Shown here: positions 1 to 55,825 of the stretch, piece by piece
Layout of the letters: each line of letters opens with the position of its first letter
Numbering within the stretch: the first letter of the stretch is position 1
Source: Nitrospira sp.
GTDB taxonomy: Bacteria; Nitrospirota; Nitrospiria; Nitrospirales; Nitrospiraceae
Assembly: GCA_024998685.1 (NCBI GenBank)
Contig: JACOEH010000032.1
Span: 1 to 55,825 of the forward strand
Length of the DNA: 55,825 nt
Direction: 5' to 3'
Position numbers and translations under genes: made by a program
Notes under the pieces: generated by a model
The model's input: the letters and a program-made list of their open reading frames with translations, nothing else
The model's database searches: none
What the model was told of the DNA's origin: nothing

Positions 1-276
1 AGACGGCGATCTACTTCCACTGTGGCGGGCTCGAGCTGTACCCATGCTAAACCCGGAAGCGCCCCAAAAATTAGATCGTTGCAGAGCTCTCGAAAATCGC
101 CGAACCATACCGACAGTTAGACGTTCGATCGTCCACCGTATTGCATAGGCACCATCGTACCTAAACAGGAATACGTAAGGATCCTAAGGAGCCATTGGAT
201 TGTTGCCGATATCCGTGGTACATCCTCGGTGTCTTTCAACATCCGTAATGGTTATTCATTCACAGAAGGAGCGATC
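1..276. other. Leading intergenic region, possible tail of a truncated gene
   Basis: No complete gene is visible. In the third forward frame an open stretch runs from base 3 to a TAA at 48-50 (15 codons, ending G-L-E-L-Y-P-C); it could be the tail of a gene that starts before the window, but it is too short to judge. The rest shows no convincing ORF, hairpin or promoter. A Shine-Dalgarno-like AGAAGGA at 264-270 serves the next gene. Confidence 0.35.
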
Positions 277-678
277 ATGGGACTGATGGATCAATTGGGG
301 CAAGCGGTAGGTGGCATGATGGGAGGCCAAGGGACTCAGAATTCTCTTTTGCAAGTCTTGGCCGGACTTCTCGGAAAGGACAGCAGCATCGGGGGACTTG
401 CCGGACTTATCCAGGCGTTTCAGAAGAACGGACTTGGCGAAATCGTGAACTCGTGGGTGAGCACAGGACAGAATCTGCCCATCACACCGAGCCAGGTCGA
501 ACAAGGACTGGGTGGCGACCTGCTGAGCCAATTAGCGAGTCAAGCGGGACTGTCCTCTGGTGCGGCCGGCTCACAGCTGGCCGGCCTTCTTCCTGATCTT
601 GTCGACAAGTTGACACCCAACGGAAAGATTGAAGCCGGCGGGCTTGAACAGCTCTTGAAGCTTGTGCAAGGAAGGTGA
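277..678 (+). CDS. YidB-like protein (DUF937 family)
   Basis: The 133-residue product is glycine- and leucine-rich with no signal peptide. The N-terminal Gly/Met segment followed by repeated LLxxL helices, and the C-terminal LPDLVDKLTPNG block, match the YidB/DUF937 family (E. coli YidB has about 130 residues), whose function is not established. I start it at ATG 277 because AGAAGGA sits six bases upstream; the reading frame extends upstream to 229 but that part lacks a ribosome site and does not look like the family. The next gene follows almost at once, so the two may be co-transcribed, though a soluble YidB and a cytochrome have no obvious shared job. The family call is good; the role is unknown. 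Confidence 0.8.
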   Translation: MGLMDQLGQAVGGMMGGQGTQNSLLQVLAGLLGKDSSIGGLAGLIQAFQKNGLGEIVNSWVSTGQNLPITPSQVEQGLGGDLLSQLASQAGLSSGAAGSQLAGLLPDLVDKLTPNGKIEAGGLEQLLKLVQGR

Positions 679-703
679 GTATCTACGCAACACAGGATAT
701 CCA

Positions 704-1243
704 TTGAGCGTCGATTCCGGCTCGGTGACGCCTCCTTCCGTACAACAGAAATCTCTGACGCGGCCACAGGATCGAGTCGCCGTTCTGGTGACGGTCAGTG
801 TGGTCTTAGTGACCGTCGTCTGGGCGTTTCGAGAGCCCCCTTCGTCTCGGCCTCGGACAGAGGAAGCAACCACCGGTGGGCTCTCGCCGGAAAAAATTCC
901 ATTGGTCACCGGTGATGAATCACTGGTCGATATGTTTACCAGATCGGGGTGTCCGGTATGCCACATGATTCCCGGGATTCCCGGTGCGACCGGTCATGTC
1001 GGACCTCCGTTGGTGCTCGGTACGACCGGCGTGCAGCGGCTCAAAGATCCGGAGTACCGGGGAGGAGCCAAGACGGTGCATGAGTACATCGTGGAATCAG
1101 TATTGGAGCCTCAACGATTTGTGGTGCAGGGGTATCCGGCACGCACCATGCCGACATGGTACGGATCCAAACTGAGCGCGCTGGCTCTTGAAAAGATCGC
1201 GGCGTATCTTGAGCATCAGACGGCAGGGGAATCGATTCCTTGA
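704..1243 (+). CDS. Membrane-anchored monohaem c-type cytochrome
   Basis: With the TTG start at 704 (AGGA at 694-697, spacing 6) the product has 179 residues. An uncleaved N-terminal membrane segment (about residues 25-45, V/L-rich) is followed by a periplasmic domain with one haem motif, C83-P-V-C86-H87, and a likely distal axial ligand at Met149 in the motif R-T-M-P-T-W. This is the layout of class I cytochromes c. It should carry one covalent haem in the periplasm and pass electrons between respiratory complexes; its partners cannot be read from the window because neighbouring genes are unrelated. An earlier TTG at 662 would overlap the yidB-like gene, and a GTG at 725 is a further option. 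The protein resembles the cytochrome c domain of terminal oxidase subunits, but no oxidase gene is adjacent. Confidence 0.8.
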   Translation: MSVDSGSVTPPSVQQKSLTRPQDRVAVLVTVSVVLVTVVWAFREPPSSRPRTEEATTGGLSPEKIPLVTGDESLVDMFTRSGCPVCHMIPGIPGATGHVGPPLVLGTTGVQRLKDPEYRGGAKTVHEYIVESVLEPQRFVVQGYPARTMPTWYGSKLSALALEKIAAYLEHQTAGESIP

Positions 1244-1259
1244 GAAGCAAGAGAGACGC

Positions 1260-2435
1260 TTATCGTTTTCGAAGCGGAGTCACGTTTCCGGAAGAGTTCC
1301 CCTGAATTTTAAAGGCATCAGTGCCGCCCCCTCCCATCTGCTTATCGAGCAAGGCGTTCACGGCCTCGTCGCCTTTGAGCCCTTCAAGTTTGATTTTTAG
1401 ACGAAGATTATTCGCGCTATCGGCGTTGATGAGGGCTTGTTCCAACGAGATCTTGTTCGCTTTGTATAATTGAAACAACACGTGATCGAATGTTTGGCAG
1501 CCTTCGTCCAGGCCCTGTTCCATCGCTTCTTTCAACGTATCGACCTCCGCTTTTTTGATCAGGTCCTTGATGCGCGGCGTGTCCAGCATGATTTCCAAGG
1601 CCGGAACGCGTTTGCCGTCGACCGACGGAATCAATCGCTGTGAGATGATCGCGCGCAGATTCAAGGAAAGTTGCAGGTAGATCTGAGCATGGCGCTCGAC
1701 GGGGAAGAAATTCATGATGCGTTCGATCGCCTGGTTTGCGTTGTTGGAGTGCAGCGTTCCGATGCACAGGTGACCGGTCTCGGCAAAGGTAATCGCCGCT
1801 TCCATGGTCTCCGTATCGCGCACCTCACCGATCAGAATCACGTCCGGAGCTTGCCGGAGCGTATTCTTCAGCGCGTTTTGGAAAGTCAAGGTATCGAATC
1901 CGACTTCGCGCTGCGTGATGATCGATTTTTTGTGCTGATGAACGAACTCGATCGGATCTTCCACGGTAATGATATGGCCCTGGTGGATGGTATTGCGATG
2001 GTCGATCATGGCCGCCAACGACGTCGACTTCCCCGAGCCGGTCGCCCCCACGACCAGCACGAGGCCGCGTTTGGTCATCGCGATATCTTTGATGATCGGG
2101 GGAAGCTGCAACTGTTCGACGGTCTGAATGTCCGCTTTGATGTGACGGAAGACCAACCCGACATTGCCCTTCTGCCTGAAGATGTTGACGCGGAACCGAC
2201 CGAGTTCCTTGTAGTAGAGCGCCAGATTCATCTCCATTTTTTCTTCGAATTCACTCCGCTGTTGACCACGCATCAAGGCTAATGCCAGTGCTTCGAGCTG
2301 CTCGTTGGTGAACGGAGGAACGTCGGTCGGCTGAGTGGCGCCATGGATGCGGTAGATCGGCGAGGCGTCGACGGTCAAATACAAGTCCGACGCTTCTCGG
2401 TCCACCATGACTTTGAGGAGGCTTCGAACATCCAT
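1260..2435 (-). CDS. pilU: Type IV pilus retraction ATPase, PilU-like
   Basis: This is a cytoplasmic secretion ATPase of the PilT/PilU group, about 391 residues. The PAS-like N-terminal domain covers roughly residues 1-110. The RecA-like domain has Walker A GATGSGKST (about 131-139), the Asp box around I-T-V-E-D-P-I-E, Walker B with V-I-L-I-G-E-V-R-D, and the His box G-T-L-H-S-N-N. The long, Gly- and Lys-rich C-terminal tail and the second position after pilT favour PilU, an accessory retraction motor. The first possible start is GTG 2438, immediately before ATG 2435; neither has a good Shine-Dalgarno. It lies 27 bp downstream of pilT on the same strand and is very likely co-transcribed. The pilin genes are 13 kb away at pilA. 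Confidence 0.88.
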   Translation of the reverse strand: MDVRSLLKVMVDREASDLYLTVDASPIYRIHGATQPTDVPPFTNEQLEALALALMRGQQRSEFEEKMEMNLALYYKELGRFRVNIFRQKGNVGLVFRHIKADIQTVEQLQLPPIIKDIAMTKRGLVLVVGATGSGKSTSLAAMIDHRNTIHQGHIITVEDPIEFVHQHKKSIITQREVGFDTLTFQNALKNTLRQAPDVILIGEVRDTETMEAAITFAETGHLCIGTLHSNNANQAIERIMNFFPVERHAQIYLQLSLNLRAIISQRLIPSVDGKRVPALEIMLDTPRIKDLIKKAEVDTLKEAMEQGLDEGCQTFDHVLFQLYKANKISLEQALINADSANNLRLKIKLEGLKGDEAVNALLDKQMGGGGTDAFKIQGNSSGNVTPLRKR

Positions 2436-2462
2436 CACATGTGTTCCGTATTGTGTGCTGTT

Positions 2463-3521
2463 CTAGGCCACACCGGCCATCGGCGCACCGAAAAGATTGG
2501 GATTCATGCTGCGGGACTGTGCTTCCGCCTTATGGACGATTCCCCGCGTCGCGAGATCGACCAATGCCATGTCCATCGTTTGCATGCCGTCTTTTTGGCT
2601 GGCCTGCATGATCCCTGGAATTTGATGCAGCTTGGCTTCCCGGATGAGATTGCGCACAGCAGTCGTCGCCACCATGACTTCGAGCGCGGCGACGCGTCCG
2701 CCGGTTTTCTTCTTCAGCAGCGTTTGGGTGATGACGGCTTCCAACGCTTCCGATAGCTGGGTCCTGATTTGCGCCTGCTGTGCCGGCGGGAATGCGTCGA
2801 TGATGCGATCGATGGTTTTGGGCGCGCTTGAGGTGTGGAGGGTCCCGAAGACGAGGTGACCGGTTTCTGCGGCGGTCAATGCCAGCTGAATCGTCTCCAG
2901 GTCCCGCATTTCTCCCACCAGGACGATATCCGGGTCTTCGCGAAGCGCCGACTTCAGGGCGTTGGCGAAGGAGAGCGTGTGAACACCGAGTTCGCGTTGA
3001 TTGACCAGGCATTTCTTGGATTTGTGGACAAACTCGATAGGATCCTCGATGGTGATGATGTGACCTTCAAAGGTGTTGTTCAAATAGTCCACCATCGCGG
3101 CAAGCGTGGTGGACTTACCGGATCCGGTCGGTCCGGTCACCAAGATCAATCCCTTTTCCTTATCGCAGAGTTGCCGAAGAATCGGCGGCATGCCGAGTTT
3201 TTCCAACGGAAGAATGGTGGTCGGAATATTCCGAAAGACCGCGCCCAATCCCCGCTGTTGCACGAACACGTTGACGCGGAAACGGGCGATGTCTCCGAGT
3301 TCGAAGGAGAAGTCACATTCTCGCTTCTCTTCGAAGTTCTTCCGCTGAGCATCATTCATCATGTCGTAGATGAGGGCGTGCGTTTCATCGGGGGTGAGGG
3401 GAGGATGGTCGAGTTTCTTTAGATCGCCGTGAATACGAATCATGGGGGGTTCGCTGGCACTAATGTGGCAGTCGGAGGCGCCTTCCTTTACCGAGAAGGT
3501 CAACAGCTTGGAAATATCCAT
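2463..3521 (-). CDS. pilT: Type IV pilus twitching motility ATPase PilT
   Basis: The 352-residue product has the typical PilT length. It is the hexameric motor that depolymerises type IV pili at the inner-membrane base and so drives retraction. Visible motifs are Walker A G-P-T-G-S-G-K-S-T (130-138), the Asp box I-T-I-E-D-P-I-E, Walker B with I-V-L-V-G-E-M-R-D, the His box F-G-T-L-H-T, and A-V-R-N-L-I-R-E near the C-terminus, a close version of the AIRNLIRE motif characteristic of PilT. The start ATG has only a weak upstream purine stretch. bioF lies 120 bp upstream on the same strand and pilU 27 bp downstream; the pilT-pilU pair is a common arrangement. No oddities were seen in the catalytic motifs. 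Confidence 0.93.
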   Translation of the reverse strand: MDISKLLTFSVKEGASDCHISASEPPMIRIHGDLKKLDHPPLTPDETHALIYDMMNDAQRKNFEEKRECDFSFELGDIARFRVNVFVQQRGLGAVFRNIPTTILPLEKLGMPPILRQLCDKEKGLILVTGPTGSGKSTTLAAMVDYLNNTFEGHIITIEDPIEFVHKSKKCLVNQRELGVHTLSFANALKSALREDPDIVLVGEMRDLETIQLALTAAETGHLVFGTLHTSSAPKTIDRIIDAFPPAQQAQIRTQLSEALEAVITQTLLKKKTGGRVAALEVMVATTAVRNLIREAKLHQIPGIMQASQKDGMQTMDMALVDLATRGIVHKAEAQSRSMNPNLFGAPMAGVA

Positions 3522-3641
3522 CGTCCGTGATCCTCAGTGTTATGAGTTGCTCGTGAGGTGAAAAGCTCCTGTGCATCATGCCATAGCAAAGCCCGAAAGC
3601 AAGAAAATAGCCGGAAGGCGCGTGCCCGTAAGGAGATTCGA

Positions 3642-4802
3642 TCAGAGAAGGCCGGTCTCACGGCCGGCGCGGTCGAGTGCATGAAGCGCTTCATCGATTT
3701 GCTCGGTCGTGTGTTCCGATGTCACGGTGAAGCGTATGCGGCTGGTTCCGTCTGGAACGGTCGGCGGGCGAATCGCGGAGGCGTAGATGCCGTGAGTGAG
3801 CAGGCGTTCGGCTAATGCGGATGCCATGGCTGCGTCGCCCACCAGGATCGGCAGAATTGGACTGACGGTCTGAGTCATCCGAAAACCGAGTTTCTGCATG
3901 CCATTGAACAGCTGTTGTCGATTCGACCAGAGCCTCATTCGGCGTTCCGGTTCACGCTGAACGACCGCGACCGCCGCCGCCGCGGCCGCCGCGGTCGCGG
4001 GAGGAAGCGCGGTTGTGAAAATGAACGGGCGGGTCACGTTCACCAAATACTGGATCAAATCATTGGGCCCGACGATGTAGGCTCCATGACTACCCAGTGC
4101 TTTACTGAGCGTCCCCATATGAAAGGGGATCCGCTGCTCCAAATCCAATTGCTCGATCGTTCCGCGACCGGTCGGCCCCATGATGCCGGTCCCATGGGCA
4201 TCATCGACATACAACGTGGCGCCATATCGCTCGGCCAACGATGCCAGGTCCGACAGAGGAGCGAGATCGCCGTCCATGCTGAATACCCCTTCCGTGATGA
4301 TGAGCGTGGGACGATTCGATTTTCGCCGCCGAAGCAATGACTCCAGATGTGCACAGTCTCGATGGCGGAATATCCGAACATCGGCGCGGCTCAATCGACA
4401 TCCATCGATGAGACTAGCATGGCACAATCGATCGGCCAGAATCAGGCCTCCTTGCCCAATGAGGTTGGGAATGACGCCGATATTTGCTAAATAACCGGCT
4501 CCGAGCAGAAGCGCAGCTTCAGTCCTTTTAAAATTCGCGAGGGAGATTTCGAGGTGCATATGGGGAGGGAGAGTTCCACTGACTAATCGAGAAGCTCCGG
4601 ACCCGGTCCCATATTGTTCCGTTGCCCGTATCGCGGCATGGACGACTTCCGGATGGGTCGCAAGTCCCAGGTAATCGTTGGAAGACAGCAAGATGACCTC
4701 GCGTCCCGCATAGTGGATAGTCGGCCCGGTGCCAGATTCCAATGGAGACAGCCGACGCATGAGCGATCGGTCCGCGAGTTCTTTGAGCTTGTTTTGAAAC
4801 AT
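3642..4802 (-). CDS. bioF: 8-amino-7-oxononanoate synthase (biotin synthesis)
   Basis: BioF is a PLP enzyme of the alpha-oxoamine synthase family that joins pimeloyl-ACP (or -CoA) and L-alanine to give 8-amino-7-oxononanoate, the first committed step of the biotin ring pathway. The 386-residue length fits. Family motifs are S-S-N-D-Y-L-G-L near residue 41, the G-S-G-A-S-R block at 68-72, D-D-A-H-G-T-G at 200-206, and the PLP lysine K234 in G-T-L-S-K-A-L-G. Related enzymes (2-amino-3-ketobutyrate CoA ligase, serine palmitoyltransferase) share these motifs, so substrate is assigned by overall similarity. No other bio gene is nearby. The start ATG lacks an obvious Shine-Dalgarno. The divergent TPR gene begins about 150 bp away. 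Confidence 0.87.
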   Translation of the reverse strand: MFQNKLKELADRSLMRRLSPLESGTGPTIHYAGREVILLSSNDYLGLATHPEVVHAAIRATEQYGTGSGASRLVSGTLPPHMHLEISLANFKRTEAALLLGAGYLANIGVIPNLIGQGGLILADRLCHASLIDGCRLSRADVRIFRHRDCAHLESLLRRRKSNRPTLIITEGVFSMDGDLAPLSDLASLAERYGATLYVDDAHGTGIMGPTGRGTIEQLDLEQRIPFHMGTLSKALGSHGAYIVGPNDLIQYLVNVTRPFIFTTALPPATAAAAAAAVAVVQREPERRMRLWSNRQQLFNGMQKLGFRMTQTVSPILPILVGDAAMASALAERLLTHGIYASAIRPPTVPDGTSRIRFTVTSEHTTEQIDEALHALDRAGRETGLL

Positions 4803-4868
4803 GCTGATTTGAAATTTGCTCTAGAGCCTTGCAGGCCGTGGCCGTACAGCGAATGCGTTCCTGTTGCA

Positions 4869-4898
4869 TTGACAATGAGAATTCATCCCTAGTATAAG
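4869..4898 (+). promoter_or_regulatory. Sigma70-type promoter for the TPR membrane protein
   Basis: A perfect -35 TTGACA at 4869-4874 and a -10 TATAAG at 4893-4898 are separated by 18 bp. Transcription would start near 4905, giving a leader of about 47 nt before ATG 4952. The element lies between two divergent genes. Confidence 0.65.
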
Positions 4899-4951
4899 AC
4901 AAAGATTGTGGCGCAGATAGCCCGACCTCAACCGTGAAGTGATGATTTCTG

Positions 4952-5731
4952 ATGACATACCGAATTAAAGTTCCGCCTCGGACGTTGCCGGTGGATGAAG
5001 CTCACCTCGTGAGTGGGCTTGAGCACTGGGTGTTCGGTCTGGCGAACTACCGCTGGTCGATTTTGGTGGGGTTCCTACTTCTCCTTATGATAGGAGGAGG
5101 AATCTGGGGGGCCTTCTGGTATGACGCACAAAATGCCGACAAGGCTCAGGAGCTGGAACGAGAAGCGACCATGCATCTCTTTGCGCGTTCGGCCAATGAT
5201 CCGCAGAAGGCAGCTACCAACCTGAAGGAGGCGATTGTCCTGTATAAGAGAGTAGTCGATGAATATCCTCGAACTTCGACGGCCCCGCTCGCACAGTTCA
5301 GTCTTGGGAATGCCTATCTTCAGTCAAACGACCTTGCGTCAGCTATTGAGGCCTATAACCGATTTATCTCCACGTATGGGTCTCACGTGTCGCTTCTCGG
5401 GCTCGTACAGCAAAAACTGGGTTATGCCTATCTGCTCAAAGGAGATCTGGATCAAGCGGCCAAGACCTATTCGGCGATTCTTGAGATCCCCGGTGCGATG
5501 AACCGGGATTACGCGCTCTTTGAACTTGCCAGATTGGAAGAGAATCGCTCTAGGCCCGATGAAGCCTTGAGACACTATCAGGATCTGATGAAAACCTTCC
5601 CAAATTCTCCCCTGACGAGCGAAGCCGCCATGCGCGTGAAGGTGATCGAAGCCAAGAAAGCTCCCGATCCGTCGCCAGCTGCAGCAACTCCTGCTCCTTC
5701 TTCCAGCCCTTCGAAGCCATCCAAGCCGTAG
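4952..5731 (+). CDS. Inner-membrane TPR protein (YfgM-like)
   Basis: The 259-residue product has a short cytoplasmic N-terminus, one transmembrane helix (about 36-57) and a periplasmic region of tetratricopeptide-like helices (about 75-235), ending in a low-complexity P/S/A/K tail. Repeats can be seen around A-Q-F-S-L-G-N-A-Y-L, L-G-Y-A-Y-L-L-K-G-D and A-L-F-E-L-A-R-L. This resembles YfgM, which works with the SecYEG-PpiD translocon, and more distantly CpoB/YbgF, so a scaffolding role in envelope protein handling is likely but not proven. It is transcribed alone from a good promoter and converges on the lytic transglycosylase gene. The start ATG has only a weak purine stretch upstream. Confidence 0.75.
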   Translation: MTYRIKVPPRTLPVDEAHLVSGLEHWVFGLANYRWSILVGFLLLLMIGGGIWGAFWYDAQNADKAQELEREATMHLFARSANDPQKAATNLKEAIVLYKRVVDEYPRTSTAPLAQFSLGNAYLQSNDLASAIEAYNRFISTYGSHVSLLGLVQQKLGYAYLLKGDLDQAAKTYSAILEIPGAMNRDYALFELARLEENRSRPDEALRHYQDLMKTFPNSPLTSEAAMRVKVIEAKKAPDPSPAAATPAPSSSPSKPSKP

Positions 5732-5787
5732 GTAAAGTGTCTTTGCCTTAGGGAGCAACGGCCTCTCGATCGTTCAAGACTGGTGTG

Positions 5788-7104
5788 CTAACGAGCGATC
5801 ATGAGAAGCTCACCAGCCTTGATGGTGGGACCTGAAAGGTTGTTGCGGGTTTTGAGGGTCTTAATGGGAATACCGAACCTTCGGGAGATCTTTTCAAGCG
5901 TGTCGCCCCCCCGAATCCGGTACCAGCGGGCAGAATCGGTCTTGCCCTGCCTAGTCTGTCGAACCTGAGTCTGCATGGTAGGAAACTTGTGGGTTGGAAC
6001 TCGCCCGATCAATTCTAATACCTTAGAACTCGTACCGACTGGAACCTTCAAATGGTAGGCTGTATCGCCGGGAGGCGTTGCATCTCGCCGCAGCTCAGGA
6101 TTCAGTAACCGGAGCTCGCTGTACGGAATCCCTGTCACATTGGCAATTGCGCGGAAGTGCAAGGGGCGAGTCACGACGACCTCCTCAAATTGATGAAGAG
6201 GGACGGGATCTTGATTGAACCCGTATTGGTCGAGATTCTTCGCAATAATGGTCGCAGCCATAATCCGGGGGATGTATTGTTTTGTCTCCAGCCGAATGAG
6301 CTTCGTTTTTGAAATTTCCGAGAAGGATTCGGCCTGAGCCTTCTGAAGGGCTCGCAGGACCTTCCCTTCTCCCGCATTGTACGCTGCCATCGCCAAGGGC
6401 CACGCGCCGAACAAATCATAGAGATCCCGCAGATACCTCGCCGCGGCGACGGTGGATTTGATCGGGTCACGCCGCTCGTCGACATACTGATCGATCCGCA
6501 ACCCGTAGAGTTGTCCGGTCCCTTTCATAAATTGCCATGGACCTGTGGCTTTTGCCCGTGAATAGGCATAGGGGTTGAAGCCGCTCTCAACAAGGGAGAG
6601 ATTCACAAGGTCGCTCGGAAGGTCGAACTCAGCAAAAATAGTTTCGACCAGGGGACGATAGCGGCTGAAGCGCAGCAGCCATTGTTCAAACCTATTTCGA
6701 ATCGAGATGTTGAAAAAATGAATATGGCTTTGCACGGCCTGATCGATGACGACAGGAATGTTGTACAGCGGACCTTGAGCATCCGCATCCGTCGTGCCGG
6801 GAGTGTCCAGAGAGGCATTATCAGATGCCTGTTCAGATGGCTCTACAATACTGTCGCTCAATGGGAGGTCGGGAGGAGAAACCGTCTGCTCAGGCTCTAG
6901 TTCAGGTTCCAAGGGGACCAGGTTTGAATCAGTGCCATCATCTTCTTGTTCTTGCGGCGATGTTGTTTCACCGACAGGATTACTCTGTTCACCAGCAGAA
7001 TTATCCTCGGCCGGACTCTCGAATGGCGACAACAGCAGAGCGGTACTGAGTATGACTGCGATTGTAGCCTGAGTCCCCCACGGCTTGGTACACATTGTCA
7101 ACAT
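5788..7104 (-). CDS. mltD: Membrane-bound lytic transglycosylase, MltD-like, with LysM
   Basis: The enzyme cleaves the MurNAc-GlcNAc bond of peptidoglycan with 1,6-anhydro product formation. With ATG 7104 (GAGG six bases upstream) the protein has 438 residues: a hydrophobic N-terminal signal segment, an acidic Pro/Glu-rich linker to about residue 115, an SLT domain with catalytic Glu173 in L-V-E-S-G-F-N-P-Y-A and the block A-T-G-P-W-Q-F-M, then G-A-W-P-L-A-M-A-A-Y-N-A-G-E-G. A C-terminal LysM domain (about 395-438, Y-R-I-R-G-G-D-T-L) binds peptidoglycan. MltD of E. coli has the same order but two LysM domains; here one clear copy is seen. No lipobox cysteine was recognised, so anchoring may be by an uncleaved signal or the protein may be free in the periplasm. 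Confidence 0.87.
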   Translation of the reverse strand: MLTMCTKPWGTQATIAVILSTALLLSPFESPAEDNSAGEQSNPVGETTSPQEQEDDGTDSNLVPLEPELEPEQTVSPPDLPLSDSIVEPSEQASDNASLDTPGTTDADAQGPLYNIPVVIDQAVQSHIHFFNISIRNRFEQWLLRFSRYRPLVETIFAEFDLPSDLVNLSLVESGFNPYAYSRAKATGPWQFMKGTGQLYGLRIDQYVDERRDPIKSTVAAARYLRDLYDLFGAWPLAMAAYNAGEGKVLRALQKAQAESFSEISKTKLIRLETKQYIPRIMAATIIAKNLDQYGFNQDPVPLHQFEEVVVTRPLHFRAIANVTGIPYSELRLLNPELRRDATPPGDTAYHLKVPVGTSSKVLELIGRVPTHKFPTMQTQVRQTRQGKTDSARWYRIRGGDTLEKISRRFGIPIKTLKTRNNLSGPTIKAGELLMIAR

Positions 7105-7125
7105 GGATAGCCTCGATCGCATCAA

Positions 7126-7154
7126 AGACTATCGATCCACTTCATACTTGTCAA
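7126..7154 (-). promoter_or_regulatory. Sigma70-type promoter for the mltD-like gene
   Basis: On the minus strand a perfect TTGACA (7154-7149) and TAGTCT (7131-7126) are 17 bp apart. Transcription would start near 7119, leaving a short leader that contains the GAGG used by ATG 7104. This supports 7104 over the upstream TTG at 7125 as start. Confidence 0.5.
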
Positions 7155-7308
7155 GGAACAGAGTGGGCTAAGGCACTCGTATCTGTCGCGCCATGTCGCC
7201 CAGAGAGACCGGTGCGCGGAGAAGCTGAGACTAAGGTTTTGAGGTGCTCATCGCGTCCTCGCGAGAGGAAAATTCCTGATGCAGTCTTCGTTTACGCCGG
7301 TCGATTTC

Positions 7309-7338
7309 TTGACAGCCTCCCGGCGCAAATGATAGCGT
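7309..7338 (+). promoter_or_regulatory. Sigma70-type promoter for aminotransferase-serA
   Basis: A perfect -35 TTGACA at 7309-7314 is followed after 18 bp by a weak -10 TAGCGT at 7333-7338. The predicted start lies near 7345, about 47 nt before ATG 7392. The -10 is poor, so the call rests mainly on the -35 and position. Confidence 0.4.
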
Positions 7339-7391
7339 ACCGCCTCTCCTAGTGGCACCTACCAGAATTGCATTGTAAGGAGGATCGATCA

Positions 7392-8534
7392 ATGTTGAAG
7401 CGGTATCTTTTGGCTCCCGGCCCGACACCAGTCCCCCCGGAGGTGTTGCTGTCAATGGCTCGTCCGATGATCCATCATCGCGCGCCCGAGTTCGATCCGA
7501 TATTTGCGGAGGTCCGCGAAGGACTGAAGTGGCTGTTTCAAACGCGGAACGATGTGCTGATGTTAGCTGCATCCGGGACAGGCGGCATGGAAGGCGCCGT
7601 TTCAAACTTTTTGTCTCCCGGCGACAAAGCCCTGTATGTCAACGGAGGAAAGTTCGGAGAGCGCTGGGGCAAACTCTGTAAAACCTTCGGAGTCCAAGCG
7701 AACGAGATCAAGGTCGAGTGGGGACATGCCGTCAATCCGCAACAGGTTGCTGATGCCCTGAAGAAAGATCCTTCGATCAAAGCGGTGTATGTCCAAGCCA
7801 GCGAGACGTCGACTGGTGTTTCCCATGATGTCAAGGCACTCGGTGAGATCGTCAAAGGCCATGACAACACAATTTTGGTGGTCGACGCCATCACAGCACT
7901 CGGTGTATTCGACATCAAGACCGATGCATGGGGTTTGGATGTCGTGATCACCGGCTCCCAGAAGGCCCTGATGCTGCCGCCAGGCATGGCGTTTGTCGGT
8001 GTCAGCGACAAAGCCTGGGCCTTGGCCGACAAGGCTAAAAATGCTGCTTTTTATTTCAACTTCAAAAAGGAACGTGAGAGCCAAATCAAGAATCAGACCG
8101 CATTCACTCCGGCCGTTTCTCTGATCATCGGGCTTCAAGAGGTTTTCCGAATAATGAAAGCGGAAGGACTGGAAAAAATGTTTGCACGTCAGGGTCGGCT
8201 GGCTCTGGCGATGCGGGAAGGCATCAAGGCCGCTGGAATGGCGCTGTTTCCAAAGGAGTCACCCAGTGATGCCTTGACGGCGGTGTGCGCTCCTGATGGG
8301 ATTGATGGACAGGCGATCTATAAGAATCTCCGTGTGCAATACGGCATGACGGCTGCCGGTGGCCAGGATCACCTGAAGGGAAAGATTTTTCGACTCTCTC
8401 ACATGGGGTACGCGGACTCGTTTGATGTGATCGCCGCCTTGGCAGCGACCGAGATGGTCCTGAAAGGACTCGGGCATCCGGTAAAACTGGGAAGCGGTGT
8501 CGGAAAAGCACAAGAGATCTTACTGGCACAGTAA
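7392..8534 (+). CDS. Class V aminotransferase, alanine-glyoxylate/serine-pyruvate type
   Basis: A strong AGGAGG at 7378-7383, eight bases upstream, fixes the start at ATG 7392 and gives 380 residues. The protein is a PLP-dependent class V aminotransferase: N-terminal P-G-P-T-P-V-P, the G-T-G-G-M-E motif at 62-67, the cofactor Asp in V-V-D-A-I-T-A-L-G (about 165), and the PLP lysine K191 in T-G-S-Q-K-A-L. The family covers alanine-glyoxylate, serine-glyoxylate and serine-pyruvate transaminases. serA follows after 17 bp, so the enzyme may act as the phosphoserine aminotransferase of the serine pathway, as related class V enzymes do in some archaea; that assignment is inference. No serC-type gene was seen in the window. 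Confidence 0.85.
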   Translation: MLKRYLLAPGPTPVPPEVLLSMARPMIHHRAPEFDPIFAEVREGLKWLFQTRNDVLMLAASGTGGMEGAVSNFLSPGDKALYVNGGKFGERWGKLCKTFGVQANEIKVEWGHAVNPQQVADALKKDPSIKAVYVQASETSTGVSHDVKALGEIVKGHDNTILVVDAITALGVFDIKTDAWGLDVVITGSQKALMLPPGMAFVGVSDKAWALADKAKNAAFYFNFKKERESQIKNQTAFTPAVSLIIGLQEVFRIMKAEGLEKMFARQGRLALAMREGIKAAGMALFPKESPSDALTAVCAPDGIDGQAIYKNLRVQYGMTAAGGQDHLKGKIFRLSHMGYADSFDVIAALAATEMVLKGLGHPVKLGSGVGKAQEILLAQ

Positions 8535-8551
8535 TCACGGCGAGGATGTAT

Positions 8552-10150
8552 ATGGCCGCAGCGGGCATGAAAATTCTGATCAGCGACAGCCTGTCGAAAC
8601 AGGGTGTCGAGGCGCTCGAGAAGGCGGGATTCACCGTGGTGGTGAAATCCAAAATGCCGAAGGACGAGCTGTTCAAAGAGATCAAGGACGCCGACGGACT
8701 GATCGTGCGATCCGGCACCAAGGTGACGGCGGAACTGATCGCTGCAGCGGAGAAACTCAAGGTCGTCGGAAGGGCCGGGTCCGGTTTGGATAATGTCGAT
8801 ACCCCTGCTGCGACCCGTCGCGGCATCGTCGTCATGAACACACCGGGAGGCAACACCGTCACCACTGCCGAACACACGATGTCGATGATCTGTGCGATGA
8901 GTCGGCGCATACCCCAAGCCACCGCCTCGGTGAAGGCAGGCAAATGGGAAAAGGACAAATTCATGGGCGTCGAGCTCTACAACAAGGTGCTCGGAATTAT
9001 CGGCGCCGGACAGATCGGCAGTCACCTGACCAAGATGGCGCAAGGAATCGGCATGAGCGTCGTCGCGTTTGACCCGTACCTTGCCCCGGAGCGGGCCGAG
9101 CGAATGGGCGTGACGATGCTGGGTCTCGAAGAGCTATTTCGCCGGGCGGACATTATTTCTGTCCATACACCGCTGACGCCGGAGACTCGAGGGATCATCA
9201 ACGCGCAGGCCATTGCCAAGATGAAACCCGGCGTGCTCATCGTGAATTGCGCTCGAGGCGGCATCATTCATGAACAAGATTTGTGCGAAGCCTTGAAAAC
9301 AAAGCGCGTCGCCGCCGCCGCATTCGACGTGTTTGAAGACGAGCCGGTCAAGCCGGATAATCCGCTCCTTGCCTTGGATAATTTCATCTGCACTCCGCAT
9401 ATCGGAGCCCAGACGACGGAGGCTCAGGAAAACGTCGCGATCGGAATTGCGGAACAGATTGTCGACTACTTTACGAAGGGAGTGGCCAAGGGCGCCGTCA
9501 ATATTCCGTCGGTCGCGCCGGAATTATTGCCCCGATTGCAACCCTTTCTGACGTTGGCCGAGAAGCTTGGTGCGTTTCAAACTCAACTCGTTCAAGGAGG
9601 CATCGAACGAGTGACGGTGGAGTACAGTGGAGAGGTCGCGACGCTCTCAATCGCGCCCTTAACCGTCGCCGTCCTGAAGGGCTTGCTCACTCCTATTATG
9701 GAGCACCCGGTGAATTATGTGAATGCCCCCATCGTGGCAAAAGAGCGGGGTGTTGAAGTCAAAGAAATTAAAAGCACGGATGCGGGGGATTTTACCAGCC
9801 TGATTCGGGTTCGAGTCGAGGCCGCCAAGGTATCACACCAAATCGCCGGAACGCTGTATCACAAGAAAGATGCACGCGTCACGGAGATCAACCAATTCAA
9901 AGTGGAAGTCGTACCGGAAGGGCATATGTTGTTGATTCACAATGTCGATCGTCCAGGTGTCATCGGTATGGTCGGAAAGGTCCTAGGGGATCAGGGAATC
10001 AATATCGTGCGGATGCAGTGTGCCTTGGAGAAGCGGGGAGGAGATGCGTTGTTGATCATCGGTTCCGATACGGAATTCCCCTCTGCGGTCTTGGATCAGA
10101 TCCGTTCCAGCTCGAACATTCTGTCCGTCAAGGTCGCCAACCTTTCGTAA
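8552..10150 (+). CDS. serA: D-3-phosphoglycerate dehydrogenase
   Basis: SerA oxidises 3-phosphoglycerate to 3-phosphohydroxypyruvate with NAD, the first step of serine synthesis. The product (532 residues from ATG 8552) is the long form: catalytic and Rossmann domains with the NAD motif G-I-I-G-A-G-Q-I-G-S-H, the R-G-G-I-I-H segment, the catalytic His in C-T-P-H-I-G-A, an intervening ASB-type domain (about 320-450) and a C-terminal ACT domain beginning near H-M-L-L-I-H-N-V-D-R-P-G. The ACT domain usually senses serine for feedback inhibition. ATG 8552 has GAGG six bases upstream; ATG 8567, starting M-K-I-L-I-S-D, is the main alternative. It sits 17 bp after the aminotransferase and 22 bp before hisZ, so an amino-acid operon is likely. 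Confidence 0.93.
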   Translation: MAAAGMKILISDSLSKQGVEALEKAGFTVVVKSKMPKDELFKEIKDADGLIVRSGTKVTAELIAAAEKLKVVGRAGSGLDNVDTPAATRRGIVVMNTPGGNTVTTAEHTMSMICAMSRRIPQATASVKAGKWEKDKFMGVELYNKVLGIIGAGQIGSHLTKMAQGIGMSVVAFDPYLAPERAERMGVTMLGLEELFRRADIISVHTPLTPETRGIINAQAIAKMKPGVLIVNCARGGIIHEQDLCEALKTKRVAAAAFDVFEDEPVKPDNPLLALDNFICTPHIGAQTTEAQENVAIGIAEQIVDYFTKGVAKGAVNIPSVAPELLPRLQPFLTLAEKLGAFQTQLVQGGIERVTVEYSGEVATLSIAPLTVAVLKGLLTPIMEHPVNYVNAPIVAKERGVEVKEIKSTDAGDFTSLIRVRVEAAKVSHQIAGTLYHKKDARVTEINQFKVEVVPEGHMLLIHNVDRPGVIGMVGKVLGDQGINIVRMQCALEKRGGDALLIIGSDTEFPSAVLDQIRSSSNILSVKVANLS

Positions 10151-10172
10151 CGATTCTCGCGACCAGATTATT

Positions 10173-11567
10173 ATGGCCTCTGCTCCTCCGATGCGGAAGA
10201 CTTCCTCGGGGCAGTTCCCTCTGTTGCGCGAACACTCACTGGTTCCGGTCGGGATGGCTACCATCCTTCCGGATGCCGCCCGCCATGTTCGGCATCTGGA
10301 AACCGAACTGCTGGCGCATTTCGATCGGTTTGGATACGATGAGATCATCCTTCCGACGTTCGAGTATCTCGATGTATTGGCGCCAGGGCTCGAACCGACG
10401 CTCTTGGAGAATTCCTATAAGATCGTAGACCGGACGAGCGGCCGTATTTTGTTGTTGCGTCCGGACGTCACGGCGCAGATTGCCCGCACGGTGGCGATGG
10501 GCATGGTGGGCGCACGCTTTCCGCTGCGTTTATCATACAGGGCGACCGTCTTTCGGTATGAACCGGAACATGCCGGTCGAGATCGAGAGATCTTTCAAGT
10601 AGGCGCCGAGCTGATCGGGGCTGATGATCCGTCCGCCGATAGTGAAATCATCATGCTGTTGATCGAGTGCCTACGGCAGACCGGATTGCGCTCGTTCAAA
10701 ATTTCACTGGGGCATGTGGGATTTTTCAAGGGACTGCTCATTCGGGCAGGACTCTCCCCGGAAGGACGGAAGCGGGCTGAGCATGCGGCAGCAAGAAAAG
10801 ATATACCGAGGCTTCGGGAAATTCTGTTGAAAGAACGGGTCGCCAAAAGGTCGGCTCACGGAATTCTTGAAGCGTTGGAGCTTTGTGGACAAGCTGACGT
10901 TCTTTCGAAAGGGCGTGCATTGGCGAAGGATGAGAGGCCGCTGGTTAAAGCACTGGAACGGTTGACGAACGTCTATCAGCAACTTTGCGCGACCGGATTT
11001 CAGGAGGACGTCCTGTTGGATCTCGGAGAATTCAGGGGGTTCGACTATTATGACGGTATCGTCTTTGATGTCTTTACCGACGGTATCGGAGTAGAGTTAG
11101 GCGGCGGTGGGCGCTACGATCACTTAATCGGACGATTCGGCCGGAATCTTCCATCGACCGGATTTGCCCTCAGTGTTGACCGGCTATTCCGAGGACTGAA
11201 TTTTTCAGATACGACGAAGTCTGTGAGGCCTGAGATCTTGGTCGTCGCTCCGTTCGCGTTGTCGACGCGACTGATCTCGGTCGCGCAACAACTTCGCCGG
11301 GCGGGAATACGGACGGTTCAACAAGCTGTGGGACCATCGGGGCGGGACTTGATCGATACAGCGGTCAAGGCCGGCGTTGAAGCAGGCATCGATCCCGTTA
11401 TCGTCGTCGGCACGGACAGTCCCAAACCCGATGAGGTCGTTGTCCTTCATCAGGGCGATCGCCGGCGAGGAGCGGGATCGACCGTCCGCGCGCATATTCG
11501 TAAGAAGACTGTGTCCATTGAAGGTCTCATCGCAAGCCTGCGTGGCGACCTTGAAAGGGCATTATGA
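10173..11567 (+). CDS. hisZ: ATP phosphoribosyltransferase regulatory subunit HisZ (HisRS-like)
   Basis: HisZ is a paralogue of histidyl-tRNA synthetase that pairs with a short HisG and makes the first step of histidine synthesis sensitive to histidine. The product has 464 residues. Class II motifs are seen: Y-D-E-I-I-L-P-T near residue 49, L-R-P-D-V-T-A-Q-I-A-R-T at about 94-105, F-R-Y-E-P-E-H-A-G-R-D-R-E, and the C-terminal G-F-D-Y-Y-D-G-I-V-F and G-G-G-R-Y-D-H. The L-R-P-D form and missing tRNA-binding features favour HisZ over HisS. Oddly, residues from about 350 onward look like an anticodon-binding-type domain (P-E-I-L-V-V-A-P-F), which most HisZ lack. No hisG lies in the window. The stop codon overlaps the dnaB start (ATGA), implying translational coupling. 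Confidence 0.8.
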   Translation: MASAPPMRKTSSGQFPLLREHSLVPVGMATILPDAARHVRHLETELLAHFDRFGYDEIILPTFEYLDVLAPGLEPTLLENSYKIVDRTSGRILLLRPDVTAQIARTVAMGMVGARFPLRLSYRATVFRYEPEHAGRDREIFQVGAELIGADDPSADSEIIMLLIECLRQTGLRSFKISLGHVGFFKGLLIRAGLSPEGRKRAEHAAARKDIPRLREILLKERVAKRSAHGILEALELCGQADVLSKGRALAKDERPLVKALERLTNVYQQLCATGFQEDVLLDLGEFRGFDYYDGIVFDVFTDGIGVELGGGGRYDHLIGRFGRNLPSTGFALSVDRLFRGLNFSDTTKSVRPEILVVAPFALSTRLISVAQQLRRAGIRTVQQAVGPSGRDLIDTAVKAGVEAGIDPVIVVGTDSPKPDEVVVLHQGDRRRGAGSTVRAHIRKKTVSIEGLIASLRGDLERAL

Positions 11568-12916
11568 AATCCATCGGGACGGTGGATCTCTCTCAGCCGA
11601 AACTACCCCCGCAGAACCTGGAGGCGGAGCAGTCGGTGCTCGGCGCCATCCTTCTCGATAACGCCGCCATGCCGAAGGCGATGGAACTGTTGGTGGATGA
11701 GGATTTTTATCGGACGGCGCACAAAAAAGTCTACCAAGCCATGCTTGAGCTGTCCGACACCGGAGAAGTGATCGATCAGATCACGCTGACCGAGCGATTG
11801 AAATCTCGCGGTGAACTCGAGGCCATCGGAGGTGCGGCCTACCTCGCCGAAATCGTCCAGATCGTTCCCAGTTCCGCCAATATTCGGTATCACTGTAAGA
11901 TCGTTCGGGACAAGGCGGTGGCCCGTCAGTTGATCAGCACCTCCACCGAAGTGCTGACCAGGGGCTATGAAGGCACCGCTTCAATTGATGACCTGCTCGA
12001 TTTTGCCGAGCGGTCGGTGTTCAGCATTGCGCAAGGCAAACTGGAACGATCGTTCAGCCCGATCAGTCAGGTCATCAAGGAAAGTCTGGATGTCATCGAT
12101 AAACTTTCGAAGCGAAAGGAACACGTCACGGGAGTGCCCACGGGATACTACGACCTCGACGATATTACCGCAGGGCTTCAGGCCTCGGACTTGGTGGTGG
12201 TGGCGGGACGGCCGAGTATGGGGAAGACCAGCCTCGCCTTGGGGTTTGTGACGCATGCCGCCATTCACGCAAACGCCGTGGTGGGAGTCTTCAGCTTGGA
12301 AATGTCCAAGCCGCAGATCGTTCTTCGTATGCTCAGCTCTGAAGCGCGAGTCGATTCCCATGCGTTGAGAACGGGGAAGCTTCAAAAGGAGGATTGGTGG
12401 CGATTGGCGGAGGCCGCCGGACGCTTGGAACAAGCGCCGATCTATATCGATGACACAGGCGGCATTACCGTCCAGCAGATGCGAGGCAAAGCCCGCCGGC
12501 TCAAGGCGGAGAAAGGGCTGGATCTCCTCATCGTGGATTACCTGCAACTCATGCAAGGACGAAGCGACTCGGAGTCCCGTCAGCAAGAAATCTCCGATAT
12601 TTCCCGCTCATTAAAGGCCTTGGCGAAGGAACTGAATGTGCCGGTTGTGGCCCTGTCCCAGTTGAGTCGCGCGGTGGAAGCCCGTAAGCCGCCGATCCCT
12701 ATGCTGGCCGACCTGCGAGAGAGCGGTGCGATCGAACAGGATGCCGATGTGGTCATCTTCATTTACCGAGAAGACGTGTACGACCCGAATTCGGAGCGCA
12801 AAGGAATTGCCGACATCATCGTCAGTAAACATCGGAATGGTCCTATTGGGAAAAAGGAATTGTTTTTTCAGGACCGATTCGCCAAATTCGAAAGCCTCGA
12901 TCTTCGCGAAGCATAG
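11564..12916 (+). CDS. dnaB: Replicative DNA helicase DnaB
   Basis: DnaB is the hexameric 5'-3' helicase at the replication fork. The 450-residue product has the N-terminal primase-interacting domain (about 12-115, beginning P-Q-N-L-E-A-E-Q-S-V-L-G), a linker, and the RecA-like C-terminal domain with Walker A G-R-P-S-M-G-K-T (215-222), Walker B in L-L-I-V-D-Y-L-Q-L-M, and the loop containing S-R-Q-Q-E-I-S-D-I-S-R-S-L-K. The R-E-S-G-A-I-E-Q-D-A-D segment near the end is also typical. No intein or insertion is visible. The start ATG 11564 overlaps the hisZ stop, so hisZ and dnaB should be translated from one message despite unrelated roles. Confidence 0.95.
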   Translation: MKSIGTVDLSQPKLPPQNLEAEQSVLGAILLDNAAMPKAMELLVDEDFYRTAHKKVYQAMLELSDTGEVIDQITLTERLKSRGELEAIGGAAYLAEIVQIVPSSANIRYHCKIVRDKAVARQLISTSTEVLTRGYEGTASIDDLLDFAERSVFSIAQGKLERSFSPISQVIKESLDVIDKLSKRKEHVTGVPTGYYDLDDITAGLQASDLVVVAGRPSMGKTSLALGFVTHAAIHANAVVGVFSLEMSKPQIVLRMLSSEARVDSHALRTGKLQKEDWWRLAEAAGRLEQAPIYIDDTGGITVQQMRGKARRLKAEKGLDLLIVDYLQLMQGRSDSESRQQEISDISRSLKALAKELNVPVVALSQLSRAVEARKPPIPMLADLRESGAIEQDADVVIFIYREDVYDPNSERKGIADIIVSKHRNGPIGKKELFFQDRFAKFESLDLREA

Positions 12917-12927
12917 CCGGAGGTCGT

Positions 12928-12956
12928 TTGCGCATCGCCTGGACACTCGGTATAAT
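12928..12956 (+). promoter_or_regulatory. Strong sigma70-type promoter for the TPR lipoprotein
   Basis: TTGCGC at 12928-12933 and a perfect TATAAT at 12951-12956 are separated by exactly 17 bp. Transcription should begin near 12963. The promoter therefore lies inside the upstream extension of the next reading frame and shows that translation must start after 12963. Confidence 0.7.
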
Positions 12957-13050
12957 CGTTTCGAACACTCGCCTTGCCTCGGGGTCCTTAAAGAGAATGA
13001 TGCGGAACACACGAATGGTCCTATACGGTCGATCGCTCAGACGGAATGGT

Positions 13051-14847
13051 ATGCTTTTGTTGAGGACGATGCTGCTCTCCCTATTCCTCTCCGGTGCCAT
13101 GGTCGCCTGCGCAGCCTCCTCCCAGCCGAAGACAACGCTTTCTCCGCCTGCCACAGCCGTGCAGCCTCCAGCGTCGGCTCCCGAATCGGATGCCACGTAC
13201 CATTTTATGATGGGGCATCAAGCGGAACTTGCTCAGGATCTGGACGCCGCGTTGAAGGAATATCATGCCGCCCTGAAAGTCGATCCTAAATCACGAGAAG
13301 TCAAATCTCGTTTGGCCGCGCTGTATTTCGCGTTGGGTGATGTGGCGCAAGCGGTGCAGTACGCGGATGAAGTCGGAGAAGGAACGGGACAAGAACCGCA
13401 AATGCTGACCCATATGGCCGGCATCTTAGCCAGTGCGGGAAAGCCGGAGCGTGCCTTGGAGTTATTGGACAAGGCCATCGAGCATGATCCGGAAAGAGGA
13501 GAATCGTATTTTCCGAAGGGACTCATTCTCCTGAACCAAAAACGAATTGCCGAGGCGGAACAGGTCGTCAAGAAAGGCCTGCAATATACCTCGGATTCGC
13601 CGATCGGCTACTACTATTTGGGCCGCATTTCGATAGAAGCGGGCAATACCGAACAGGCTGTCGCCAACTTCGATCGGGCCATCGCTGTGAACCAAGCATT
13701 CGAGCCCGCCTATTTGGCGCAGGCGTCAGTCTACGAATCACGCCAAGAGAAGGGCAAGGCCATCGCCATACTCCAAAAATACCTCCAGCAGGTGAATCCG
13801 CTGAACCGGGATATTCGCCAACATCTCGTCCAGTTGTATATTGCGAATAAAGATTATGCCGGTGGTCTTGCGGAGCTGGAAAAGTTGCTGGAGGACAATC
13901 CCGGCGACCTCGATGCCCAGTTACGCATGGCGCTGATTTACGGAGAAAAAAAGGAATTTACCAAGGCGATCAGCCAATTGACGGAGATCTTAAAGGCCAA
14001 ACCGGCTGAACTCAAAGTGAGAGATTACCTTGGGTACTTGTACGAAGAAACCAAGGATTTCCCAAAGGCGATGGAAACCTATCGCTATAATATTCATCTG
14101 GATCCGAAATTTGCCGACAGTCATGTTCATTTGGGCGTGCTCCTCTATCGCCTCAAACAATTTCCGGAGGCAGTGACTCACCTCGATGAAGCAGTCCGGC
14201 TCATGCCGAAACAGCCTGAACCGCACATTGTCTTAGGATTAGCCTATTTCCAGAGCGAACAATTCGAAAAGGCGTCACAGGCGTTTGAGGAGGGGATTCG
14301 GCACAATCCGAAGAGCGCCGATCTGCATTTCAACCTCGGCACAGCGTACGACAAGCTGAATCGATTTGACGATGTGGTGCGTGCCATGGAAGCCGCGCTC
14401 TCCCTCGACCCGCATCACGCCGATGCCTTGAACTATCTGGGCTACAGTTATGCCGAGCGGGGCATCAAGATCGATCAAGCCTTGTCCCTGACGAAACGGG
14501 CGGTTGCGCTCAAGCCGGAGAACGGCTACTACGTCGATAGTCTGGGATGGGCCTTTTATAAATCCGGCATGCTGGCCGAGGCGCTCACGGAGATCAAGAA
14601 AGCCGTGGCGATGGTCGGCGACGACCCGGTCATCTACGAGCACTTGGGGGAGATTTATTTGAAGCAGCAGAAAGTTGCCGATGCTCGTGAAGCGTGGATC
14701 CACTCGCTGGAGATCGATCCTTCCAATGAAAAGTTGCTCCAACGTTTCCGCGAGCAGGGCCTGGCCAATCCGGCCTATGAAGACCGAATCCAGCAAGCCA
14801 AGCGCCGCGTATCCGAGAAGACGCCGAATCCGGTAGCCATTCCGTAA
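13051..14847 (+). CDS. TPR-repeat lipoprotein
   Basis: From ATG 13051 the product has 598 residues. It begins with a short lipoprotein signal (M-L-L-L-R-T-M-L-L-S-L-F) ending in the lipobox-like A-M-V-A-C, so the mature protein should be acylated at Cys20. The rest is a superhelix of about fourteen tetratricopeptide repeats, with recurring signatures such as G-Y-Y-Y-L-G-R-I, A-D-S-H-V-H-L-G-V, D-L-H-F-N-L-G-T-A-Y and D-A-L-N-Y-L-G-Y-S-Y-A-E-R-G. Such proteins scaffold outer-membrane or pilus assembly; the pilA block lies just downstream but a link is only suggested by position. The frame is open back to 12928, but the promoter at 12928-12956 rules that start out; ATGs at 12997, 13000 and 13015 remain possible and would lengthen the signal peptide. 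Confidence 0.8.
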   Translation: MLLLRTMLLSLFLSGAMVACAASSQPKTTLSPPATAVQPPASAPESDATYHFMMGHQAELAQDLDAALKEYHAALKVDPKSREVKSRLAALYFALGDVAQAVQYADEVGEGTGQEPQMLTHMAGILASAGKPERALELLDKAIEHDPERGESYFPKGLILLNQKRIAEAEQVVKKGLQYTSDSPIGYYYLGRISIEAGNTEQAVANFDRAIAVNQAFEPAYLAQASVYESRQEKGKAIAILQKYLQQVNPLNRDIRQHLVQLYIANKDYAGGLAELEKLLEDNPGDLDAQLRMALIYGEKKEFTKAISQLTEILKAKPAELKVRDYLGYLYEETKDFPKAMETYRYNIHLDPKFADSHVHLGVLLYRLKQFPEAVTHLDEAVRLMPKQPEPHIVLGLAYFQSEQFEKASQAFEEGIRHNPKSADLHFNLGTAYDKLNRFDDVVRAMEAALSLDPHHADALNYLGYSYAERGIKIDQALSLTKRAVALKPENGYYVDSLGWAFYKSGMLAEALTEIKKAVAMVGDDPVIYEHLGEIYLKQQKVADAREAWIHSLEIDPSNEKLLQRFREQGLANPAYEDRIQQAKRRVSEKTPNPVAIP

Positions 14848-15171
14848 GTCCATCCACGAAACTCCACCGCCGACTATTCTCCAGTTGCCTGATCTCGCAG
14901 TCTGCCGGGTTGCCTGCCGAGAGACCAGTTAGAGAGGGCAAAAAAGTGTCAATTCTTGGCTATCCGGAGCAGATTACGGAAGGTTAGAGGGGTGCATACC
15001 GACCTGCCACAAACCGATTTCTCATAAGTTGTTGCATCATCAAGGATCCCTGATAGGCTAGCCTCTATCACTGATCGGCACCAAACCTGCTAGAGGGACC
15101 GGTAGGCGGCAACATGGCGTCGCAGGTTATGAAAGGGGCCGTCAGTGAACCATCAACAAGGAGGCAGTACG
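14848..15171. other. Intergenic region upstream of pilA
   Basis: These 324 bases hold no ORF of note. They contain the sigma54-type promoter at 15076-15091, an A-tract (about 14940-14946) upstream of it that could assist activator-dependent DNA bending, and the strong AAGGAGG of pilA at 15158-15164. PilR-type activator sites are expected upstream, but none could be recognised by eye. Confidence 0.5.
15076..15091 (+). promoter_or_regulatory. Sigma54 (RpoN)-type promoter for pilA
   Basis: The sequence CGGCACCAAACCTGCT fits the -24/-12 consensus TGGCACRNNNNTTGCW at 13 of 16 positions, with the invariant GG (15077-15078) and GC (15089-15090) at the required spacing. The start would be near 15102, about 70 nt before the pilA ATG. 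Sigma54 control of the major pilin gene through PilS/PilR is well known in Pseudomonas, Geobacter and Myxococcus. Confidence 0.65.
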
Positions 15172-15810
15172 ATGTTGAAGTCGCTCCGCAAACAAGAGGG
15201 TTTTACCCTCATTGAGTTGATGATCGTCGTGGCGATCATCGGAATCCTGGCGGCCATCGCCATTCCCAACTTCCTCACCTATCAGATGAAGTCACGGCAG
15301 TCTGAAGCCAAAACCAACTTGATGGCCATCAAGACATCAGAGGTTTCGTGGCAAGGTGAACGTGGGTGCTTCTTGACTGTTGCCGCTGCGCCGACCAATC
15401 CACCGGTATCCGGTACGAAAATGGCGCCGCAGAACTGGAATTTAGCTGGGCAGCCCTGGCTGTCACCCATCAATGCAAACGCCAATGGATGGTGTTCAGG
15501 TACCGCTGCAGGCCCGGGGATCTCGAGCGGGACTTTTGCAAATCTTGGGTTCCAGGCGACCGGCAACGTGAATTACCAGTATGCCACCGGGACATATCAA
15601 GTCTCCTATACCTCTTGTCAGGGTCCGACCGCAGCTCCGGTGGCGACCACTACACCCGAACTCGGAAATACGGACTATGGACCTGCAGCCGCTGGTATCC
15701 GTGCCACAGCAACCAGCAACTTGGACGGAGACGCCGTAGCTCCGTGGCAGTCTGTGTGGGCCTCGGCTGATAGCACCGGTGCGCAAGACTGCCTGCCGGG
15801 GGTGTTCTAA
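15172..15810 (+). CDS. pilA: Type IV pilin (major pilin, PilA/PilE-like)
   Basis: AAGGAGG seven bases upstream selects ATG 15172, giving a 212-residue prepilin. The leader M-L-K-S-L-R-K-Q-E-G is followed by the classical cleavage site before F-T-L-I-E-L-M-I-V-V-A-I-I-G-I-L-A-A-I-A, with Glu at mature position 5; the prepilin peptidase PilD should cut after Gly10 and methylate the Phe. The globular head (about residues 60-212) has one C-x-T-V-like and several other cysteines, including two near the C-terminus that may form the usual D-region disulphide. It is large for a pilin head of the Geobacter type and closer to the long pilins of Myxococcus or Pseudomonas. It is preceded by a sigma54-type promoter and followed by a hairpin cluster, then pilG-, pilH- and pilI-like genes. 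Confidence 0.92.
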   Translation: MLKSLRKQEGFTLIELMIVVAIIGILAAIAIPNFLTYQMKSRQSEAKTNLMAIKTSEVSWQGERGCFLTVAAAPTNPPVSGTKMAPQNWNLAGQPWLSPINANANGWCSGTAAGPGISSGTFANLGFQATGNVNYQYATGTYQVSYTSCQGPTAAPVATTTPELGNTDYGPAAAGIRATATSNLDGDAVAPWQSVWASADSTGAQDCLPGVF

Positions 15811-15811
15811 A

Positions 15812-15869
15812 CAGCCGGCGGAGTTTGTGTGACACTCACGTGTCCCGCCGGCTGGCAACGGTCGGCGGG
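15812..15869 (+). terminator. Two overlapping alternative hairpins after pilA
   Basis: Just after the pilA stop, CAGCCGGCGG (15812-15821) pairs perfectly with CCGCCGGCTG (15845-15854), enclosing a small GACAC/GTGTC hairpin. The second strand also overlaps CCCGCCG (15844-15850), which pairs with CGGCGGG (15863-15869), so the two large stems cannot coexist. The second stem is followed by a T-rich but not pure T run. The layout suits a leaky terminator or attenuator limiting read-through into pilG, or a 3' stabiliser of the pilin message. Confidence 0.55.
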
Positions 15870-15896
15870 ACTTCTCACGTTTAGGCAAGATCATCC

Positions 15897-16832
15897 ATGC
15901 CAGGATACTCCTCTCTCCGGACACCCATTCATAATGTCACTCAGCCCTTCAATCCCATCCTCCGGATCGCTGTTACTTCAGTCGCCGCGGGTCTCTTGGC
16001 CTCCATTGTCCTTCTACAACAAACCTTGGATCGTCGTATTGACGGCACCGCGGTCAGAATAGAAGAGTTAGCGCAACTTCCGCGCGGAGAACATCTCAAG
16101 CCTGTATTGTTGGGCTATCATCACCTCGGCGCCGATCTTCTGTGGCTGCGACTACTGCAAGTCTGGGGCAAAAAGAAGAACACCGATAATGAATACGAAT
16201 GGATTTATCACGCGCTCGATGTGATCACGACGCTGGACCCTCGATATGCGTATGCCTACTATGTCGGCGGCGTTGCGCTCACAAGCTATGCGAACCGACC
16301 CGATTTGAGCAATCGTCTGCTTGAAAAAGGGCACCACGAAAATCCCGGTGAATGGAACCTTCCATTTTTGCTGGGCTACAACCATTACTTCGCTCTTGGG
16401 GACGCGACAAAGGGAGCGGAGTATATCGAACGCGCCGCTCGCACACCTGGAGCTCCGGATTTCCTTCCTGGTTTAGCCACACGCATGCATGCCGAGGCCG
16501 GAAACCCAGACGTGGCTCTTCAATTTCTTGAAGCCTTGTGGAAAGAAAATCCGGACCTTGTCGTACGAGAAAAGTTGGAGACTCGCGCCAAGGAAGTGAT
16601 GATCGAGCGTGATCTGAGGACTCTCGAACGTGCCATTGCGAAGTATCACAATGACCATCATGCATTTCCATTGAGTCTTCCCGACCTCCTTTACAAAAAG
16701 TATCTTGAACGATTACCGGAAGAACCGTTTGGCGGCACCTATCTGTTCGATGCTAACACGGGCCGTGTTACAAGCAGCACTCATCCAAGCAGGCTGAAGG
16801 TATTCCGGCTAGACTTGCAGGGCGGTGTGTAA
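15897..16832 (+). CDS. PilG-like TPR protein of the pilus block, pseudopilin-like C-terminus
   Basis: The 311-residue product has one N-terminal transmembrane helix (about 22-40) and a periplasmic region of TPR-like helices (about 70-245). The C-terminal 65 residues (I-A-K-Y-H-N-D-H-H-A-F-P, then L-P-E-E-P-F-G-G-T-Y-L-F-D) resemble the calcium-loop end of type II secretion major pseudopilins (GspG). It lies 86 bp after pilA and 2 bp before the ABC ATPase gene. In Myxococcus xanthus pilA is followed by pilG, pilH and pilI, needed for pilus assembly; position and size suggest this is the PilG counterpart, although the sequence relation was not tested. Start ATG 15897 has only a weak Shine-Dalgarno. 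Confidence 0.65.
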   Translation: MPGYSSLRTPIHNVTQPFNPILRIAVTSVAAGLLASIVLLQQTLDRRIDGTAVRIEELAQLPRGEHLKPVLLGYHHLGADLLWLRLLQVWGKKKNTDNEYEWIYHALDVITTLDPRYAYAYYVGGVALTSYANRPDLSNRLLEKGHHENPGEWNLPFLLGYNHYFALGDATKGAEYIERAARTPGAPDFLPGLATRMHAEAGNPDVALQFLEALWKENPDLVVREKLETRAKEVMIERDLRTLERAIAKYHNDHHAFPLSLPDLLYKKYLERLPEEPFGGTYLFDANTGRVTSSTHPSRLKVFRLDLQGGV

Positions 16833-16834
16833 AT

Positions 16835-17812
16835 ATGGAGCACATTTCAAATCTCGCTTGCGAACAAGTTATTCAAACCGATCAGCTTCGAAAAGTGTTC
16901 AAAGTCGGCTTTTGGGGCCGACGTGTGACGGCAGTTGATGGAGTATCACTCGAGGTGCAGCGAGGCGAAGTCTTTGGCTTTCTCGGACCGAACGGGGCCG
17001 GGAAGACAACGACGATTAAGATGTTGATGGGACTCATCTATCCGAGTGGGGGAACGGCCACTCTGTTTGGACATCCCGTTGGCGATCCATCCGCGAAAGC
17101 TAAAGTCGGATTCCTTCCGGAGTCACCGTATTTTTATGACTATCTCACCGGTCGAGAATTCCTGCGATTCTATGGTCATCTCTTTGGGCTGCTCGGAACT
17201 GCCCTCGACAAGCGCATCGATGAATTGTTGGAACTGGTCGGCATAACGCACGCCCGCGATTTGCAATTGCGAAAATTTTCGAAAGGCATGTTGCAGCGCG
17301 TAGGGATCGCACAGGCCTTAATCAATGATCCGGAGCTGGTCATCTTGGATGAACCGATGTCGGGACTGGATCCAATCGGGCGAAAAGAAGTACGCGATCT
17401 TATTCTACGGCTTAAGGAGTCCGGCAAGACGGTGATGTTCAGTTCGCATATCCTTCACGATGCGGAACTGCTGTGCGATCGTGTGGCCATGATCATGAAG
17501 GGGAAGTTGGTCGCCTGCGGGCCTGTGTCGGAATTGATTGCCGGAGACACCACCCATGAAGTCGAGATGGTGATCGACCGTCTCCTTCCGGAAGCACTCG
17601 AACGAATCAGACCATTGGCCAGTAAAGTCGTTCTACAAGGTGAGCGGGTCATGGTGGTGCTGTCCAGCCAACAGGCGGTGGATCTGGCGCTCGATGTGAT
17701 CCGGTCGGCCAAAGCAAAGCTCGTGGCGCTCACCCCACACAAGGCCTCACTCGAAGATCTGTTTATTCGCAAGGCCACCGGGGTTCACCAGCCTGTAGAG
17801 GCTCGAGTCTGA
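16835..17812 (+). CDS. pilH: ABC transporter ATPase, PilH-like
   Basis: A 325-residue ABC-2 type ATPase. Walker A is G-P-N-G-A-G-K-T-T (about 53-61), the signature [10 protein letters not shown] is a relaxed form of LSGGQ, Walker B is [13 protein letters not shown], and the switch His lies in F-S-S-H-I-L. A C-terminal DUF4162-type extension follows. It starts 2 bp after the pilG-like gene, and its stop TGA overlaps the next ATG by one base, so the ATPase and permease are translationally coupled. Position in the pilA block suggests PilH, required for pilus biogenesis in M. xanthus; the substrate of that exporter is not established. Generic ABC-2 exporters look alike, so the pilus role rests on synteny. 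Confidence 0.8.
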
Positions 17813-18573
17813 TGAAGGTGTTTTCGATAGCGCTCAACACGTTTCGCGAGAATCTTCGAGATAAGCTGCTCTACAACCTCTTGATCTTTGCTCTTTTGAT
17901 GATCGGCAGCTCGCTGATCTTGATGCGATTGACGCTCGGGGAGTTTCATCGTTTGATCTTGGATATCGGTCTTGGGAGCATCAATTTCTTTGGAGTGTTG
18001 ATCGCGATTTTCGTCGGCATCGGCCTGGTCAGCAAGGAGATTGAAAGGAAAACCATCTACACCATTGTCTCCAAACCGGTCGCTCGGTTCCAGTTCTTGT
18101 TAGGGAAGTATCTGGGACTCTGTCTCACACTGTTCATCAATACCGTCATCATGACATCTGGGTTGCTGGCGGTGCTGTACTTTCAAGACGTGCCTATCCA
18201 TACCGTGCTGTTCAAGGCTCTTGGCATGATCATGCTGGAATTCATGGTCATCACAGCAGTAGCGCTCTTGTTTTCTACCTTCTCAAGCGCGACGCTCAGC
18301 GCGATCTTCACGCTGGCAATCTATGTGATCGGTCATCTGACGCCTGATTTGAAAACGTTCGGTCAGAAAATGGAAGGTGCAGGACGGACGGTGCTGGAGG
18401 GAATCTACTATATCTTACCGAACCTGGATCGTTTCAATCTGAAGGGGCATGTGACTCATCAACTGGAGGTGCCGGCCGGCGATCTGTTGATGATCACCGC
18501 CTATGGGATGGCCTACACAGCTTTTCTGCTGATGCTCGCCTCGATCATCTTTCAGCAGCGAGATTTTCGCTAA
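17812..18573 (+). CDS. pilI: ABC-2 type permease, PilI-like
   Basis: The 253-residue product has about six hydrophobic helices (near residues 18-42, 52-75, 105-128, 140-165, 167-186 and 228-248) and matches the size of ABC-2 permeases. Between helices 2 and 3 the cytoplasmic loop V-S-K-E-I-E-R-K-T-I-Y-T-I-V-S-K-P is typical of this family and should dock on the ATPase. The start ATG shares its first base with the last base of the ATPase stop. With the upstream gene it would form the PilH-PilI exporter of the pilus block. Only a weak inverted repeat (ACTTCA/TGAAGT) follows the stop; no clear terminator is visible. Confidence 0.78.
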   Translation: MKVFSIALNTFRENLRDKLLYNLLIFALLMIGSSLILMRLTLGEFHRLILDIGLGSINFFGVLIAIFVGIGLVSKEIERKTIYTIVSKPVARFQFLLGKYLGLCLTLFINTVIMTSGLLAVLYFQDVPIHTVLFKALGMIMLEFMVITAVALLFSTFSSATLSAIFTLAIYVIGHLTPDLKTFGQKMEGAGRTVLEGIYYILPNLDRFNLKGHVTHQLEVPAGDLLMITAYGMAYTAFLLMLASIIFQQRDFR

Positions 18574-18685
18574 AGCAATATCCTTCGGACTTCAATTCTT
18601 TGTGTCTGAAGTAAGGGATTCGTCTTCTGACTGTCAGCCGGATAGGCGGATGATAGAAGTTTCTTCAGGCATTGCGAGAGCTAAC

Positions 18686-18937
18686 TCAGCGAGAAACAGA
18701 TTCTAACTTTCGTTCGTTCTGAATCAGAATGGTCGCAGTCGAATTAGGTCTTGGAACGGGAAGGCTACGTTCTTTAAGCAACGCAACGTGTTCTTCCATC
18801 CCCCATTTTGCGTTATACAGACAATCCTCGATCGAATGCCCTGTTCCGGTGAATCCATCAAGGTCCGGTGAATAGAACCCGAAAAAAGTTGGATCTGTGG
18901 TAGCTTCAATGACAAGGGAGTATTGTAATTCTATCAT
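18686..18937 (-). CDS. hicB: HicB-type antitoxin
   Basis: The 83-residue product has the HicB RNase-H-like fold signature: an N-terminal strand L-Q-Y-S-L-V-I-E, the segment F-F-G-F-Y-S-P-D-L-D-G-F-T-G-T-G, then S-I-E-D-C-L-Y-N-A-K-W-G-M-E-E-H. HicB binds and masks the mRNA interferase HicA and, when it has a DNA-binding tail, represses the operon. Here the tail after residue 60 is short with no recognisable helix-turn-helix or ribbon-helix-helix, so autoregulation is doubtful. It starts 3 bp after the hicA stop. Sequence is diverged in places, so a degenerate copy cannot be ruled out. Confidence 0.72.
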   Translation of the reverse strand: MIELQYSLVIEATTDPTFFGFYSPDLDGFTGTGHSIEDCLYNAKWGMEEHVALLKERSLPVPRPNSTATILIQNERKLESVSR

Positions 18938-18940
18938 GTG

Positions 18941-19138
18941 CTATTCGTCCTTACCCTTCAAGCCGACAGTCTTCAAAATTGCATGGCACGTTCCACTCGG
19001 GATTTCTTTCGAGCCGTGGTAGTCAATTCGGACCAGTCTGTCCAGGCCTGCCTTCCCGTAGTAGCGAATCGAACCCTTCTCTTTGATAAGCCTGAAGCCA
19101 TTCTGTTCCAACAGCCGAACTAGTTCGCTGAACTTCAT
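18941..19138 (-). CDS. hicA: HicA-type mRNA interferase toxin (variant active site)
   Basis: HicA is a small dsRBD-fold ribonuclease that cleaves mRNA. ATG 19138 gives 65 residues beginning M-K-F-S-E-L-V-R-L-L, the usual HicA start. The usual G-S-H motif, whose His is the catalytic candidate in characterised members, reads K-G-S-I-R-Y-Y here, so that His is replaced by Ile. The downstream I-D-Y-H-G-S-K-E-I-P-S-G-T motif is intact. The start lies one base after the ilvD stop with no clear Shine-Dalgarno, so translation probably depends on ilvD. Toxin before antitoxin is the normal hicAB order. Either this is a subfamily using another catalytic residue or the toxin is inactive. Confidence 0.72.
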   Translation of the reverse strand: MKFSELVRLLEQNGFRLIKEKGSIRYYGKAGLDRLVRIDYHGSKEIPSGTCHAILKTVGLKGKDE

Positions 19139-19139
19139 A

Positions 19140-20831
19140 TCAGCTGGTGACAGCACCCTCTGATGCAGACGAGACGTGTCTGGCATATTTTCCCATCACG
19201 CCAGAAATATAGCGTGGCACCGGTGGTTTGACTTTTTTCAGCCGCGTGACGATTTCCTTTTGCGAGAGGGCTATGTCCAGCCGGCGTTTTGGTATGTCAA
19301 AAGTAATCGTGTCTCCATTCTTGACCGCAGCGATTGGACCCCCCTTCGCGGCTTCAGGGGCGACATGGCCGGCCATCAAGCCATGTGTTGCTCCAGAGAA
19401 TCGTCCGTCGGTGAGCAATGCCACCGAGTCGCCGAGGCCGGCACCCACGATTGCCGCCGTCACGCCCAACATCTCACGCATACCTGGTCCTCCGGACGGG
19501 CCTTCATAGCGAATGACGACGACATCACCAGGTTTGATCTGCCCCGATTTGACCGCCACGAACGCATCTTCCTCCCGGTCATAAACCTTCGCGGGTCCCT
19601 GAAATTTCATCATCGAATGCCCAGCCACTTTGACCACGCAGCCTTCCGGCGCCAAATTGCCCTTCAGAATCACAAGGCCCCCGGTTGGTTTGATGGGGTG
19701 GGAGAGGGGACGCAAGACTTGTTGCCCAGGACTCTCCACGGCATCCTTGGCTTCTTCGCCGATCGTTCTGCCTGTGACGGTGGGCTGATCGCCGTGAAGC
19801 AATCCGGCATCAAGCAGTCGTTTGGCGACGAGGATGGTCCCTCCTGCCGCATAGAGGTCCGCCGCTGCAAACCGGCCTCCCGGCTTGAGGTCGGCCAGTA
19901 AAGGAACCTTGCGATTGATCTTGTCGAAGTCGTCGATGCTCAGTTTGATCCCGGATTCACGGGCGATGGCAAGGAGATGCAGCACAGCGTTCGTCGAGCC
20001 GCCGGTCGTGGCGACGGCAGCGATGGCGTTCTCCAATGACTTGCGGGTGATAATCTTGCGAGGGCGCAAATCATGCTTCACGAGCTCCATCACCATTTTG
20101 CCGCATTCAAACGCGACATCGTCTTTCCGACCATCCATGGCCGGAACTCCATTGCGACCCATCGGTGAAATGCCGAGGAACTCAAACGCAATGGCCATGG
20201 TATTGGCCGTGAACTGGCCCCCACAGGCTCCCGGTCCCGGACAGGCGTGATCTTCCAAGTCCTTCAGCTCGGCGTCGGTCATCTTTCCCGACGCATGTTT
20301 GCCGACGGCTTCAAAGACATCCTGAATGGTCACATCATGTCCCTGGAACTGTCCCGGCATGATCGAGCCGCCATAGAGCATGAGCGAGGGCACGTTCAGT
20401 CGGGCGAGGGCCATGACGGTTCCGGGGATTGTTTTGTCGCAACCCGAAAGCGCGACGACGGCATCGAATAAGTGTCCACGCGCGACGAGCTCAATCGAAT
20501 CCGCGATGACCTCACGGCTGATCAGCGACGCCTTCATCCCTTCGGTGCCCATCGAAATCCCATCGGACACCGCAATCGTGTTGTATTCAACTGGAGTACC
20601 GCCGGCCGCTCTGATCCCGGCTTTCACTCGTTCGGACAGCCGCCGCAAATGAAAATTGCACGGCATGACTTCGATCCATGTATTGGCTACGCCGACGAGA
20701 GGTTTTGACAGGTCATCGTCCGTAAAGCCGACGGCCTTTAACATGGCCCTCGCCGGGGCACGGCCGGCCCCCACTAGAAGATCATGACTCTGGAGCCGCA
20801 CTTCTTTTTTCATCGGTCTTCGTGATTCCAT
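19140..20831 (-). CDS. ilvD: Dihydroxy-acid dehydratase
   Basis: IlvD removes water from 2,3-dihydroxy-isovalerate and the isoleucine analogue, the third common step of branched-chain amino-acid synthesis, using an Fe-S cluster. The 563-residue product has the family blocks R-A-P-A-R-A-M-L near the N-terminus, the cluster cysteine in V-A-L-S-G-C-D-K-T, the second in G-P-G-A-C-G-G-Q-F-T-A-N-T-M, and G-G-S-T-N-A-V-L-H-L. ATG 20831 overlaps the stop of the upstream Spy-like gene (TAATG), and ATG 20813 is an alternative; neither has a clear Shine-Dalgarno, which suggests coupling. hicA follows with a one-base gap. No other ilv gene is nearby. Confidence 0.94.
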   Translation of the reverse strand: MESRRPMKKEVRLQSHDLLVGAGRAPARAMLKAVGFTDDDLSKPLVGVANTWIEVMPCNFHLRRLSERVKAGIRAAGGTPVEYNTIAVSDGISMGTEGMKASLISREVIADSIELVARGHLFDAVVALSGCDKTIPGTVMALARLNVPSLMLYGGSIMPGQFQGHDVTIQDVFEAVGKHASGKMTDAELKDLEDHACPGPGACGGQFTANTMAIAFEFLGISPMGRNGVPAMDGRKDDVAFECGKMVMELVKHDLRPRKIITRKSLENAIAAVATTGGSTNAVLHLLAIARESGIKLSIDDFDKINRKVPLLADLKPGGRFAAADLYAAGGTILVAKRLLDAGLLHGDQPTVTGRTIGEEAKDAVESPGQQVLRPLSHPIKPTGGLVILKGNLAPEGCVVKVAGHSMMKFQGPAKVYDREEDAFVAVKSGQIKPGDVVVIRYEGPSGGPGMREMLGVTAAIVGAGLGDSVALLTDGRFSGATHGLMAGHVAPEAAKGGPIAAVKNGDTITFDIPKRRLDIALSQKEIVTRLKKVKPPVPRYISGVMGKYARHVSSASEGAVTS

Positions 20832-21475
20832 TACTGCACAGACATGTTACCGGGTGGTGGAGAGGGTACGGCCTCATGGGGATTCTTGCCGTGCGGGCTG
20901 GTGCCATATGGATTGGCACCGTGAGGATTGGCTCCATGAGGAGTTGAACCATACGGCATCGCGCCTCCATGGGGAGTGCCATATCCTTTGTGTTGCTGCA
21001 TCGCCTTGTCATGCTCGGACTTTTCCTTCGCCCGTTGTTCCGGGGTCAGCAAGCCCATGACATCGCGGCGTGTCTTGATGGACGTCATCCGCAGCCCGAC
21101 CTGCAGATCTTCACTTTGTTTCAGCTTGGTTTCAATCGCGGAGAGATCGGACTGCTCATTATCCGTCAGTGCTCTCAGTTCGCGCTCCGCGATTTGGATA
21201 TCGGCTTCAGCCTTGATACGGTCTTTGTCCAGATTGAGTTGAATATCTTTCAGCTTGGTGACCTGGTCAGCGGTGAGCCCGATCTCCTTTTCGTGTTTCA
21301 AGAGATGTCGGATCAGGTGGCCGGTCCCGCTGTGCATCATGCCTTTCCCATAGCCATGTCCTCCTCCAGCATGGCCGTAGCTGGGATCATTCGCCCAGAG
21401 GCTGGGTACGCTCAACACCAACAGACATACCGAAGCTGCCGCAGATGCGATGGTGGCTCGTAATACAAACTTCAT
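20831..21475 (-). CDS. Spy/CpxP-like periplasmic protein with His-rich tail
   Basis: The 214-residue product starts after a good AAGGAGG. It has a Sec signal (about 1-28, ending S-L-W-A), a His/Gly-rich segment (H-A-G-G-G-H-G-Y-G), a long helical core of about 95 residues with L-T-A-D-Q and L-T-P-E-Q motifs near its ends, and a tail of short repeats of the type P-H-G-A-N-P/P-Y-G-T-S-P (about 160-205). LTxxQ motifs define the Spy/CpxP family, periplasmic chaperone or metal-stress sensor proteins; the His-rich tail suggests binding of Ni, Zn or Cu. The stop overlaps the ilvD start, an odd pairing of a periplasmic stress protein with an Fe-S enzyme. Confidence 0.75.
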   Translation of the reverse strand: MKFVLRATIASAAASVCLLVLSVPSLWANDPSYGHAGGGHGYGKGMMHSGTGHLIRHLLKHEKEIGLTADQVTKLKDIQLNLDKDRIKAEADIQIAERELRALTDNEQSDLSAIETKLKQSEDLQVGLRMTSIKTRRDVMGLLTPEQRAKEKSEHDKAMQQHKGYGTPHGGAMPYGSTPHGANPHGANPYGTSPHGKNPHEAVPSPPPGNMSVQ

Positions 21476-21585
21476 GAATTCCTCCTTGGTTGAGAGGCCC
21501 TGGAGTCAAAGCTTGCCATAGCAGTCAGCGCAACGCAAGCGAGTCTCTCGACTCACAATCATCGTCGATGCCGACATGGTTTGGC

Positions 21586-22644
21586 TCAACGTCGTTGGGC
21601 GCTGTAGAGAAGCTCCGTTCGTGGATCCGGATGCCGTTGCTTGCTCAAACGTTCGTACAATATCCGCTCGTCATCGCTGATACCGATGGGCAGGACAATG
21701 TGCAGCGTCAGGAAAAGATCGCCATGTCCGCCTGAGGCCGAGGGAAGTCCCTTCCCCTTGAGCCGGAGTTTCCCGTCGGCCTTGCTCCCTGGAGGAACTT
21801 TGACTTTCACCGGCTCGGCTAAGGTAGGAGCGGTCACGTCGGCTCCGAGCATGGCTTCCCAAGGATAGACGGGCAGGGTGACATGCAAGTCCGAGCCTTG
21901 CCGACGAAAGATGGGATCGGAGGAAATGACCACATGAAGATACAGGTCTCCGCGTTTTCCACCATTGATTCCAGGCTGACCCTTTCCGGCAACCCTGACC
22001 CGCGTTCCGTCTTGAACTCCGGCAGGAATCCGCACTTCTATGGTTTTGTATTCGGTCATCACCCCGGTTCCTTGACAAGTTGCGCAAGGTCGGCCACGCA
22101 CGGTCCCGCTTCCTTGACAGGTCGAGCACGTCCGGGGTTCACGTAGATTCACGCGTTTGGTGACACCGGTTAACACTTCACGCAATCCCAGCTGGACTTC
22201 GGTCTCGATGTCCTCTCCCGACATTCCAGCACTATTGCGTCCGGCTCCGCTGCGTCCGCGGCCTCCAAAGAGATTCTCGAAAAAATCGGAGAATTGTTCG
22301 CTTCCTGATCCGCCACCGCCTTGACCGGTGGAGTCTCCTTCGTACCCCCATGGCCCGCCAAATCCTTGCGACCCGGACTGCTGACGAGCTTTCTCGAAGG
22401 CTTGTGCTTGCTCCCAATCGGCCCCGTACTGGTCATACTTCTTCCGTTTATCCGGGTCGGTCAGGACCTCCTGTGCCTCATTAAGCTCTTTAAATTTCTT
22501 TTCCATCTCGGCCTTCTTCGCACCCGCGTGGAGATCGGGATGGTACTGGCGAGCCAGGCGTCGAAAGGCTTTTTTGATATCGTCGGGCGAGGCAGTTCGG
22601 GGAACGCCCAGAATGTGATAGTAATCGCGCGGGGTAGTTGCCAT
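21586..22644 (-). CDS. DnaJ-family co-chaperone with a half zinc finger
   Basis: This 352-residue Hsp40 stimulates DnaK ATPase. The J domain (about 6-72) has the H35-P36-D37 motif. A Gly/Phe-rich linker (about 80-140) follows, then a DnaJ C-terminal substrate-binding region (about 145-335). Between them only two CxxCxGxG motifs are present (C-S-T-C-Q-G-S-G and C-A-T-C-Q-G-T-G), enough for one zinc site; classical DnaJ has four and CbpA none. It is thus intermediate between class I and class II. No dnaK or grpE is nearby. The start ATG lacks a Shine-Dalgarno and lies in a degenerate 7-bp tandem repeat. Confidence 0.85.
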
Positions 22645-22672
22645 ACGTGATACGAGATGCGAAACGCGATGC
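22643..22672 (-). repeat. Degenerate 7-bp tandem repeat at the dnaJ-like start
   Basis: Read on the plus strand, ATACGTG, ATACGAG, ATGCGAA and ACGCGAT follow one another from 22643 to 22670. The units share a period of seven but are not identical. The array occupies the position where the ribosome site of the dnaJ-like gene would be expected. Confidence 0.4.
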
Positions 22673-22721
22673 TATGAGTCAGCTTACGGAGTGTAGAAAC
22701 GGTTTGCAAGGGCCGAATGGG

Positions 22722-23657
22722 TCAACGAGCAGGTGAAGTTTTTGCTCGGGCCATAAGCTTACAGTAGGAACAGGTCTCAGCCGTGGTGGGCTGGCCGCAG
22801 AGAGTGCAGGGGTGTAAGGCCGAACGATCTTTTTCCATGACGGTCGTTGGTGTCCAGGTCGGGCGAGCCTTCTCGAGAAACCCCCAGTAAAACATCTGTT
22901 TGGTACCGGGCGACTCGGTTTCCAGGCGATTCAAGACTTCCTTGTAGAGAAGTGTGCGCGCTCCTTGCGCCATTGGACATTCCTCGACAACATAGTCGAT
23001 CCTATTCAGGACGCAATAGGCCGCCAATTCTCGCTCAGTCAAGCGATACAAAGGCTTTACTTTCTTGGCGAATCCATCAACGGAGGCGGGAAGGCTGGGA
23101 CCTTGTTTCTCAAGGTATTCGTTTTGCCAGTGCAGCACGTTCCCCAGCAGTCGAGCCGCTTCATCATCCAAATTATGTCCCGTCGCCATGACATCGTACC
23201 CATGCTGGATTGCCGCATGATTGAATCGATAGCGTTTGATCGTCCCGCATGTCGAGCACGTCGGGCGGTGGACCAACATAGCGAGCTCACGAATGCCGGC
23301 TCCTTCTTCTCGCTCGACGGTATGGATATGGAGCACAGCACCGTATCCCGCGGCCACGGTCTCGGAAAAGTGCACGACTTTTTCTTGCGATGATTCAGAA
23401 TAACTTCCGATCCCGAGGTTCACGTACAGGGCATCGGTTTTATAGCCCAGTTTCAGGAGAATATCCCAGAGGGCCAAACTGTCCTTGCCGCCTGAAACGG
23501 CGACCAGGAGACGGTCATTTTGCGCGAACATCTCCTGAATACGAATCGCTTTAAGAACTTGGTCATGTGCGAAGTTGTTAAAGCAGTTCTTGCAGAATGC
23601 TGCATTATGGCGTGGTAACTTGAGAACGGCTTTGGTCTTACATCTTGTACAGTTCAT
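22722..23657 (-). CDS. ttuA: tRNA 2-thiolation enzyme TtuA-like (PP-loop sulfurtransferase)
   Basis: TtuA replaces O2 of ribothymidine 54 in tRNA with sulfur, using ATP and a ubiquitin-like sulfur carrier. From ATG 23657 (311 residues) the expected parts are all visible: an N-terminal zinc site C3-x2-C6 with C22-x2-C25, the PP-loop S-G-G-K-D-S (55-60), cysteines C134 and C137 in P-T-C-S-T-C-G plus C227 in E-E-C-P-M-A that would hold the catalytic 4Fe-4S cluster, and a C-terminal zinc site C-T-L-C ... C-S-Y-C. TtcA, which thiolates C32, shares the PP-loop and cluster but lacks these zinc ribbons. The frame extends upstream to 23747 but without a ribosome site; ATG 23669 is another option. The sulfur carrier gene is not in the window. 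Confidence 0.85.
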   Translation of the reverse strand: MNCTRCKTKAVLKLPRHNAAFCKNCFNNFAHDQVLKAIRIQEMFAQNDRLLVAVSGGKDSLALWDILLKLGYKTDALYVNLGIGSYSESSQEKVVHFSETVAAGYGAVLHIHTVEREEGAGIRELAMLVHRPTCSTCGTIKRYRFNHAAIQHGYDVMATGHNLDDEAARLLGNVLHWQNEYLEKQGPSLPASVDGFAKKVKPLYRLTERELAAYCVLNRIDYVVEECPMAQGARTLLYKEVLNRLETESPGTKQMFYWGFLEKARPTWTPTTVMEKDRSALHPCTLCGQPTTAETCSYCKLMARAKTSPAR

Positions 23658-23853
23658 CGGTCCGATCATACGAGCATAGCAAGGATGATTGCAAACCGGC
23701 ACCGCCCGGTAGGAAGCAAGATGCTGAACGATTGACCTCTGAATCACGATCAGCTATGAAAGCAAGGATAGTAGTGTGAGAGAAGAAAGGAGCAGTGTTG
23801 AGGCAAGCCAGGCACAAAGAGCACAAAGTTAACATAATATCTCTTATCAGACT

Positions 23854-24501
23854 ATGACATTTGAGCTTCTTGGCCGTGTACATAAAGAACTTTCAATTAC
23901 CGGGCATGCGTTTTACGAAACTATTCTCTCTATTTCTGAACTGGTCAATCGAAAGGTTCAGATTATCCGTCTCCATTGGCAAGCTTCCACCTTGCTTCAG
24001 CACATTGACGATGTCACGGCCAAGGTCGGCCAACAAATCGCCGCGCAGGTTTCTGATCGACTTCTGTACCAGAGCCATTCCGATTCAGTTGGCGGTGTGA
24101 TCGATCAGATGCTGGCTGATGCCATTTCTCGCGTTCAAGAGTTGAAGCAATCATTGGTCGGCGTTGATGCTCAGATCCGTGAGCTCAAAATCGAGACGGT
24201 CCATCAGGACCTGCTTTCCCTCCAACGTGATTTGGCGCTTCGTTCGGGAGGTATTGAACGATTGGCTGTCGTTCGAGGCGCTGCCGCAGTGGGACAGCCG
24301 CTCAGCGCGCTTCCACCGTATTCCTCCGCATACGTGGCCACGATCGTACGTGGGCCTGTTCTGCTGGCTCCGACCGACGATTTCCTGTTCCGGCCCGGCG
24401 ATATCGTGGTCTTGATCGGCTCTCAAACAGAACTCAAACAACTCGTCCCATGGTTTACCGGCCAATGTCCCCGGACAACGTCGCTCACGAAATCGAGGTA
24501 G
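23854..24501 (+). CDS. TrkA_C (RCK-C) domain protein with helical N-terminus
   Basis: The 215-residue product has no membrane segment. Residues 1-135 are helical and PhoU-like in texture, with repeated hydrophobic heptads. Residues about 137-200 form a TrkA_C domain: V-R-G-A-A-A-V-G-Q-P-L-S-A-L, then L-L-A-P-T-D-D-F-L-F-R-P-G-D-I-V-V-L-I-G. Such domains bind small ligands such as cyclic di-AMP or nucleotides and regulate K+ or other transporters. No transporter gene is adjacent, so its partner is unknown. There is no Shine-Dalgarno before ATG 23854. The htrA-type gene follows after 42 bp but seems to have its own promoter. Confidence 0.68.
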   Translation: MTFELLGRVHKELSITGHAFYETILSISELVNRKVQIIRLHWQASTLLQHIDDVTAKVGQQIAAQVSDRLLYQSHSDSVGGVIDQMLADAISRVQELKQSLVGVDAQIRELKIETVHQDLLSLQRDLALRSGGIERLAVVRGAAAVGQPLSALPPYSSAYVATIVRGPVLLAPTDDFLFRPGDIVVLIGSQTELKQLVPWFTGQCPRTTSLTKSR

Positions 24502-24506
24502 GACAG

Positions 24507-24535
24507 TAGGCACATCGACAGAGATCAGATACAAT
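24507..24535 (+). promoter_or_regulatory. Sigma70-type promoter for the htrA-type gene (leaderless)
   Basis: TAGGCA at 24507-24512 and TACAAT at 24530-24535 are 17 bp apart. The -10 ends eight bases before ATG 24544, so the message would begin at or within a few bases of the start codon. No Shine-Dalgarno is present. Confidence 0.45.
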
Positions 24536-24543
24536 AACGCTCG

Positions 24544-25935
24544 ATGTCAACTGCTGTATTTCCGTCATCACGTGTTCTACTTTGTTTTGTTGCTATTCTC
24601 TTTTCCTCTGTCATAGGAGGCGGCCGGGTGGAGGCATTATCGGCCGACTCACCCGGCATGCGCATGCTGGAAGAGATCCAAACCGTCATTACCGAACTCG
24701 CCGAGCAGACCAAGCCTTCTGTTGTCAACCTGTTTCCCGTCTCCGGCGCCGCTCGGCTTCGCGAAGGACCCGGCGAGCGTGCGCCGAATGCCACTGGTTC
24801 CGGTTCGGGCCTGATTGTCGATCGTGAAGGCCATATCGTGACGAACAACCATGTGATCGGCGATGCGACTGAAATTGAAGTGCGGTTCTCCGACAAGACG
24901 AAGCTCATCGCTCATGTGATCGGCAAAGATCCGGACACCGATTTGGCTGTCCTCAAAGTGACGACCGATCGACCGCTTTCCAGTGCTCGATTCGGTGATT
25001 CTTCAAGCGTCAAGGTGGGACAATGGGTGCTGGCCGTCGGGAATCCATTCGGGTTGGACCGGACCGTGACGCTCGGGGTGGTCAGCGGCATCGGTCGCGA
25101 AAATATCAACCTTTCGCGGTACGAGAACTTCATTCAGACTGATGCCTCGATCAACCCTGGAAATTCAGGAGGCCCGCTCTTTAATCTCCGGGGCGAGGTG
25201 ATCGGCATCAATACGGCGATCATCAATTTTGCCCAAGGCATCGGGTTCGCCATTCCTTCGAACATGGCCAAGCAGGTCATCGAACAATTACTTGCCAAAG
25301 GCAAAGTTGTGCGGGGCTGGCTCGGTGTCGGGATTCAGCCGTTGACGGCTGAGTTGGCGAAAAAATTCGGAGTCACCGAAGGCGAAGGAGTCCTCGTGAA
25401 CGAAGTGTTCGAGAAAGATCCTGCGGCTTTGGCGGGGATCAAGCCGGGCGATGTCATCGTCCGGATCGACGGTGCCGTTGTTGATTCACCGAATAAGCTG
25501 TCTCGCCTCATCGCGACGCTGACTCCTGGCGCGACCTCAAAGATAGAAATAGTCCGGGATCTGCAACACGTGACAATGGACGTTCCCCTCACCGAGCGGC
25601 GTGATACCGCCATCGTCGCATCGATTGCTCGACAAGAGGAGAAGTTAGGGGTCAGGCTGGGTCTGGATCTCCAAGACGTGACGGCCGCCCTGGCGGACAG
25701 GTTCAAGCTCCGTGAGCCGAAAGGCGTGCTGATTACAAAGGTTGAACCCAATAGTCTTGCTCAAGCCGAAGGCCTCCGGGAAGGCGATCTCATTAAAGAG
25801 GTCAACCGTATGGACGTGTCCTCCGTAGGAGAATTTACGTCAGCTATGGCACGGTCCAAGCGTGGCGACACCGTGTTGCTTCGCGTGCTTCGAGAAAACC
25901 GCGCATTTTATGTCGTGCTGAAATCCTCCGACTGA
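24544..25935 (+). CDS. degP: Periplasmic serine protease, HtrA/DegP family
   Basis: The 463-residue product has an N-terminal signal segment (about 1-31), a trypsin-like protease domain with the catalytic triad His103 (T-N-N-H-V), Asp133 (D-T-D-L-A-V-L) and Ser208 (N-P-G-N-S-G-G-P-L), and two PDZ domains (about 265-355 and 375-460). This is the Do/DegP/DegQ architecture, which degrades or refolds damaged envelope proteins as trimers or cages. Between DegP and DegQ the choice is uncertain: the protease LA loop is short, which favours DegQ. The gene has its own promoter with the start ATG just eight bases after the -10. Confidence 0.92.
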   Translation: MSTAVFPSSRVLLCFVAILFSSVIGGGRVEALSADSPGMRMLEEIQTVITELAEQTKPSVVNLFPVSGAARLREGPGERAPNATGSGSGLIVDREGHIVTNNHVIGDATEIEVRFSDKTKLIAHVIGKDPDTDLAVLKVTTDRPLSSARFGDSSSVKVGQWVLAVGNPFGLDRTVTLGVVSGIGRENINLSRYENFIQTDASINPGNSGGPLFNLRGEVIGINTAIINFAQGIGFAIPSNMAKQVIEQLLAKGKVVRGWLGVGIQPLTAELAKKFGVTEGEGVLVNEVFEKDPAALAGIKPGDVIVRIDGAVVDSPNKLSRLIATLTPGATSKIEIVRDLQHVTMDVPLTERRDTAIVASIARQEEKLGVRLGLDLQDVTAALADRFKLREPKGVLITKVEPNSLAQAEGLREGDLIKEVNRMDVSSVGEFTSAMARSKRGDTVLLRVLRENRAFYVVLKSSD

Positions 25936-25940
25936 CGATG

Positions 25941-28043
25941 TCAATGGGCCGTGGCGGCTTGTCCTTCCGTCTTATGTCGCTCAATGACCCTTGCAGCTAA
26001 CTCTCGTGGTACTTCATCATACTGTGCGAAATCCATGACATAGCTGCCCCGGCCACCGGTCATGGCGTTGAGGGCCGTCGCATATCGAAGCAGCTCAGCC
26101 AGCGGAACCAACGCGGTGATCTGTTCCGCATGGTCCTGCGCGTTGACGGCCACGATTCGACCCCGTCTGGCGCTCAAGTCCCCCATGATCGCTCCGACCG
26201 CGTCGGTCGGTGTGTCGATTTCGACCGTCATGACAGGCTCAAGTAACACGGGATGCGCAGTCTCTATCGCTTTCTTGAATGCCATCGATCCCGCGATCTT
26301 AAACGACATTTCGGATGAGTCAACGACATGATAGGATCCGTCATAGACGGCCACTTGCACATCGACGACCGGAAATCCGCTCAACGGTCCTTCCTGCATG
26401 GCTTCAATGACTCCTTTTTCCACGGCGGGAATGAAATTTCGAGGAATCGCGCCTCCGACCACACGACTCTCAAACACATACCCGTTGCCCCGTGGAAGCG
26501 GCGCCACTTCAAGCCAGCAATCGCCGTATTGCCCGTGACCGCCGGTTTGTTTTTTGTACTTGCCCTGTGCCTGTGATTTCGTCTTGAGCGTTTCCCGATA
26601 CGGGACCTTCGGCGTATGGATGATGACATCGGCTCCGAACTTTCGGTGGAGTTTCTCAAGCGCCAAATCGATGTGAAACTGCCCCATGCCGCTGAGCACC
26701 ATCTCCTTGGTTTCGGCATTGCGTGCGAATTCCAGCGTAGGGTCTTCTTCGATGAGTTTGTGAAGACCAAGGCTGACCTTATCGATGTCCGTCTTCGACT
26801 TGGCTTCGATCGCGAACGACATGATCGGCTTTGGGAGGCTCGGTATGGGGTAACGGATGGGAGCATTTTCTTGGCACAACGTGTCACCGGTATGCGTGTC
26901 TTTGAGTTTTCCAATCGCTACGATCTCTCCTCCTTTTGCGGCATCGACCGGCACGTGACGTTTCCCCAATACCCTATAGAAATGGCCGAGCTTTTCCCGT
27001 ACATGTTTTGAAGCATTCAGCACCGTCGCATCGGCATGAATGGTTCCAGACACGATACGGCAATAGGACAGCCGACCGATGAATGGATCGATGATGGTCT
27101 TAAAGACGTAGGCTGAAAACGGTTCCTGGCCACTCCCCTTCCGCTCACACTCTTCATGAGTCTCCGGGTGAATCCCTTGCCATGGATGGATCGCGCCACG
27201 TTCGGAGGGTGTCGGTAACAAGGTCACAATGGCGTCCAGCAGGGACCAGACTCCCACATTTTGCGTTGCGGATCCCGCATACACGGGAAGAAATTGCTTC
27301 ATCTGAATGTCGCGTCGAAGTCCCTGGAGAAGGTCTTCCTGGTTTAATTCTCCCTGGGTCAAGTAGGTCTCCAATAAGGTTTCTCCGCTTTCCGCGACCG
27401 CTTCGATGAGCTGCTTTCGCGCTCCGCTGAGAATTCTCTCCAGGTCGTCTGAAATGTGCCCCTGTTCCACTTGCGCTGAATTCGGCCCGGACCGTATAAA
27501 TTTTTCATGTCGCACATCAATGACGCCTTCTAAATTCACGCCGAGGCTGACCGGCAGTGTCATGGGGATTGGAGCACGACCGAGCTGCTGTCGGCAGGTC
27601 TCCAGAGCGTTCTCGAACGATGCGCCTTCCTTGTCGAGTCCATTGACGAACACCAAACAAGGAAGATCCAACTCTTTAATTCTCGCCCACAGCCGTGCCA
27701 GTTCTGTCCTCACCCCCATGCTTCCGCTCAGAAGAAGGATGACCGCATCGGCGGCCAGCAAGGCGGCGAGCGGTTCACCGAGAAGATCGAGTGCGCCTGG
27801 AGAGTCAATGAGATTGATGTTGGTGTGATTCCATGAGAACTGAAGGAGACTGGTACTTGTCGAATGGCGATGGCGAAGCTCTTCCGGTTCGAAATCAGAA
27901 ACGGTGGTAGCCTGTGTCACGGAACCAAGTGAGGGGATTGCTCCACCGGTATACAGCAAGGCCTCACCGAGAGAGGTCTTGCCCGCGCCGGCGCTGGATA
28001 CGATCGCCACGTTTCTGATGGACTCCAGACAGGCTGCTTCCAT
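25941..28043 (-). CDS. Elongation factor G-like GTPase (FusA paralogue)
   Basis: The 700-residue product has the full five-domain EF-G layout. G1 is A-G-A-G-K-T-S (18-24), G3 is D-S-P-G (80-83) and G4 reads N134-G-L-D137 rather than the usual N-K-x-D. Domain IV (about 470-600) has the G-G-H-G-Q-Y-G-D loop. It belongs to the EF-G-like group (COG0480 paralogues, distinct from canonical FusA); proposed roles of such paralogues include ribosome rescue, recycling or tetracycline-type protection, but none can be assigned here. AAGGAGG precedes the start. It stands alone, not with rpsL/rpsG/tuf as canonical fusA does. The changed G4 Lys may lower guanine affinity. Confidence 0.85.
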   Translation of the reverse strand: MEAACLESIRNVAIVSSAGAGKTSLGEALLYTGGAIPSLGSVTQATTVSDFEPEELRHRHSTSTSLLQFSWNHTNINLIDSPGALDLLGEPLAALLAADAVILLLSGSMGVRTELARLWARIKELDLPCLVFVNGLDKEGASFENALETCRQQLGRAPIPMTLPVSLGVNLEGVIDVRHEKFIRSGPNSAQVEQGHISDDLERILSGARKQLIEAVAESGETLLETYLTQGELNQEDLLQGLRRDIQMKQFLPVYAGSATQNVGVWSLLDAIVTLLPTPSERGAIHPWQGIHPETHEECERKGSGQEPFSAYVFKTIIDPFIGRLSYCRIVSGTIHADATVLNASKHVREKLGHFYRVLGKRHVPVDAAKGGEIVAIGKLKDTHTGDTLCQENAPIRYPIPSLPKPIMSFAIEAKSKTDIDKVSLGLHKLIEEDPTLEFARNAETKEMVLSGMGQFHIDLALEKLHRKFGADVIIHTPKVPYRETLKTKSQAQGKYKKQTGGHGQYGDCWLEVAPLPRGNGYVFESRVVGGAIPRNFIPAVEKGVIEAMQEGPLSGFPVVDVQVAVYDGSYHVVDSSEMSFKIAGSMAFKKAIETAHPVLLEPVMTVEIDTPTDAVGAIMGDLSARRGRIVAVNAQDHAEQITALVPLAELLRYATALNAMTGGRGSYVMDFAQYDEVPRELAARVIERHKTEGQAATAH

Positions 28044-28125
28044 AGTATGCCCTCCTTGTTAATGTAGAGGTTTAGGCATTCGCCTCCTCATATTCCTTGG
28101 GACCGTTATTTCGGTCGGGATTATT

Positions 28126-28851
28126 TCAAGGGTCTTCCCGCTCATCTCGCTGTCCCGCCATCCACCCTTCGTCGGCAAAACTCACGTACCGGCCATCTCC
28201 CACGATCACATGGTCCAAGACACGGATCCCCAACAGCTTGCCGGCCGTTATTAGTCGGTCAGTCAATCGCCGATCTTCCGGGCTTGGGGTTGGATCTCCG
28301 CTGGGATGATTGTGAAGAAAAATGACCGCGGCGGCCGATTCACGTACGGCGAGCGCAAAGACCTCACGTGGATGCACGATGCTGAGCGTGAGGCTTCCCT
28401 CTGAAACCGTGGTCTCTTTGATCACGACATTTTTTGCGTCCAGCAGCACGACTTTGAAGAGTTCATGCTTCACATCGCGGAGTGCAGGATGAAAATGTTT
28501 GAATAGATCCGCACTTGAGGAAATACGAGTGCCGGTGGACATGGGAACGGCCAGCGATCGTCGCCCCAGTGCCAAAGCCGCCTTGAGTTGGGCCGCCTTG
28601 GCGGGGCCGACACCCGGGATGGCGCAGAGTTCTTCGATGCCGCAGGCCGCTAATCCTCCCAACCCACCCACGCGGTCGAGGAGTTCAATGGACACTTGGA
28701 CGGCGGACGAATCGCGGCGGCCGGTTCTTAGGAGAATGGCGAGAAGATGGGCGTCTGATAAGGCTTCAGAACCCTTCGCAAGAAGACGCTCACGAGGACG
28801 TTCGGTCTTGGGCCAGTGCGCAATGCCTTTTCTCGGTTCTTTGCCCGCCAC
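28126..28851 (-). CDS. radC: RadC-family JAB/MPN protein
   Basis: The 241-residue product starts at GTG 28851 with GAGGGG six to seven bases upstream. An N-terminal helix-hairpin-helix region (about 48-85, I-P-G-V-G-P-A-K-A-A-Q-L-K) is followed by the JAB/MPN domain with the metal motif H-N-H-P-S-G-D-P-T-P-S-P-E-D. RadC was named a DNA repair protein, but that role in E. coli was later disputed; the MPN fold suggests a metal-dependent hydrolase. Flanked by the EF-G-like gene, 82 bp downstream. No frameshift or missing residue. Confidence 0.9.
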   Translation of the reverse strand: MAGKEPRKGIAHWPKTERPRERLLAKGSEALSDAHLLAILLRTGRRDSSAVQVSIELLDRVGGLGGLAACGIEELCAIPGVGPAKAAQLKAALALGRRSLAVPMSTGTRISSSADLFKHFHPALRDVKHELFKVVLLDAKNVVIKETTVSEGSLTLSIVHPREVFALAVRESAAAVIFLHNHPSGDPTPSPEDRRLTDRLITAGKLLGIRVLDHVIVGDGRYVSFADEGWMAGQRDEREDP

Positions 28852-28975
28852 GAAGACCCCTCAGATGACAAAAAATTGACGGTCCGGACTCTTTTGTACC
28901 GACAAATAAGAGAAATTACCGGCCTAAGGCAAATACGTAATTCATAACCCATTGAAATATTGAAACATGACAAAT

Positions 28976-28991
28976 TGGTGCAGCTCTTGCT
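28976..28991 (+). promoter_or_regulatory. Sigma54 (RpoN)-type promoter for the small zinc-ribbon gene
   Basis: TGGTGCAGCTCTTGCT matches the -24/-12 consensus TGGCACRNNNNTTGCW at 14 of 16 positions, with GG (28977-28978) and GC (28989-28990) correctly spaced. Transcription would start near 29002, about 35 nt before ATG 29037. It is a better match than the pilA element. Confidence 0.65.
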
Positions 28992-29036
28992 TAACGTTGC
29001 CACCAGCTGTGAACGTAGTCACCTTGGGAGGGATCG

Positions 29037-29210
29037 ATGGAATGTCCGAAGTGCAAGGGTATGATGATGTTGGAACGGTTTTCTGATTTTTTTCTCGTGT
29101 TCTATGCATGGAAATGTATCAACTGCGGTGCCATCATTGACCGCACCATCTCTAACAACCGAAGAAAGAGTCTCGCGGCCCGCGAATCTCAGACCGTTGC
29201 GGCTCGGTAA
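29037..29210 (+). CDS. Small zinc-ribbon protein
   Basis: A 57-residue protein with C3-x2-C6 (E-C-P-K-C) and C27-x2-C30 (C-I-N-C-G), a four-Cys zinc ribbon enclosing a hydrophobic stretch (F-S-D-F-F-L-V-F-Y-A-W). The C-terminus is basic then polar. GGGAGGG at 29026-29032 precedes the ATG at a suitable distance, and a sigma54-type promoter lies 46 bp upstream. It is a single-gene unit closed by a hairpin. The function is unknown; such ribbons bind nucleic acid or act as metal-sensing adaptors. The promoter class suggests activation by an enhancer-binding protein, perhaps together with pilA. Confidence 0.75.
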   Translation: MECPKCKGMMMLERFSDFFLVFYAWKCINCGAIIDRTISNNRRKSLAARESQTVAAR

Positions 29211-29230
29211 ATCATACTTCGTGCTCAAGC

Positions 29231-29253
29231 GCGGGCCCTTCGTGAGGGCCTGC
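29231..29253 (+). terminator. Hairpin after the zinc-ribbon gene
   Basis: GCGGGCCCT (29231-29239) and AGGGCCTGC (29245-29253) form a 9-bp stem with one G-T pair and a TCGTG loop, starting 21 nt after the stop. Only two T follow, so it may be a weak intrinsic terminator. A second perfect hairpin, GTCTTC-CGCAA-GAAGAC, lies at 29316-29332. Confidence 0.5.
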
Positions 29254-29398
29254 TTAGGACTCGCAGGGTGGAATGCGTCTTCCCTGACGTACCACGAGCC
29301 AATGATCGCATTATAGTCTTCCGCAAGAAGACGGTCAAAAGAGTACCGATGGTCCTCTCCGAGTCAATCGCAACCCATACGCTTACCCTCCGCATTTC

Positions 29399-29428
29399 TT
29401 GACCCTTGCAAAAACGCTATGTTAGAGT
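29399..29428 (+). promoter_or_regulatory. Sigma70-type promoter for rsmD-coaD-aspC
   Basis: TTGACC at 29399-29404 and TAGAGT at 29423-29428 are 18 bp apart. The predicted start near 29435 leaves only about 9 to 21 nt before the possible rsmD start codons. Confidence 0.4.
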
Positions 29429-29455
29429 CTGTTTCTCACGACGATGTTGTCTGGT

Positions 29456-30025
29456 ATGCGTGTGATCGCCGGTACCCATCGAGGTCGTCGACTCTACGGG
29501 CCGCGAAAATTCGTTCTTCGTCCAACCTCTGACCGGGTTCGAGAAGCCCTGTTTTCAATTCTTGGTAATCGGCTTACGAACTGCCGGTTTTTGGACCTCT
29601 ATGCTGGGACCGGAGCTGTGGGGATCGAAGCCGTCAGTCGCGGTGCTGCGCACGTGACCTTCGTCGAGTCGAATCGGGATGCATTGAAACTGCTGCGGCA
29701 AAACCTGGAGCTCTGTCATATCGGTGAGGAAATAGTCGTGGTGGGTCGGACTATCCAACAATTTCTGGACGATCCCGATCAGTGGAACGGTCCCTATGAT
29801 ATTGTCTTTGCCGACCCACCTTACGCCGAGACGTCGAAGCTTCCATCATTATTCGCTGAGCCAAGGGCCGATGATTGGTTTGCCCTGGACTCGTGGCTGG
29901 TCATCGAACATGCTGCGAAGACCGCCTTCCCCATGTCGTTGGGGTGCACCAAGTTTTTGCGCCGATATCGCTATGGTGATACGGCCTTATCCCTCTACTT
30001 CCGTCCCCCCACTGTGCAGGCATGA
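29456..30025 (+). CDS. rsmD: 16S rRNA (guanine966-N2)-methyltransferase
   Basis: RsmD methylates G966 of 16S rRNA using S-adenosylmethionine. From ATG 29456 (M-R-V-I-A-G-T-H-R-G, the usual start) it has 189 residues; ATG 29444 adds four. Family motifs are R-P-T-S-D-R-V-R-E-A-L-F-S-I-L, the SAM-binding L-D-L-Y-A-G-T-G-A-V-G-I-E-A and the catalytic A-D-P-P-Y. The stop overlaps the coaD start (ATGA). The rsmD-coaD pairing is conserved in many bacteria. There is no clear Shine-Dalgarno before either start. Confidence 0.9.
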   Translation: MRVIAGTHRGRRLYGPRKFVLRPTSDRVREALFSILGNRLTNCRFLDLYAGTGAVGIEAVSRGAAHVTFVESNRDALKLLRQNLELCHIGEEIVVVGRTIQQFLDDPDQWNGPYDIVFADPPYAETSKLPSLFAEPRADDWFALDSWLVIEHAAKTAFPMSLGCTKFLRRYRYGDTALSLYFRPPTVQA

Positions 30026-30510
30026 AAATCGGTATCTACCCCGGCACCTTTGATCCCATTACGCATGGCCACACCGACATCATCACCCGCAGCCTCCGTG
30101 TGTTCGACAAAGTGGTGGTGGCGGTCGCTCCAAATCCCTCCAAGCACCCACTCTTCAATTTGGCGGAACGCCTTGACATGGTCAAGCTGGTCATGAAGGA
30201 TGTAGGACAGGTCGAGGTGACTCCGTTCGACGGATTGCTCGTGGATTACGTCGAACGGTCAGGTGCCCATGCGATTATCCGTGGCTTGCGCGCCATTTCC
30301 GACTTTGAACATGAATTCCAGATGGCGCTCGTCAATCGAAAACTTGCGAAGATGGTGGAGACGGTGTTCTTGATGCCCAGCGAAGAATATTCATACTTGT
30401 CCTCGACGATTATTAAGGATGTGGCACAGCACGGCGGCAATTTAATCGACTTTCTTCATCCGGAAGTAGCCCGACGCCTACAAGCTCGTATCCGGAGTCT
30501 CAAATCATGA
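30022..30510 (+). CDS. coaD: Phosphopantetheine adenylyltransferase
   Basis: CoaD transfers AMP from ATP to 4'-phosphopantetheine to make dephospho-CoA, the penultimate step of coenzyme A synthesis. The 162-residue length is typical. The nucleotidyltransferase signature G-T-F-D-P-I-T-H-G-H lies at 8-17, R-G-L-R-A-I-S-D-F-E-H-E in the middle, and Y-S-Y-L-S-S-T-I-I-K near residue 127. It overlaps rsmD upstream and aspC downstream, each by ATGA, so the three genes are translationally coupled. Confidence 0.94.
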   Translation: MKIGIYPGTFDPITHGHTDIITRSLRVFDKVVVAVAPNPSKHPLFNLAERLDMVKLVMKDVGQVEVTPFDGLLVDYVERSGAHAIIRGLRAISDFEHEFQMALVNRKLAKMVETVFLMPSEEYSYLSSTIIKDVAQHGGNLIDFLHPEVARRLQARIRSLKS

Positions 30511-31700
30511 AATTGGCAGCGCGTGTCGGTCGTATTGCACCCTCCCCGACGTTGGCCATGGCTGCAACCGCCAAAGCCATGGCTGCGCAAGGACTGGATG
30601 TCATCGATTTTTCAGCCGGCGAACCGGACTTTGATACGCCGGAGCCGGTGAAGGCCGCGGCGGAAGCGGCCATACGCGAGGGGTTTACCAAATACACACC
30701 GTCGTCCGGAATCGATGAGTTGCGGGGAGCGATTGCCGACAAGCTCCAGGCCGAACTGGGAGTTGGGTATGAAAAGTCTCAAATCCTCGTCTCCTGCGGG
30801 GCCAAGCACTCGCTCTACAATTTGGCAGAAGCTTTGCTCGAAGCGGGTGACGAGATCATTATTCCGATCCCCTACTGGGTTTCCTATTTGGATCAGACGC
30901 TTCTGAACGATGCCACACCGGTTCTGTTGCCGACCAAGGAGGAAGAGGGTTACGCAGTCCATGCATCAGAGTTGGAACGACTCATTACGCCGAGAACGAA
31001 AGCCATCATCGTGAACAGTCCGTGCAACCCGACCGGTGCCACCTATGATCGGACGACGTTGGAACAAATCGCCTCAACAGCGGTCCGCCACGATCTCCTT
31101 GTCATTTCCGATGAGATTTATGAAAAGGTAGTCTACGATGGGGCCGCGCACATCAGCATTGCCTCGTTGGGATCGGAGATCGCTGCACGAACGGTCATTG
31201 TCAACGGCGTATCAAAGTCGTATGCCATGACAGGGTGGCGAATCGGCTACGCGGCCGGTCCAAAAGATCTCGTGACGGCGATGGCCAATATCCAGAGCCA
31301 GAGCACCTCGAATCCTTGTTCGATCTCGCAAAAGGCCGCAGTTGCTGCGTTGCGCCTTGGGGAACCCTTCACTCGAAAAATGGTGGAAGAATTTTCCCGC
31401 CGCCGAGCCACCATTGTGCAAGGATTGAACAGGATTCCTGGTGTGTCATGCCGAATGCCGGCCGGGGCGTTCTATGCGTTCCCGAATATCAAAGACGTGT
31501 TGGGAAAACGGGGTCCCTCGGGTGTACTCAAGACCCCGAAGGATGTGGCGTCTTATCTCTTACATGATGCCCAAATCGCGGTCGTTCCCGGTGAACCCTT
31601 TGGAAGCCCGGAACATCTCCGGCTGTCTTATGCCACCAGTATGACGAACATTACCCGAGGACTGGAGCGACTGAAGCAAGCGTTCGCAAAGTTGGAGTAA
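30507..31700 (+). CDS. aspC: Class I pyridoxal-phosphate aminotransferase (aspartate type)
   Basis: The 397-residue product is a fold-type I aminotransferase of the I-gamma/I-beta prokaryotic aspartate group: S-A-G-E-P-D-F-D-T-P near residue 36, N-S-P-C-N-P-T-G-A at about 171, and the PLP lysine in V-N-G-V-S-K-S-Y-A-M-T-G-W-R-I-G. It most likely makes aspartate from oxaloacetate with glutamate; some members prefer prephenate, so tyrosine/phenylalanine synthesis via arogenate is possible. The gene overlaps coaD by ATGA. The next gene starts 50 bp downstream with its own strong ribosome site. Confidence 0.88.
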   Translation: MKLAARVGRIAPSPTLAMAATAKAMAAQGLDVIDFSAGEPDFDTPEPVKAAAEAAIREGFTKYTPSSGIDELRGAIADKLQAELGVGYEKSQILVSCGAKHSLYNLAEALLEAGDEIIIPIPYWVSYLDQTLLNDATPVLLPTKEEEGYAVHASELERLITPRTKAIIVNSPCNPTGATYDRTTLEQIASTAVRHDLLVISDEIYEKVVYDGAAHISIASLGSEIAARTVIVNGVSKSYAMTGWRIGYAAGPKDLVTAMANIQSQSTSNPCSISQKAAVAALRLGEPFTRKMVEEFSRRRATIVQGLNRIPGVSCRMPAGAFYAFPNIKDVLGKRGPSGVLKTPKDVASYLLHDAQIAVVPGEPFGSPEHLRLSYATSMTNITRGLERLKQAFAKLE

Positions 31701-31750
31701 GGGAGCATCGGCTCATTTGGTTCTGTGCCAAGGTAAAAGGGAGGAAAGCG

Positions 31751-32122
31751 GTGCCGATCTACGAATATCAGTGCGACAGCTGTTCGTATCGTTTTGAAGT
31801 GAAGCAGAGCATCAAAGATGATCCGCTCTCGACCTGTGAGCGATGTGGGAAAGCAGTCAGACGGCTGATTTCATCGCCGGGGATTATGTTTAAAGGGAGT
31901 GGGTGGTATGTCACCGACTACTCCGATAAACTTAAACCTCCATCCAGCGCCGGCGGTGAGGCTGGCGGAACGAGTACTGGAGAAAAAGGAGAAAAGAAGG
32001 AGTCAGCCGCTCCCGCTACAACCAGCGCAGCATCTCCAGCTCCTACATCGACGCCCGCAGCAACGCCAACCGGTTCATCGACGAGCACACCGAGTACCAC
32101 AACGCCCTCTTCTTCAAAATAA
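31751..32122 (+). CDS. FmdB-family zinc-ribbon protein with low-complexity tail
   Basis: Starts at GTG 31751 with GGGAGG six bases upstream. The first 60 residues are a FmdB/CxxC_CxxC_SSSS ribbon: M-P-I-Y-E-Y-Q-C, C8-x2-C11 and C29-x2-C32, then S-S-P-G-I-M-F-K-G-S-G-W-Y-V-T-D-Y. The remaining 60 residues are a Ser/Thr/Pro/Ala-rich tail. The family was first linked to regulation of formamidase/amidase genes; most members have no known function. It may be the last gene of the rsmD operon. It converges on the lipoprotein gene, with 9 bp between the stops. Confidence 0.8.
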   Translation: MPIYEYQCDSCSYRFEVKQSIKDDPLSTCERCGKAVRRLISSPGIMFKGSGWYVTDYSDKLKPPSSAGGEAGGTSTGEKGEKKESAAPATTSAASPAPTSTPAATPTGSSTSTPSTTTPSSSK

Positions 32123-32131
32123 GATCGATGG

Positions 32132-32557
32132 CTATCGTATCGGAGCCGGTTTCTTGTTCACCGATGCCTTTGCGGTGTTTTTGGAAGCCGGTTTCGCGGC
32201 GGCCTTCACCGTCGGCTTTGCCGGTGTTTTATGAAGCGGTGTCTTCGGGGCTTTTGCCTTCAATGCTCTCGCGCGAGCGGCATCCAAGTGGTTTTGGAGG
32301 CCGGTGATTATTCCGGTTTTTTCTCGGTTGATGCGGCTTAGTTCATCGACCTGTCCTTGCAGTTCCTGTTTGGTCTTGGACAAATCGATGACCTGGGCCT
32401 GAAGCTGCGTTTTCTCTATGGCCAGGGTTTGGGCCTCAGCCCGCAATTGTTCGATCTCAGCTTGCAAGGCCGGAGGCCAATAATCACATCCCACAAGGCC
32501 GAGTGTGAGGCTCACACCAATGACCGTACTGATTAAACGCATCGAGTGGCGTGTCAT
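32132..32557 (-). CDS. Small coiled-coil lipoprotein with basic tail
   Basis: The 141-residue product has a lipoprotein signal with lipobox L-G-L-V-G-C (Cys24), a coiled coil of about 65 residues (I-E-Q-L-R-A-E-A-Q-T-L to about residue 95) and a Lys/Ala/Pro-rich tail (repeats of the K-P-A type). GGGGAGG lies before ATG 32557; ATG 32542 is also possible. This resembles Lpp/YgdR-like or tail-tip lipoproteins that touch peptidoglycan through basic C-termini, but no family was recognised. The 265 bp upstream hold no clear promoter. Confidence 0.65.
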   Translation of the reverse strand: MTRHSMRLISTVIGVSLTLGLVGCDYWPPALQAEIEQLRAEAQTLAIEKTQLQAQVIDLSKTKQELQGQVDELSRINREKTGIITGLQNHLDAARARALKAKAPKTPLHKTPAKPTVKAAAKPASKNTAKASVNKKPAPIR

Positions 32558-32822
32558 GGCCCTCCCCTTTCATCAGGCTTTCATCAGAAATGATGCTTCC
32601 ACAGCAGGTGCTGGATAGACATTTCTATGACTCTCGCATGTTGCGCAATGCCCGTTGTGGGAGGGTATTCTAACAGAACGCTTGAATCGGCTAAGAAGAA
32701 GAATAGCCCCGGCTGTTTGGGCCTAGGCTTACTTCGCTAAGTAGACCTAACTCGGAAGCAGACGGGATGTGATCGACGAGGTTGTTGAATCGGTCGTTCG
32801 AGGATGGGTGAACTGTCCGGGT

Positions 32823-34097
32823 TTATGTCTTGAGAGCTCGGTGCGCGATGTCCGTCCGGAAGTAGCACCCCTCAAAGGAGATCGTCTTCACGACTCGATA
32901 GGCTTCGCGTTGTGCTTCGGATAACGTCGGCCCTCGACCGAGGATGCCGAGGACGCGGCCTCCGGCTGTCACGATCTCATTGCCTTTCCTGCTGGTTCCC
33001 GCATGAAAGACCATAGAGGAGTCCGATGAGATGGTCGCCGGGGGGAGCCCGGAGAGTGACATCCCCTGTTGATAAGGACCAGGGTAGCCTCCCGATGTCA
33101 TTACTACGCAGACCGTCGCGTCCGGATGCCACTCAATGGGAAGTTGGTCGAGGCGATGTTCGACCACCGATTCAATGACATCGAGAAAATCCGTCTTGAG
33201 TAAAGGCATCACCACCTGTGTTTCAGGATCCCCCATACGAGCATTGAATTCGAGCACGTACGGCGTCCCATCCACCACCATCAGTCCTGCGTACAGCACT
33301 CCTTGGAACGGCGAGCCGAGCCGGGCCATGGCATCCACCATCGGCTGCAGGACCTCATGTAAAACTTGATCTCGGAGTTGGGATGTCCCAAGCGGGGCTG
33401 GACAATAGGCGCCCATCCCACCGGTATTCAAACCTGTGTCACCATCACCGACCCGCTTATGATCCTGCGCCGGCGGCATCGGTATCACCGTCCTGCCATC
33501 GGTAAACGCCATGATCGTCAGTTCTTCCCCGTCGAGGAACTGCTCGATCAATACCTGTTTGCCGGCTCGACCGAACACGGCCTTCCCCATCGAATCCACA
33601 ATTGCTTGTCTCGCCTGCTCACGAGTGGTTGCAATGATGACGCCTTTTCCTTGAGCCAGCCCGTCCGCTTTGATCACGACCGGGAACTCCTGCCGTTCGA
33701 CGTAGGCCAATGCGTCCGCGATTTTTTCAAAACTCTTGGCGTGAGCCGTCCGAATCTTTGTCTGTGCCATGATGTCCTTGGAGAAGATCTTGCTCGCTTC
33801 CACACGAGCGGCATTCCTGGTCGGCCCAAACACCCTGAGCCGAGCTTGGCGGAATTCGTCAACGATACCCAACGCGAGAGGCGCTTCAGGCCCGATCACG
33901 GTCACATCAATCTTTGCTTGGAGCGCGAAGTCTTTTAGGGCGGCAACGTCGTCCGACTTAATCGGGATGCAGGTCGCTGATGAAGCAATGCCCGCATTGC
34001 CCGGGGCACAATACAGCATGGGCTTGCGCGGACTCTGCGCGAGCTTCCACACCATCGCATGTTCGCGTCCACCACTGCCGACCACAAGAACTTTCAT
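32823..34097 (-). CDS. purD: Phosphoribosylamine-glycine ligase (GARS)
   Basis: PurD is an ATP-grasp enzyme joining glycine to phosphoribosylamine in de novo purine synthesis. The 424-residue product has the N-terminal M-K-V-L-V-V-G-S-G-G-R-E-H-A, the A-D-G-L-A-Q-G-K-G-V ATP-grasp loop (about 148), N-T-G-G-M-G-A-Y and the E-F-N-A-R-M-G-D-P-E-T-Q metal site. GAAGAG is seen five bases before ATG. purH lies upstream on the same strand, separated by 151 bp that include a 120-bp palindromic repeat, so both should come from one message unless the repeat terminates it. Confidence 0.94.
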   Translation of the reverse strand: MKVLVVGSGGREHAMVWKLAQSPRKPMLYCAPGNAGIASSATCIPIKSDDVAALKDFALQAKIDVTVIGPEAPLALGIVDEFRQARLRVFGPTRNAARVEASKIFSKDIMAQTKIRTAHAKSFEKIADALAYVERQEFPVVIKADGLAQGKGVIIATTREQARQAIVDSMGKAVFGRAGKQVLIEQFLDGEELTIMAFTDGRTVIPMPPAQDHKRVGDGDTGLNTGGMGAYCPAPLGTSQLRDQVLHEVLQPMVDAMARLGSPFQGVLYAGLMVVDGTPYVLEFNARMGDPETQVVMPLLKTDFLDVIESVVEHRLDQLPIEWHPDATVCVVMTSGGYPGPYQQGMSLSGLPPATISSDSSMVFHAGTSRKGNEIVTAGGRVLGILGRGPTLSEAQREAYRVVKTISFEGCYFRTDIAHRALKT

Positions 34098-34126
34098 AGA
34101 TTCTCTTCAGGTAGGAAAAACAAAGA

Positions 34127-34246
34127 GGCTGCTCAAAATGGCCTGTCGCAAGGCCGCAGGAAGCTCGGACACCGAGGCGTACGTTTTCAGGTACGTTGAG
34201 GTGGACGGGCGACCGAGAACGCAGCGAGAGGCCATTTTCAGCAGCC
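34127..34246. repeat. 120-bp palindromic element between purH and purD
   Basis: Ends 34127-34149 and 34224-34246 are 23-bp inverted repeats with two mismatches (outer part GGCTGCTCAAAATGGCC). The interior holds nested inverted repeats, CTCGG/CCGAG and CGTAC-N8-GTACG. The element fills nearly all of the purH-purD gap, ending 2 bp before the purH stop. There is no ORF, so it looks like a REP/MITE-type non-autonomous repeat; no second copy was noticed in this window. Confidence 0.65.
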
Positions 34247-34248
34247 GA

Positions 34249-35802
34249 TCAATGGCGGAAATGACGCATGCCGGTCAGAATCATCGTCATCCCATGTTCA
34301 TCCGCGGCTTTGACGACTTCTGCATCTCGGATCGATCCGCCGGGTTGGATGACGGCGGTAATACCGACTTCGGCTGCGGCATCGAGGCCGTCGCGGAACG
34401 GAAAGAAGGCGTCCGAAGCCATGACACAACCTTTAACCGGGAGTTGCGCTTTCATGGCCGCCAACTTCACGGAATCTACACGGCTCATCTGTCCTGCCCC
34501 GATGCCGACGGTCTGACCCGCCTTGGCATAGATGATGGCGTTGGACTTGACGTGTTTGCAGACTTTCCACGCAAACGCACAAGCGGCATATTCTTCATCC
34601 GTCGGCTTACGGATGGTCGGCACGGGAAGCGTCCGAAGATCCGATAAGACACCGAGATCGCGATCCTGTACAATGAGCCCGCCCACAAGTTTCTTCAGAT
34701 CGAATCCTTCCTGCTTCACCTTCGTCAAGGGGCCCACATCTAATAAACGCAGATCCTTCTTCCGTTTCAATTCGGCCAATGCATCCTCAACAAACCCTGG
34801 AGCAATCACGACTTCAACAAACGTGGACGTGATTTCCTTGGCGGCCGCCATATCCACCGGTCGATTAAAGGCAATCACGCCGCCGAAGGCGGACACGGGA
34901 TCCGTCTCTCTCGCCTTGACGTACGCCTCCACCGGTGTCTCGCCGAGCGCCACACCACAGGGATTGTTGTGCTTGATGATCGCGACGGCCGTCTCTTCAT
35001 ATTCCTTCACCAACTCAAGGGCGGAATTTGCATCGAGGAAGTTATTGTAGGACATGGCCTTGCCGTGCAAGATCTTCCCACGAGAAACCGACGGCTCCTT
35101 GCTGTCCAACTCTCGATAGAACGCCCCCTGCTGGTGAGGATTCTCTCCGTAGCGAAGGGACTCCGCCAACTCAAACTGAAGCGACAAGACTTTCGGAAAC
35201 TTGATCTCTCTCGCTTGAGCGTGTTTCTCCAAATAGCCGGCGATCAATCCGTCATAGCGCGCCGTATGCTGAAAGACCTTCATCGCCAACTCCCGGCGCA
35301 ACGCCGGTGTCACCGTATGGCCGTTCACGGCCTCCAGCACCCGCGAATAATCGGCCGGATCGACGACGACCAACACATCGTCATGATTCTTGGCCGCCGA
35401 CCGCAACATGGACGGGCCGCCGATATCGATATGTTCAACGGCATCCTCGAAACGGCAGTCGGGTTTGGCGATCGTGGCTTCAAAAGGGTAGAGATTGACC
35501 ACCACCACATCGATCGGACCGATCCCCTGTTGATTCATCTGCTCGACATGCGCCGGAAGCGACCGGCGTCCAAGCAAGCCGCCATGAATCTTGGGATGCA
35601 ACGTTTTCACTCGACCATCGAGAATCTCCGGCGATCCCGTATAGGCCGCGACATCCGTGACCTTTACTCCGGCGTCGCGCAATGCCTTGGCCGTTCCTCC
35701 CGTGGACAAAATTTCCGCGCCAAGTACTTCCAGCCCCTTTGCCATCTCGATGACTCCGGTCTTATCCGAAACACTGATCAACGCCCGCTTGATGCCGGCC
35801 AT
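34249..35802 (-). CDS. purH: Bifunctional AICAR transformylase/IMP cyclohydrolase
   Basis: PurH performs the last two steps of IMP synthesis. The 517-residue product has an N-terminal MGS-like cyclohydrolase domain (about 1-145, [11 protein letters not shown] and L-S-T-G-G-T-A) and a C-terminal transformylase domain with L-R-Y-G-E-N-P-H-Q, the K-H-N-N-P-C-G-V motif (about 274) and [16 protein letters not shown] lies seven bases before the ATG. A promoter is seen upstream at 35865-35893. purD follows. No missing residues. Confidence 0.95.
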
Positions 35803-35864
35803 GTGGTACTCCTTAAAATCGTGTGTGAGGTGGAAGAGATACGTCGACTACGAAAGGCGTGCGA

Positions 35865-35893
35865 AGGATAGCAAATGAGCGAGGTAAGTTCAA
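35865..35893 (-). promoter_or_regulatory. Sigma70-type promoter for purH-purD
   Basis: On the minus strand TTGAAC (35893-35888) and TATCCT (35870-35865) are 17 bp apart. Transcription would begin near 35858, giving a leader of about 55 nt before purH. No PurR box or purine riboswitch is apparent. Confidence 0.5.
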
Positions 35894-36006
35894 GGCGACG
35901 TGGCCAACCGCAGCGACGATGGCATCCGGCATTTTCCTAGGGCGCATGTTCGTACATCGATGCGGGAATGCGGTATTTACCAGCCCAAACCCCGACAAAC
36001 GTGTCA

Positions 36007-36036
36007 TTGACGTTGGTGCTATCATTCAAGTAATGT
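36007..36036 (+). promoter_or_regulatory. Candidate promoter for the RsbRD-like gene
   Basis: TTGACG (36007-36012) is followed after 16-18 bp by AGTAAT/TAATGT (36029-36036). Downstream, AAGGAG precedes a five-codon ORF (M-H-S-P-T, 36059-36076) that ends 21 nt before the gene start. Confidence 0.35.
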
Positions 36037-36097
36037 TTCATCGGCAATAAGGAGTCCCATGCATTCCCCTACATAACCACTCATATGGAGGTGCGCT

Positions 36098-36583
36098 ATG
36101 CTGGCTGGCCGATTGGTGAGGCTGATCGAGAAGAACTCCGAAAAACTTGCTCGTGAGCTCAGCGAGAAAGTGTGGAATTCTCCCCGCTGTAGCGATCTGC
36201 GCAGAGTCCCACCGGACGAGCTTCAAGCCCGCACCCGCGAGATCTACCAGAACTTGAACAATTGGTTGATGGACATGACCGAAAGCGAAATCGAGCGCCG
36301 ATACACGGAACTCGGCGCCCGGCGAGCCGCACAGGGCGTCGCCTATAGCCACTTCCTCTGGGCCATCACCGCTACCAGAGAACACATGACGGCCTTTGTT
36401 CAGCGCGAGGGATTGTCCGATAGCGCCGTCGAACTGCACGGCGAGTTGGAACTCATGCACGTCTTGAGTCAGTTTTTTGATCGTGCGTTATACTACACCG
36501 CGGTGGGATATGAGAGGGAACGTACTCGCATCGGAACGAACCTCCGCAGACGGAGGGACGATCATCAGAAAGTATCGGTCTAG
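36098..36583 (+). CDS. RsbRD N-terminal-like (globin-fold) sensor domain protein
   Basis: GGAGG six bases upstream supports ATG 36098 and a 161-residue helical protein. The pattern L-I-E-K-N-S-E-K-L-A-R-E-L ... T-R-E-I-Y-Q-N-L ... R-R-A-A-Q-G-V-A-Y-S-H-F-L-W-A-I matches the N-terminal domain of RsbR-type stressosome proteins (RsbRD_N), which adopts a globin-like fold, usually without haem. The STAS domain that normally follows is absent, so this is a stand-alone sensor module. A basic R-R-R-R-D-D-H-Q tail ends it. No rsbS/rsbT or STAS gene is nearby. Three perfect hairpins crowd its 3' end. Confidence 0.68.
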   Translation: MLAGRLVRLIEKNSEKLARELSEKVWNSPRCSDLRRVPPDELQARTREIYQNLNNWLMDMTESEIERRYTELGARRAAQGVAYSHFLWAITATREHMTAFVQREGLSDSAVELHGELELMHVLSQFFDRALYYTAVGYERERTRIGTNLRRRRDDHQKVSV

Positions 36584-36584
36584 T

Positions 36585-36650
36585 GCCACTGCCCGAGTGG
36601 CGACTTGAGTTGTTCACCGCCTCTACGGGCTCACCGCATGAGGTGAGCCC
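36585..36650 (+). terminator. Hairpins after the RsbRD-like gene
   Basis: GCCACT-GCCCG-AGTGGC (36585-36601) starts right after the stop, and GGGCTCACC-GCATGA-GGTGAGCCC (36627-36650) is a perfect 9-bp stem. The second is followed by ATTACTT rather than a T run. It lies between convergent genes and may serve as a bidirectional terminator. Confidence 0.6.
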
Positions 36651-36744
36651 ATTACTTACGTTACCTCAATGTCGTTCACGCCTGCTGATATCCTGTAGCC
36701 CGCCATTGTTATCATTACAGAAGACTCGATCCTTGTGACGCGCT

Positions 36745-37473
36745 TTACCAGTCGGCGCCTAACCGATCGATGACGATGTGATGCACCACAGCATACTTTC
36801 CCAGTGTCGAGAGGTACAAAGCTGCTTCCGCTACATCGAACGGGTCGATCTTTTCGCTGCGCTCAATGTCTGCCGGAGAGGCGTCCACCAACTCATCCGC
36901 CACTGCTCCTGGACAGATGGCGCTGACCTTGATGTGATAAGGCCGGCCTTCGTCAGCCAATGATTTGGTGAGCGCCATCATGCCGTGTTTTGACGCGCTA
37001 TAAGTGCCGGTGCCTGCCCAGGCTTGCAGGCCGGCGACACTCGACATGTTGATAATCACGCCACCACCCTGTTCCTTCATGCGTCGGAAGCCCGCTCGAC
37101 AGCAAAAGAAGGTGCCGCGCAGGTTCACGCCCATCACCTGATCGAATGTCTCGGTGCTCGTCTCAGCCACGCGACTCCCGCCTCCGATACCGGCATTGTT
37201 GACGACAATATCGATCCGGCCATAGCGGGTCACCGTGTCAGCCATCAATCGCTCGACCTGCTGCTCGTCGGCTACATCAGTCTGGATCGGCCATGCCTCT
37301 CCACCCTCCTCCCTGATTTGCGAAACGGTCCGCTCACACAGCTGCAACCGCCTCGCAGTCACGATCACCTTCGCTCCTTCCTGGCCGAACCGAAGGGCAA
37401 TCGCCTTGCCGATTCCGCTGCTGCTGCCCGTCACAATCGCAACTTTGTCCTTCAGCCGTAGCGTGTCCATCAT
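36745..37473 (-). CDS. Short-chain dehydrogenase/reductase
   Basis: From ATG 37473 the product has 242 residues, a classical SDR: NAD(P)-binding T-G-S-S-S-G-I-G (15-22), N-N-A-G (92-95), catalytic Ser144/145 in M-S-S-V-A-G, Tyr158 and Lys162 in Y-S-A-S-K. The Arg pair R41-R42 after the second strand suggests NADP preference. It resembles FabG-type 3-oxoacyl reductases but no fatty-acid gene is near, so the substrate is unknown. ATG 37470 is an equal start candidate; the frame is open to 37521 but that extension is Ser-rich and unlike the family. The gene lies 75 bp after the HAD gene. Confidence 0.85.
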   Translation of the reverse strand: MMDTLRLKDKVAIVTGSSSGIGKAIALRFGQEGAKVIVTARRLQLCERTVSQIREEGGEAWPIQTDVADEQQVERLMADTVTRYGRIDIVVNNAGIGGGSRVAETSTETFDQVMGVNLRGTFFCCRAGFRRMKEQGGGVIINMSSVAGLQAWAGTGTYSASKHGMMALTKSLADEGRPYHIKVSAICPGAVADELVDASPADIERSEKIDPFDVAEAALYLSTLGKYAVVHHIVIDRLGADW

Positions 37474-37548
37474 GCCGTGACGACATGGCGAGTTATCAGT
37501 ACCGCTGCTGCTGGAGCCCATCTGCTTCGATTCATATTCTCATCTCCT

Positions 37549-38259
37549 TCATCGTCCATCAGGTATCAATCGAAGACCCACTTCGTCGAGATGCTTCAGG
37601 AGGTCCGCCGGATCTTGGTACACTCGGTAGGCACCGGCACGCTCCAGTTCGTCTTGCCCATAGCCTCCTGATAAGAGGCCGACCGATAGAGCAGAAGCAC
37701 GTCGAGCAGCCAACAAATCCCAGACGCTGTCGCCGACGATGACACAACGACTCATCGGCATGTTCAACCGTTTCCCTGCCTCTAAAAAGAGATCAGGATC
37801 GGGTTTCGCAAACCGGACATCGTCTCTCGTGACCACCGGCACATCACGGTCAAATTTCAACAGCTGAAGCGCGTGGCGAGCGTTCTCCATCCGTCCGCTG
37901 GTCGCAATAGCATGCGGAATATGATGGTGAGCCAAGGTGGCCAGGAGGTCATGTGTGCCGGGAAGGACACGGAGGGAAGGCGCTTGCCTGGCAAAGGCCT
38001 CTCGATGAACCAGCTGGATTCGCTGTGCGTCCTCTTTTGAAACAGGGCGGCCGGTTTCACGCAGCAACGCATGGAGCATCAGGCCGCCGCTCATACCGAT
38101 CTGTCGATGGATGCGCCAGACGGGTAGTTCGATCCCAACCACCTGCGTCGCCTCTCTCCAGGCCAACACATGCTGATACACGCTGTCTACCAGCGTTCCG
38201 TCCAAGTCGAACAAGAACGCCAACACATCGGAATCGGAACGGGCAGTCACGATGCTCAA
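37549..38259 (-). CDS. HAD-superfamily phosphatase (phosphoglycolate/beta-PGM type)
   Basis: The 236-residue product has the HAD motif I F-D18-L-D20-G-T-L-V-D, motif II T-S-G (about 119), and motif III/IV with K-P-D-P-D ... V-G-D-S-V-W-D. The cap (about 25-95) is of the C1 type, as in phosphoglycolate phosphatase and beta-phosphoglucomutase. Substrate cannot be told. The start TTG 38259 overlaps the osmC stop by TTGA; GTG 38250 is the alternative. This overlap implies coupling to the OsmC gene upstream. Confidence 0.82.
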   Translation of the reverse strand: MSIVTARSDSDVLAFLFDLDGTLVDSVYQHVLAWREATQVVGIELPVWRIHRQIGMSGGLMLHALLRETGRPVSKEDAQRIQLVHREAFARQAPSLRVLPGTHDLLATLAHHHIPHAIATSGRMENARHALQLLKFDRDVPVVTRDDVRFAKPDPDLFLEAGKRLNMPMSRCVIVGDSVWDLLAARRASALSVGLLSGGYGQDELERAGAYRVYQDPADLLKHLDEVGLRLIPDGR

Positions 38260-38681
38260 CGTTCAAGCTTGGCGTCCATTGTAATTGTCGTGTTGAACAG
38301 CCGAGAAATCGGACAGCCGGTCTTGGCCGCTTGTGTGGCCTTGTTCCAAGCCGCGTCATCGGCCTTGGGTACTTTGCCGTTGACGTTCAGATGCACATTG
38401 GTCACGGTCCATCCAGCCTCTGTCTTATCGAAGGTGACCGTGGCCGTCGTTTCCAGTTTCTCCGGTGTCAGTCCTGCCTCGCCTAATTGAGCCGAGAGCG
38501 CCATGGAAAAACACCCGGCATGCGCGGCGGCCACAAGTTCTTCGGGATTCGTGCCTTTCCCGTTCTCGAACCTGGTAGAAAACGAGTATTGCGTCTGTGA
38601 TAAGACTCCGCTCTCTGTTGAGACAGTGCCCTTGCCGGTCTTCAAATCACCTTGCCATACCGCAGATCCAGAACGTTTCAT
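38256..38681 (-). CDS. osmC: OsmC-family peroxiredoxin
   Basis: The 141-residue product has both conserved cysteines, Cys57 (A-G-C-F-S) and Cys123 (T-G-C-P-I-S), and the N-P-E-E-L motif. OsmC/Ohr proteins reduce organic hydroperoxides with these thiols; the start [11 protein letters not shown] and length match OsmC rather than Ohr. A run of G five bases upstream of ATG serves as ribosome site. It overlaps the HAD gene downstream. Nudix, SDR and HdeD-like neighbours give the stretch a stress-response character. No clear OxyR site was seen. Confidence 0.88.
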
Positions 38682-38923
38682 AATACCCCCATAAGAGATT
38701 TAGATTATGGCCATACATAGACGCATCACTCACCACACCGGTTCCAAATAGGTGAAGGGTTCGTGTCGGCGCTCCGCCATTATGTATCGCAAATAAGATC
38801 AACTGAGCTAGGGCTTACCCGAGTCCACAACTCAGACTCATCAAGTGTTGTGGGAAGCATGGAGATGTGCGATGACGCAGACCAAGGCGCCCGCAGCGAG
38901 CCTCATTTCCGCCGACCTCTTTC

Positions 38924-39400
38924 TCACTCAGTCGACTTGTTTTGGACCATCTGCTCAAGTTGAGCAAGAAACGGGCGCTGACCCGGAAGGATCTTTCGAT
39001 GCGCGGTGCAGAGGTCAAACCATTCGGCGCGATCGACCTCTGGAAACTCTTGAAACTTCCCCGACTCCGGCGGCCACTCCATCCGGAAACTGGTGCTCCG
39101 AATCGACGGCACGGCGATATCGCCCTCCACTGCCCAGACGGAAATGACTTTCCCACTGGGTTGGCGCACCGGTATCAGAGGAACAGTTTCGCCAGAAACT
39201 TCACAACCTGTTTCTTCGTGAAATTCCCGCTTGGCCGCCTCCAGCGCATCGGCACCTTCGTCATATTCGCCCTTCGGAATCGACCAAGCTCCATCATCCT
39301 TCTTCGCCCAGAAAGGGCCGCCCGGATGAACCAGCAGTATGTGAATGGCCTGGCTTCGTATTCGATAGAGCAGGATCCCGGCGCTCAGCTTTCTTCCCAT
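38924..39400 (-). CDS. Nudix hydrolase
   Basis: The 158-residue product has a Nudix box around G-E-Y-D-E-G-A-D-A-L-E-A-A-K and R-E-F-H-E-E-T-G. The metal-binding R-E-x-x-E-E-x-G core is intact, but the first Glu of the box (G-x5-E) reads Ala. Start M-G-R-K-L-S-A-G-I-L-L-Y and the block P-F-W-A-K-K-D-D-G-A-W-S-I-P-K-G-E match a group of housecleaning hydrolases of about 150 residues with unknown substrate. No Shine-Dalgarno was found. The region between it and osmC (242 bp) is featureless. Confidence 0.82.
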   Translation of the reverse strand: MGRKLSAGILLYRIRSQAIHILLVHPGGPFWAKKDDGAWSIPKGEYDEGADALEAAKREFHEETGCEVSGETVPLIPVRQPSGKVISVWAVEGDIAVPSIRSTSFRMEWPPESGKFQEFPEVDRAEWFDLCTAHRKILPGQRPFLAQLEQMVQNKSTE

Positions 39401-39482
39401 TGCTTTGGCTTACGCCGAACGGGGCCACAATTCCAGCAGGAAAATTCGAGGCAAGACAGCGGATCTTATGCAGCCGCAGATT

Positions 39483-40085
39483 TTAGGCAGCCGCTTGGGC
39501 AGGCTGTGAATGATCTTGCGCCTGACGCGTTCGCAAACGCCAACTCAGGGCAATCAATAGGATGCCGAAAGCAATGGCATAGGCGCCGAGATACCACACG
39601 AGCCCGATCGCGCCGGCTTCGGGAAAGAAAGCAAGCAGGAAGCCGAGGACTATCGAGAAGATTCCAGAAAGGGCCAACATCCATTCCCCCTCGATTTCTT
39701 TGCGCAGTTTCACCGCGGCGGCAATCTGCAATCCTCCTGTAATAAGCGCCCAGGCTGAAACCACATAGACCAACACTAAAGCGGTGATGCCAGGCCAGAC
39801 AAAGCTGATGACAGCCGCTCCGATTCCAGCGATGCCCGACAGTAACAGAGCCCACCAAGGTTTTGGCCGATCGGTTTGCCGCCATGCAGCCACGAGATTG
39901 AAGAGTCCATCCAAGAAGGCATACATCCCGAATAGATAGACAAGCGCGAGCAAGGTGGAGAGCGGCATGAAGAACGCGACGATGCCGACGAGAATACCGA
40001 GCAGTCCACGGAGCGCGATCGCCCACCAGCGCATAGGAAGTTTAACCAGCTTATTTTCCTGTAGAATGGCAGTGGACGAGACCAT
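39483..40085 (-). CDS. HdeD-family membrane protein (DUF308)
   Basis: The 200-residue product has about six transmembrane helices in three pairs. Family traits are the repeated pairs L-L-G-I-L-V-G-I-V-A-F-F-M-P ... L-A-L-V-Y-L-F-G-M-Y-A-F-L-D-G and W-A-L-L-L-S-G-I-A-G-I. HdeD helps acid resistance in E. coli at high density; in other bacteria the role is unclear. The start is uncertain (ATG 40085, 40097 or 40034); none has a good ribosome site, and TATGCT lies seven bases before 40085. Confidence 0.78.
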   Translation of the reverse strand: MVSSTAILQENKLVKLPMRWWAIALRGLLGILVGIVAFFMPLSTLLALVYLFGMYAFLDGLFNLVAAWRQTDRPKPWWALLLSGIAGIGAAVISFVWPGITALVLVYVVSAWALITGGLQIAAAVKLRKEIEGEWMLALSGIFSIVLGFLLAFFPEAGAIGLVWYLGAYAIAFGILLIALSWRLRTRQAQDHSQPAQAAA

Positions 40086-40097
40086 AAAAAGAAGCAT

Positions 40098-40413
40098 ACT
40101 GCTCTTACGTGGGCGATGAGACTGGTGAATGCCCCAGTCTATTCCGCTATTCTGCGCTTCCAGCTTCTACTTCTCTATATGACGAGATGTGAAGAGCTGA
40201 TGCGTGTCTCCCAGGATCGTCCATTCTCTGGACCTGAGACTGCGGCCATCTGCAATCTTTTCGAAGGTAGAGTCCTTTCCCTTCCCTTCACCAGAACTAT
40301 GCAGCCGCCTGTTTCAGTGGCAAATCTTGCCCTAGTACATTCACGATCAAATGTGATACCGTGCCGCGGTCGCACCCCAATAGTTACATCGTCGTCTACA
40401 GTGGGCTGATTTC
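40098..40413. other. Intergenic region before the duplicated module
   Basis: These 316 bases carry no gene or convincing promoter. The last 60 or so bases resemble the region just upstream of the intact OmpA gene (43620-43689), so the duplication extends slightly beyond the coding part. A TGGCA-N7-TTGC-like sequence near 40317-40331 has the wrong spacing for sigma54. Confidence 0.45.
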
Positions 40414-40622
40414 ATGAGGTGTGCGGGGATTCTCACCAGCGGTGTCGTTACGTTGATACTCCTAGCCGTGGTGTATATCACGCGGCACCTCTCCTCCCCG
40501 CCACGGCCTACAGTCATGGTTTCCGCCACCTTCCACGCAAGCTTCGAACGAGGTCATTTGGTGTTTATGCGAGACATCAAACAAGCCTTCAGCGAAACCA
40601 TCACATCGAATTGCTGATGTAA
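40414..40622 (+). pseudogene. Remnant of a BON/OmpA-family gene (internal deletion, frameshift)
   Basis: The first 50 codons match the intact gene at 43690 (M-R-C-A-G-I-L-T-S-G versus M-R-R-S-G-I-F-T-G-G, then the shared L-I-L-L-A-V-V membrane helix and A-S-F), and the last ten codons, in another frame, read S-L-Q-R-N-H-H-I-E-L-L-M against G-L-Q-R-N-E-R-I-E-L-L-M. The middle 650 bp, encoding both BON-like segments and almost all of the OmpA domain, are missing. The copy is 209 bp against 861 bp; the missing 652 bp is not a multiple of three, hence the frameshift. A 67-residue open frame remains (to 40617) and could give a short membrane peptide. It is the partner position of the rod gene that follows. 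Confidence 0.8.
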
Positions 40623-40636
40623 GGACTGAATGCACT

Positions 40637-43402
40637 ATGAGCACACTGAACAGATGGTTACAGCAAAATTCTAAGAGTTCGTTCGAGCAACAATGCCAGC
40701 AGCTCGCTAATTTGTTGCGTGCGAAGGAACAGGCGCTGGAAACGACGTCGCACGAGTTGAAGGTGAAGACTGCGGCGATGCAGTTGCTCGAGCAGAAGAT
40801 CATGTCGTCCGAGACGCAGTTCACCTCAGCCCAACGAGAGCTGGTCGCCCGCAGCGAGCAGCTGAAGGCGCTCGAAGCAGAATTGGCAATACGGTCAAGG
40901 CGATTGGCGGACCTGGAAACCGATGGAAGCGCAGCACAGCAACAGGTGAGCGAGCTTAAGTCGATCATCGCTACCCAGGGGGACGAACTTCGTGCGGGCC
41001 AGCAGGCCCGGGAGGTCTTGAAGGAGGAAATCCGGGTCTTGCGGGAGCATATTGTGCAACTGAACGAGGGCCTCTCCGACCGGGACCACCTGCGTGCCCA
41101 GATGGCGAAGTTCGAGTCGGCCCAAGATCGCGTCCATCTGCTGGAAGTCGAACTGAGTGATCGGGAGGCCGCTCATCGTCGCAGGATTCAGCAGATCGAA
41201 CAGATCCTCGCGGAACGTGACCATCGCATCGGGGAGTTCGATGCCCTCGCCGCCGCCCAGGTGGAGGAACTCCGGGGGGCCCAGCAGGCCCGTCAGACGG
41301 CTGAGCAGGCCCGCGAAGTCCTGAAGGAGGAAATCCGCGTCCTGCGTGAACAGATCACCCAACTCAACGAAAGCCTCTCTGCCCGAGAGCGCCTTCGCGC
41401 CCAAGTAAAAGAGTTGGAGTCGATGAGAAGTCGCGTGCATCAGCTGGAGGTCGAACTGAGTGATCGCGAAGCGGCCCATCGGAGCACGCTCCAACAACTG
41501 GAGCAGGCCATTGCGGAACGAGACCATCGGATCAGTGAGTTCGATTCGTTTGCGGCCGCTCAGGCGAACGAAGTCCAGGATGCCCTGGAGACCTGTCGGA
41601 CCGCCGAGCAGGCCCGCGAAGTCCTCAAAGAAGAAATCCGCGTCCTGCGCGAACAGATCGCGCAATTGAACGAGGGGCTGGTTGACCGGGATAAAGTCCG
41701 AGCCCGCATGGAGAAACTGGAATCGGCCCAAGACCGCGTGCATCAGCTGGAGGTCGAACTGAGTGATCGCGAAGCGGCCCATCGGAGCACGCTCCAGCAA
41801 CTGGAGCAGGCCCTGACGGAACGAGACCGTCGGATCAGTAAGTTTGATTCACAGACAGCCACTCAGGCGCAAGAACTCCACGGGGCCCAGCAGGCCCGTC
41901 AGACGGCTGAGCAGGCTCGCGAAGTCCTGAAGGAGGAAATCCGCGTCCTGCGTGAACAGATCACCCAACTCAACGAAGGCCTCGCCGACCGCGACCAGCT
42001 CCGCGCTCAGGTGAAGAAGCTGGAATCGGCCCGCGACCGCGTGCATCAGCTGGAAGTTGAACTCAGTGATCGCGAAGCGGCCCATCGGGGCACGCTCCAA
42101 CAACTGGAGCAGGCCATTGCGGAACGAGACCATCGGATCAGTGAGTTCGATTCGTTTGCGGCCGCTCAGGCGAACGAAGTCCAGGATGCCCTGGAGACCT
42201 GTCGGACCGCCGAGCAGGCCCGCGAAGTCCTCAAAGAAGAAATCCGCGTCCTGCGCGAACAGATCGCGCAATTGAACGAGGGGCTGGTTGACCGGGATAA
42301 AGTCCGAGCCCGCATGGAGAAACTGGAATCGGCCCAAGACCGCGTGCATCAGCTGGAGGTCGAACTGAGTGATCGCGAAGCGGCCCATCGGAGCACGCTC
42401 CAACAACTGGAGCAGGCCATTGCGGAACGAGACCATCGGATCAGTGAGTTCGATTCGTTTGCGGCCGCTCAGGCGAACGAAGTCCAGGATGCCCTGGAGA
42501 CCTGTCGGACCGCCGAGCAGGCCCGCGAGGTCCTCAAAGAGGAAATCCGCGTCCTGCGTGAACAGATCGCGCAATTGAACGAAGGGTTGGCCCACCGAGA
42601 TCGGCTCCGCGCCCAGGTGAAGAAGCTGGAGGCGACCCAAGATCGCGTCCATCAGCTGGAGGTCGAACTGAGTGATCGGGAGGCGGCCCATCGGGGCACG
42701 ATCCAGCAACTTGAACGGACCCTCGCCGAACGAGATCAACGGATTGACAAGCTGGTGCCGGTCACCCATCTCCTGGGCGAGAAAGAGGCCGCGATCAAGG
42801 AATGGGAACGCACCCACGCACGCACCGTGCATGACCTAGAAGCCGAGACCGCCAAGCTGCACGAACAAGCGGCGGCTCAGGACCAACTCCGCGCACAACA
42901 TCAACTCGATGAGCAACGACTGCAGGAACGTGACGCTCAGATTGCCGATCTCACCAGACAGCTGCAGAATCTCCAAACAGAACGGCACGCGCTCCGTAAG
43001 GAAGTGCAGGGCATTCCGGAAAAAGAGGAGCAGATCGACCGCCTGCAGAAACGCCTCAAAGAACTGCGCGCGACCCTGCGGGCGACGCCCTCGTCAGCTG
43101 CCGTCCACTCCCCGCCGCCCCGCTCGAATGGGACCACATCGAATGCCTCAGGAGGATCGCCGAAAGGGAGTACGTCCGTGCCGGCCGACGATCTGAAAAA
43201 GATCTCAGGGATCGGGCCGGTCTTTGCAGGCACACTCCAGAAGCTAGGCACCCGCACGTTTATCCAGATCGCGCGGTGGAAACCCGAAGATATCGCGAAG
43301 ATTGCCAAGAAGCTCGATACCGACCCGGAGCGGATCAAACGAGAGAATTGGATCGCGGAGGCGAAGAAGCAACACTACCACAAGTACAAGGAACGGCTGT
43401 AG
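40637..43402 (+). CDS. Giant coiled-coil protein with C-terminal H3TH domain (upstream copy, no anchor)
   Basis: The 921-residue product starts 14 bp after the OmpA remnant. Residues 25-115 form a coiled coil shared with the downstream paralogue; 125-700 are six units of 101 residues whose core reads V-L-K-E-E-I-R-V-L-R-E-Q-I, then D-R-V-H-Q-L-E-V-E-L-S-D-R-E-A-A-H-R; 700-810 is more coiled coil; a Pro/Ser/Gly linker precedes the helix-hairpin-helix domain (about 850-915: D-D-L-K-K-I-S-G-I-G-P, then R-W-K-P-E-D-I-A-K-I). That domain resembles COG3743 (FEN1-like H3TH). The membrane anchor of the paralogue is missing: after M-S-T-L-N the sequence resumes at R-W-L, with about 20 hydrophobic residues lost. 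It should therefore be cytosolic. The role is unknown. Confidence 0.8.
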   Translation: MSTLNRWLQQNSKSSFEQQCQQLANLLRAKEQALETTSHELKVKTAAMQLLEQKIMSSETQFTSAQRELVARSEQLKALEAELAIRSRRLADLETDGSAAQQQVSELKSIIATQGDELRAGQQAREVLKEEIRVLREHIVQLNEGLSDRDHLRAQMAKFESAQDRVHLLEVELSDREAAHRRRIQQIEQILAERDHRIGEFDALAAAQVEELRGAQQARQTAEQAREVLKEEIRVLREQITQLNESLSARERLRAQVKELESMRSRVHQLEVELSDREAAHRSTLQQLEQAIAERDHRISEFDSFAAAQANEVQDALETCRTAEQAREVLKEEIRVLREQIAQLNEGLVDRDKVRARMEKLESAQDRVHQLEVELSDREAAHRSTLQQLEQALTERDRRISKFDSQTATQAQELHGAQQARQTAEQAREVLKEEIRVLREQITQLNEGLADRDQLRAQVKKLESARDRVHQLEVELSDREAAHRGTLQQLEQAIAERDHRISEFDSFAAAQANEVQDALETCRTAEQAREVLKEEIRVLREQIAQLNEGLVDRDKVRARMEKLESAQDRVHQLEVELSDREAAHRSTLQQLEQAIAERDHRISEFDSFAAAQANEVQDALETCRTAEQAREVLKEEIRVLREQIAQLNEGLAHRDRLRAQVKKLEATQDRVHQLEVELSDREAAHRGTIQQLERTLAERDQRIDKLVPVTHLLGEKEAAIKEWERTHARTVHDLEAETAKLHEQAAAQDQLRAQHQLDEQRLQERDAQIADLTRQLQNLQTERHALRKEVQGIPEKEEQIDRLQKRLKELRATLRATPSSAAVHSPPPRSNGTTSNASGGSPKGSTSVPADDLKKISGIGPVFAGTLQKLGTRTFIQIARWKPEDIAKIAKKLDTDPERIKRENWIAEAKKQHYHKYKERL
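41012..42735 (+). repeat. Six direct repeats of exactly 303 bp inside the coiled-coil gene
   Basis: The same codon of the V-L-K-E-E core begins at 41012, 41315, 41618, 41921, 42224 and 42527, a constant 303-bp step (101 residues) with no indel. Units 3 and 5 are almost identical at the DNA level over more than 200 bp, and units 2 and 4 share the Q-Q-A-R-Q-T block, an alternating pattern that points to expansion by duplication of two-unit blocks or gene conversion. Confidence 0.85.
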
Positions 43403-43689
43403 CCCGTTCTCCTCTTCACAGGTGTTCGACTGCGCCGTGATGCGGGATCCCTCCGGTTCTTCCCGTCGTTGACTCCTCCGCTCACCCCGACTATATGCTC
43501 TCACACTCTGTCCGATACAGAGCTCTGTATGAAGCCGCTCCGGATCGGCTCTGACCGAACAGTCAATACGGCTTGACACTGCTTGATCAGCTTGACTGGG
43601 TAGATCTCATCCTAGTAGATACGTCGTCACCTATGACACCGCCACGCCTCGCACGCCAGCCGTCATATTATCTACAGCAGGCAAAGCTC
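43403..43689. other. Intergenic region between the two module copies
   Basis: The 287 bp contain a perfect 16-bp palindrome at 43515-43530 and two TTGAC hexamers (43574, 43593) without a good -10; the best is TAGATA at 43617. Similarity to the region before the upstream copy begins in the last 60-70 bases. Confidence 0.45.
43515..43530. promoter_or_regulatory. Perfect 16-bp palindrome, possible operator
   Basis: ATACAGAGCTCTGTAT is its own reverse complement. It lies 160 bp before the intact BON/OmpA gene and 44 bp before the first TTGACA hexamer. No loop is possible in it, so it is more likely a dimeric regulator site than a terminator. Confidence 0.4.
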
Positions 43690-44550
43690 ATGAGACGCTC
43701 GGGGATTTTCACCGGCGGCATTGTTGCGTTGATACTCCTCGCCGTGGTGTGCATCCCGCGGCATCTCTCCTCGTCGTCACGGCCCGTCGCCGTCGGGCCC
43801 GCCTCCTTTTACGCAAGCTTCCAGCAAGGCGGCCTGGTGCTTCACGGTTCGTTGCCTACCGAACGCAGTAAGGCCTCCATCCTGGAGCAGGCTCACACAC
43901 TCTATGCGAAAACGGGAATACGCGTGATCGACCAGGTCCTCGTAGACAAACAGGTCGGTGCGGCGGCATGGGTCGACAATGTCCCACATTTCTTACCGAT
44001 TTTTGGGATGATGGTGGAGCGTGGTTCAATCATCATTGATGGACGTTCGTTGGTCGTAACCGGTCAGGTCAGGGGTTCTCGCGAGAAGGCCGAAATATTG
44101 CAGGCCGTCGCTCCTGCGATACGAGCCGGCTTGAGGATCGAAGATCGCGTGGTCGTGGCACCGACGACATCATCTTCTTCCCCCGTCGTTCCTCTCTCGG
44201 CACTTCAGCTGTTGCTGAATCAGGTTCTTGCGAAATCCTCGATCGAATTTGAGCCAAAAAGTGCCGTGATCTCGACCAAAGGACAGGCGGTACTGGATCA
44301 AATCATCGCGCTTTTACGAAGAGCTCCCGGTACGCCGATTGAAATCGCGAGTCATACCGATACTGTGGGTGAGGCGGAATACAACATGCAGCTGAGTCGG
44401 CGTCGCGCGGAGGCGGTCAAACAGTACTTGACCAACCACGGACTCACGAATCCGTTTACCACGATCGGCTATGGTTCCACACGGCCTCTCTCCCAGGGGA
44501 AGCAGCAACCGGGCCTCCAACGCAATGAGCGAATTGAATTACTGATGTAA
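43690..44550 (+). CDS. Inner-membrane BON/OmpA-family protein (intact module partner)
   Basis: From ATG 43690 the product has 286 residues. An uncleaved membrane helix (about 7-23) follows a short Arg-containing N-terminus, so the rest should be periplasmic. Two BON-like segments (about 38-86, A-S-F-Q-Q-G-G-L-V-L-H-G-S; 111-156, G-S-I-I-I-D-G-R-S-L-V-V-T-G-Q) precede an OmpA-type peptidoglycan-binding domain (about 172-286) with the ligand motif S-H-T-D-T-V-G-E-A-E-Y-N and L-S-R-R-R-A-E-A-V. This arrangement recalls ArfA of mycobacteria (BON plus OmpA), but the anchored rod partner is new to me. The rod gene starts 14 bp after the stop. The frame is open to 43573 upstream; the start at 43690 is chosen because the remnant copy begins there too. 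Confidence 0.82.
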   Translation: MRRSGIFTGGIVALILLAVVCIPRHLSSSSRPVAVGPASFYASFQQGGLVLHGSLPTERSKASILEQAHTLYAKTGIRVIDQVLVDKQVGAAAWVDNVPHFLPIFGMMVERGSIIIDGRSLVVTGQVRGSREKAEILQAVAPAIRAGLRIEDRVVVAPTTSSSSPVVPLSALQLLLNQVLAKSSIEFEPKSAVISTKGQAVLDQIIALLRRAPGTPIEIASHTDTVGEAEYNMQLSRRRAEAVKQYLTNHGLTNPFTTIGYGSTRPLSQGKQQPGLQRNERIELLM

Positions 44551-44564
44551 GGACGGAATGACGT

Positions 44565-46664
44565 ATGATCACACTGATAAGCCAGATGGTCGGATGCCTC
44601 CTCATCGCGGCAGGAATCGGATTCGCGGTCGGCTGGTGGCTGAGGCGGCTCCCGAAAAGTTCGCCGGAGTTTCAATCCAACGATCTAGCCGGTCTGTTGC
44701 GGACTAAGGAACAGGCCCTGGAGACCATGTCACGCGACTTGAAGGTCAAGTCCTCTGCCGTACAAATTCTTGAGCAGAAAATCATGTCGGCCGAAACCCT
44801 GCATTCTTCGGTTCAACGAGAGCTTATTTCACGCAATGAACGGCTCAAGACACTCGAAGCAGAACTCACGGCCCGATCGAGACAACTGACGAACTTAGAG
44901 ACAGAAGGGACCGCTGTTCGTCAACGTACCCATGCAATCGAGTCTCACGCCGCCGCGCAAGCCGATGACCTTCGCACTGCCCAACACGCTTGTCGAGCCG
45001 CCGAGGAAGCCCGCGAGGTTCTGAAAGAGGAAATTCGGGAGTTTCGCAACCACGTCGCTCAACTCAATGAAGAGCTTGCCGACCGCAACCACCGGATCAG
45101 TGAGGTCGAATCGATTCTTGCGACTCGGACCAATGAACTCCACACCGCTCAACAACTCTGTCGGACCGCCGAGCAGGCCAGGGATGTTATGGAGCGAGAA
45201 GTGGGAGTCTTGCGTGAACAGATCGCGCAACTCAACGAGGGTCTCGCCGACCGAGACCGGCTCCGCGCCCAGGTGAAGAAGTTGGAGGCCACTCAAGACC
45301 GTGTGCATCAACTGGAGGTCGAACTCAGCGATCGCGAAGCCGTTCATCGCGGTACGATTCAGCAATTCGAACGGGCGCTCGCCGAACGCGACCACCGCAT
45401 CGGAGAATTCGATACGCTCGCAGCGGCCCAGATTGATGAACTCCGGAAGGCTCACCAGGCCTGTCGGACTGCCGAGCAGACACGCGAAGTCCTGAAGGAA
45501 GAAATCCGCGTCCTCCGCGAACAGATCGTCCAACTCAACGAGGGTCTGGCCGACCGGGACCGACTCCGCACCCAGGTGGAGAAGCTGGAGTCGGCGCAAG
45601 CCCGCATCCATCAGCTAGAGGTGGAGCTGAGCGACCGGGAGGCCGCCCATCGCGGCATCATCCAGCAACTCGAACGATCCCTCGCCGAGCGAGACCATCG
45701 AATCAACGAAGTTGATGCAACCGCCATCGCCCAAGCTGATGAACTTCGCGCGGCGCAACAGGCCTGTCGGGCCGCCGATCAAGCGCGTGAGGTCATGGAG
45801 CAGGAAGTCCGGGTGCTGCGGGAGCACATCGCGCAGCTCAACGACGGCCTCGCCGACCGAGATCGGCTCCGCGCCCAGGTGGCGAAATTGGAGTCGGCGC
45901 AAGACCGCGTCCATCAACTGGAGGTGGAACTGAGTGATCGGGAAGCCGGCCATCGGGGCATGATCCAGCAACTCGAACGGTCCATCGTTGAACGAGACCG
46001 CCGCATTGAAGAACTGGTGCCGATCACCCTCCTTCTTCGCGAGAAGGAATCAGAACTCAACGAATGGGGAAGAAAATACGCGCGCACGGTTCAAGAACAT
46101 GAAGGGGAAGTAGAAAAATTCCAAGAACAATGCGCTACGCAGGAACAACTCCGCGCGCAACATCTGCTCGATGAGCAGCGTCTGCATGAACGAGACGAAC
46201 AGATTGCGAGTCTCCATCGTGAGCTGCATGACCTTCAAGCGGAACGTCAAGCTCTCTCTCAGGAGGTACGACTTATTCCGGAAAAAGATGAGCACATCGA
46301 TCGCCTGCAAAAACGCCTCAGAGAAATGCGGGCGGAACTTCGTGCAAAACCTGCTTCAGCAACCGCCACGTCTCGTCCAACCCGCCAGAATGGAGCCGAG
46401 ACGGGTTCACAGGGAGGCACATCCAAAGTTAGTAAGGACATTCAAGAAGACGATCTCAAAAAGATTAGTGGAATCGGGCCTGTTTTTGCTCACACTCTGA
46501 ATAAGATGGGTACCCGCACCTTTATTCAAATTGCTCGTTGGAAACCGGAAGATATTGCGAAGATCGCGAAGAAGCTCGATACTGATCCCGAGCGTATTAA
46601 ACGAGATAATTGGATCGCTGCCGCCAAGAAGCAACATTACCGAAAGTACGGGGAACGGCTCTGA
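44565..46664 (+). CDS. Membrane-anchored coiled-coil protein with C-terminal H3TH domain
   Basis: The 699-residue product has one N-terminal membrane helix (about 8-27, V-G-C-L-L-I-A-A-G-I-G-F-A-V-G-W-W) followed by L-R-R-L-P-K, which by the positive-inside rule places the rest in the cytoplasm. A coiled coil of about 550 residues follows, including three 101-residue units (45183, 45486, 45789 step by 303 bp) and a shorter 56-residue unit starting at 45015. The linker (about 600-625) leads to a helix-hairpin-helix domain (about 628-695: D-D-L-K-K-I-S-G-I-G-P-V-F, then W-K-P-E-D-I-A-K-I and I-K-R-D-N-W). Related H3TH domains occur in COG3743, linked to FEN1-like nucleases, but no nuclease residues are seen here. 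Binding to DNA, RNA or protein is possible. Confidence 0.8.
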   Translation: MITLISQMVGCLLIAAGIGFAVGWWLRRLPKSSPEFQSNDLAGLLRTKEQALETMSRDLKVKSSAVQILEQKIMSAETLHSSVQRELISRNERLKTLEAELTARSRQLTNLETEGTAVRQRTHAIESHAAAQADDLRTAQHACRAAEEAREVLKEEIREFRNHVAQLNEELADRNHRISEVESILATRTNELHTAQQLCRTAEQARDVMEREVGVLREQIAQLNEGLADRDRLRAQVKKLEATQDRVHQLEVELSDREAVHRGTIQQFERALAERDHRIGEFDTLAAAQIDELRKAHQACRTAEQTREVLKEEIRVLREQIVQLNEGLADRDRLRTQVEKLESAQARIHQLEVELSDREAAHRGIIQQLERSLAERDHRINEVDATAIAQADELRAAQQACRAADQAREVMEQEVRVLREHIAQLNDGLADRDRLRAQVAKLESAQDRVHQLEVELSDREAGHRGMIQQLERSIVERDRRIEELVPITLLLREKESELNEWGRKYARTVQEHEGEVEKFQEQCATQEQLRAQHLLDEQRLHERDEQIASLHRELHDLQAERQALSQEVRLIPEKDEHIDRLQKRLREMRAELRAKPASATATSRPTRQNGAETGSQGGTSKVSKDIQEDDLKKISGIGPVFAHTLNKMGTRTFIQIARWKPEDIAKIAKKLDTDPERIKRDNWIAAAKKQHYRKYGERL
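45183..46000 (+). repeat. 303-bp repeats in the downstream coiled-coil gene
   Basis: Equivalent codons lie at 45183, 45486 and 45789, again exactly 303 bp apart, with a shortened unit (168 bp) before them starting at 45015. These units are more diverged from one another than those of the upstream copy, so the upstream array is the younger expansion. Confidence 0.75.
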
Positions 46665-46989
46665 CTAAGGAAAGTTTGCGGCGGCGCTAAGAGAAGCACA
46701 GCTTCCCATAGCAGAGGGGACCTTGACCGGGTTCCTCCGGCACTACCGGCAATGAGCGCTAAACCGATCTTCGAGCGCCGAGTCAGCTTCCGGTGGGTTT
46801 TAGCCGCAATCTGGGTTGTCTCGACACAACTGGAGTGTCAATCTGACCATCTTGCAGGGTATCTCCATTTTGCACAAACAGTCAGCTGCATCACACGTTC
46901 ATGAAATGAGGTTTTTAGACGAGCGTAACCTGATCGGTCGTTCCTGGAATGTTTGACTTCCCCTCCTCATCTCCATAGAATCCTCCGCC
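46665..46989. other. Intergenic region before dnaE
   Basis: 325 bp without a visible gene, tRNA or clear terminator. The dnaE promoter lies at its end (46953-46981). GC-rich segments around 46730-46760 can form weak hairpins but nothing convincing. Confidence 0.45.
46953..46981 (+). promoter_or_regulatory. Sigma70-type promoter for dnaE (leaderless)
   Basis: TTGACT at 46953-46958 and TAGAAT at 46976-46981 are 17 bp apart. The -10 ends eight bases before ATG 46990, and no Shine-Dalgarno precedes that ATG, so the message probably begins at or next to the start codon. Confidence 0.6.
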
Positions 46990-49900
46990 ATGGCTTCGTC
47001 CTTCGTCCACCTGCATCTCCACACGCAATTCAGCCTCCTCGACGGCGCAAATCAGATTGAGCCGCTGGTCCGACAGATCAAATCGTTCAATCAGCCGGCT
47101 GTGGCGATGACGGATCATGGCAACATGTTCGGCGCAGTCGAGTTCTATCGCAAAGCCAAAGAGGCGGGCGTCAAGCCGATCATCGGTTGTGAAGCCTACA
47201 TGGCACTCGGTAGTCGGCATGCCAAGAAAGACAGCGGCCTCGCGCATAACGATTACTATCATCTGATTCTCCTCGCGAGAAATCTGACAGGCTACCAGAA
47301 TCTCATCAAGCTCGTCAGTAAAGGGTATCTTGAAGGGTTCTATTATAAACCTCGTATCGACAAGGAACTGTTAAAGCTGCATCATGAGGGTATTATCGCT
47401 CTTTCCGGCTGTTTGAGCGGCGAGATCCCCTATCTGATCGGCCAACAAGACATGCAGGGTGCCATGGCGGTGGCGGGCGAATTTCAAGAGATCTTTGGGA
47501 AAGACCACTTCTATCTCGAGGTGCAGGCGAACGGACTTGATCACCAGCGGGTGGCCAATGCCGGGTTGATGGACATTCACAAGAAGCTCGGGATTCCACT
47601 GGCCGGCACCAATGATTGTCACTACTTGAAGAAGGAAGATGCGCGGCCGCATGAACTGATGCTGTGCCTGCAGACGGGAAAGACGGTCAGCGACCCACAC
47701 CGGATGAAGTTCGACACGGATCAGCTGTACGTCAAATCAACGGAGGAAATCGCTCCGGCGTTTACGGAATTTCCCGGCGCCGTGACGAACACTTGCCGCA
47801 TCGCCGACTATTGCGACCTCGACCTCCCGCTGAATAAGACCTATCTTCCGCAATATCGCATCCCCGACGGATTTAAGGATCGTGAGTCCTATCTGGAACA
47901 TCTCGTCCTCGCCGGACTGAAGGAACGACTAAAAGAAAGGCCCAGCCGGGTGGCGTCCGCTGTCTACGATCAGCGCCTTCGGGAAGAGCTGATGGTGATC
48001 TGTTCGATGGGATTTGCAGGCTACTTCCTCATCGTCTGGGACATCATCCGTTTCGCTCGATCACAAGGGATCCCGGTCGGGCCTGGCCGAGGTTCTGCCG
48101 CCGGCAGCCTTGTGGCCTATGCCCTGCGCATTACCGACCTCGATCCACTCGTCTATACGCTCTTGTTCGAGCGTTTCTTGAATCCTGAGCGCGTCTCTCT
48201 TCCCGATATCGATATGGATTTCTGCATGGATCGCCGTGGCGAGGTGATCAACTACGTGGTGGATAAGTACGGCACCGACCATGTCGCTCAGATTATTACG
48301 TTTGGCACGCTCGGGGCCAAGGCGGCGATCCGGGATGTGGGACGCGTGTTGGAATTGTCCTACGCCGACGCCGATAAAGTAGCGAAGCTGGTCCCCAATC
48401 AATTGAACATCACCTTACAGCAGGCTATGGAGACGGAGCCGCGATTGCGCGAGCTGGTGGAGACGGACCCCAAGGTCAAAGAACTCATGGCCAATGCGCA
48501 ATCTCTCGAAGGTCTGGCCCGACATGCTTCGACCCATGCGGCTGGCGTCGTGATCTCAGAAGGACCGCTCACCGAGCACGTGCCGCTGTACAAGGGCGCC
48601 AACGACGAAATTGTGACCCAGTATTCGATGGGAGACGTCGAGAAAATCGGGTTGGTCAAATTCGACTTCCTTGGCCTCAAGACCCTCACGATGATCCGGC
48701 GAGCCGAGACTCTCATCAACGAAACGCATCCCGAGGCGCCGCCGCTTGTGGTCGATCAGGTGCCGTTCGATGATCCAGCCACCTTTGCCCTGTTGAGCTC
48801 CGGAAAAACAACCGGGCTGTTCCAGCTGGAAAGCTCCGGTATGCGCGATCTGCTCACCGGACTGAAGCCAGACCGGTTCGAAGATATCATTGCTATCATC
48901 GCGCTCTATCGCCCTGGACCGATGGATCTCATTCCTGATTTCATCAAGCGAAAGCAAGGCAAGGTGCCCATTACCTATGAGTTGCCTGACTTGGAGCCGC
49001 TCCTGAAGGATACCTATGGTGTCATCGTCTATCAGGAACAGGTCATGGCAATCGCCAACAAGATGGCCGGGTTTTCGCTGGGCCAAGCCGATATTCTCCG
49101 GCGTGCGATGGGCAAAAAGAAGCCGGAAGAGATGGAAAAGTTGCGTACTAAGTTCCTCGATGGCGCGAGGCAGAAGAAGATTCCTGAGAAGAAAGCCGAG
49201 AAGCTCTACGAGTTGATCCAGAAATTCGCCGGATACGGTTTTAATAAATCGCACGCGGCCGCCTATGCCGTCGTGTGTTATCAGACGGCCTACTTGAAAG
49301 CCCACTACCCGACCGAATTTATGGCGGCCCTCATGACGACCGACATGGGCAATCAAGACAAGCTGGTCGGCTATTTCACGGAATGTCGGGACCTGGGCAT
49401 CAAAGTCCTGGGGCCTGATGTGAACGCCAGTCAAAAACACTTCGCAGTGGCCGGCGGGGCAATCAGGTTCGGTTTGGCGGCCATTAAGAATGTGGGTGAG
49501 GGTGCCGTGGAGTCGGTCTTGGAAGTGCGGACTCAAGACGGTCTCTTCGGATCGTTCTTTGACTTCTGTCGACGGGTCGATCTTCACAAAGTCAACAAAC
49601 GGATGTTGGAAGGCTTGATTAAGGCCGGCGCGTTCGATTCGACCGGTGCCAAGCGCGCACAACTGATGGCGGTACTCGATCAAGCCGTAGAAGAAGGCGC
49701 GGCGGCTCAGCGGGAGCGTGAGCTCGGGCAAACCAGCATCTTCGGGGAGGAGCTGAATGGGCACACGACTTCGACGGCCTTGCCGATACCTCCGTTGCCT
49801 TCGCTTGCGGAATGGGATCAAGCGCAACGATTGAAGTACGAACGGGAACTGACCGGGTTCTATATTTCCGCCCATCCCCTCGCCCGCTACGAAGCGACGC

Positions 49901-50454
49901 TGAGTGCCTTGTCGACCACCACGACGGTGAGATTGAAAGAATGCTCCGACGGCGGCGAGGTGAAAATCTGCGGTATTATCGCCACGGTCAAATCGATGCT
50001 GACGAAGAAGGGCGATCGAATGGCCTATCTCACGGTGGAAGATCTGCAAGGAACCACCGAAGTGATCGTATTCCCCGATTTGTTCAGGACTGCCGGTGAG
50101 CTGATCGTCCCTGAGCAGATCGTTCGCATTACCGGCACCATCGACCGAGGTGACAAGGGCACAAAAATTCGCGGGAGTAAGATCGAACCATTGGCCGAGG
50201 TTCAGGCGCAGTCCATCAAACGTATTCGTATCCGCCTCAGTGATCGCCCGGAGGTCCGTGAGCAGTTGCCTCGGTTGCTTGATGTCTTTCGGCGGCATCC
50301 CGGCAGCACCTCGATCTCGATGTCGTTTCGAACCGACGGTGCCTTGGAAGCTGAGACGGCTCCCCTCCCCCATCTCACCGTCTGCGCCAGCGACCTTTTT
50401 ATGTCGGATGTCGAGGAAGTGCTAGGCAAGGGGGCCCTCTCTTTGCTATCTTAG
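46990..50454 (+). CDS. dnaE: DNA polymerase III alpha subunit
   Basis: The replicative polymerase catalytic subunit, 1154 residues, the usual size of DnaE1. The PHP domain (about 1-275) has H-L-H-L-H-T-Q-F-S-L-L-D-G and retains many of the metal residues found in active PHP domains, so proofreading or pyrophosphatase activity is possible. The palm carries P-D-I-D-M-D-F (catalytic Asp pair, about 404-410) with G-P-G-R-G-S-A-A-G-S before it. The fingers contain G-L-F-Q-L-E-S-S-G-M-R and the K-K-P-E-E-M block. A tandem HhH and an OB domain (about 985-1070, E-L-T-G-F-Y-I-S-A-H-P-L then V-K-I-C-G-I-I) follow, and the C-terminal tail binds tau. accA is 17 bp downstream, as in E. coli. No intein. 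Confidence 0.96.
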   Translation: MASSFVHLHLHTQFSLLDGANQIEPLVRQIKSFNQPAVAMTDHGNMFGAVEFYRKAKEAGVKPIIGCEAYMALGSRHAKKDSGLAHNDYYHLILLARNLTGYQNLIKLVSKGYLEGFYYKPRIDKELLKLHHEGIIALSGCLSGEIPYLIGQQDMQGAMAVAGEFQEIFGKDHFYLEVQANGLDHQRVANAGLMDIHKKLGIPLAGTNDCHYLKKEDARPHELMLCLQTGKTVSDPHRMKFDTDQLYVKSTEEIAPAFTEFPGAVTNTCRIADYCDLDLPLNKTYLPQYRIPDGFKDRESYLEHLVLAGLKERLKERPSRVASAVYDQRLREELMVICSMGFAGYFLIVWDIIRFARSQGIPVGPGRGSAAGSLVAYALRITDLDPLVYTLLFERFLNPERVSLPDIDMDFCMDRRGEVINYVVDKYGTDHVAQIITFGTLGAKAAIRDVGRVLELSYADADKVAKLVPNQLNITLQQAMETEPRLRELVETDPKVKELMANAQSLEGLARHASTHAAGVVISEGPLTEHVPLYKGANDEIVTQYSMGDVEKIGLVKFDFLGLKTLTMIRRAETLINETHPEAPPLVVDQVPFDDPATFALLSSGKTTGLFQLESSGMRDLLTGLKPDRFEDIIAIIALYRPGPMDLIPDFIKRKQGKVPITYELPDLEPLLKDTYGVIVYQEQVMAIANKMAGFSLGQADILRRAMGKKKPEEMEKLRTKFLDGARQKKIPEKKAEKLYELIQKFAGYGFNKSHAAAYAVVCYQTAYLKAHYPTEFMAALMTTDMGNQDKLVGYFTECRDLGIKVLGPDVNASQKHFAVAGGAIRFGLAAIKNVGEGAVESVLEVRTQDGLFGSFFDFCRRVDLHKVNKRMLEGLIKAGAFDSTGAKRAQLMAVLDQAVEEGAAAQRERELGQTSIFGEELNGHTTSTALPIPPLPSLAEWDQAQRLKYERELTGFYISAHPLARYEATLSALSTTTTVRLKECSDGGEVKICGIIATVKSMLTKKGDRMAYLTVEDLQGTTEVIVFPDLFRTAGELIVPEQIVRITGTIDRGDKGTKIRGSKIEPLAEVQAQSIKRIRIRLSDRPEVREQLPRLLDVFRRHPGSTSISMSFRTDGALEAETAPLPHLTVCASDLFMSDVEEVLGKGALSLLS

Positions 50455-50471
50455 GAGTCTCACGTTGTGCC

Positions 50472-51476
50472 GTGGCTGATCGTTGTACGGAATTGAAGAA
50501 GGCGATGCGCGATTACCTCGAATTTGAAAAGCCGATCCGAGAAATCGAAGAGAAGATTGAGAAGCTTTCTGCGACGATCACCAATGGTAAATCGTCCGTC
50601 CAAAGCGACATTCGCAAGCTTCGCGCGAAGCTTGCACAAACAGAGCACGAACTCTACAAACATCTGACCCCCTGGCAACGAACGCAGTTGGCGCGCCATC
50701 CGCAACGTCCAAGCACATTAGACTATATCACTGAGTTGACGCGGGACTTTCTCGAGCTTCATGGCGATCGTGTGTTTGGAGATGATCGGGCCATCGTGGG
50801 AGGATGTGCCCGATTCAACGACCGCCCTGTGATGATTATCGGTCATCAAAAAGGCAAAACTCTTAAAGAACGCATGCAACGGAACTTCGGCATGCCCAAC
50901 CCTGAAGGGTACCGGAAAGCGCTCCGCCTCATGAAGATGGCGGAAAAATTCAATCGCCCGATCATTACCTTTATTGATACGCCGGGTGCCTATCCCGGCA
51001 TCGGTGCCGAGGAGCGAGGCCAAGCGGAGGCCATCGCCCGCAATCTGTTTGTCATGTCCCGATTGACCGTACCGATTATTTCCGTGGTCATCGGTGAAGG
51101 AGGGAGCGGAGGCGCCTTAGCCCTCGGTGTCGCCGACCGCGTTCTGATGCTCGAACATTCGGTCTATTCGGTCATTTCGCCTGAAGGCTGTGCCGCCATT
51201 CTTTGGGACAGCCCGGAAAAGGTTCCCGATGCCGCCTCAGCGTTGAAAATGACCGCACACGATCTTCTCGATCTCGGCGTGATCGACACGATTGTTTCCG
51301 AACCGTTGGGAGGTGCTCATCGTGAGCCCCGAGCCGTTTGTGGGCTGGTCGGAAAGGCGCTGACCAACCACCTGTTCGATCTGCTTGATTTGCCCGCCGA
51401 ACAACTCATCGCTCAACGGGATCAGAAATACCGCAAGATGGGTGCCGTCACCGGCCTTGTCCCCGCCCAGGCCTGA
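50472..51476 (+). CDS. accA: Acetyl-CoA carboxylase carboxyltransferase subunit alpha
   Basis: AccA, with AccD, moves the carboxyl group from biotin-BCCP to acetyl-CoA to form malonyl-CoA. From GTG 50472 it has 334 residues. Typical segments are Y-L-E-F-E-K-P-I-R-E-I-E, L-D-Y-I-T-E-L-T-R-D-F-L-E-L-H-G-D-R, G-H-Q-K-G-K, D-T-P-G-A-Y-P-G and G-E-G-G-S-G-G-A-L-A-L-G. ATG 50505 (M-R-D-Y-L-E-F) gives an N-terminus closer to the family and may be the true start; neither has a well-spaced Shine-Dalgarno. dnaE-accA order is conserved in many bacteria and suggests co-transcription. Confidence 0.95.
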   Translation: MADRCTELKKAMRDYLEFEKPIREIEEKIEKLSATITNGKSSVQSDIRKLRAKLAQTEHELYKHLTPWQRTQLARHPQRPSTLDYITELTRDFLELHGDRVFGDDRAIVGGCARFNDRPVMIIGHQKGKTLKERMQRNFGMPNPEGYRKALRLMKMAEKFNRPIITFIDTPGAYPGIGAEERGQAEAIARNLFVMSRLTVPIISVVIGEGGSGGALALGVADRVLMLEHSVYSVISPEGCAAILWDSPEKVPDAASALKMTAHDLLDLGVIDTIVSEPLGGAHREPRAVCGLVGKALTNHLFDLLDLPAEQLIAQRDQKYRKMGAVTGLVPAQA

Positions 51477-51482
51477 TTGACT

Positions 51483-52076
51483 TCATCGGTTCTGTAACAA
51501 GCCCGTTGTGGTGAAGCGCCGTCCGATTGCAGAAAGAATGTTTCCTACCAGCACAGTGCGGAACGGATCGAACGCCGCCGCGTTGAGATAGCGATCGACC
51601 GTTCGCGGCAATTTCCGCCACCACGCAAGCGAGGAGATCCTGACCTGTTCGGCATCGATGGTCTCGCTGCTCAGAATGCGGCGAATCTCGCGCTCAAAGA
51701 ATTCCACATGGACAAGTTCGTCCTCGCAGATCGAGGCCAAGTCCGGTCGTAAAGCAACGAGCAGTGTCGCGAATTCGAGTCCCAGTGACTCATACCCATA
51801 GAGCTGGACGGCCAGTGCAGGCCATTGTCTTGGCACGGACGGAAGCCGTTCCCGTTCGCGAGGCTGACGGCCGATCATGGTCTCAAATTGCGCCAGATGC
51901 TGCTCTTCATCTTCCTCGTGTTTTCGAAGAAAGGCATAGACATTCGGAGGAACGTCTTGTAATCGCGCCGATCGTACCGTCCACAACGCCATGGCCTCGG
52001 CCTTGAGAAACTGTTCCAAGAGAGCGGTCTCGCATTCCGGTGTGAGCTGAATGAATGTAGCCGCGTCGGACGACAT
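51483..52076 (-). CDS. Ferritin-like di-iron protein
   Basis: From ATG 52076 (GAGG five bases upstream) the product has 197 residues in a four-helix pattern with the metal motif E-E-D-E-E-Q-H (ExxH at about 57-60) and E-D-E-L-V-H-V-E-F-F (ExxH in the fourth helix), plus E27 and Y-E-S-L-G-L-E in helices 1 and 3. These are the ligands of ferritin-like di-iron proteins. MiaE-type tRNA hydroxylases and other oxygenases share the fold, so activity is unknown. ATG 52115 and 52169 extend the N-terminus and cannot be excluded. It converges on accA and is divergent from the next lipoprotein. Confidence 0.68.
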   Translation of the reverse strand: MSSDAATFIQLTPECETALLEQFLKAEAMALWTVRSARLQDVPPNVYAFLRKHEEDEEQHLAQFETMIGRQPRERERLPSVPRQWPALAVQLYGYESLGLEFATLLVALRPDLASICEDELVHVEFFEREIRRILSSETIDAEQVRISSLAWWRKLPRTVDRYLNAAAFDPFRTVLVGNILSAIGRRFTTTGLLQNR

Positions 52077-52248
52077 GATGGCCTCATCGTACGAAAATTC
52101 CGACAGATTATCCATGCTTCCGATACGGAGAGCTTGGAGGGTTGACGGATACCCATCATCTGTGTACATCTTACGCGCAGCGACTCACTGGCCGACTGCC
52201 GGCCCCGGCACAAGGGTTTCGGTTTGGTTAACTTATGAGGCAACGCCT

Positions 52249-52962
52249 ATGACACGTCCTATCGGCACAATGTCTCTGGTGGCCCAACGGGTTGCCCTCT
52301 GTGCGCTTGCTATGGTCTTGCTCTTGGAAGTCGGCTGTGTCAGTCGGCGTACGTACGAGAGGGTCATGGCAGAGACGGCGGAACAGACCCACGCCTTGGA
52401 AGCGGTACGAGAGGAGGTCAGGGGGCTGGATCGGGAAATCGCGGCATTGCAGGCCTCCAACCGCCGTGAAGATGCCGCCATGTCCGAACTGCGGACCGCT
52501 ATTCGACGGGAAGAAGAACAGTTGCCGATCCTGAGACAGAGAGCGGAGGACACCCTCGCATCGCTCAAAACACAGGTGGCAACCTTGATGAATCAAAGTT
52601 GGCACCTCGCGCGAAAGATAGTGGACATTCGACAGGAGAGCGTTTCCTTGCAGGCCAAGGTGGCTCAGTACAAAGAGGAAATAGAACGGGCTCGAGCGCC
52701 CGTGATGGTGGTTTCTAAGAGAGACAAGCCTGCCATAACTCCGACCGTCACTCCGGAAGCACCTGCCTCTTCAGTCACGCCTATCCAGGATGCCGAATCG
52801 CCACAGGCCGCACAAACGGTCTCCCCTTCTCCCAACCTCGCGTCTGTCAAACCACCAGCACCGGCACCGTCCATGGATGTCGATCCACCTCAGGCGAGCG
52901 ACTCGTGGATTGGAATAATCACCAGCTGGTTCGTTAAAATCTGGAATTGGTTATTCGGGTAG
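52249..52962 (+). CDS. Coiled-coil lipoprotein with Trp-rich C-terminus
   Basis: ATG 52249 has GAGG eight bases upstream and gives 237 residues. A lipoprotein signal with lipobox L-L-E-V-G-C is followed by a coiled coil of about 115 residues (V-M-A-E-T-A-E-Q-T-H to about residue 145), a Pro/Ser/Ala-rich linker, and a C-terminal amphipathic segment with five Trp in its last 19 residues (S-W-I-G-I-I-T-S-W-F-V-K-I-W-N-W-L-F-G). The lipid end and Trp-rich end could hold two membranes or a membrane and a partner. No family was recognised. The frame is open upstream to 52051, overlapping the divergent ferritin-like gene; that part is not a plausible protein. Confidence 0.72.
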   Translation: MTRPIGTMSLVAQRVALCALAMVLLLEVGCVSRRTYERVMAETAEQTHALEAVREEVRGLDREIAALQASNRREDAAMSELRTAIRREEEQLPILRQRAEDTLASLKTQVATLMNQSWHLARKIVDIRQESVSLQAKVAQYKEEIERARAPVMVVSKRDKPAITPTVTPEAPASSVTPIQDAESPQAAQTVSPSPNLASVKPPAPAPSMDVDPPQASDSWIGIITSWFVKIWNWLFG

Positions 52963-52998
52963 TGCGGGGCCTGCGCACCTGATCGAGAGCGACACTTT

Positions 52999-54237
52999 TC
53001 ACAGACGCCGAGAGCAATGATCGTCAGCCCACTCGGCAGCTGCACGTCCTGCGAGACGTCCGGTCGCCAAACAACCCGTGAGCAGATATCCTCCGGTCGG
53101 TGCCTCCCAGTCCAACATTTCTCCGGCGCAAAATACCCCCGGAAATGAACGAAGCATCAATCTCCTGTCCAGTGCGTCGAAAGAGACGCCGCCGGCTGTG
53201 CTGATGGCTTCTTCCAATGGGCGAGGTGCTACAAGTGTCAGCGGGAGAGATTTGATGGCAGCAGCGAGCCGAATAGGATCTGCCGGCATGTCGTTCGACA
53301 CAACTTCGCGCAGGAGACCCGCCTTGACTCCGTCAATACCGGCATAGCGTTTGAGATGTGTCGCGACCGTTCGTTTACCGCGCGGCCGCGAAAGATCTTG
53401 CCCGAGTTGCCTCAATCGACGATCAGGAGCGAGATCCAACCACAGCGTTGCCGTTCTTTCCGTCGTGATCACATCACGTGCGGCGGATGAGACCATATAA
53501 ATGAGGCCCCCTTCCACGCCATTCGCGGTAATGACGAACTCTCCCATGCGCCGGATCATGATTCCGTCCACGGTCTTCACAGTGCCCGCGACCGTTTTTA
53601 CCGGATGTCCCGCGAACTTCGTCAGAAAATGCTCGCTCCATTGGACGTCAAATCCACAATTCGCGGGCTTTAGCGGAACGATCGATACGTTCCGTTCAGC
53701 CAGAATCTGAATCCACCCGGCATCGGATCCGAGGTGCGGCCAACTGCCTCCGCCCAGCGCCAACACCACCGCGTAGGCTTGAACGTTTTGCGGCCCTTGT
53801 GGACTGGTGAAGAGAAGGCTTCCTCTTTCGTTCCAGCCACACCATCGATGTCTGACATGGAACTGTACGCCGGCATTTCGCAACCGGCGCAACCATGCAC
53901 GCAAGAGCGGCGCAGCCTTCAAATCAATCGGAAAGATTCGTCCGGACGTCCCGACGAACGTTTCCACACCAAGCTCGCGAGCCCAAGCCTGCAGAGCCGA
54001 AGGGGAAAATGATCGGATTGCCGGTTCGACGAGCGCCCGGCGAGTGCCATAGCACGCAAGGAAGGACTCCATCGGCTCCGAATGAGAGAGGTTCAATCCG
54101 CCTTTTCCTGCCAGCAGAAATTTTCGCCCCACCGATGGCATGGCATCGTACAGCTCGACTGTGGCGCCGGCAGTCACTGCCGCTTCTGCCGCCATGAGTC
54201 CGGCCGGGCCACCGCCGATAATGACGACCATTGCCAT
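52999..54237 (-). CDS. BaiN/HI0933-family FAD-dependent oxidoreductase
   Basis: The 412-residue product starts at ATG 54237 with GAGG six bases upstream. The FAD-binding G-G-G-P-A-G lies near residue 9, followed by the diagnostic G-R-K-F-L-L-A-G-K-G-G-L-N-L-S-H, and the C-terminal FAD block F-C-A-G-E-M-L-D-W-E-A-P-T-G-G-Y-L-L-T-G. This matches the HI0933/YhiN/BaiN family (sometimes called aminoacetone oxidase-like); physiological substrates are mostly unknown. An 8-bp inverted repeat lies upstream at 54261-54286. The aldo/keto reductase gene is 88 bp upstream on the same strand. Confidence 0.85.
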   Translation of the reverse strand: MAMVVIIGGGPAGLMAAEAAVTAGATVELYDAMPSVGRKFLLAGKGGLNLSHSEPMESFLACYGTRRALVEPAIRSFSPSALQAWARELGVETFVGTSGRIFPIDLKAAPLLRAWLRRLRNAGVQFHVRHRWCGWNERGSLLFTSPQGPQNVQAYAVVLALGGGSWPHLGSDAGWIQILAERNVSIVPLKPANCGFDVQWSEHFLTKFAGHPVKTVAGTVKTVDGIMIRRMGEFVITANGVEGGLIYMVSSAARDVITTERTATLWLDLAPDRRLRQLGQDLSRPRGKRTVATHLKRYAGIDGVKAGLLREVVSNDMPADPIRLAAAIKSLPLTLVAPRPLEEAISTAGGVSFDALDRRLMLRSFPGVFCAGEMLDWEAPTGGYLLTGCLATGRLAGRAAAEWADDHCSRRL

Positions 54238-54260
54238 CGAATACCTCATAGCCTGAGACA

Positions 54261-54286
54261 GCATTATTGTTCCTAAATAATAATGC
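54261..54286. other. AT-rich perfect inverted repeat before the flavoprotein gene
   Basis: GCATTATT (54261-54268) and AATAATGC (54279-54286) are perfect inverted repeats separated by ten bases. It lies 24 bp upstream of ATG 54237 and 39 bp after the aldo/keto reductase stop; an operator is more likely than a terminator, as the stem is AT-rich. Confidence 0.35.
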
Positions 54287-54324
54287 CGGTACTCAGATGG
54301 GATCAAAGATGCTACCCATAATCG

Positions 54325-55164
54325 CTAAAGACCGATGGTTTCGATCTGCCGAATCTCCTCCGACAAGAGGGTAAATCGATCCGATTGCAGGTCTTCTTTC
54401 ATATGCTGAGGATTCGTCGTGCCGGTCAAAGGCAGCATGCCGACTTGCATCGCAAACCGGAAAATGAGCTGAGCAAGGGTGGCTTCATACCGAACCGCCA
54501 TCGCCCGAATCTCGGGATTGATGAATACTTCTCGGTTCGCGGTCAAGAGCGAGAAGCCTTGATAAATAATGTGCTGCGTCCGGCAAATCTCCCGTACCTC
54601 TTTGTCCCACCCGAAGGCGGCATAGCAGCGGTTCTGCACCATCATCGGCTTATGTTTGGCCTTCATACAGAGCAACGTCAGCTGATCAGCCGTGACGTTA
54701 CTGACACCGATCATCTTGGTCTTGCCGGCATCATAAAGGGATTCGATTGCGGCCCAGACTTCCCAGTCTTCCGCTCCTAAACCTCGCCGTGAGTAGGGAC
54801 CATGCAAGACATACGAGTCGAGATAGTCTGTATGGAGGTGCGTGAGAGAGCTGGCGAAAGATTGCTGCACCTGGAGGGTAATAGCCGCGCTCGCATCGTA
54901 AGGGAGACGATGATCCTGGCCGTTGATCGGGGTGAACTTCGTTTGCAAAAACAGCGTATCGCGAGTGATGCCCTGCTTCGCTAATTGTAAAAGTGCCTCC
55001 CCCACTTTTGCTTCATCGTAATGGACGAGTTGGTTGGCCGTATCGATTGCGGTGAATCCGGCTTCCACTGCTTGCAGCACCAGTCCGGTGGTGGCCTCTT
55101 TCTTCCAGGCCGTGCCGTACATGAAGGAAGGAATGGAAACGTGATTGTATGTGGTCAGTGACAT
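54325..55164 (-). CDS. Aldo/keto reductase
   Basis: From ATG 55164 (GGGAG eight bases upstream) the product has 279 residues. TIM-barrel aldo/keto reductase motifs are G-F-T-A-I-D-T-A-N-Q-L-V-H-Y-D-E, with the catalytic Asp and Tyr separated by two residues more than in the standard D-T-A-x-x-Y-G-N-E, Q-T-K-F-T-P with the catalytic Lys, and V-L-H-G-P with the catalytic His. I-G-V-S-N-V follows. NADPH-dependent carbonyl reduction is expected; substrate unknown. The longer start at 55194 has no ribosome site. Confidence 0.85.
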   Translation of the reverse strand: MSLTTYNHVSIPSFMYGTAWKKEATTGLVLQAVEAGFTAIDTANQLVHYDEAKVGEALLQLAKQGITRDTLFLQTKFTPINGQDHRLPYDASAAITLQVQQSFASSLTHLHTDYLDSYVLHGPYSRRGLGAEDWEVWAAIESLYDAGKTKMIGVSNVTADQLTLLCMKAKHKPMMVQNRCYAAFGWDKEVREICRTQHIIYQGFSLLTANREVFINPEIRAMAVRYEATLAQLIFRFAMQVGMLPLTGTTNPQHMKEDLQSDRFTLLSEEIRQIETIGL

Positions 55165-55392
55165 CAGAGTATCTCCCATGAATTTCCGTACCATACACAG
55201 TTCGCGGTAGTGGTCTCAACGTGAGAATTGCTAACGCCACTTGCATCCCCAAGCTCCACCTTTACATCCACATGTTCCAAGTGGATCTATCGGATAAGGC
55301 CATCTTCGGGGCTTGCATGACACAGGAACCAGTGTAGAGTCGTATATAGTTAGGAAAACATATCATATATATGAATTTGAGGTAGGGCGACG

Positions 55393-55825
55393 ATGCGCGC
55401 GATTCTGTGGGGCGAGTGGCAGTCACTGAAATTTCGCATGCGAGTTGCCACTACGGCATTTGCCCTCGTGTTTTTCGTCATCCTTCCCGGTGTCGCCGCC
55501 GACATCAGTTACGTATATGACGACGCGGGTCGTCTCTTAGCTGTCATCGATCTCGCGACCGATACGGCGATCTACGCGTACGATAGCGTCGGCAACCGCA
55601 CTGGCATTACCCGACAACCCTCATCGACACTGGCGATCATCCAGTTCACCCCACCATCGAGTCCGGTCGGCACGACCGTGACGATCTACGGCACGGGCTT
55701 CAGCGCGACCCCTGCGTCGAATACCGTCAAATTCAACAGCACAACGGCGACGGTCCTCACCGCCTCCACGACTGTCTTGACCGCGACTGTGCCCAGCGGC
55801 GCGACGACTGGTTCGATCAGTGTCA
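55393..55825 (+). CDS. RHS/YD-repeat and IPT/TIG-domain protein (5' part, cut by window)
   Basis: The reading frame opens at ATG 55393 (AGGG five bases upstream) and is still open at the window end, 144 codons. A signal sequence or membrane helix (about 17-36, A-F-A-L-V-F-F-V-I-L-P-G-V-A-A) is followed by two YD-type repeats (Y-V-Y-D-D-A-G-R-L and Y-A-Y-D-S-V-G-N-R) and then an IPT/TIG immunoglobulin-like domain (F-T-P-P-S-S-P-V-G-T-T-V-T-I-Y-G-T-G-F). RHS proteins are large secreted shells that often carry variable C-terminal toxins, but a protein with so few YD repeats before TIG domains may be a secreted adhesin-like one. The AT-rich stretch 55345-55375 upstream may hold its promoter. Confidence 0.72.
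   Translation, partial: MRAILWGEWQSLKFRMRVATTAFALVFFVILPGVAADISYVYDDAGRLLAVIDLATDTAIYAYDSVGNRTGITRQPSSTLAIIQFTPPSSPVGTTVTIYGTGFSATPASNTVKFNSTTATVLTASTTVLTATVPSGATTGSISV

Follow-up and report, generated by a model that had tools for sequence, protein, structure and literature searches.

Introduction

Why does a gene for a wall-binding OmpA-type protein lie directly ahead of a gene for a long coiled-coil protein that ends in a helix-hairpin-helix (H3TH) domain? This arrangement was noticed in 55,825 nucleotides of Nitrospira sp. DNA, referred to here as the window. Whether the bacterial chromosome or cytoplasm is fastened to the cell wall, and by what means, is a long-standing question, and the wall-chromosome links known to us, for example HubP, are single proteins. 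The original prediction saw in the window two tandem copies of a two-gene module connecting the wall, the inner membrane and a cytoplasmic ligand, perhaps the nucleoid, and named conserved adjacency of the two genes as a test.

Domain content of the downstream pair

All features of the window described below lie on the forward strand. The first gene of the downstream pair, OmpA1 (43690..44550), encodes a 286-residue protein with a membrane helix, two BON-like folds and an OmpA domain. Its likely start is 43690 (286 codons) and not 43573, where the longest open reading frame (ORF) begins, since the homologues among the matches listed are mostly 284–292 residues long, with some of about 310. The gene ends at 44550 and, after a gap of 14 bp as first reported, is followed by the rod gene CC2 (44565–46664, 699 codons). 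The predicted membrane helix covers residues 4–22 (43699..43755; hydropathy 2.54). The OmpA domain (44248..44526) was confirmed by Pfam PF00691 with 75.4 bits, above the cut-off of 27.2. The BON-like segments of the original prediction stand on fold: their Pfam score was a sub-threshold 17.9 bits, and the two folds were placed at about residues 38–86 and 112–157 (43801..44160) using AlphaFold2 secondary structure and Foldseek, which matched them to Rv0899 and to the central domain of Rv0899. With the predicted OmpA1 fold as query, Foldseek ranked the BON/OmpA protein Rv0899/OmpATb first (2l26, E 4.5e-12), at an rmsd of 11.8 over 261 columns, so that the domains match but their arrangement does not. 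Assignment of OmpA1 to ArfA was rejected, as NCBIfam NF051434 gave 41.5 bits against a curated cut-off of 81.

Residues D224 and R239 of OmpA1 lie 15 residues apart, as does the pair that binds diaminopimelate, for which D271/R286 of A. baumannii OmpA serve as reference in the available part of PMC6572160. D224 is kept in 30/32 and R239 in 32/32 rows of the OmpA1 alignment (A2).

In CC2, a protein of 699 residues, a single hydrophobic helix at the N-terminus precedes a long coiled-coil-like region and a predicted H3TH tip (46449..46661), much as had been read from the sequence at the outset. Its rod contains three 303-nt units (45120..46025), each of 101 residues, and the count is three both by DNA repeats and by the anchor motif, which recurs at 101-residue spacing. 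CC2 probably forms a parallel dimer. The tip and the OmpA domain are under purifying selection: dN/dS was 0.08 over the last 70 codons of CC2 (21 pairs). Codons 1–22 of intact OmpA genes gave 0.42 (18 pairs).

A remnant gene and a soluble rod upstream

The downstream half of the predicted tandem thus held; the upstream half did not. There, the OmpA1 copy is a 67-codon remnant (40414..40617) comprising only the membrane-helix part, which rules out two intact tandem modules. Its first 53 residues match OmpA1 by phmmer, and a Pfam search of this ORF returned no match. Relatives retain similar short ORFs in its place, the later parts of which diverge. The rod gene CC1 (40637..43402) begins after a 19 bp gap and encodes a 921-residue coiled-coil protein with an H3TH tip (43187..43399; dN/dS 0.11 over the last 70 codons, 10 pairs) and no membrane helix, the best 19-residue hydropathy being 0.12. 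The same holds for all 26 tabulated CC1 proteins, which have neither a helix nor a cysteine within the first 15 residues. The CC1 rod (40949..42763) consists of six tandem 303-nt units as counted from the DNA and five as counted from the anchor motif, again with 101-residue anchor spacing; 42038–42337 is 99% identical to 41432–41731. Some lineages (L092, L093, L239 and L240) have CC1 only, with no intact OmpA1 alongside. A relation of the rods to SMC/Rad50 was discarded, SMC_prok_B scoring 62.1 bits for CC1 and 44.7 for CC2 against a cut-off of 567. Promoter and terminator scans of 40080–47010 gave hits at about the level of shuffled sequence (2 vs 1.8 and 9 vs 7.0).

Conservation of the pairing

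The adjacency proposed as a test is conserved: an OmpA gene lies directly upstream in all 29 H3TH-bearing genomes from genera of the family other than that of the window. We obtained 71 distinct pairs with readable N-termini, which fall into two gene families, 54 in system 1 and 17 in system 2; the latter is a second family of the pair, found at another place in other Nitrospira genomes. The intergenic gap ranges from −4 to +35 bp, with one exception of −55 that stems from an over-long ORF. The system 1 loci share one ancestor and are therefore not independent. Of the 136 distinct H3TH ORFs surveyed, 72 have an OmpA gene upstream; from these, L106 was omitted for its masked N-terminus. The other 64 comprise 26 CC1 ORFs, 18 truncated at the 5′ end, 15 CC2 or other ORFs and five of system 2. 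Those 15 include masked or fragmentary ORFs, L071 and L157, both at contig starts and the latter without the cysteine described below, and L165, a whole H3TH gene with no OmpA gene beside it. The five system 2 ORFs are fragmentary or frame-broken ones and a fusion (L172).

Pairs also occur further afield. In relatives of a Verrucomicrobiales MAG, an OmpA gene precedes a membrane H3TH gene at 14 of 30 loci, and a far relative of the pair is carried on one plasmid of Rhizobium lusitanum (gap 11 bp). Their rods and linkers differ from those of Nitrospira, and a wall-anchor and H3TH module would be in use, with different spacers, in what look like three phyla. The sole match in the phylum outside the family (G256/L225) was weak (E 7e-4) and was dropped; judged from its start, the protein is presumably a DNA polymerase IV. 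A close H3TH domain in a MAG titled Deltaproteobacteria (L155) lies at the very beginning of a contig, which leaves its neighbour unreadable, and a search of 119 genomes around it gave matches in its own genome and three weak ones.

An invariant cysteine in each partner

What is new here is that each partner of the pair carries one invariant cysteine. Cys21 of OmpA1 (codon 43750..43752) is present in 32/32 rows of A2, and Cys11 of CC2 (44595..44597) in 32/32 rows of A3. Across system 1, the OmpA cysteine and the partner cysteine (position 10 or 11) are each found in 54/54 pairs; across system 2 the counts are 16/17 and 17/17, the single miss (L069) being an ORF without its N-terminus. In each protein the residue lies where the helix is predicted to end on the periplasmic side. 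Of 408 OmpA1 homologues, the best 120 were examined: 118 have the cysteine and the other two begin past the helix, and 116 of the 120 have exactly one cysteine. The best 120 of 623 homologues of the rod divide into 79 that bear a helix, all with a cysteine in the first 14 residues, and 41 helix-less ones, of which 2 have a cysteine (within the first 15), both with fragment-like starts. Conservation of the OmpA1 helix is one-faced, with the cysteine on that face (p = 0.0001 by shuffling, 0.0003 without the cysteine column), and for the CC2 helix such a bias was not significant (p = 0.13). The genome encodes oxidising proteins, with one VKOR and 13 DSBA-family matches, some of which are fragments of a single gene. 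The two cysteines could form a disulfide clasp, as a candidate mixed bond; the same cysteines could also form homodimers.

For the topology, the net charge ahead of the CC cysteine is 0 or −1 in 71/71 pairs, and the charge past the helix is positive in 59 and neutral or negative in 12. The orientation of OmpA1 is not fixed by its flanking charges alone. In the fusion L172, a single ORF leads from the helix of the OmpA protein through a Pro-rich linker to the partner's helix and rod, which is the hairpin expected if both cysteines lie on one side. The charges of CC2 and the putative peptidoglycan-binding residues of OmpA1 fit the predicted link from wall through inner membrane to cytoplasm.

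Alternative explanations

Several other readings were weighed. The genes could be neighbours by chance or shared descent with no joint work, as a single ancestor for all system 1 loci would allow. We give this very little credence, because the pairing recurs in the second Nitrospira family, in the Verrucomicrobiales-MAG relatives and in Rhizobium, on differing rods and linkers. Equally remote is an OmpA1 that is an outer-membrane lipoprotein like Pal with a lipidated cysteine: the N-terminal helix, charged start and position of Cys21 would suit it, but the residue ahead of the cysteine is V, L, I or F in 70/70 sequences and a lipobox occurs in 0/70. An inverted CC2, with its rod spanning the periplasm and H3TH acting there, is improbable. 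The periplasm of Nitrospira is unusually wide and a long rod could bridge it; against this stand the helix-flanking charges, the two helices ahead of the rod in L172 and the several further cysteines in many rods of the genus, which would be unusual in an oxidising compartment. A better, though still unlikely, candidate is a tether without a mixed disulfide, in which the helices alone pair and each cysteine serves its own homodimer or helix interface. The coiled coil of CC2 would juxtapose two Cys11 residues, conservation of its helix is broad, and in the Verrucomicrobial pairs, where no cysteine is conserved, pairing does not need one. The occurrence of one cysteine per partner, at the matching end of opposed predicted helices and in two gene families, argues for the mixed bond, as does CC1, which is also a coiled coil and has neither helix nor cysteine where the OmpA gene is a remnant.

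The strongest competing view concerns the ligand, and it falls only somewhat short of an even chance: the H3TH tip may bind protein and not DNA, in which case the pair, anchored to the wall, would organise a membrane complex or a cell pole. For the H3TH domain, which the original prediction lists under COG3743, the rod homologues are annotated at source as 'predicted flap endonuclease-1-like 5′ DNA nuclease'; Pfam HHH_5 matched the tip below its cut-off, and Foldseek with H3TH gave no match at E ≤ 0.001. In favour of DNA, the hairpin motif G-[IV]-G-P is present in 10/10 rows of the H3TH alignment (A1), the net charge of the domain is +2 to +8 in five genera, and its nearest folds are mostly DNA-transaction proteins, a likeness that in itself shows no function. 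However, the tip is acidic in genus g12 (−2 to −5 in 7/7 tested) and the motif is changed to GIDP or GIDS in genus g17, which is hard to reconcile with DNA binding in all genera. The repeat domains of NusA have the same fold, including one whose structure was determined together with the protein SuhB, and an H3TH-type domain also ends a reaction-centre protein, the function of which is called 'obscure' in the accessible text of PMC12079452, and a complex I subunit. The nucleoid, named as a perhaps in the original prediction, stays a candidate ligand.

A candidate wall-to-cytoplasm tether

Our preferred reading, which we regard as having roughly an even chance of being correct, is that OmpA1 and CC2 form a disulfide-clasped tether that links peptidoglycan, across the inner membrane, with a cytoplasmic ligand, possibly DNA. 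It starts from what is observed, namely the adjacency, the domain content, the invariance of both cysteines and the purifying selection on tip and OmpA domain. OmpA1 would be a signal-anchored protein whose OmpA domain lies in the periplasm and binds peptidoglycan via the kept Asp/Arg pair. CC2 would keep its short N-terminus outside, with the rod and H3TH inside. The two helices may pack antiparallel, which would bring Cys21 and Cys11 to the same periplasmic end, where the Dsb/VKOR system of the cell could oxidise them to an interchain disulfide. The rod would act as a spacer that varies in length mostly by complete units of 101 residues; CC1, its soluble paralogue, may co-assemble with it. 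The weakest step is binding of the tip to the nucleoid or to a protein on it. A bolder and rather doubtful extension would make the pair a bacterial counterpart of the LINC bridge of the nuclear envelope, with disulfide-locked antiparallel helices, peptidoglycan outside, the nucleoid held inside and a reach adjusted in steps of 101 residues (about 15 nm).

EzrA and ZipA are anchored to the membrane by one N-terminal helix; CC2 resembles them and ZapG (YhcB) in combining such a helix with a partly helical part, cytoplasmic in those proteins and predicted to be so in CC2. We know of no H3TH domain or OmpA partner gene for any of the three. FimV is counted with HubP as a polar landmark. HubP resembles the pair, as predicted here, in having a peptidoglycan-binding part outside, one membrane helix and a large cytoplasmic part; this type is one polypeptide with LysM, a helix, an acidic part and TPR, in contrast to two genes, OmpA/BON, an H3TH tip and paired cysteines here. 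No Pfam match to LysM or TPR was found in OmpA1, CC1 or CC2 at E 0.01. The large cytoplasmic part of Vibrio cholerae HubP contacts the chromosome-partition protein ParA1, according to the portion of PMC8789113 at hand. Mycobacterium ArfA/OmpATb (Rv0899) shares the membrane anchor, BON-type centre and C-terminal OmpA-type domain, and the accessible sections of PMC6151718 mention no coiled-coil and H3TH partner. Protein-O of the Dinoroseobacter shibae reaction centre (PDB 8yy9), which the H3TH domain matches with E 2.3e-19, ends in an H3TH-type domain as well, and a Cys-Cys bond links its membrane helices, as proposed for the pair; in the same extract of PMC12079452, both helices belong to one chain, the bond is on the cytoplasmic side and there is no rod. 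Its gene, unlike the pair, sits among complex I genes. Rv3852 is a nucleoid-associated protein kept at the membrane by one helix, which is C-terminal, and no wall-binding partner appears in the available passages of PMC8233713. Among open-licence PMC papers, titles and the starts of abstracts revealed no described system of this make-up that we recognised.

A wall-binding OmpA/BON protein thus emerges as a recurring partner of the H3TH domain, which is common but unexplained. For a widespread nitrifying genus, the two-gene module makes an exact prediction: one cysteine in each partner would join in a mixed disulfide.

Layout of the locus

The window's genome contains only two H3TH (helix-hairpin-helix) domains (E ≤ 1), at the C-ends of the coiled-coil proteins CC1 and CC2. 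All genes of the locus lie on the forward strand. A 67-codon ORF (40414-40617), representing just the helix-encoding portion of an OmpA gene and lacking a Pfam match, precedes CC1 (921 aa; 40637-43402); the OmpA/BON-like protein OmpA1 (286 aa; 43690-44550), its partner CC2 (699 aa; 44565-46664) and a gene that we take to be dnaE (46990-50454), matched as such across loci, follow in that order. dnaE is also found 3′ of the locus in family members from three genera (g1, g14 and g19). The original prediction, a tandem two-gene module, holds for the downstream OmpA1-CC2 pair, whose genes are 14 bp apart, and fails upstream, where the OmpA gene is a remnant and CC1 has no membrane helix.

CC1 has the H3TH tip and rod head in common with CC2. 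Its N-terminus (MSTLNRWLQQ) lacks a hydrophobic helix, and none was seen in the 26 CC1 proteins tabulated. We infer a duplication of an OmpA-rod pair, after which the upstream copy lost its OmpA gene to decay and its rod turned soluble. ORFs of 63-74 codons lie 5′ of CC1 in several species, and in relatives the sequence after the helix part varies. The dN/dS over codons 1-21 of seven such remnant-type ORFs is 0.35 (21 pairs), so the start is perhaps retained and may serve as a leader or short membrane peptide.

Conservation of the pair

Many named homologues of the OmpA protein come from Nitrospira, and most H3TH loci in the collection carry Nitrospira or Nitrospirae in their titles; going by these names, the contig is part of a Nitrospira genome. 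An H3TH profile search matched 54 of 295 genomes of the phylum, the window's own included. Of these, 53 belong to one family, in six genera as grouped for the search (several other-genus genomes are titled Nitrospira in public records); the 54th, G256, was rejected as a weak match to something else. Adjacency was checked in every matching family genome outside the window's genus: the OmpA gene lies directly 5′ of the H3TH gene in all 29, with a 4-base overlap or gap in all but one, the kind of conserved adjacency that was to count in favour of a real system. In L139, L145, L147, L148, L149 and L153 the H3TH gene is followed by another OmpA copy, longer than the first (320-361 aa), and the two such copies aligned also retain a cysteine at the helix end.

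In a sample of 59 genomes the H3TH protein was present in 23, all of the window's genus (its own genome included), 18 of them with an OmpA1 orthologue. Among the remaining five, G001, G002 and G013 are interrupted by contig ends, while G003 and G019 retain only CC1 5′ of dnaE. Such CC1-only loci, found also in G192 and G242, indicate that CC1 can be maintained where no intact OmpA1 is adjacent. In the phylum-wide search, 16 genomes of the genus gave no H3TH-profile match.

Paired cysteines and a proposed clasp

Cysteines were tabulated for 71 distinct pairs whose N-termini could be read, 54 from system 1 (the family of OmpA1-CC2) and 17 from system 2, a second pair family. Every system 1 OmpA protein has a cysteine at the outer helix end, and every partner has Cys10 or Cys11 close to the helix start (54/54 each); for system 2 the counts are 16/17, the exception being an ORF missing its N-terminus, and 17/17. 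Both cysteines are invariant in 32 of 32 aligned rows, at mean column identities of 50% (OmpA1) and 39% (CC2), and 116 of the best 120 of 408 OmpA1 homologues contain exactly one cysteine. Conserved OmpA1 helix residues G10, A13, L14, L17 and C21 share one face (p = 0.0001; p = 0.0003 without the cysteine column). In the CC2 helix, C11, A15, G19 and G23 are spaced four residues apart; the one-face test there gave p = 0.13.

The peptidoglycan-binding role of OmpA1 points to an N-in orientation, and the positive-inside rule to N-out for CC2; antiparallel packing would then put both cysteines at the periplasmic end. A mixed OmpA1-CC2 disulfide (Cys21/Cys11) is slightly favoured. The genome encodes DsbA-family proteins and a VKOR. 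A precedent is protein-O, whose membrane helices are joined by a disulfide and which carries an H3TH domain (PMC12079452).

Rod units and the H3TH tip

The coiled coils of CC1 and CC2 are built of in-register 303-nt units. Of 106 intervals between anchor motifs, 89 measure 101 residues, 12 measure 202, one measures 303 and four have other values. CC2-type homologues cluster at 441-443, 541-544, 643-645 and 744-746 residues, and the window's CC2 falls in a smaller series (598 and 699); lengths step by 101 residues, or ~15 nm of helix at a rise of 0.15 nm per residue. Within CC1, 300-nt units at 41432-41731 and 42038-42337, 606 nt apart, are 99% identical. We read this as a recent duplication or gene conversion within CC1 (41432-42337), with rod units thus still being copied or exchanged.

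The CC2 H3TH domain is under strong constraint (dN/dS 0.08, 21 pairs); values are 0.11 for that of CC1 (10 pairs) and 0.18 for the last 120 OmpA codons (21 pairs). The modelled CC2 domain (pLDDT 83-90; 68.5 for the whole model) is similar to RadA N-domains, Pol theta and NusA repeats, of which some face DNA and others protein. In the window's genus the tips of CC1 and CC2 have a net charge of +4 to +7; the charge is +2 to +8 in genera g14, g17, g19 and g21, and -2 to -5 in the seven g12 genomes tested; the g17 hairpin motif is GIDP or GIDS. Given the mixed fold relatives, the acidic g12 tips and the altered g17 hairpin, we consider DNA a tentative candidate for the ligand, somewhat on the doubtful side.

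System 2 and distant relatives

System 2 occurs in other Nitrospira genomes and is absent from the window's. Its small OmpA protein (~190-200 aa, one helix) is encoded by a gene overlapping the partner gene, as a rule by 4 bases; the partner is made up of a helix, a segment rich in VEVPVEK and between one and three H3TH domains, 40-44% identical to those of system 1. In L172 (4927-6675) a single reading frame runs from the helix of the OmpA protein into the helix and rod of the partner, the OmpA domain missing; L068 (2864-5159) apparently has a related, nearly fused arrangement without that domain.

A distant search covered 141 genomes around that of L165 (contig titled Verrucomicrobiales), taken to be Verrucomicrobiota; 86 had H3TH matches. 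An OmpA-domain gene lies just 5′ of the H3TH gene in 14 of 30 loci returned, one of which (L264) has an intervening ORF, apparently the first half of the gene split off from the rest (L288). The pair is present in 17 of 20 fetched stretches, most selected for having it. Three of four tested proteins passed the Pfam OmpA cut-off, the fourth falling narrowly below. The OmpA protein matched 50 of 288 genomes of G542's phylum, only four at E < 1e-50 besides the query's own genome; the full type is rare. Many H3TH genes in distant genomes have no OmpA neighbour. Giant multi-H3TH proteins, with open frames of up to ~2900 residues, occur in relatives of the Verrucomicrobiales MAG (L263 in G462; open frames in G461, G468, G474 and G504), and in L271, L277, L280 and L335 the domain ends ribosomal-protein-like sequences, presumably L22 and, in Sulfurovum just 5′ of tsf, S2. 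A coiled-coil H3TH gene cut by the contig start in a MAG titled Deltaproteobacteria (L155:1-810), its product 52% identical to the Nitrospira tip in the profile's first row, reflects either transfer or misbinning.

H3TH matches were found in eight plasmid records. Of three examined, one, from Rhizobium lusitanum, carries the pair: a BON-OmpA gene and, after 11 bp, a gene whose product has several hydrophobic helices along with two H3TH domains.

The genes form a conserved two-gene module, whose trans-envelope structure is predicted. OmpA1 and CC2-type partners almost certainly work together, and a wall-membrane-cytoplasm topology is probable. The Verrucomicrobial and Rhizobium pairs indicate that a wall anchor with a membrane H3TH protein recurs with different spacers; the cysteines are not kept in the Verrucomicrobial pairs, which would make the clasp a trait of the Nitrospira family.
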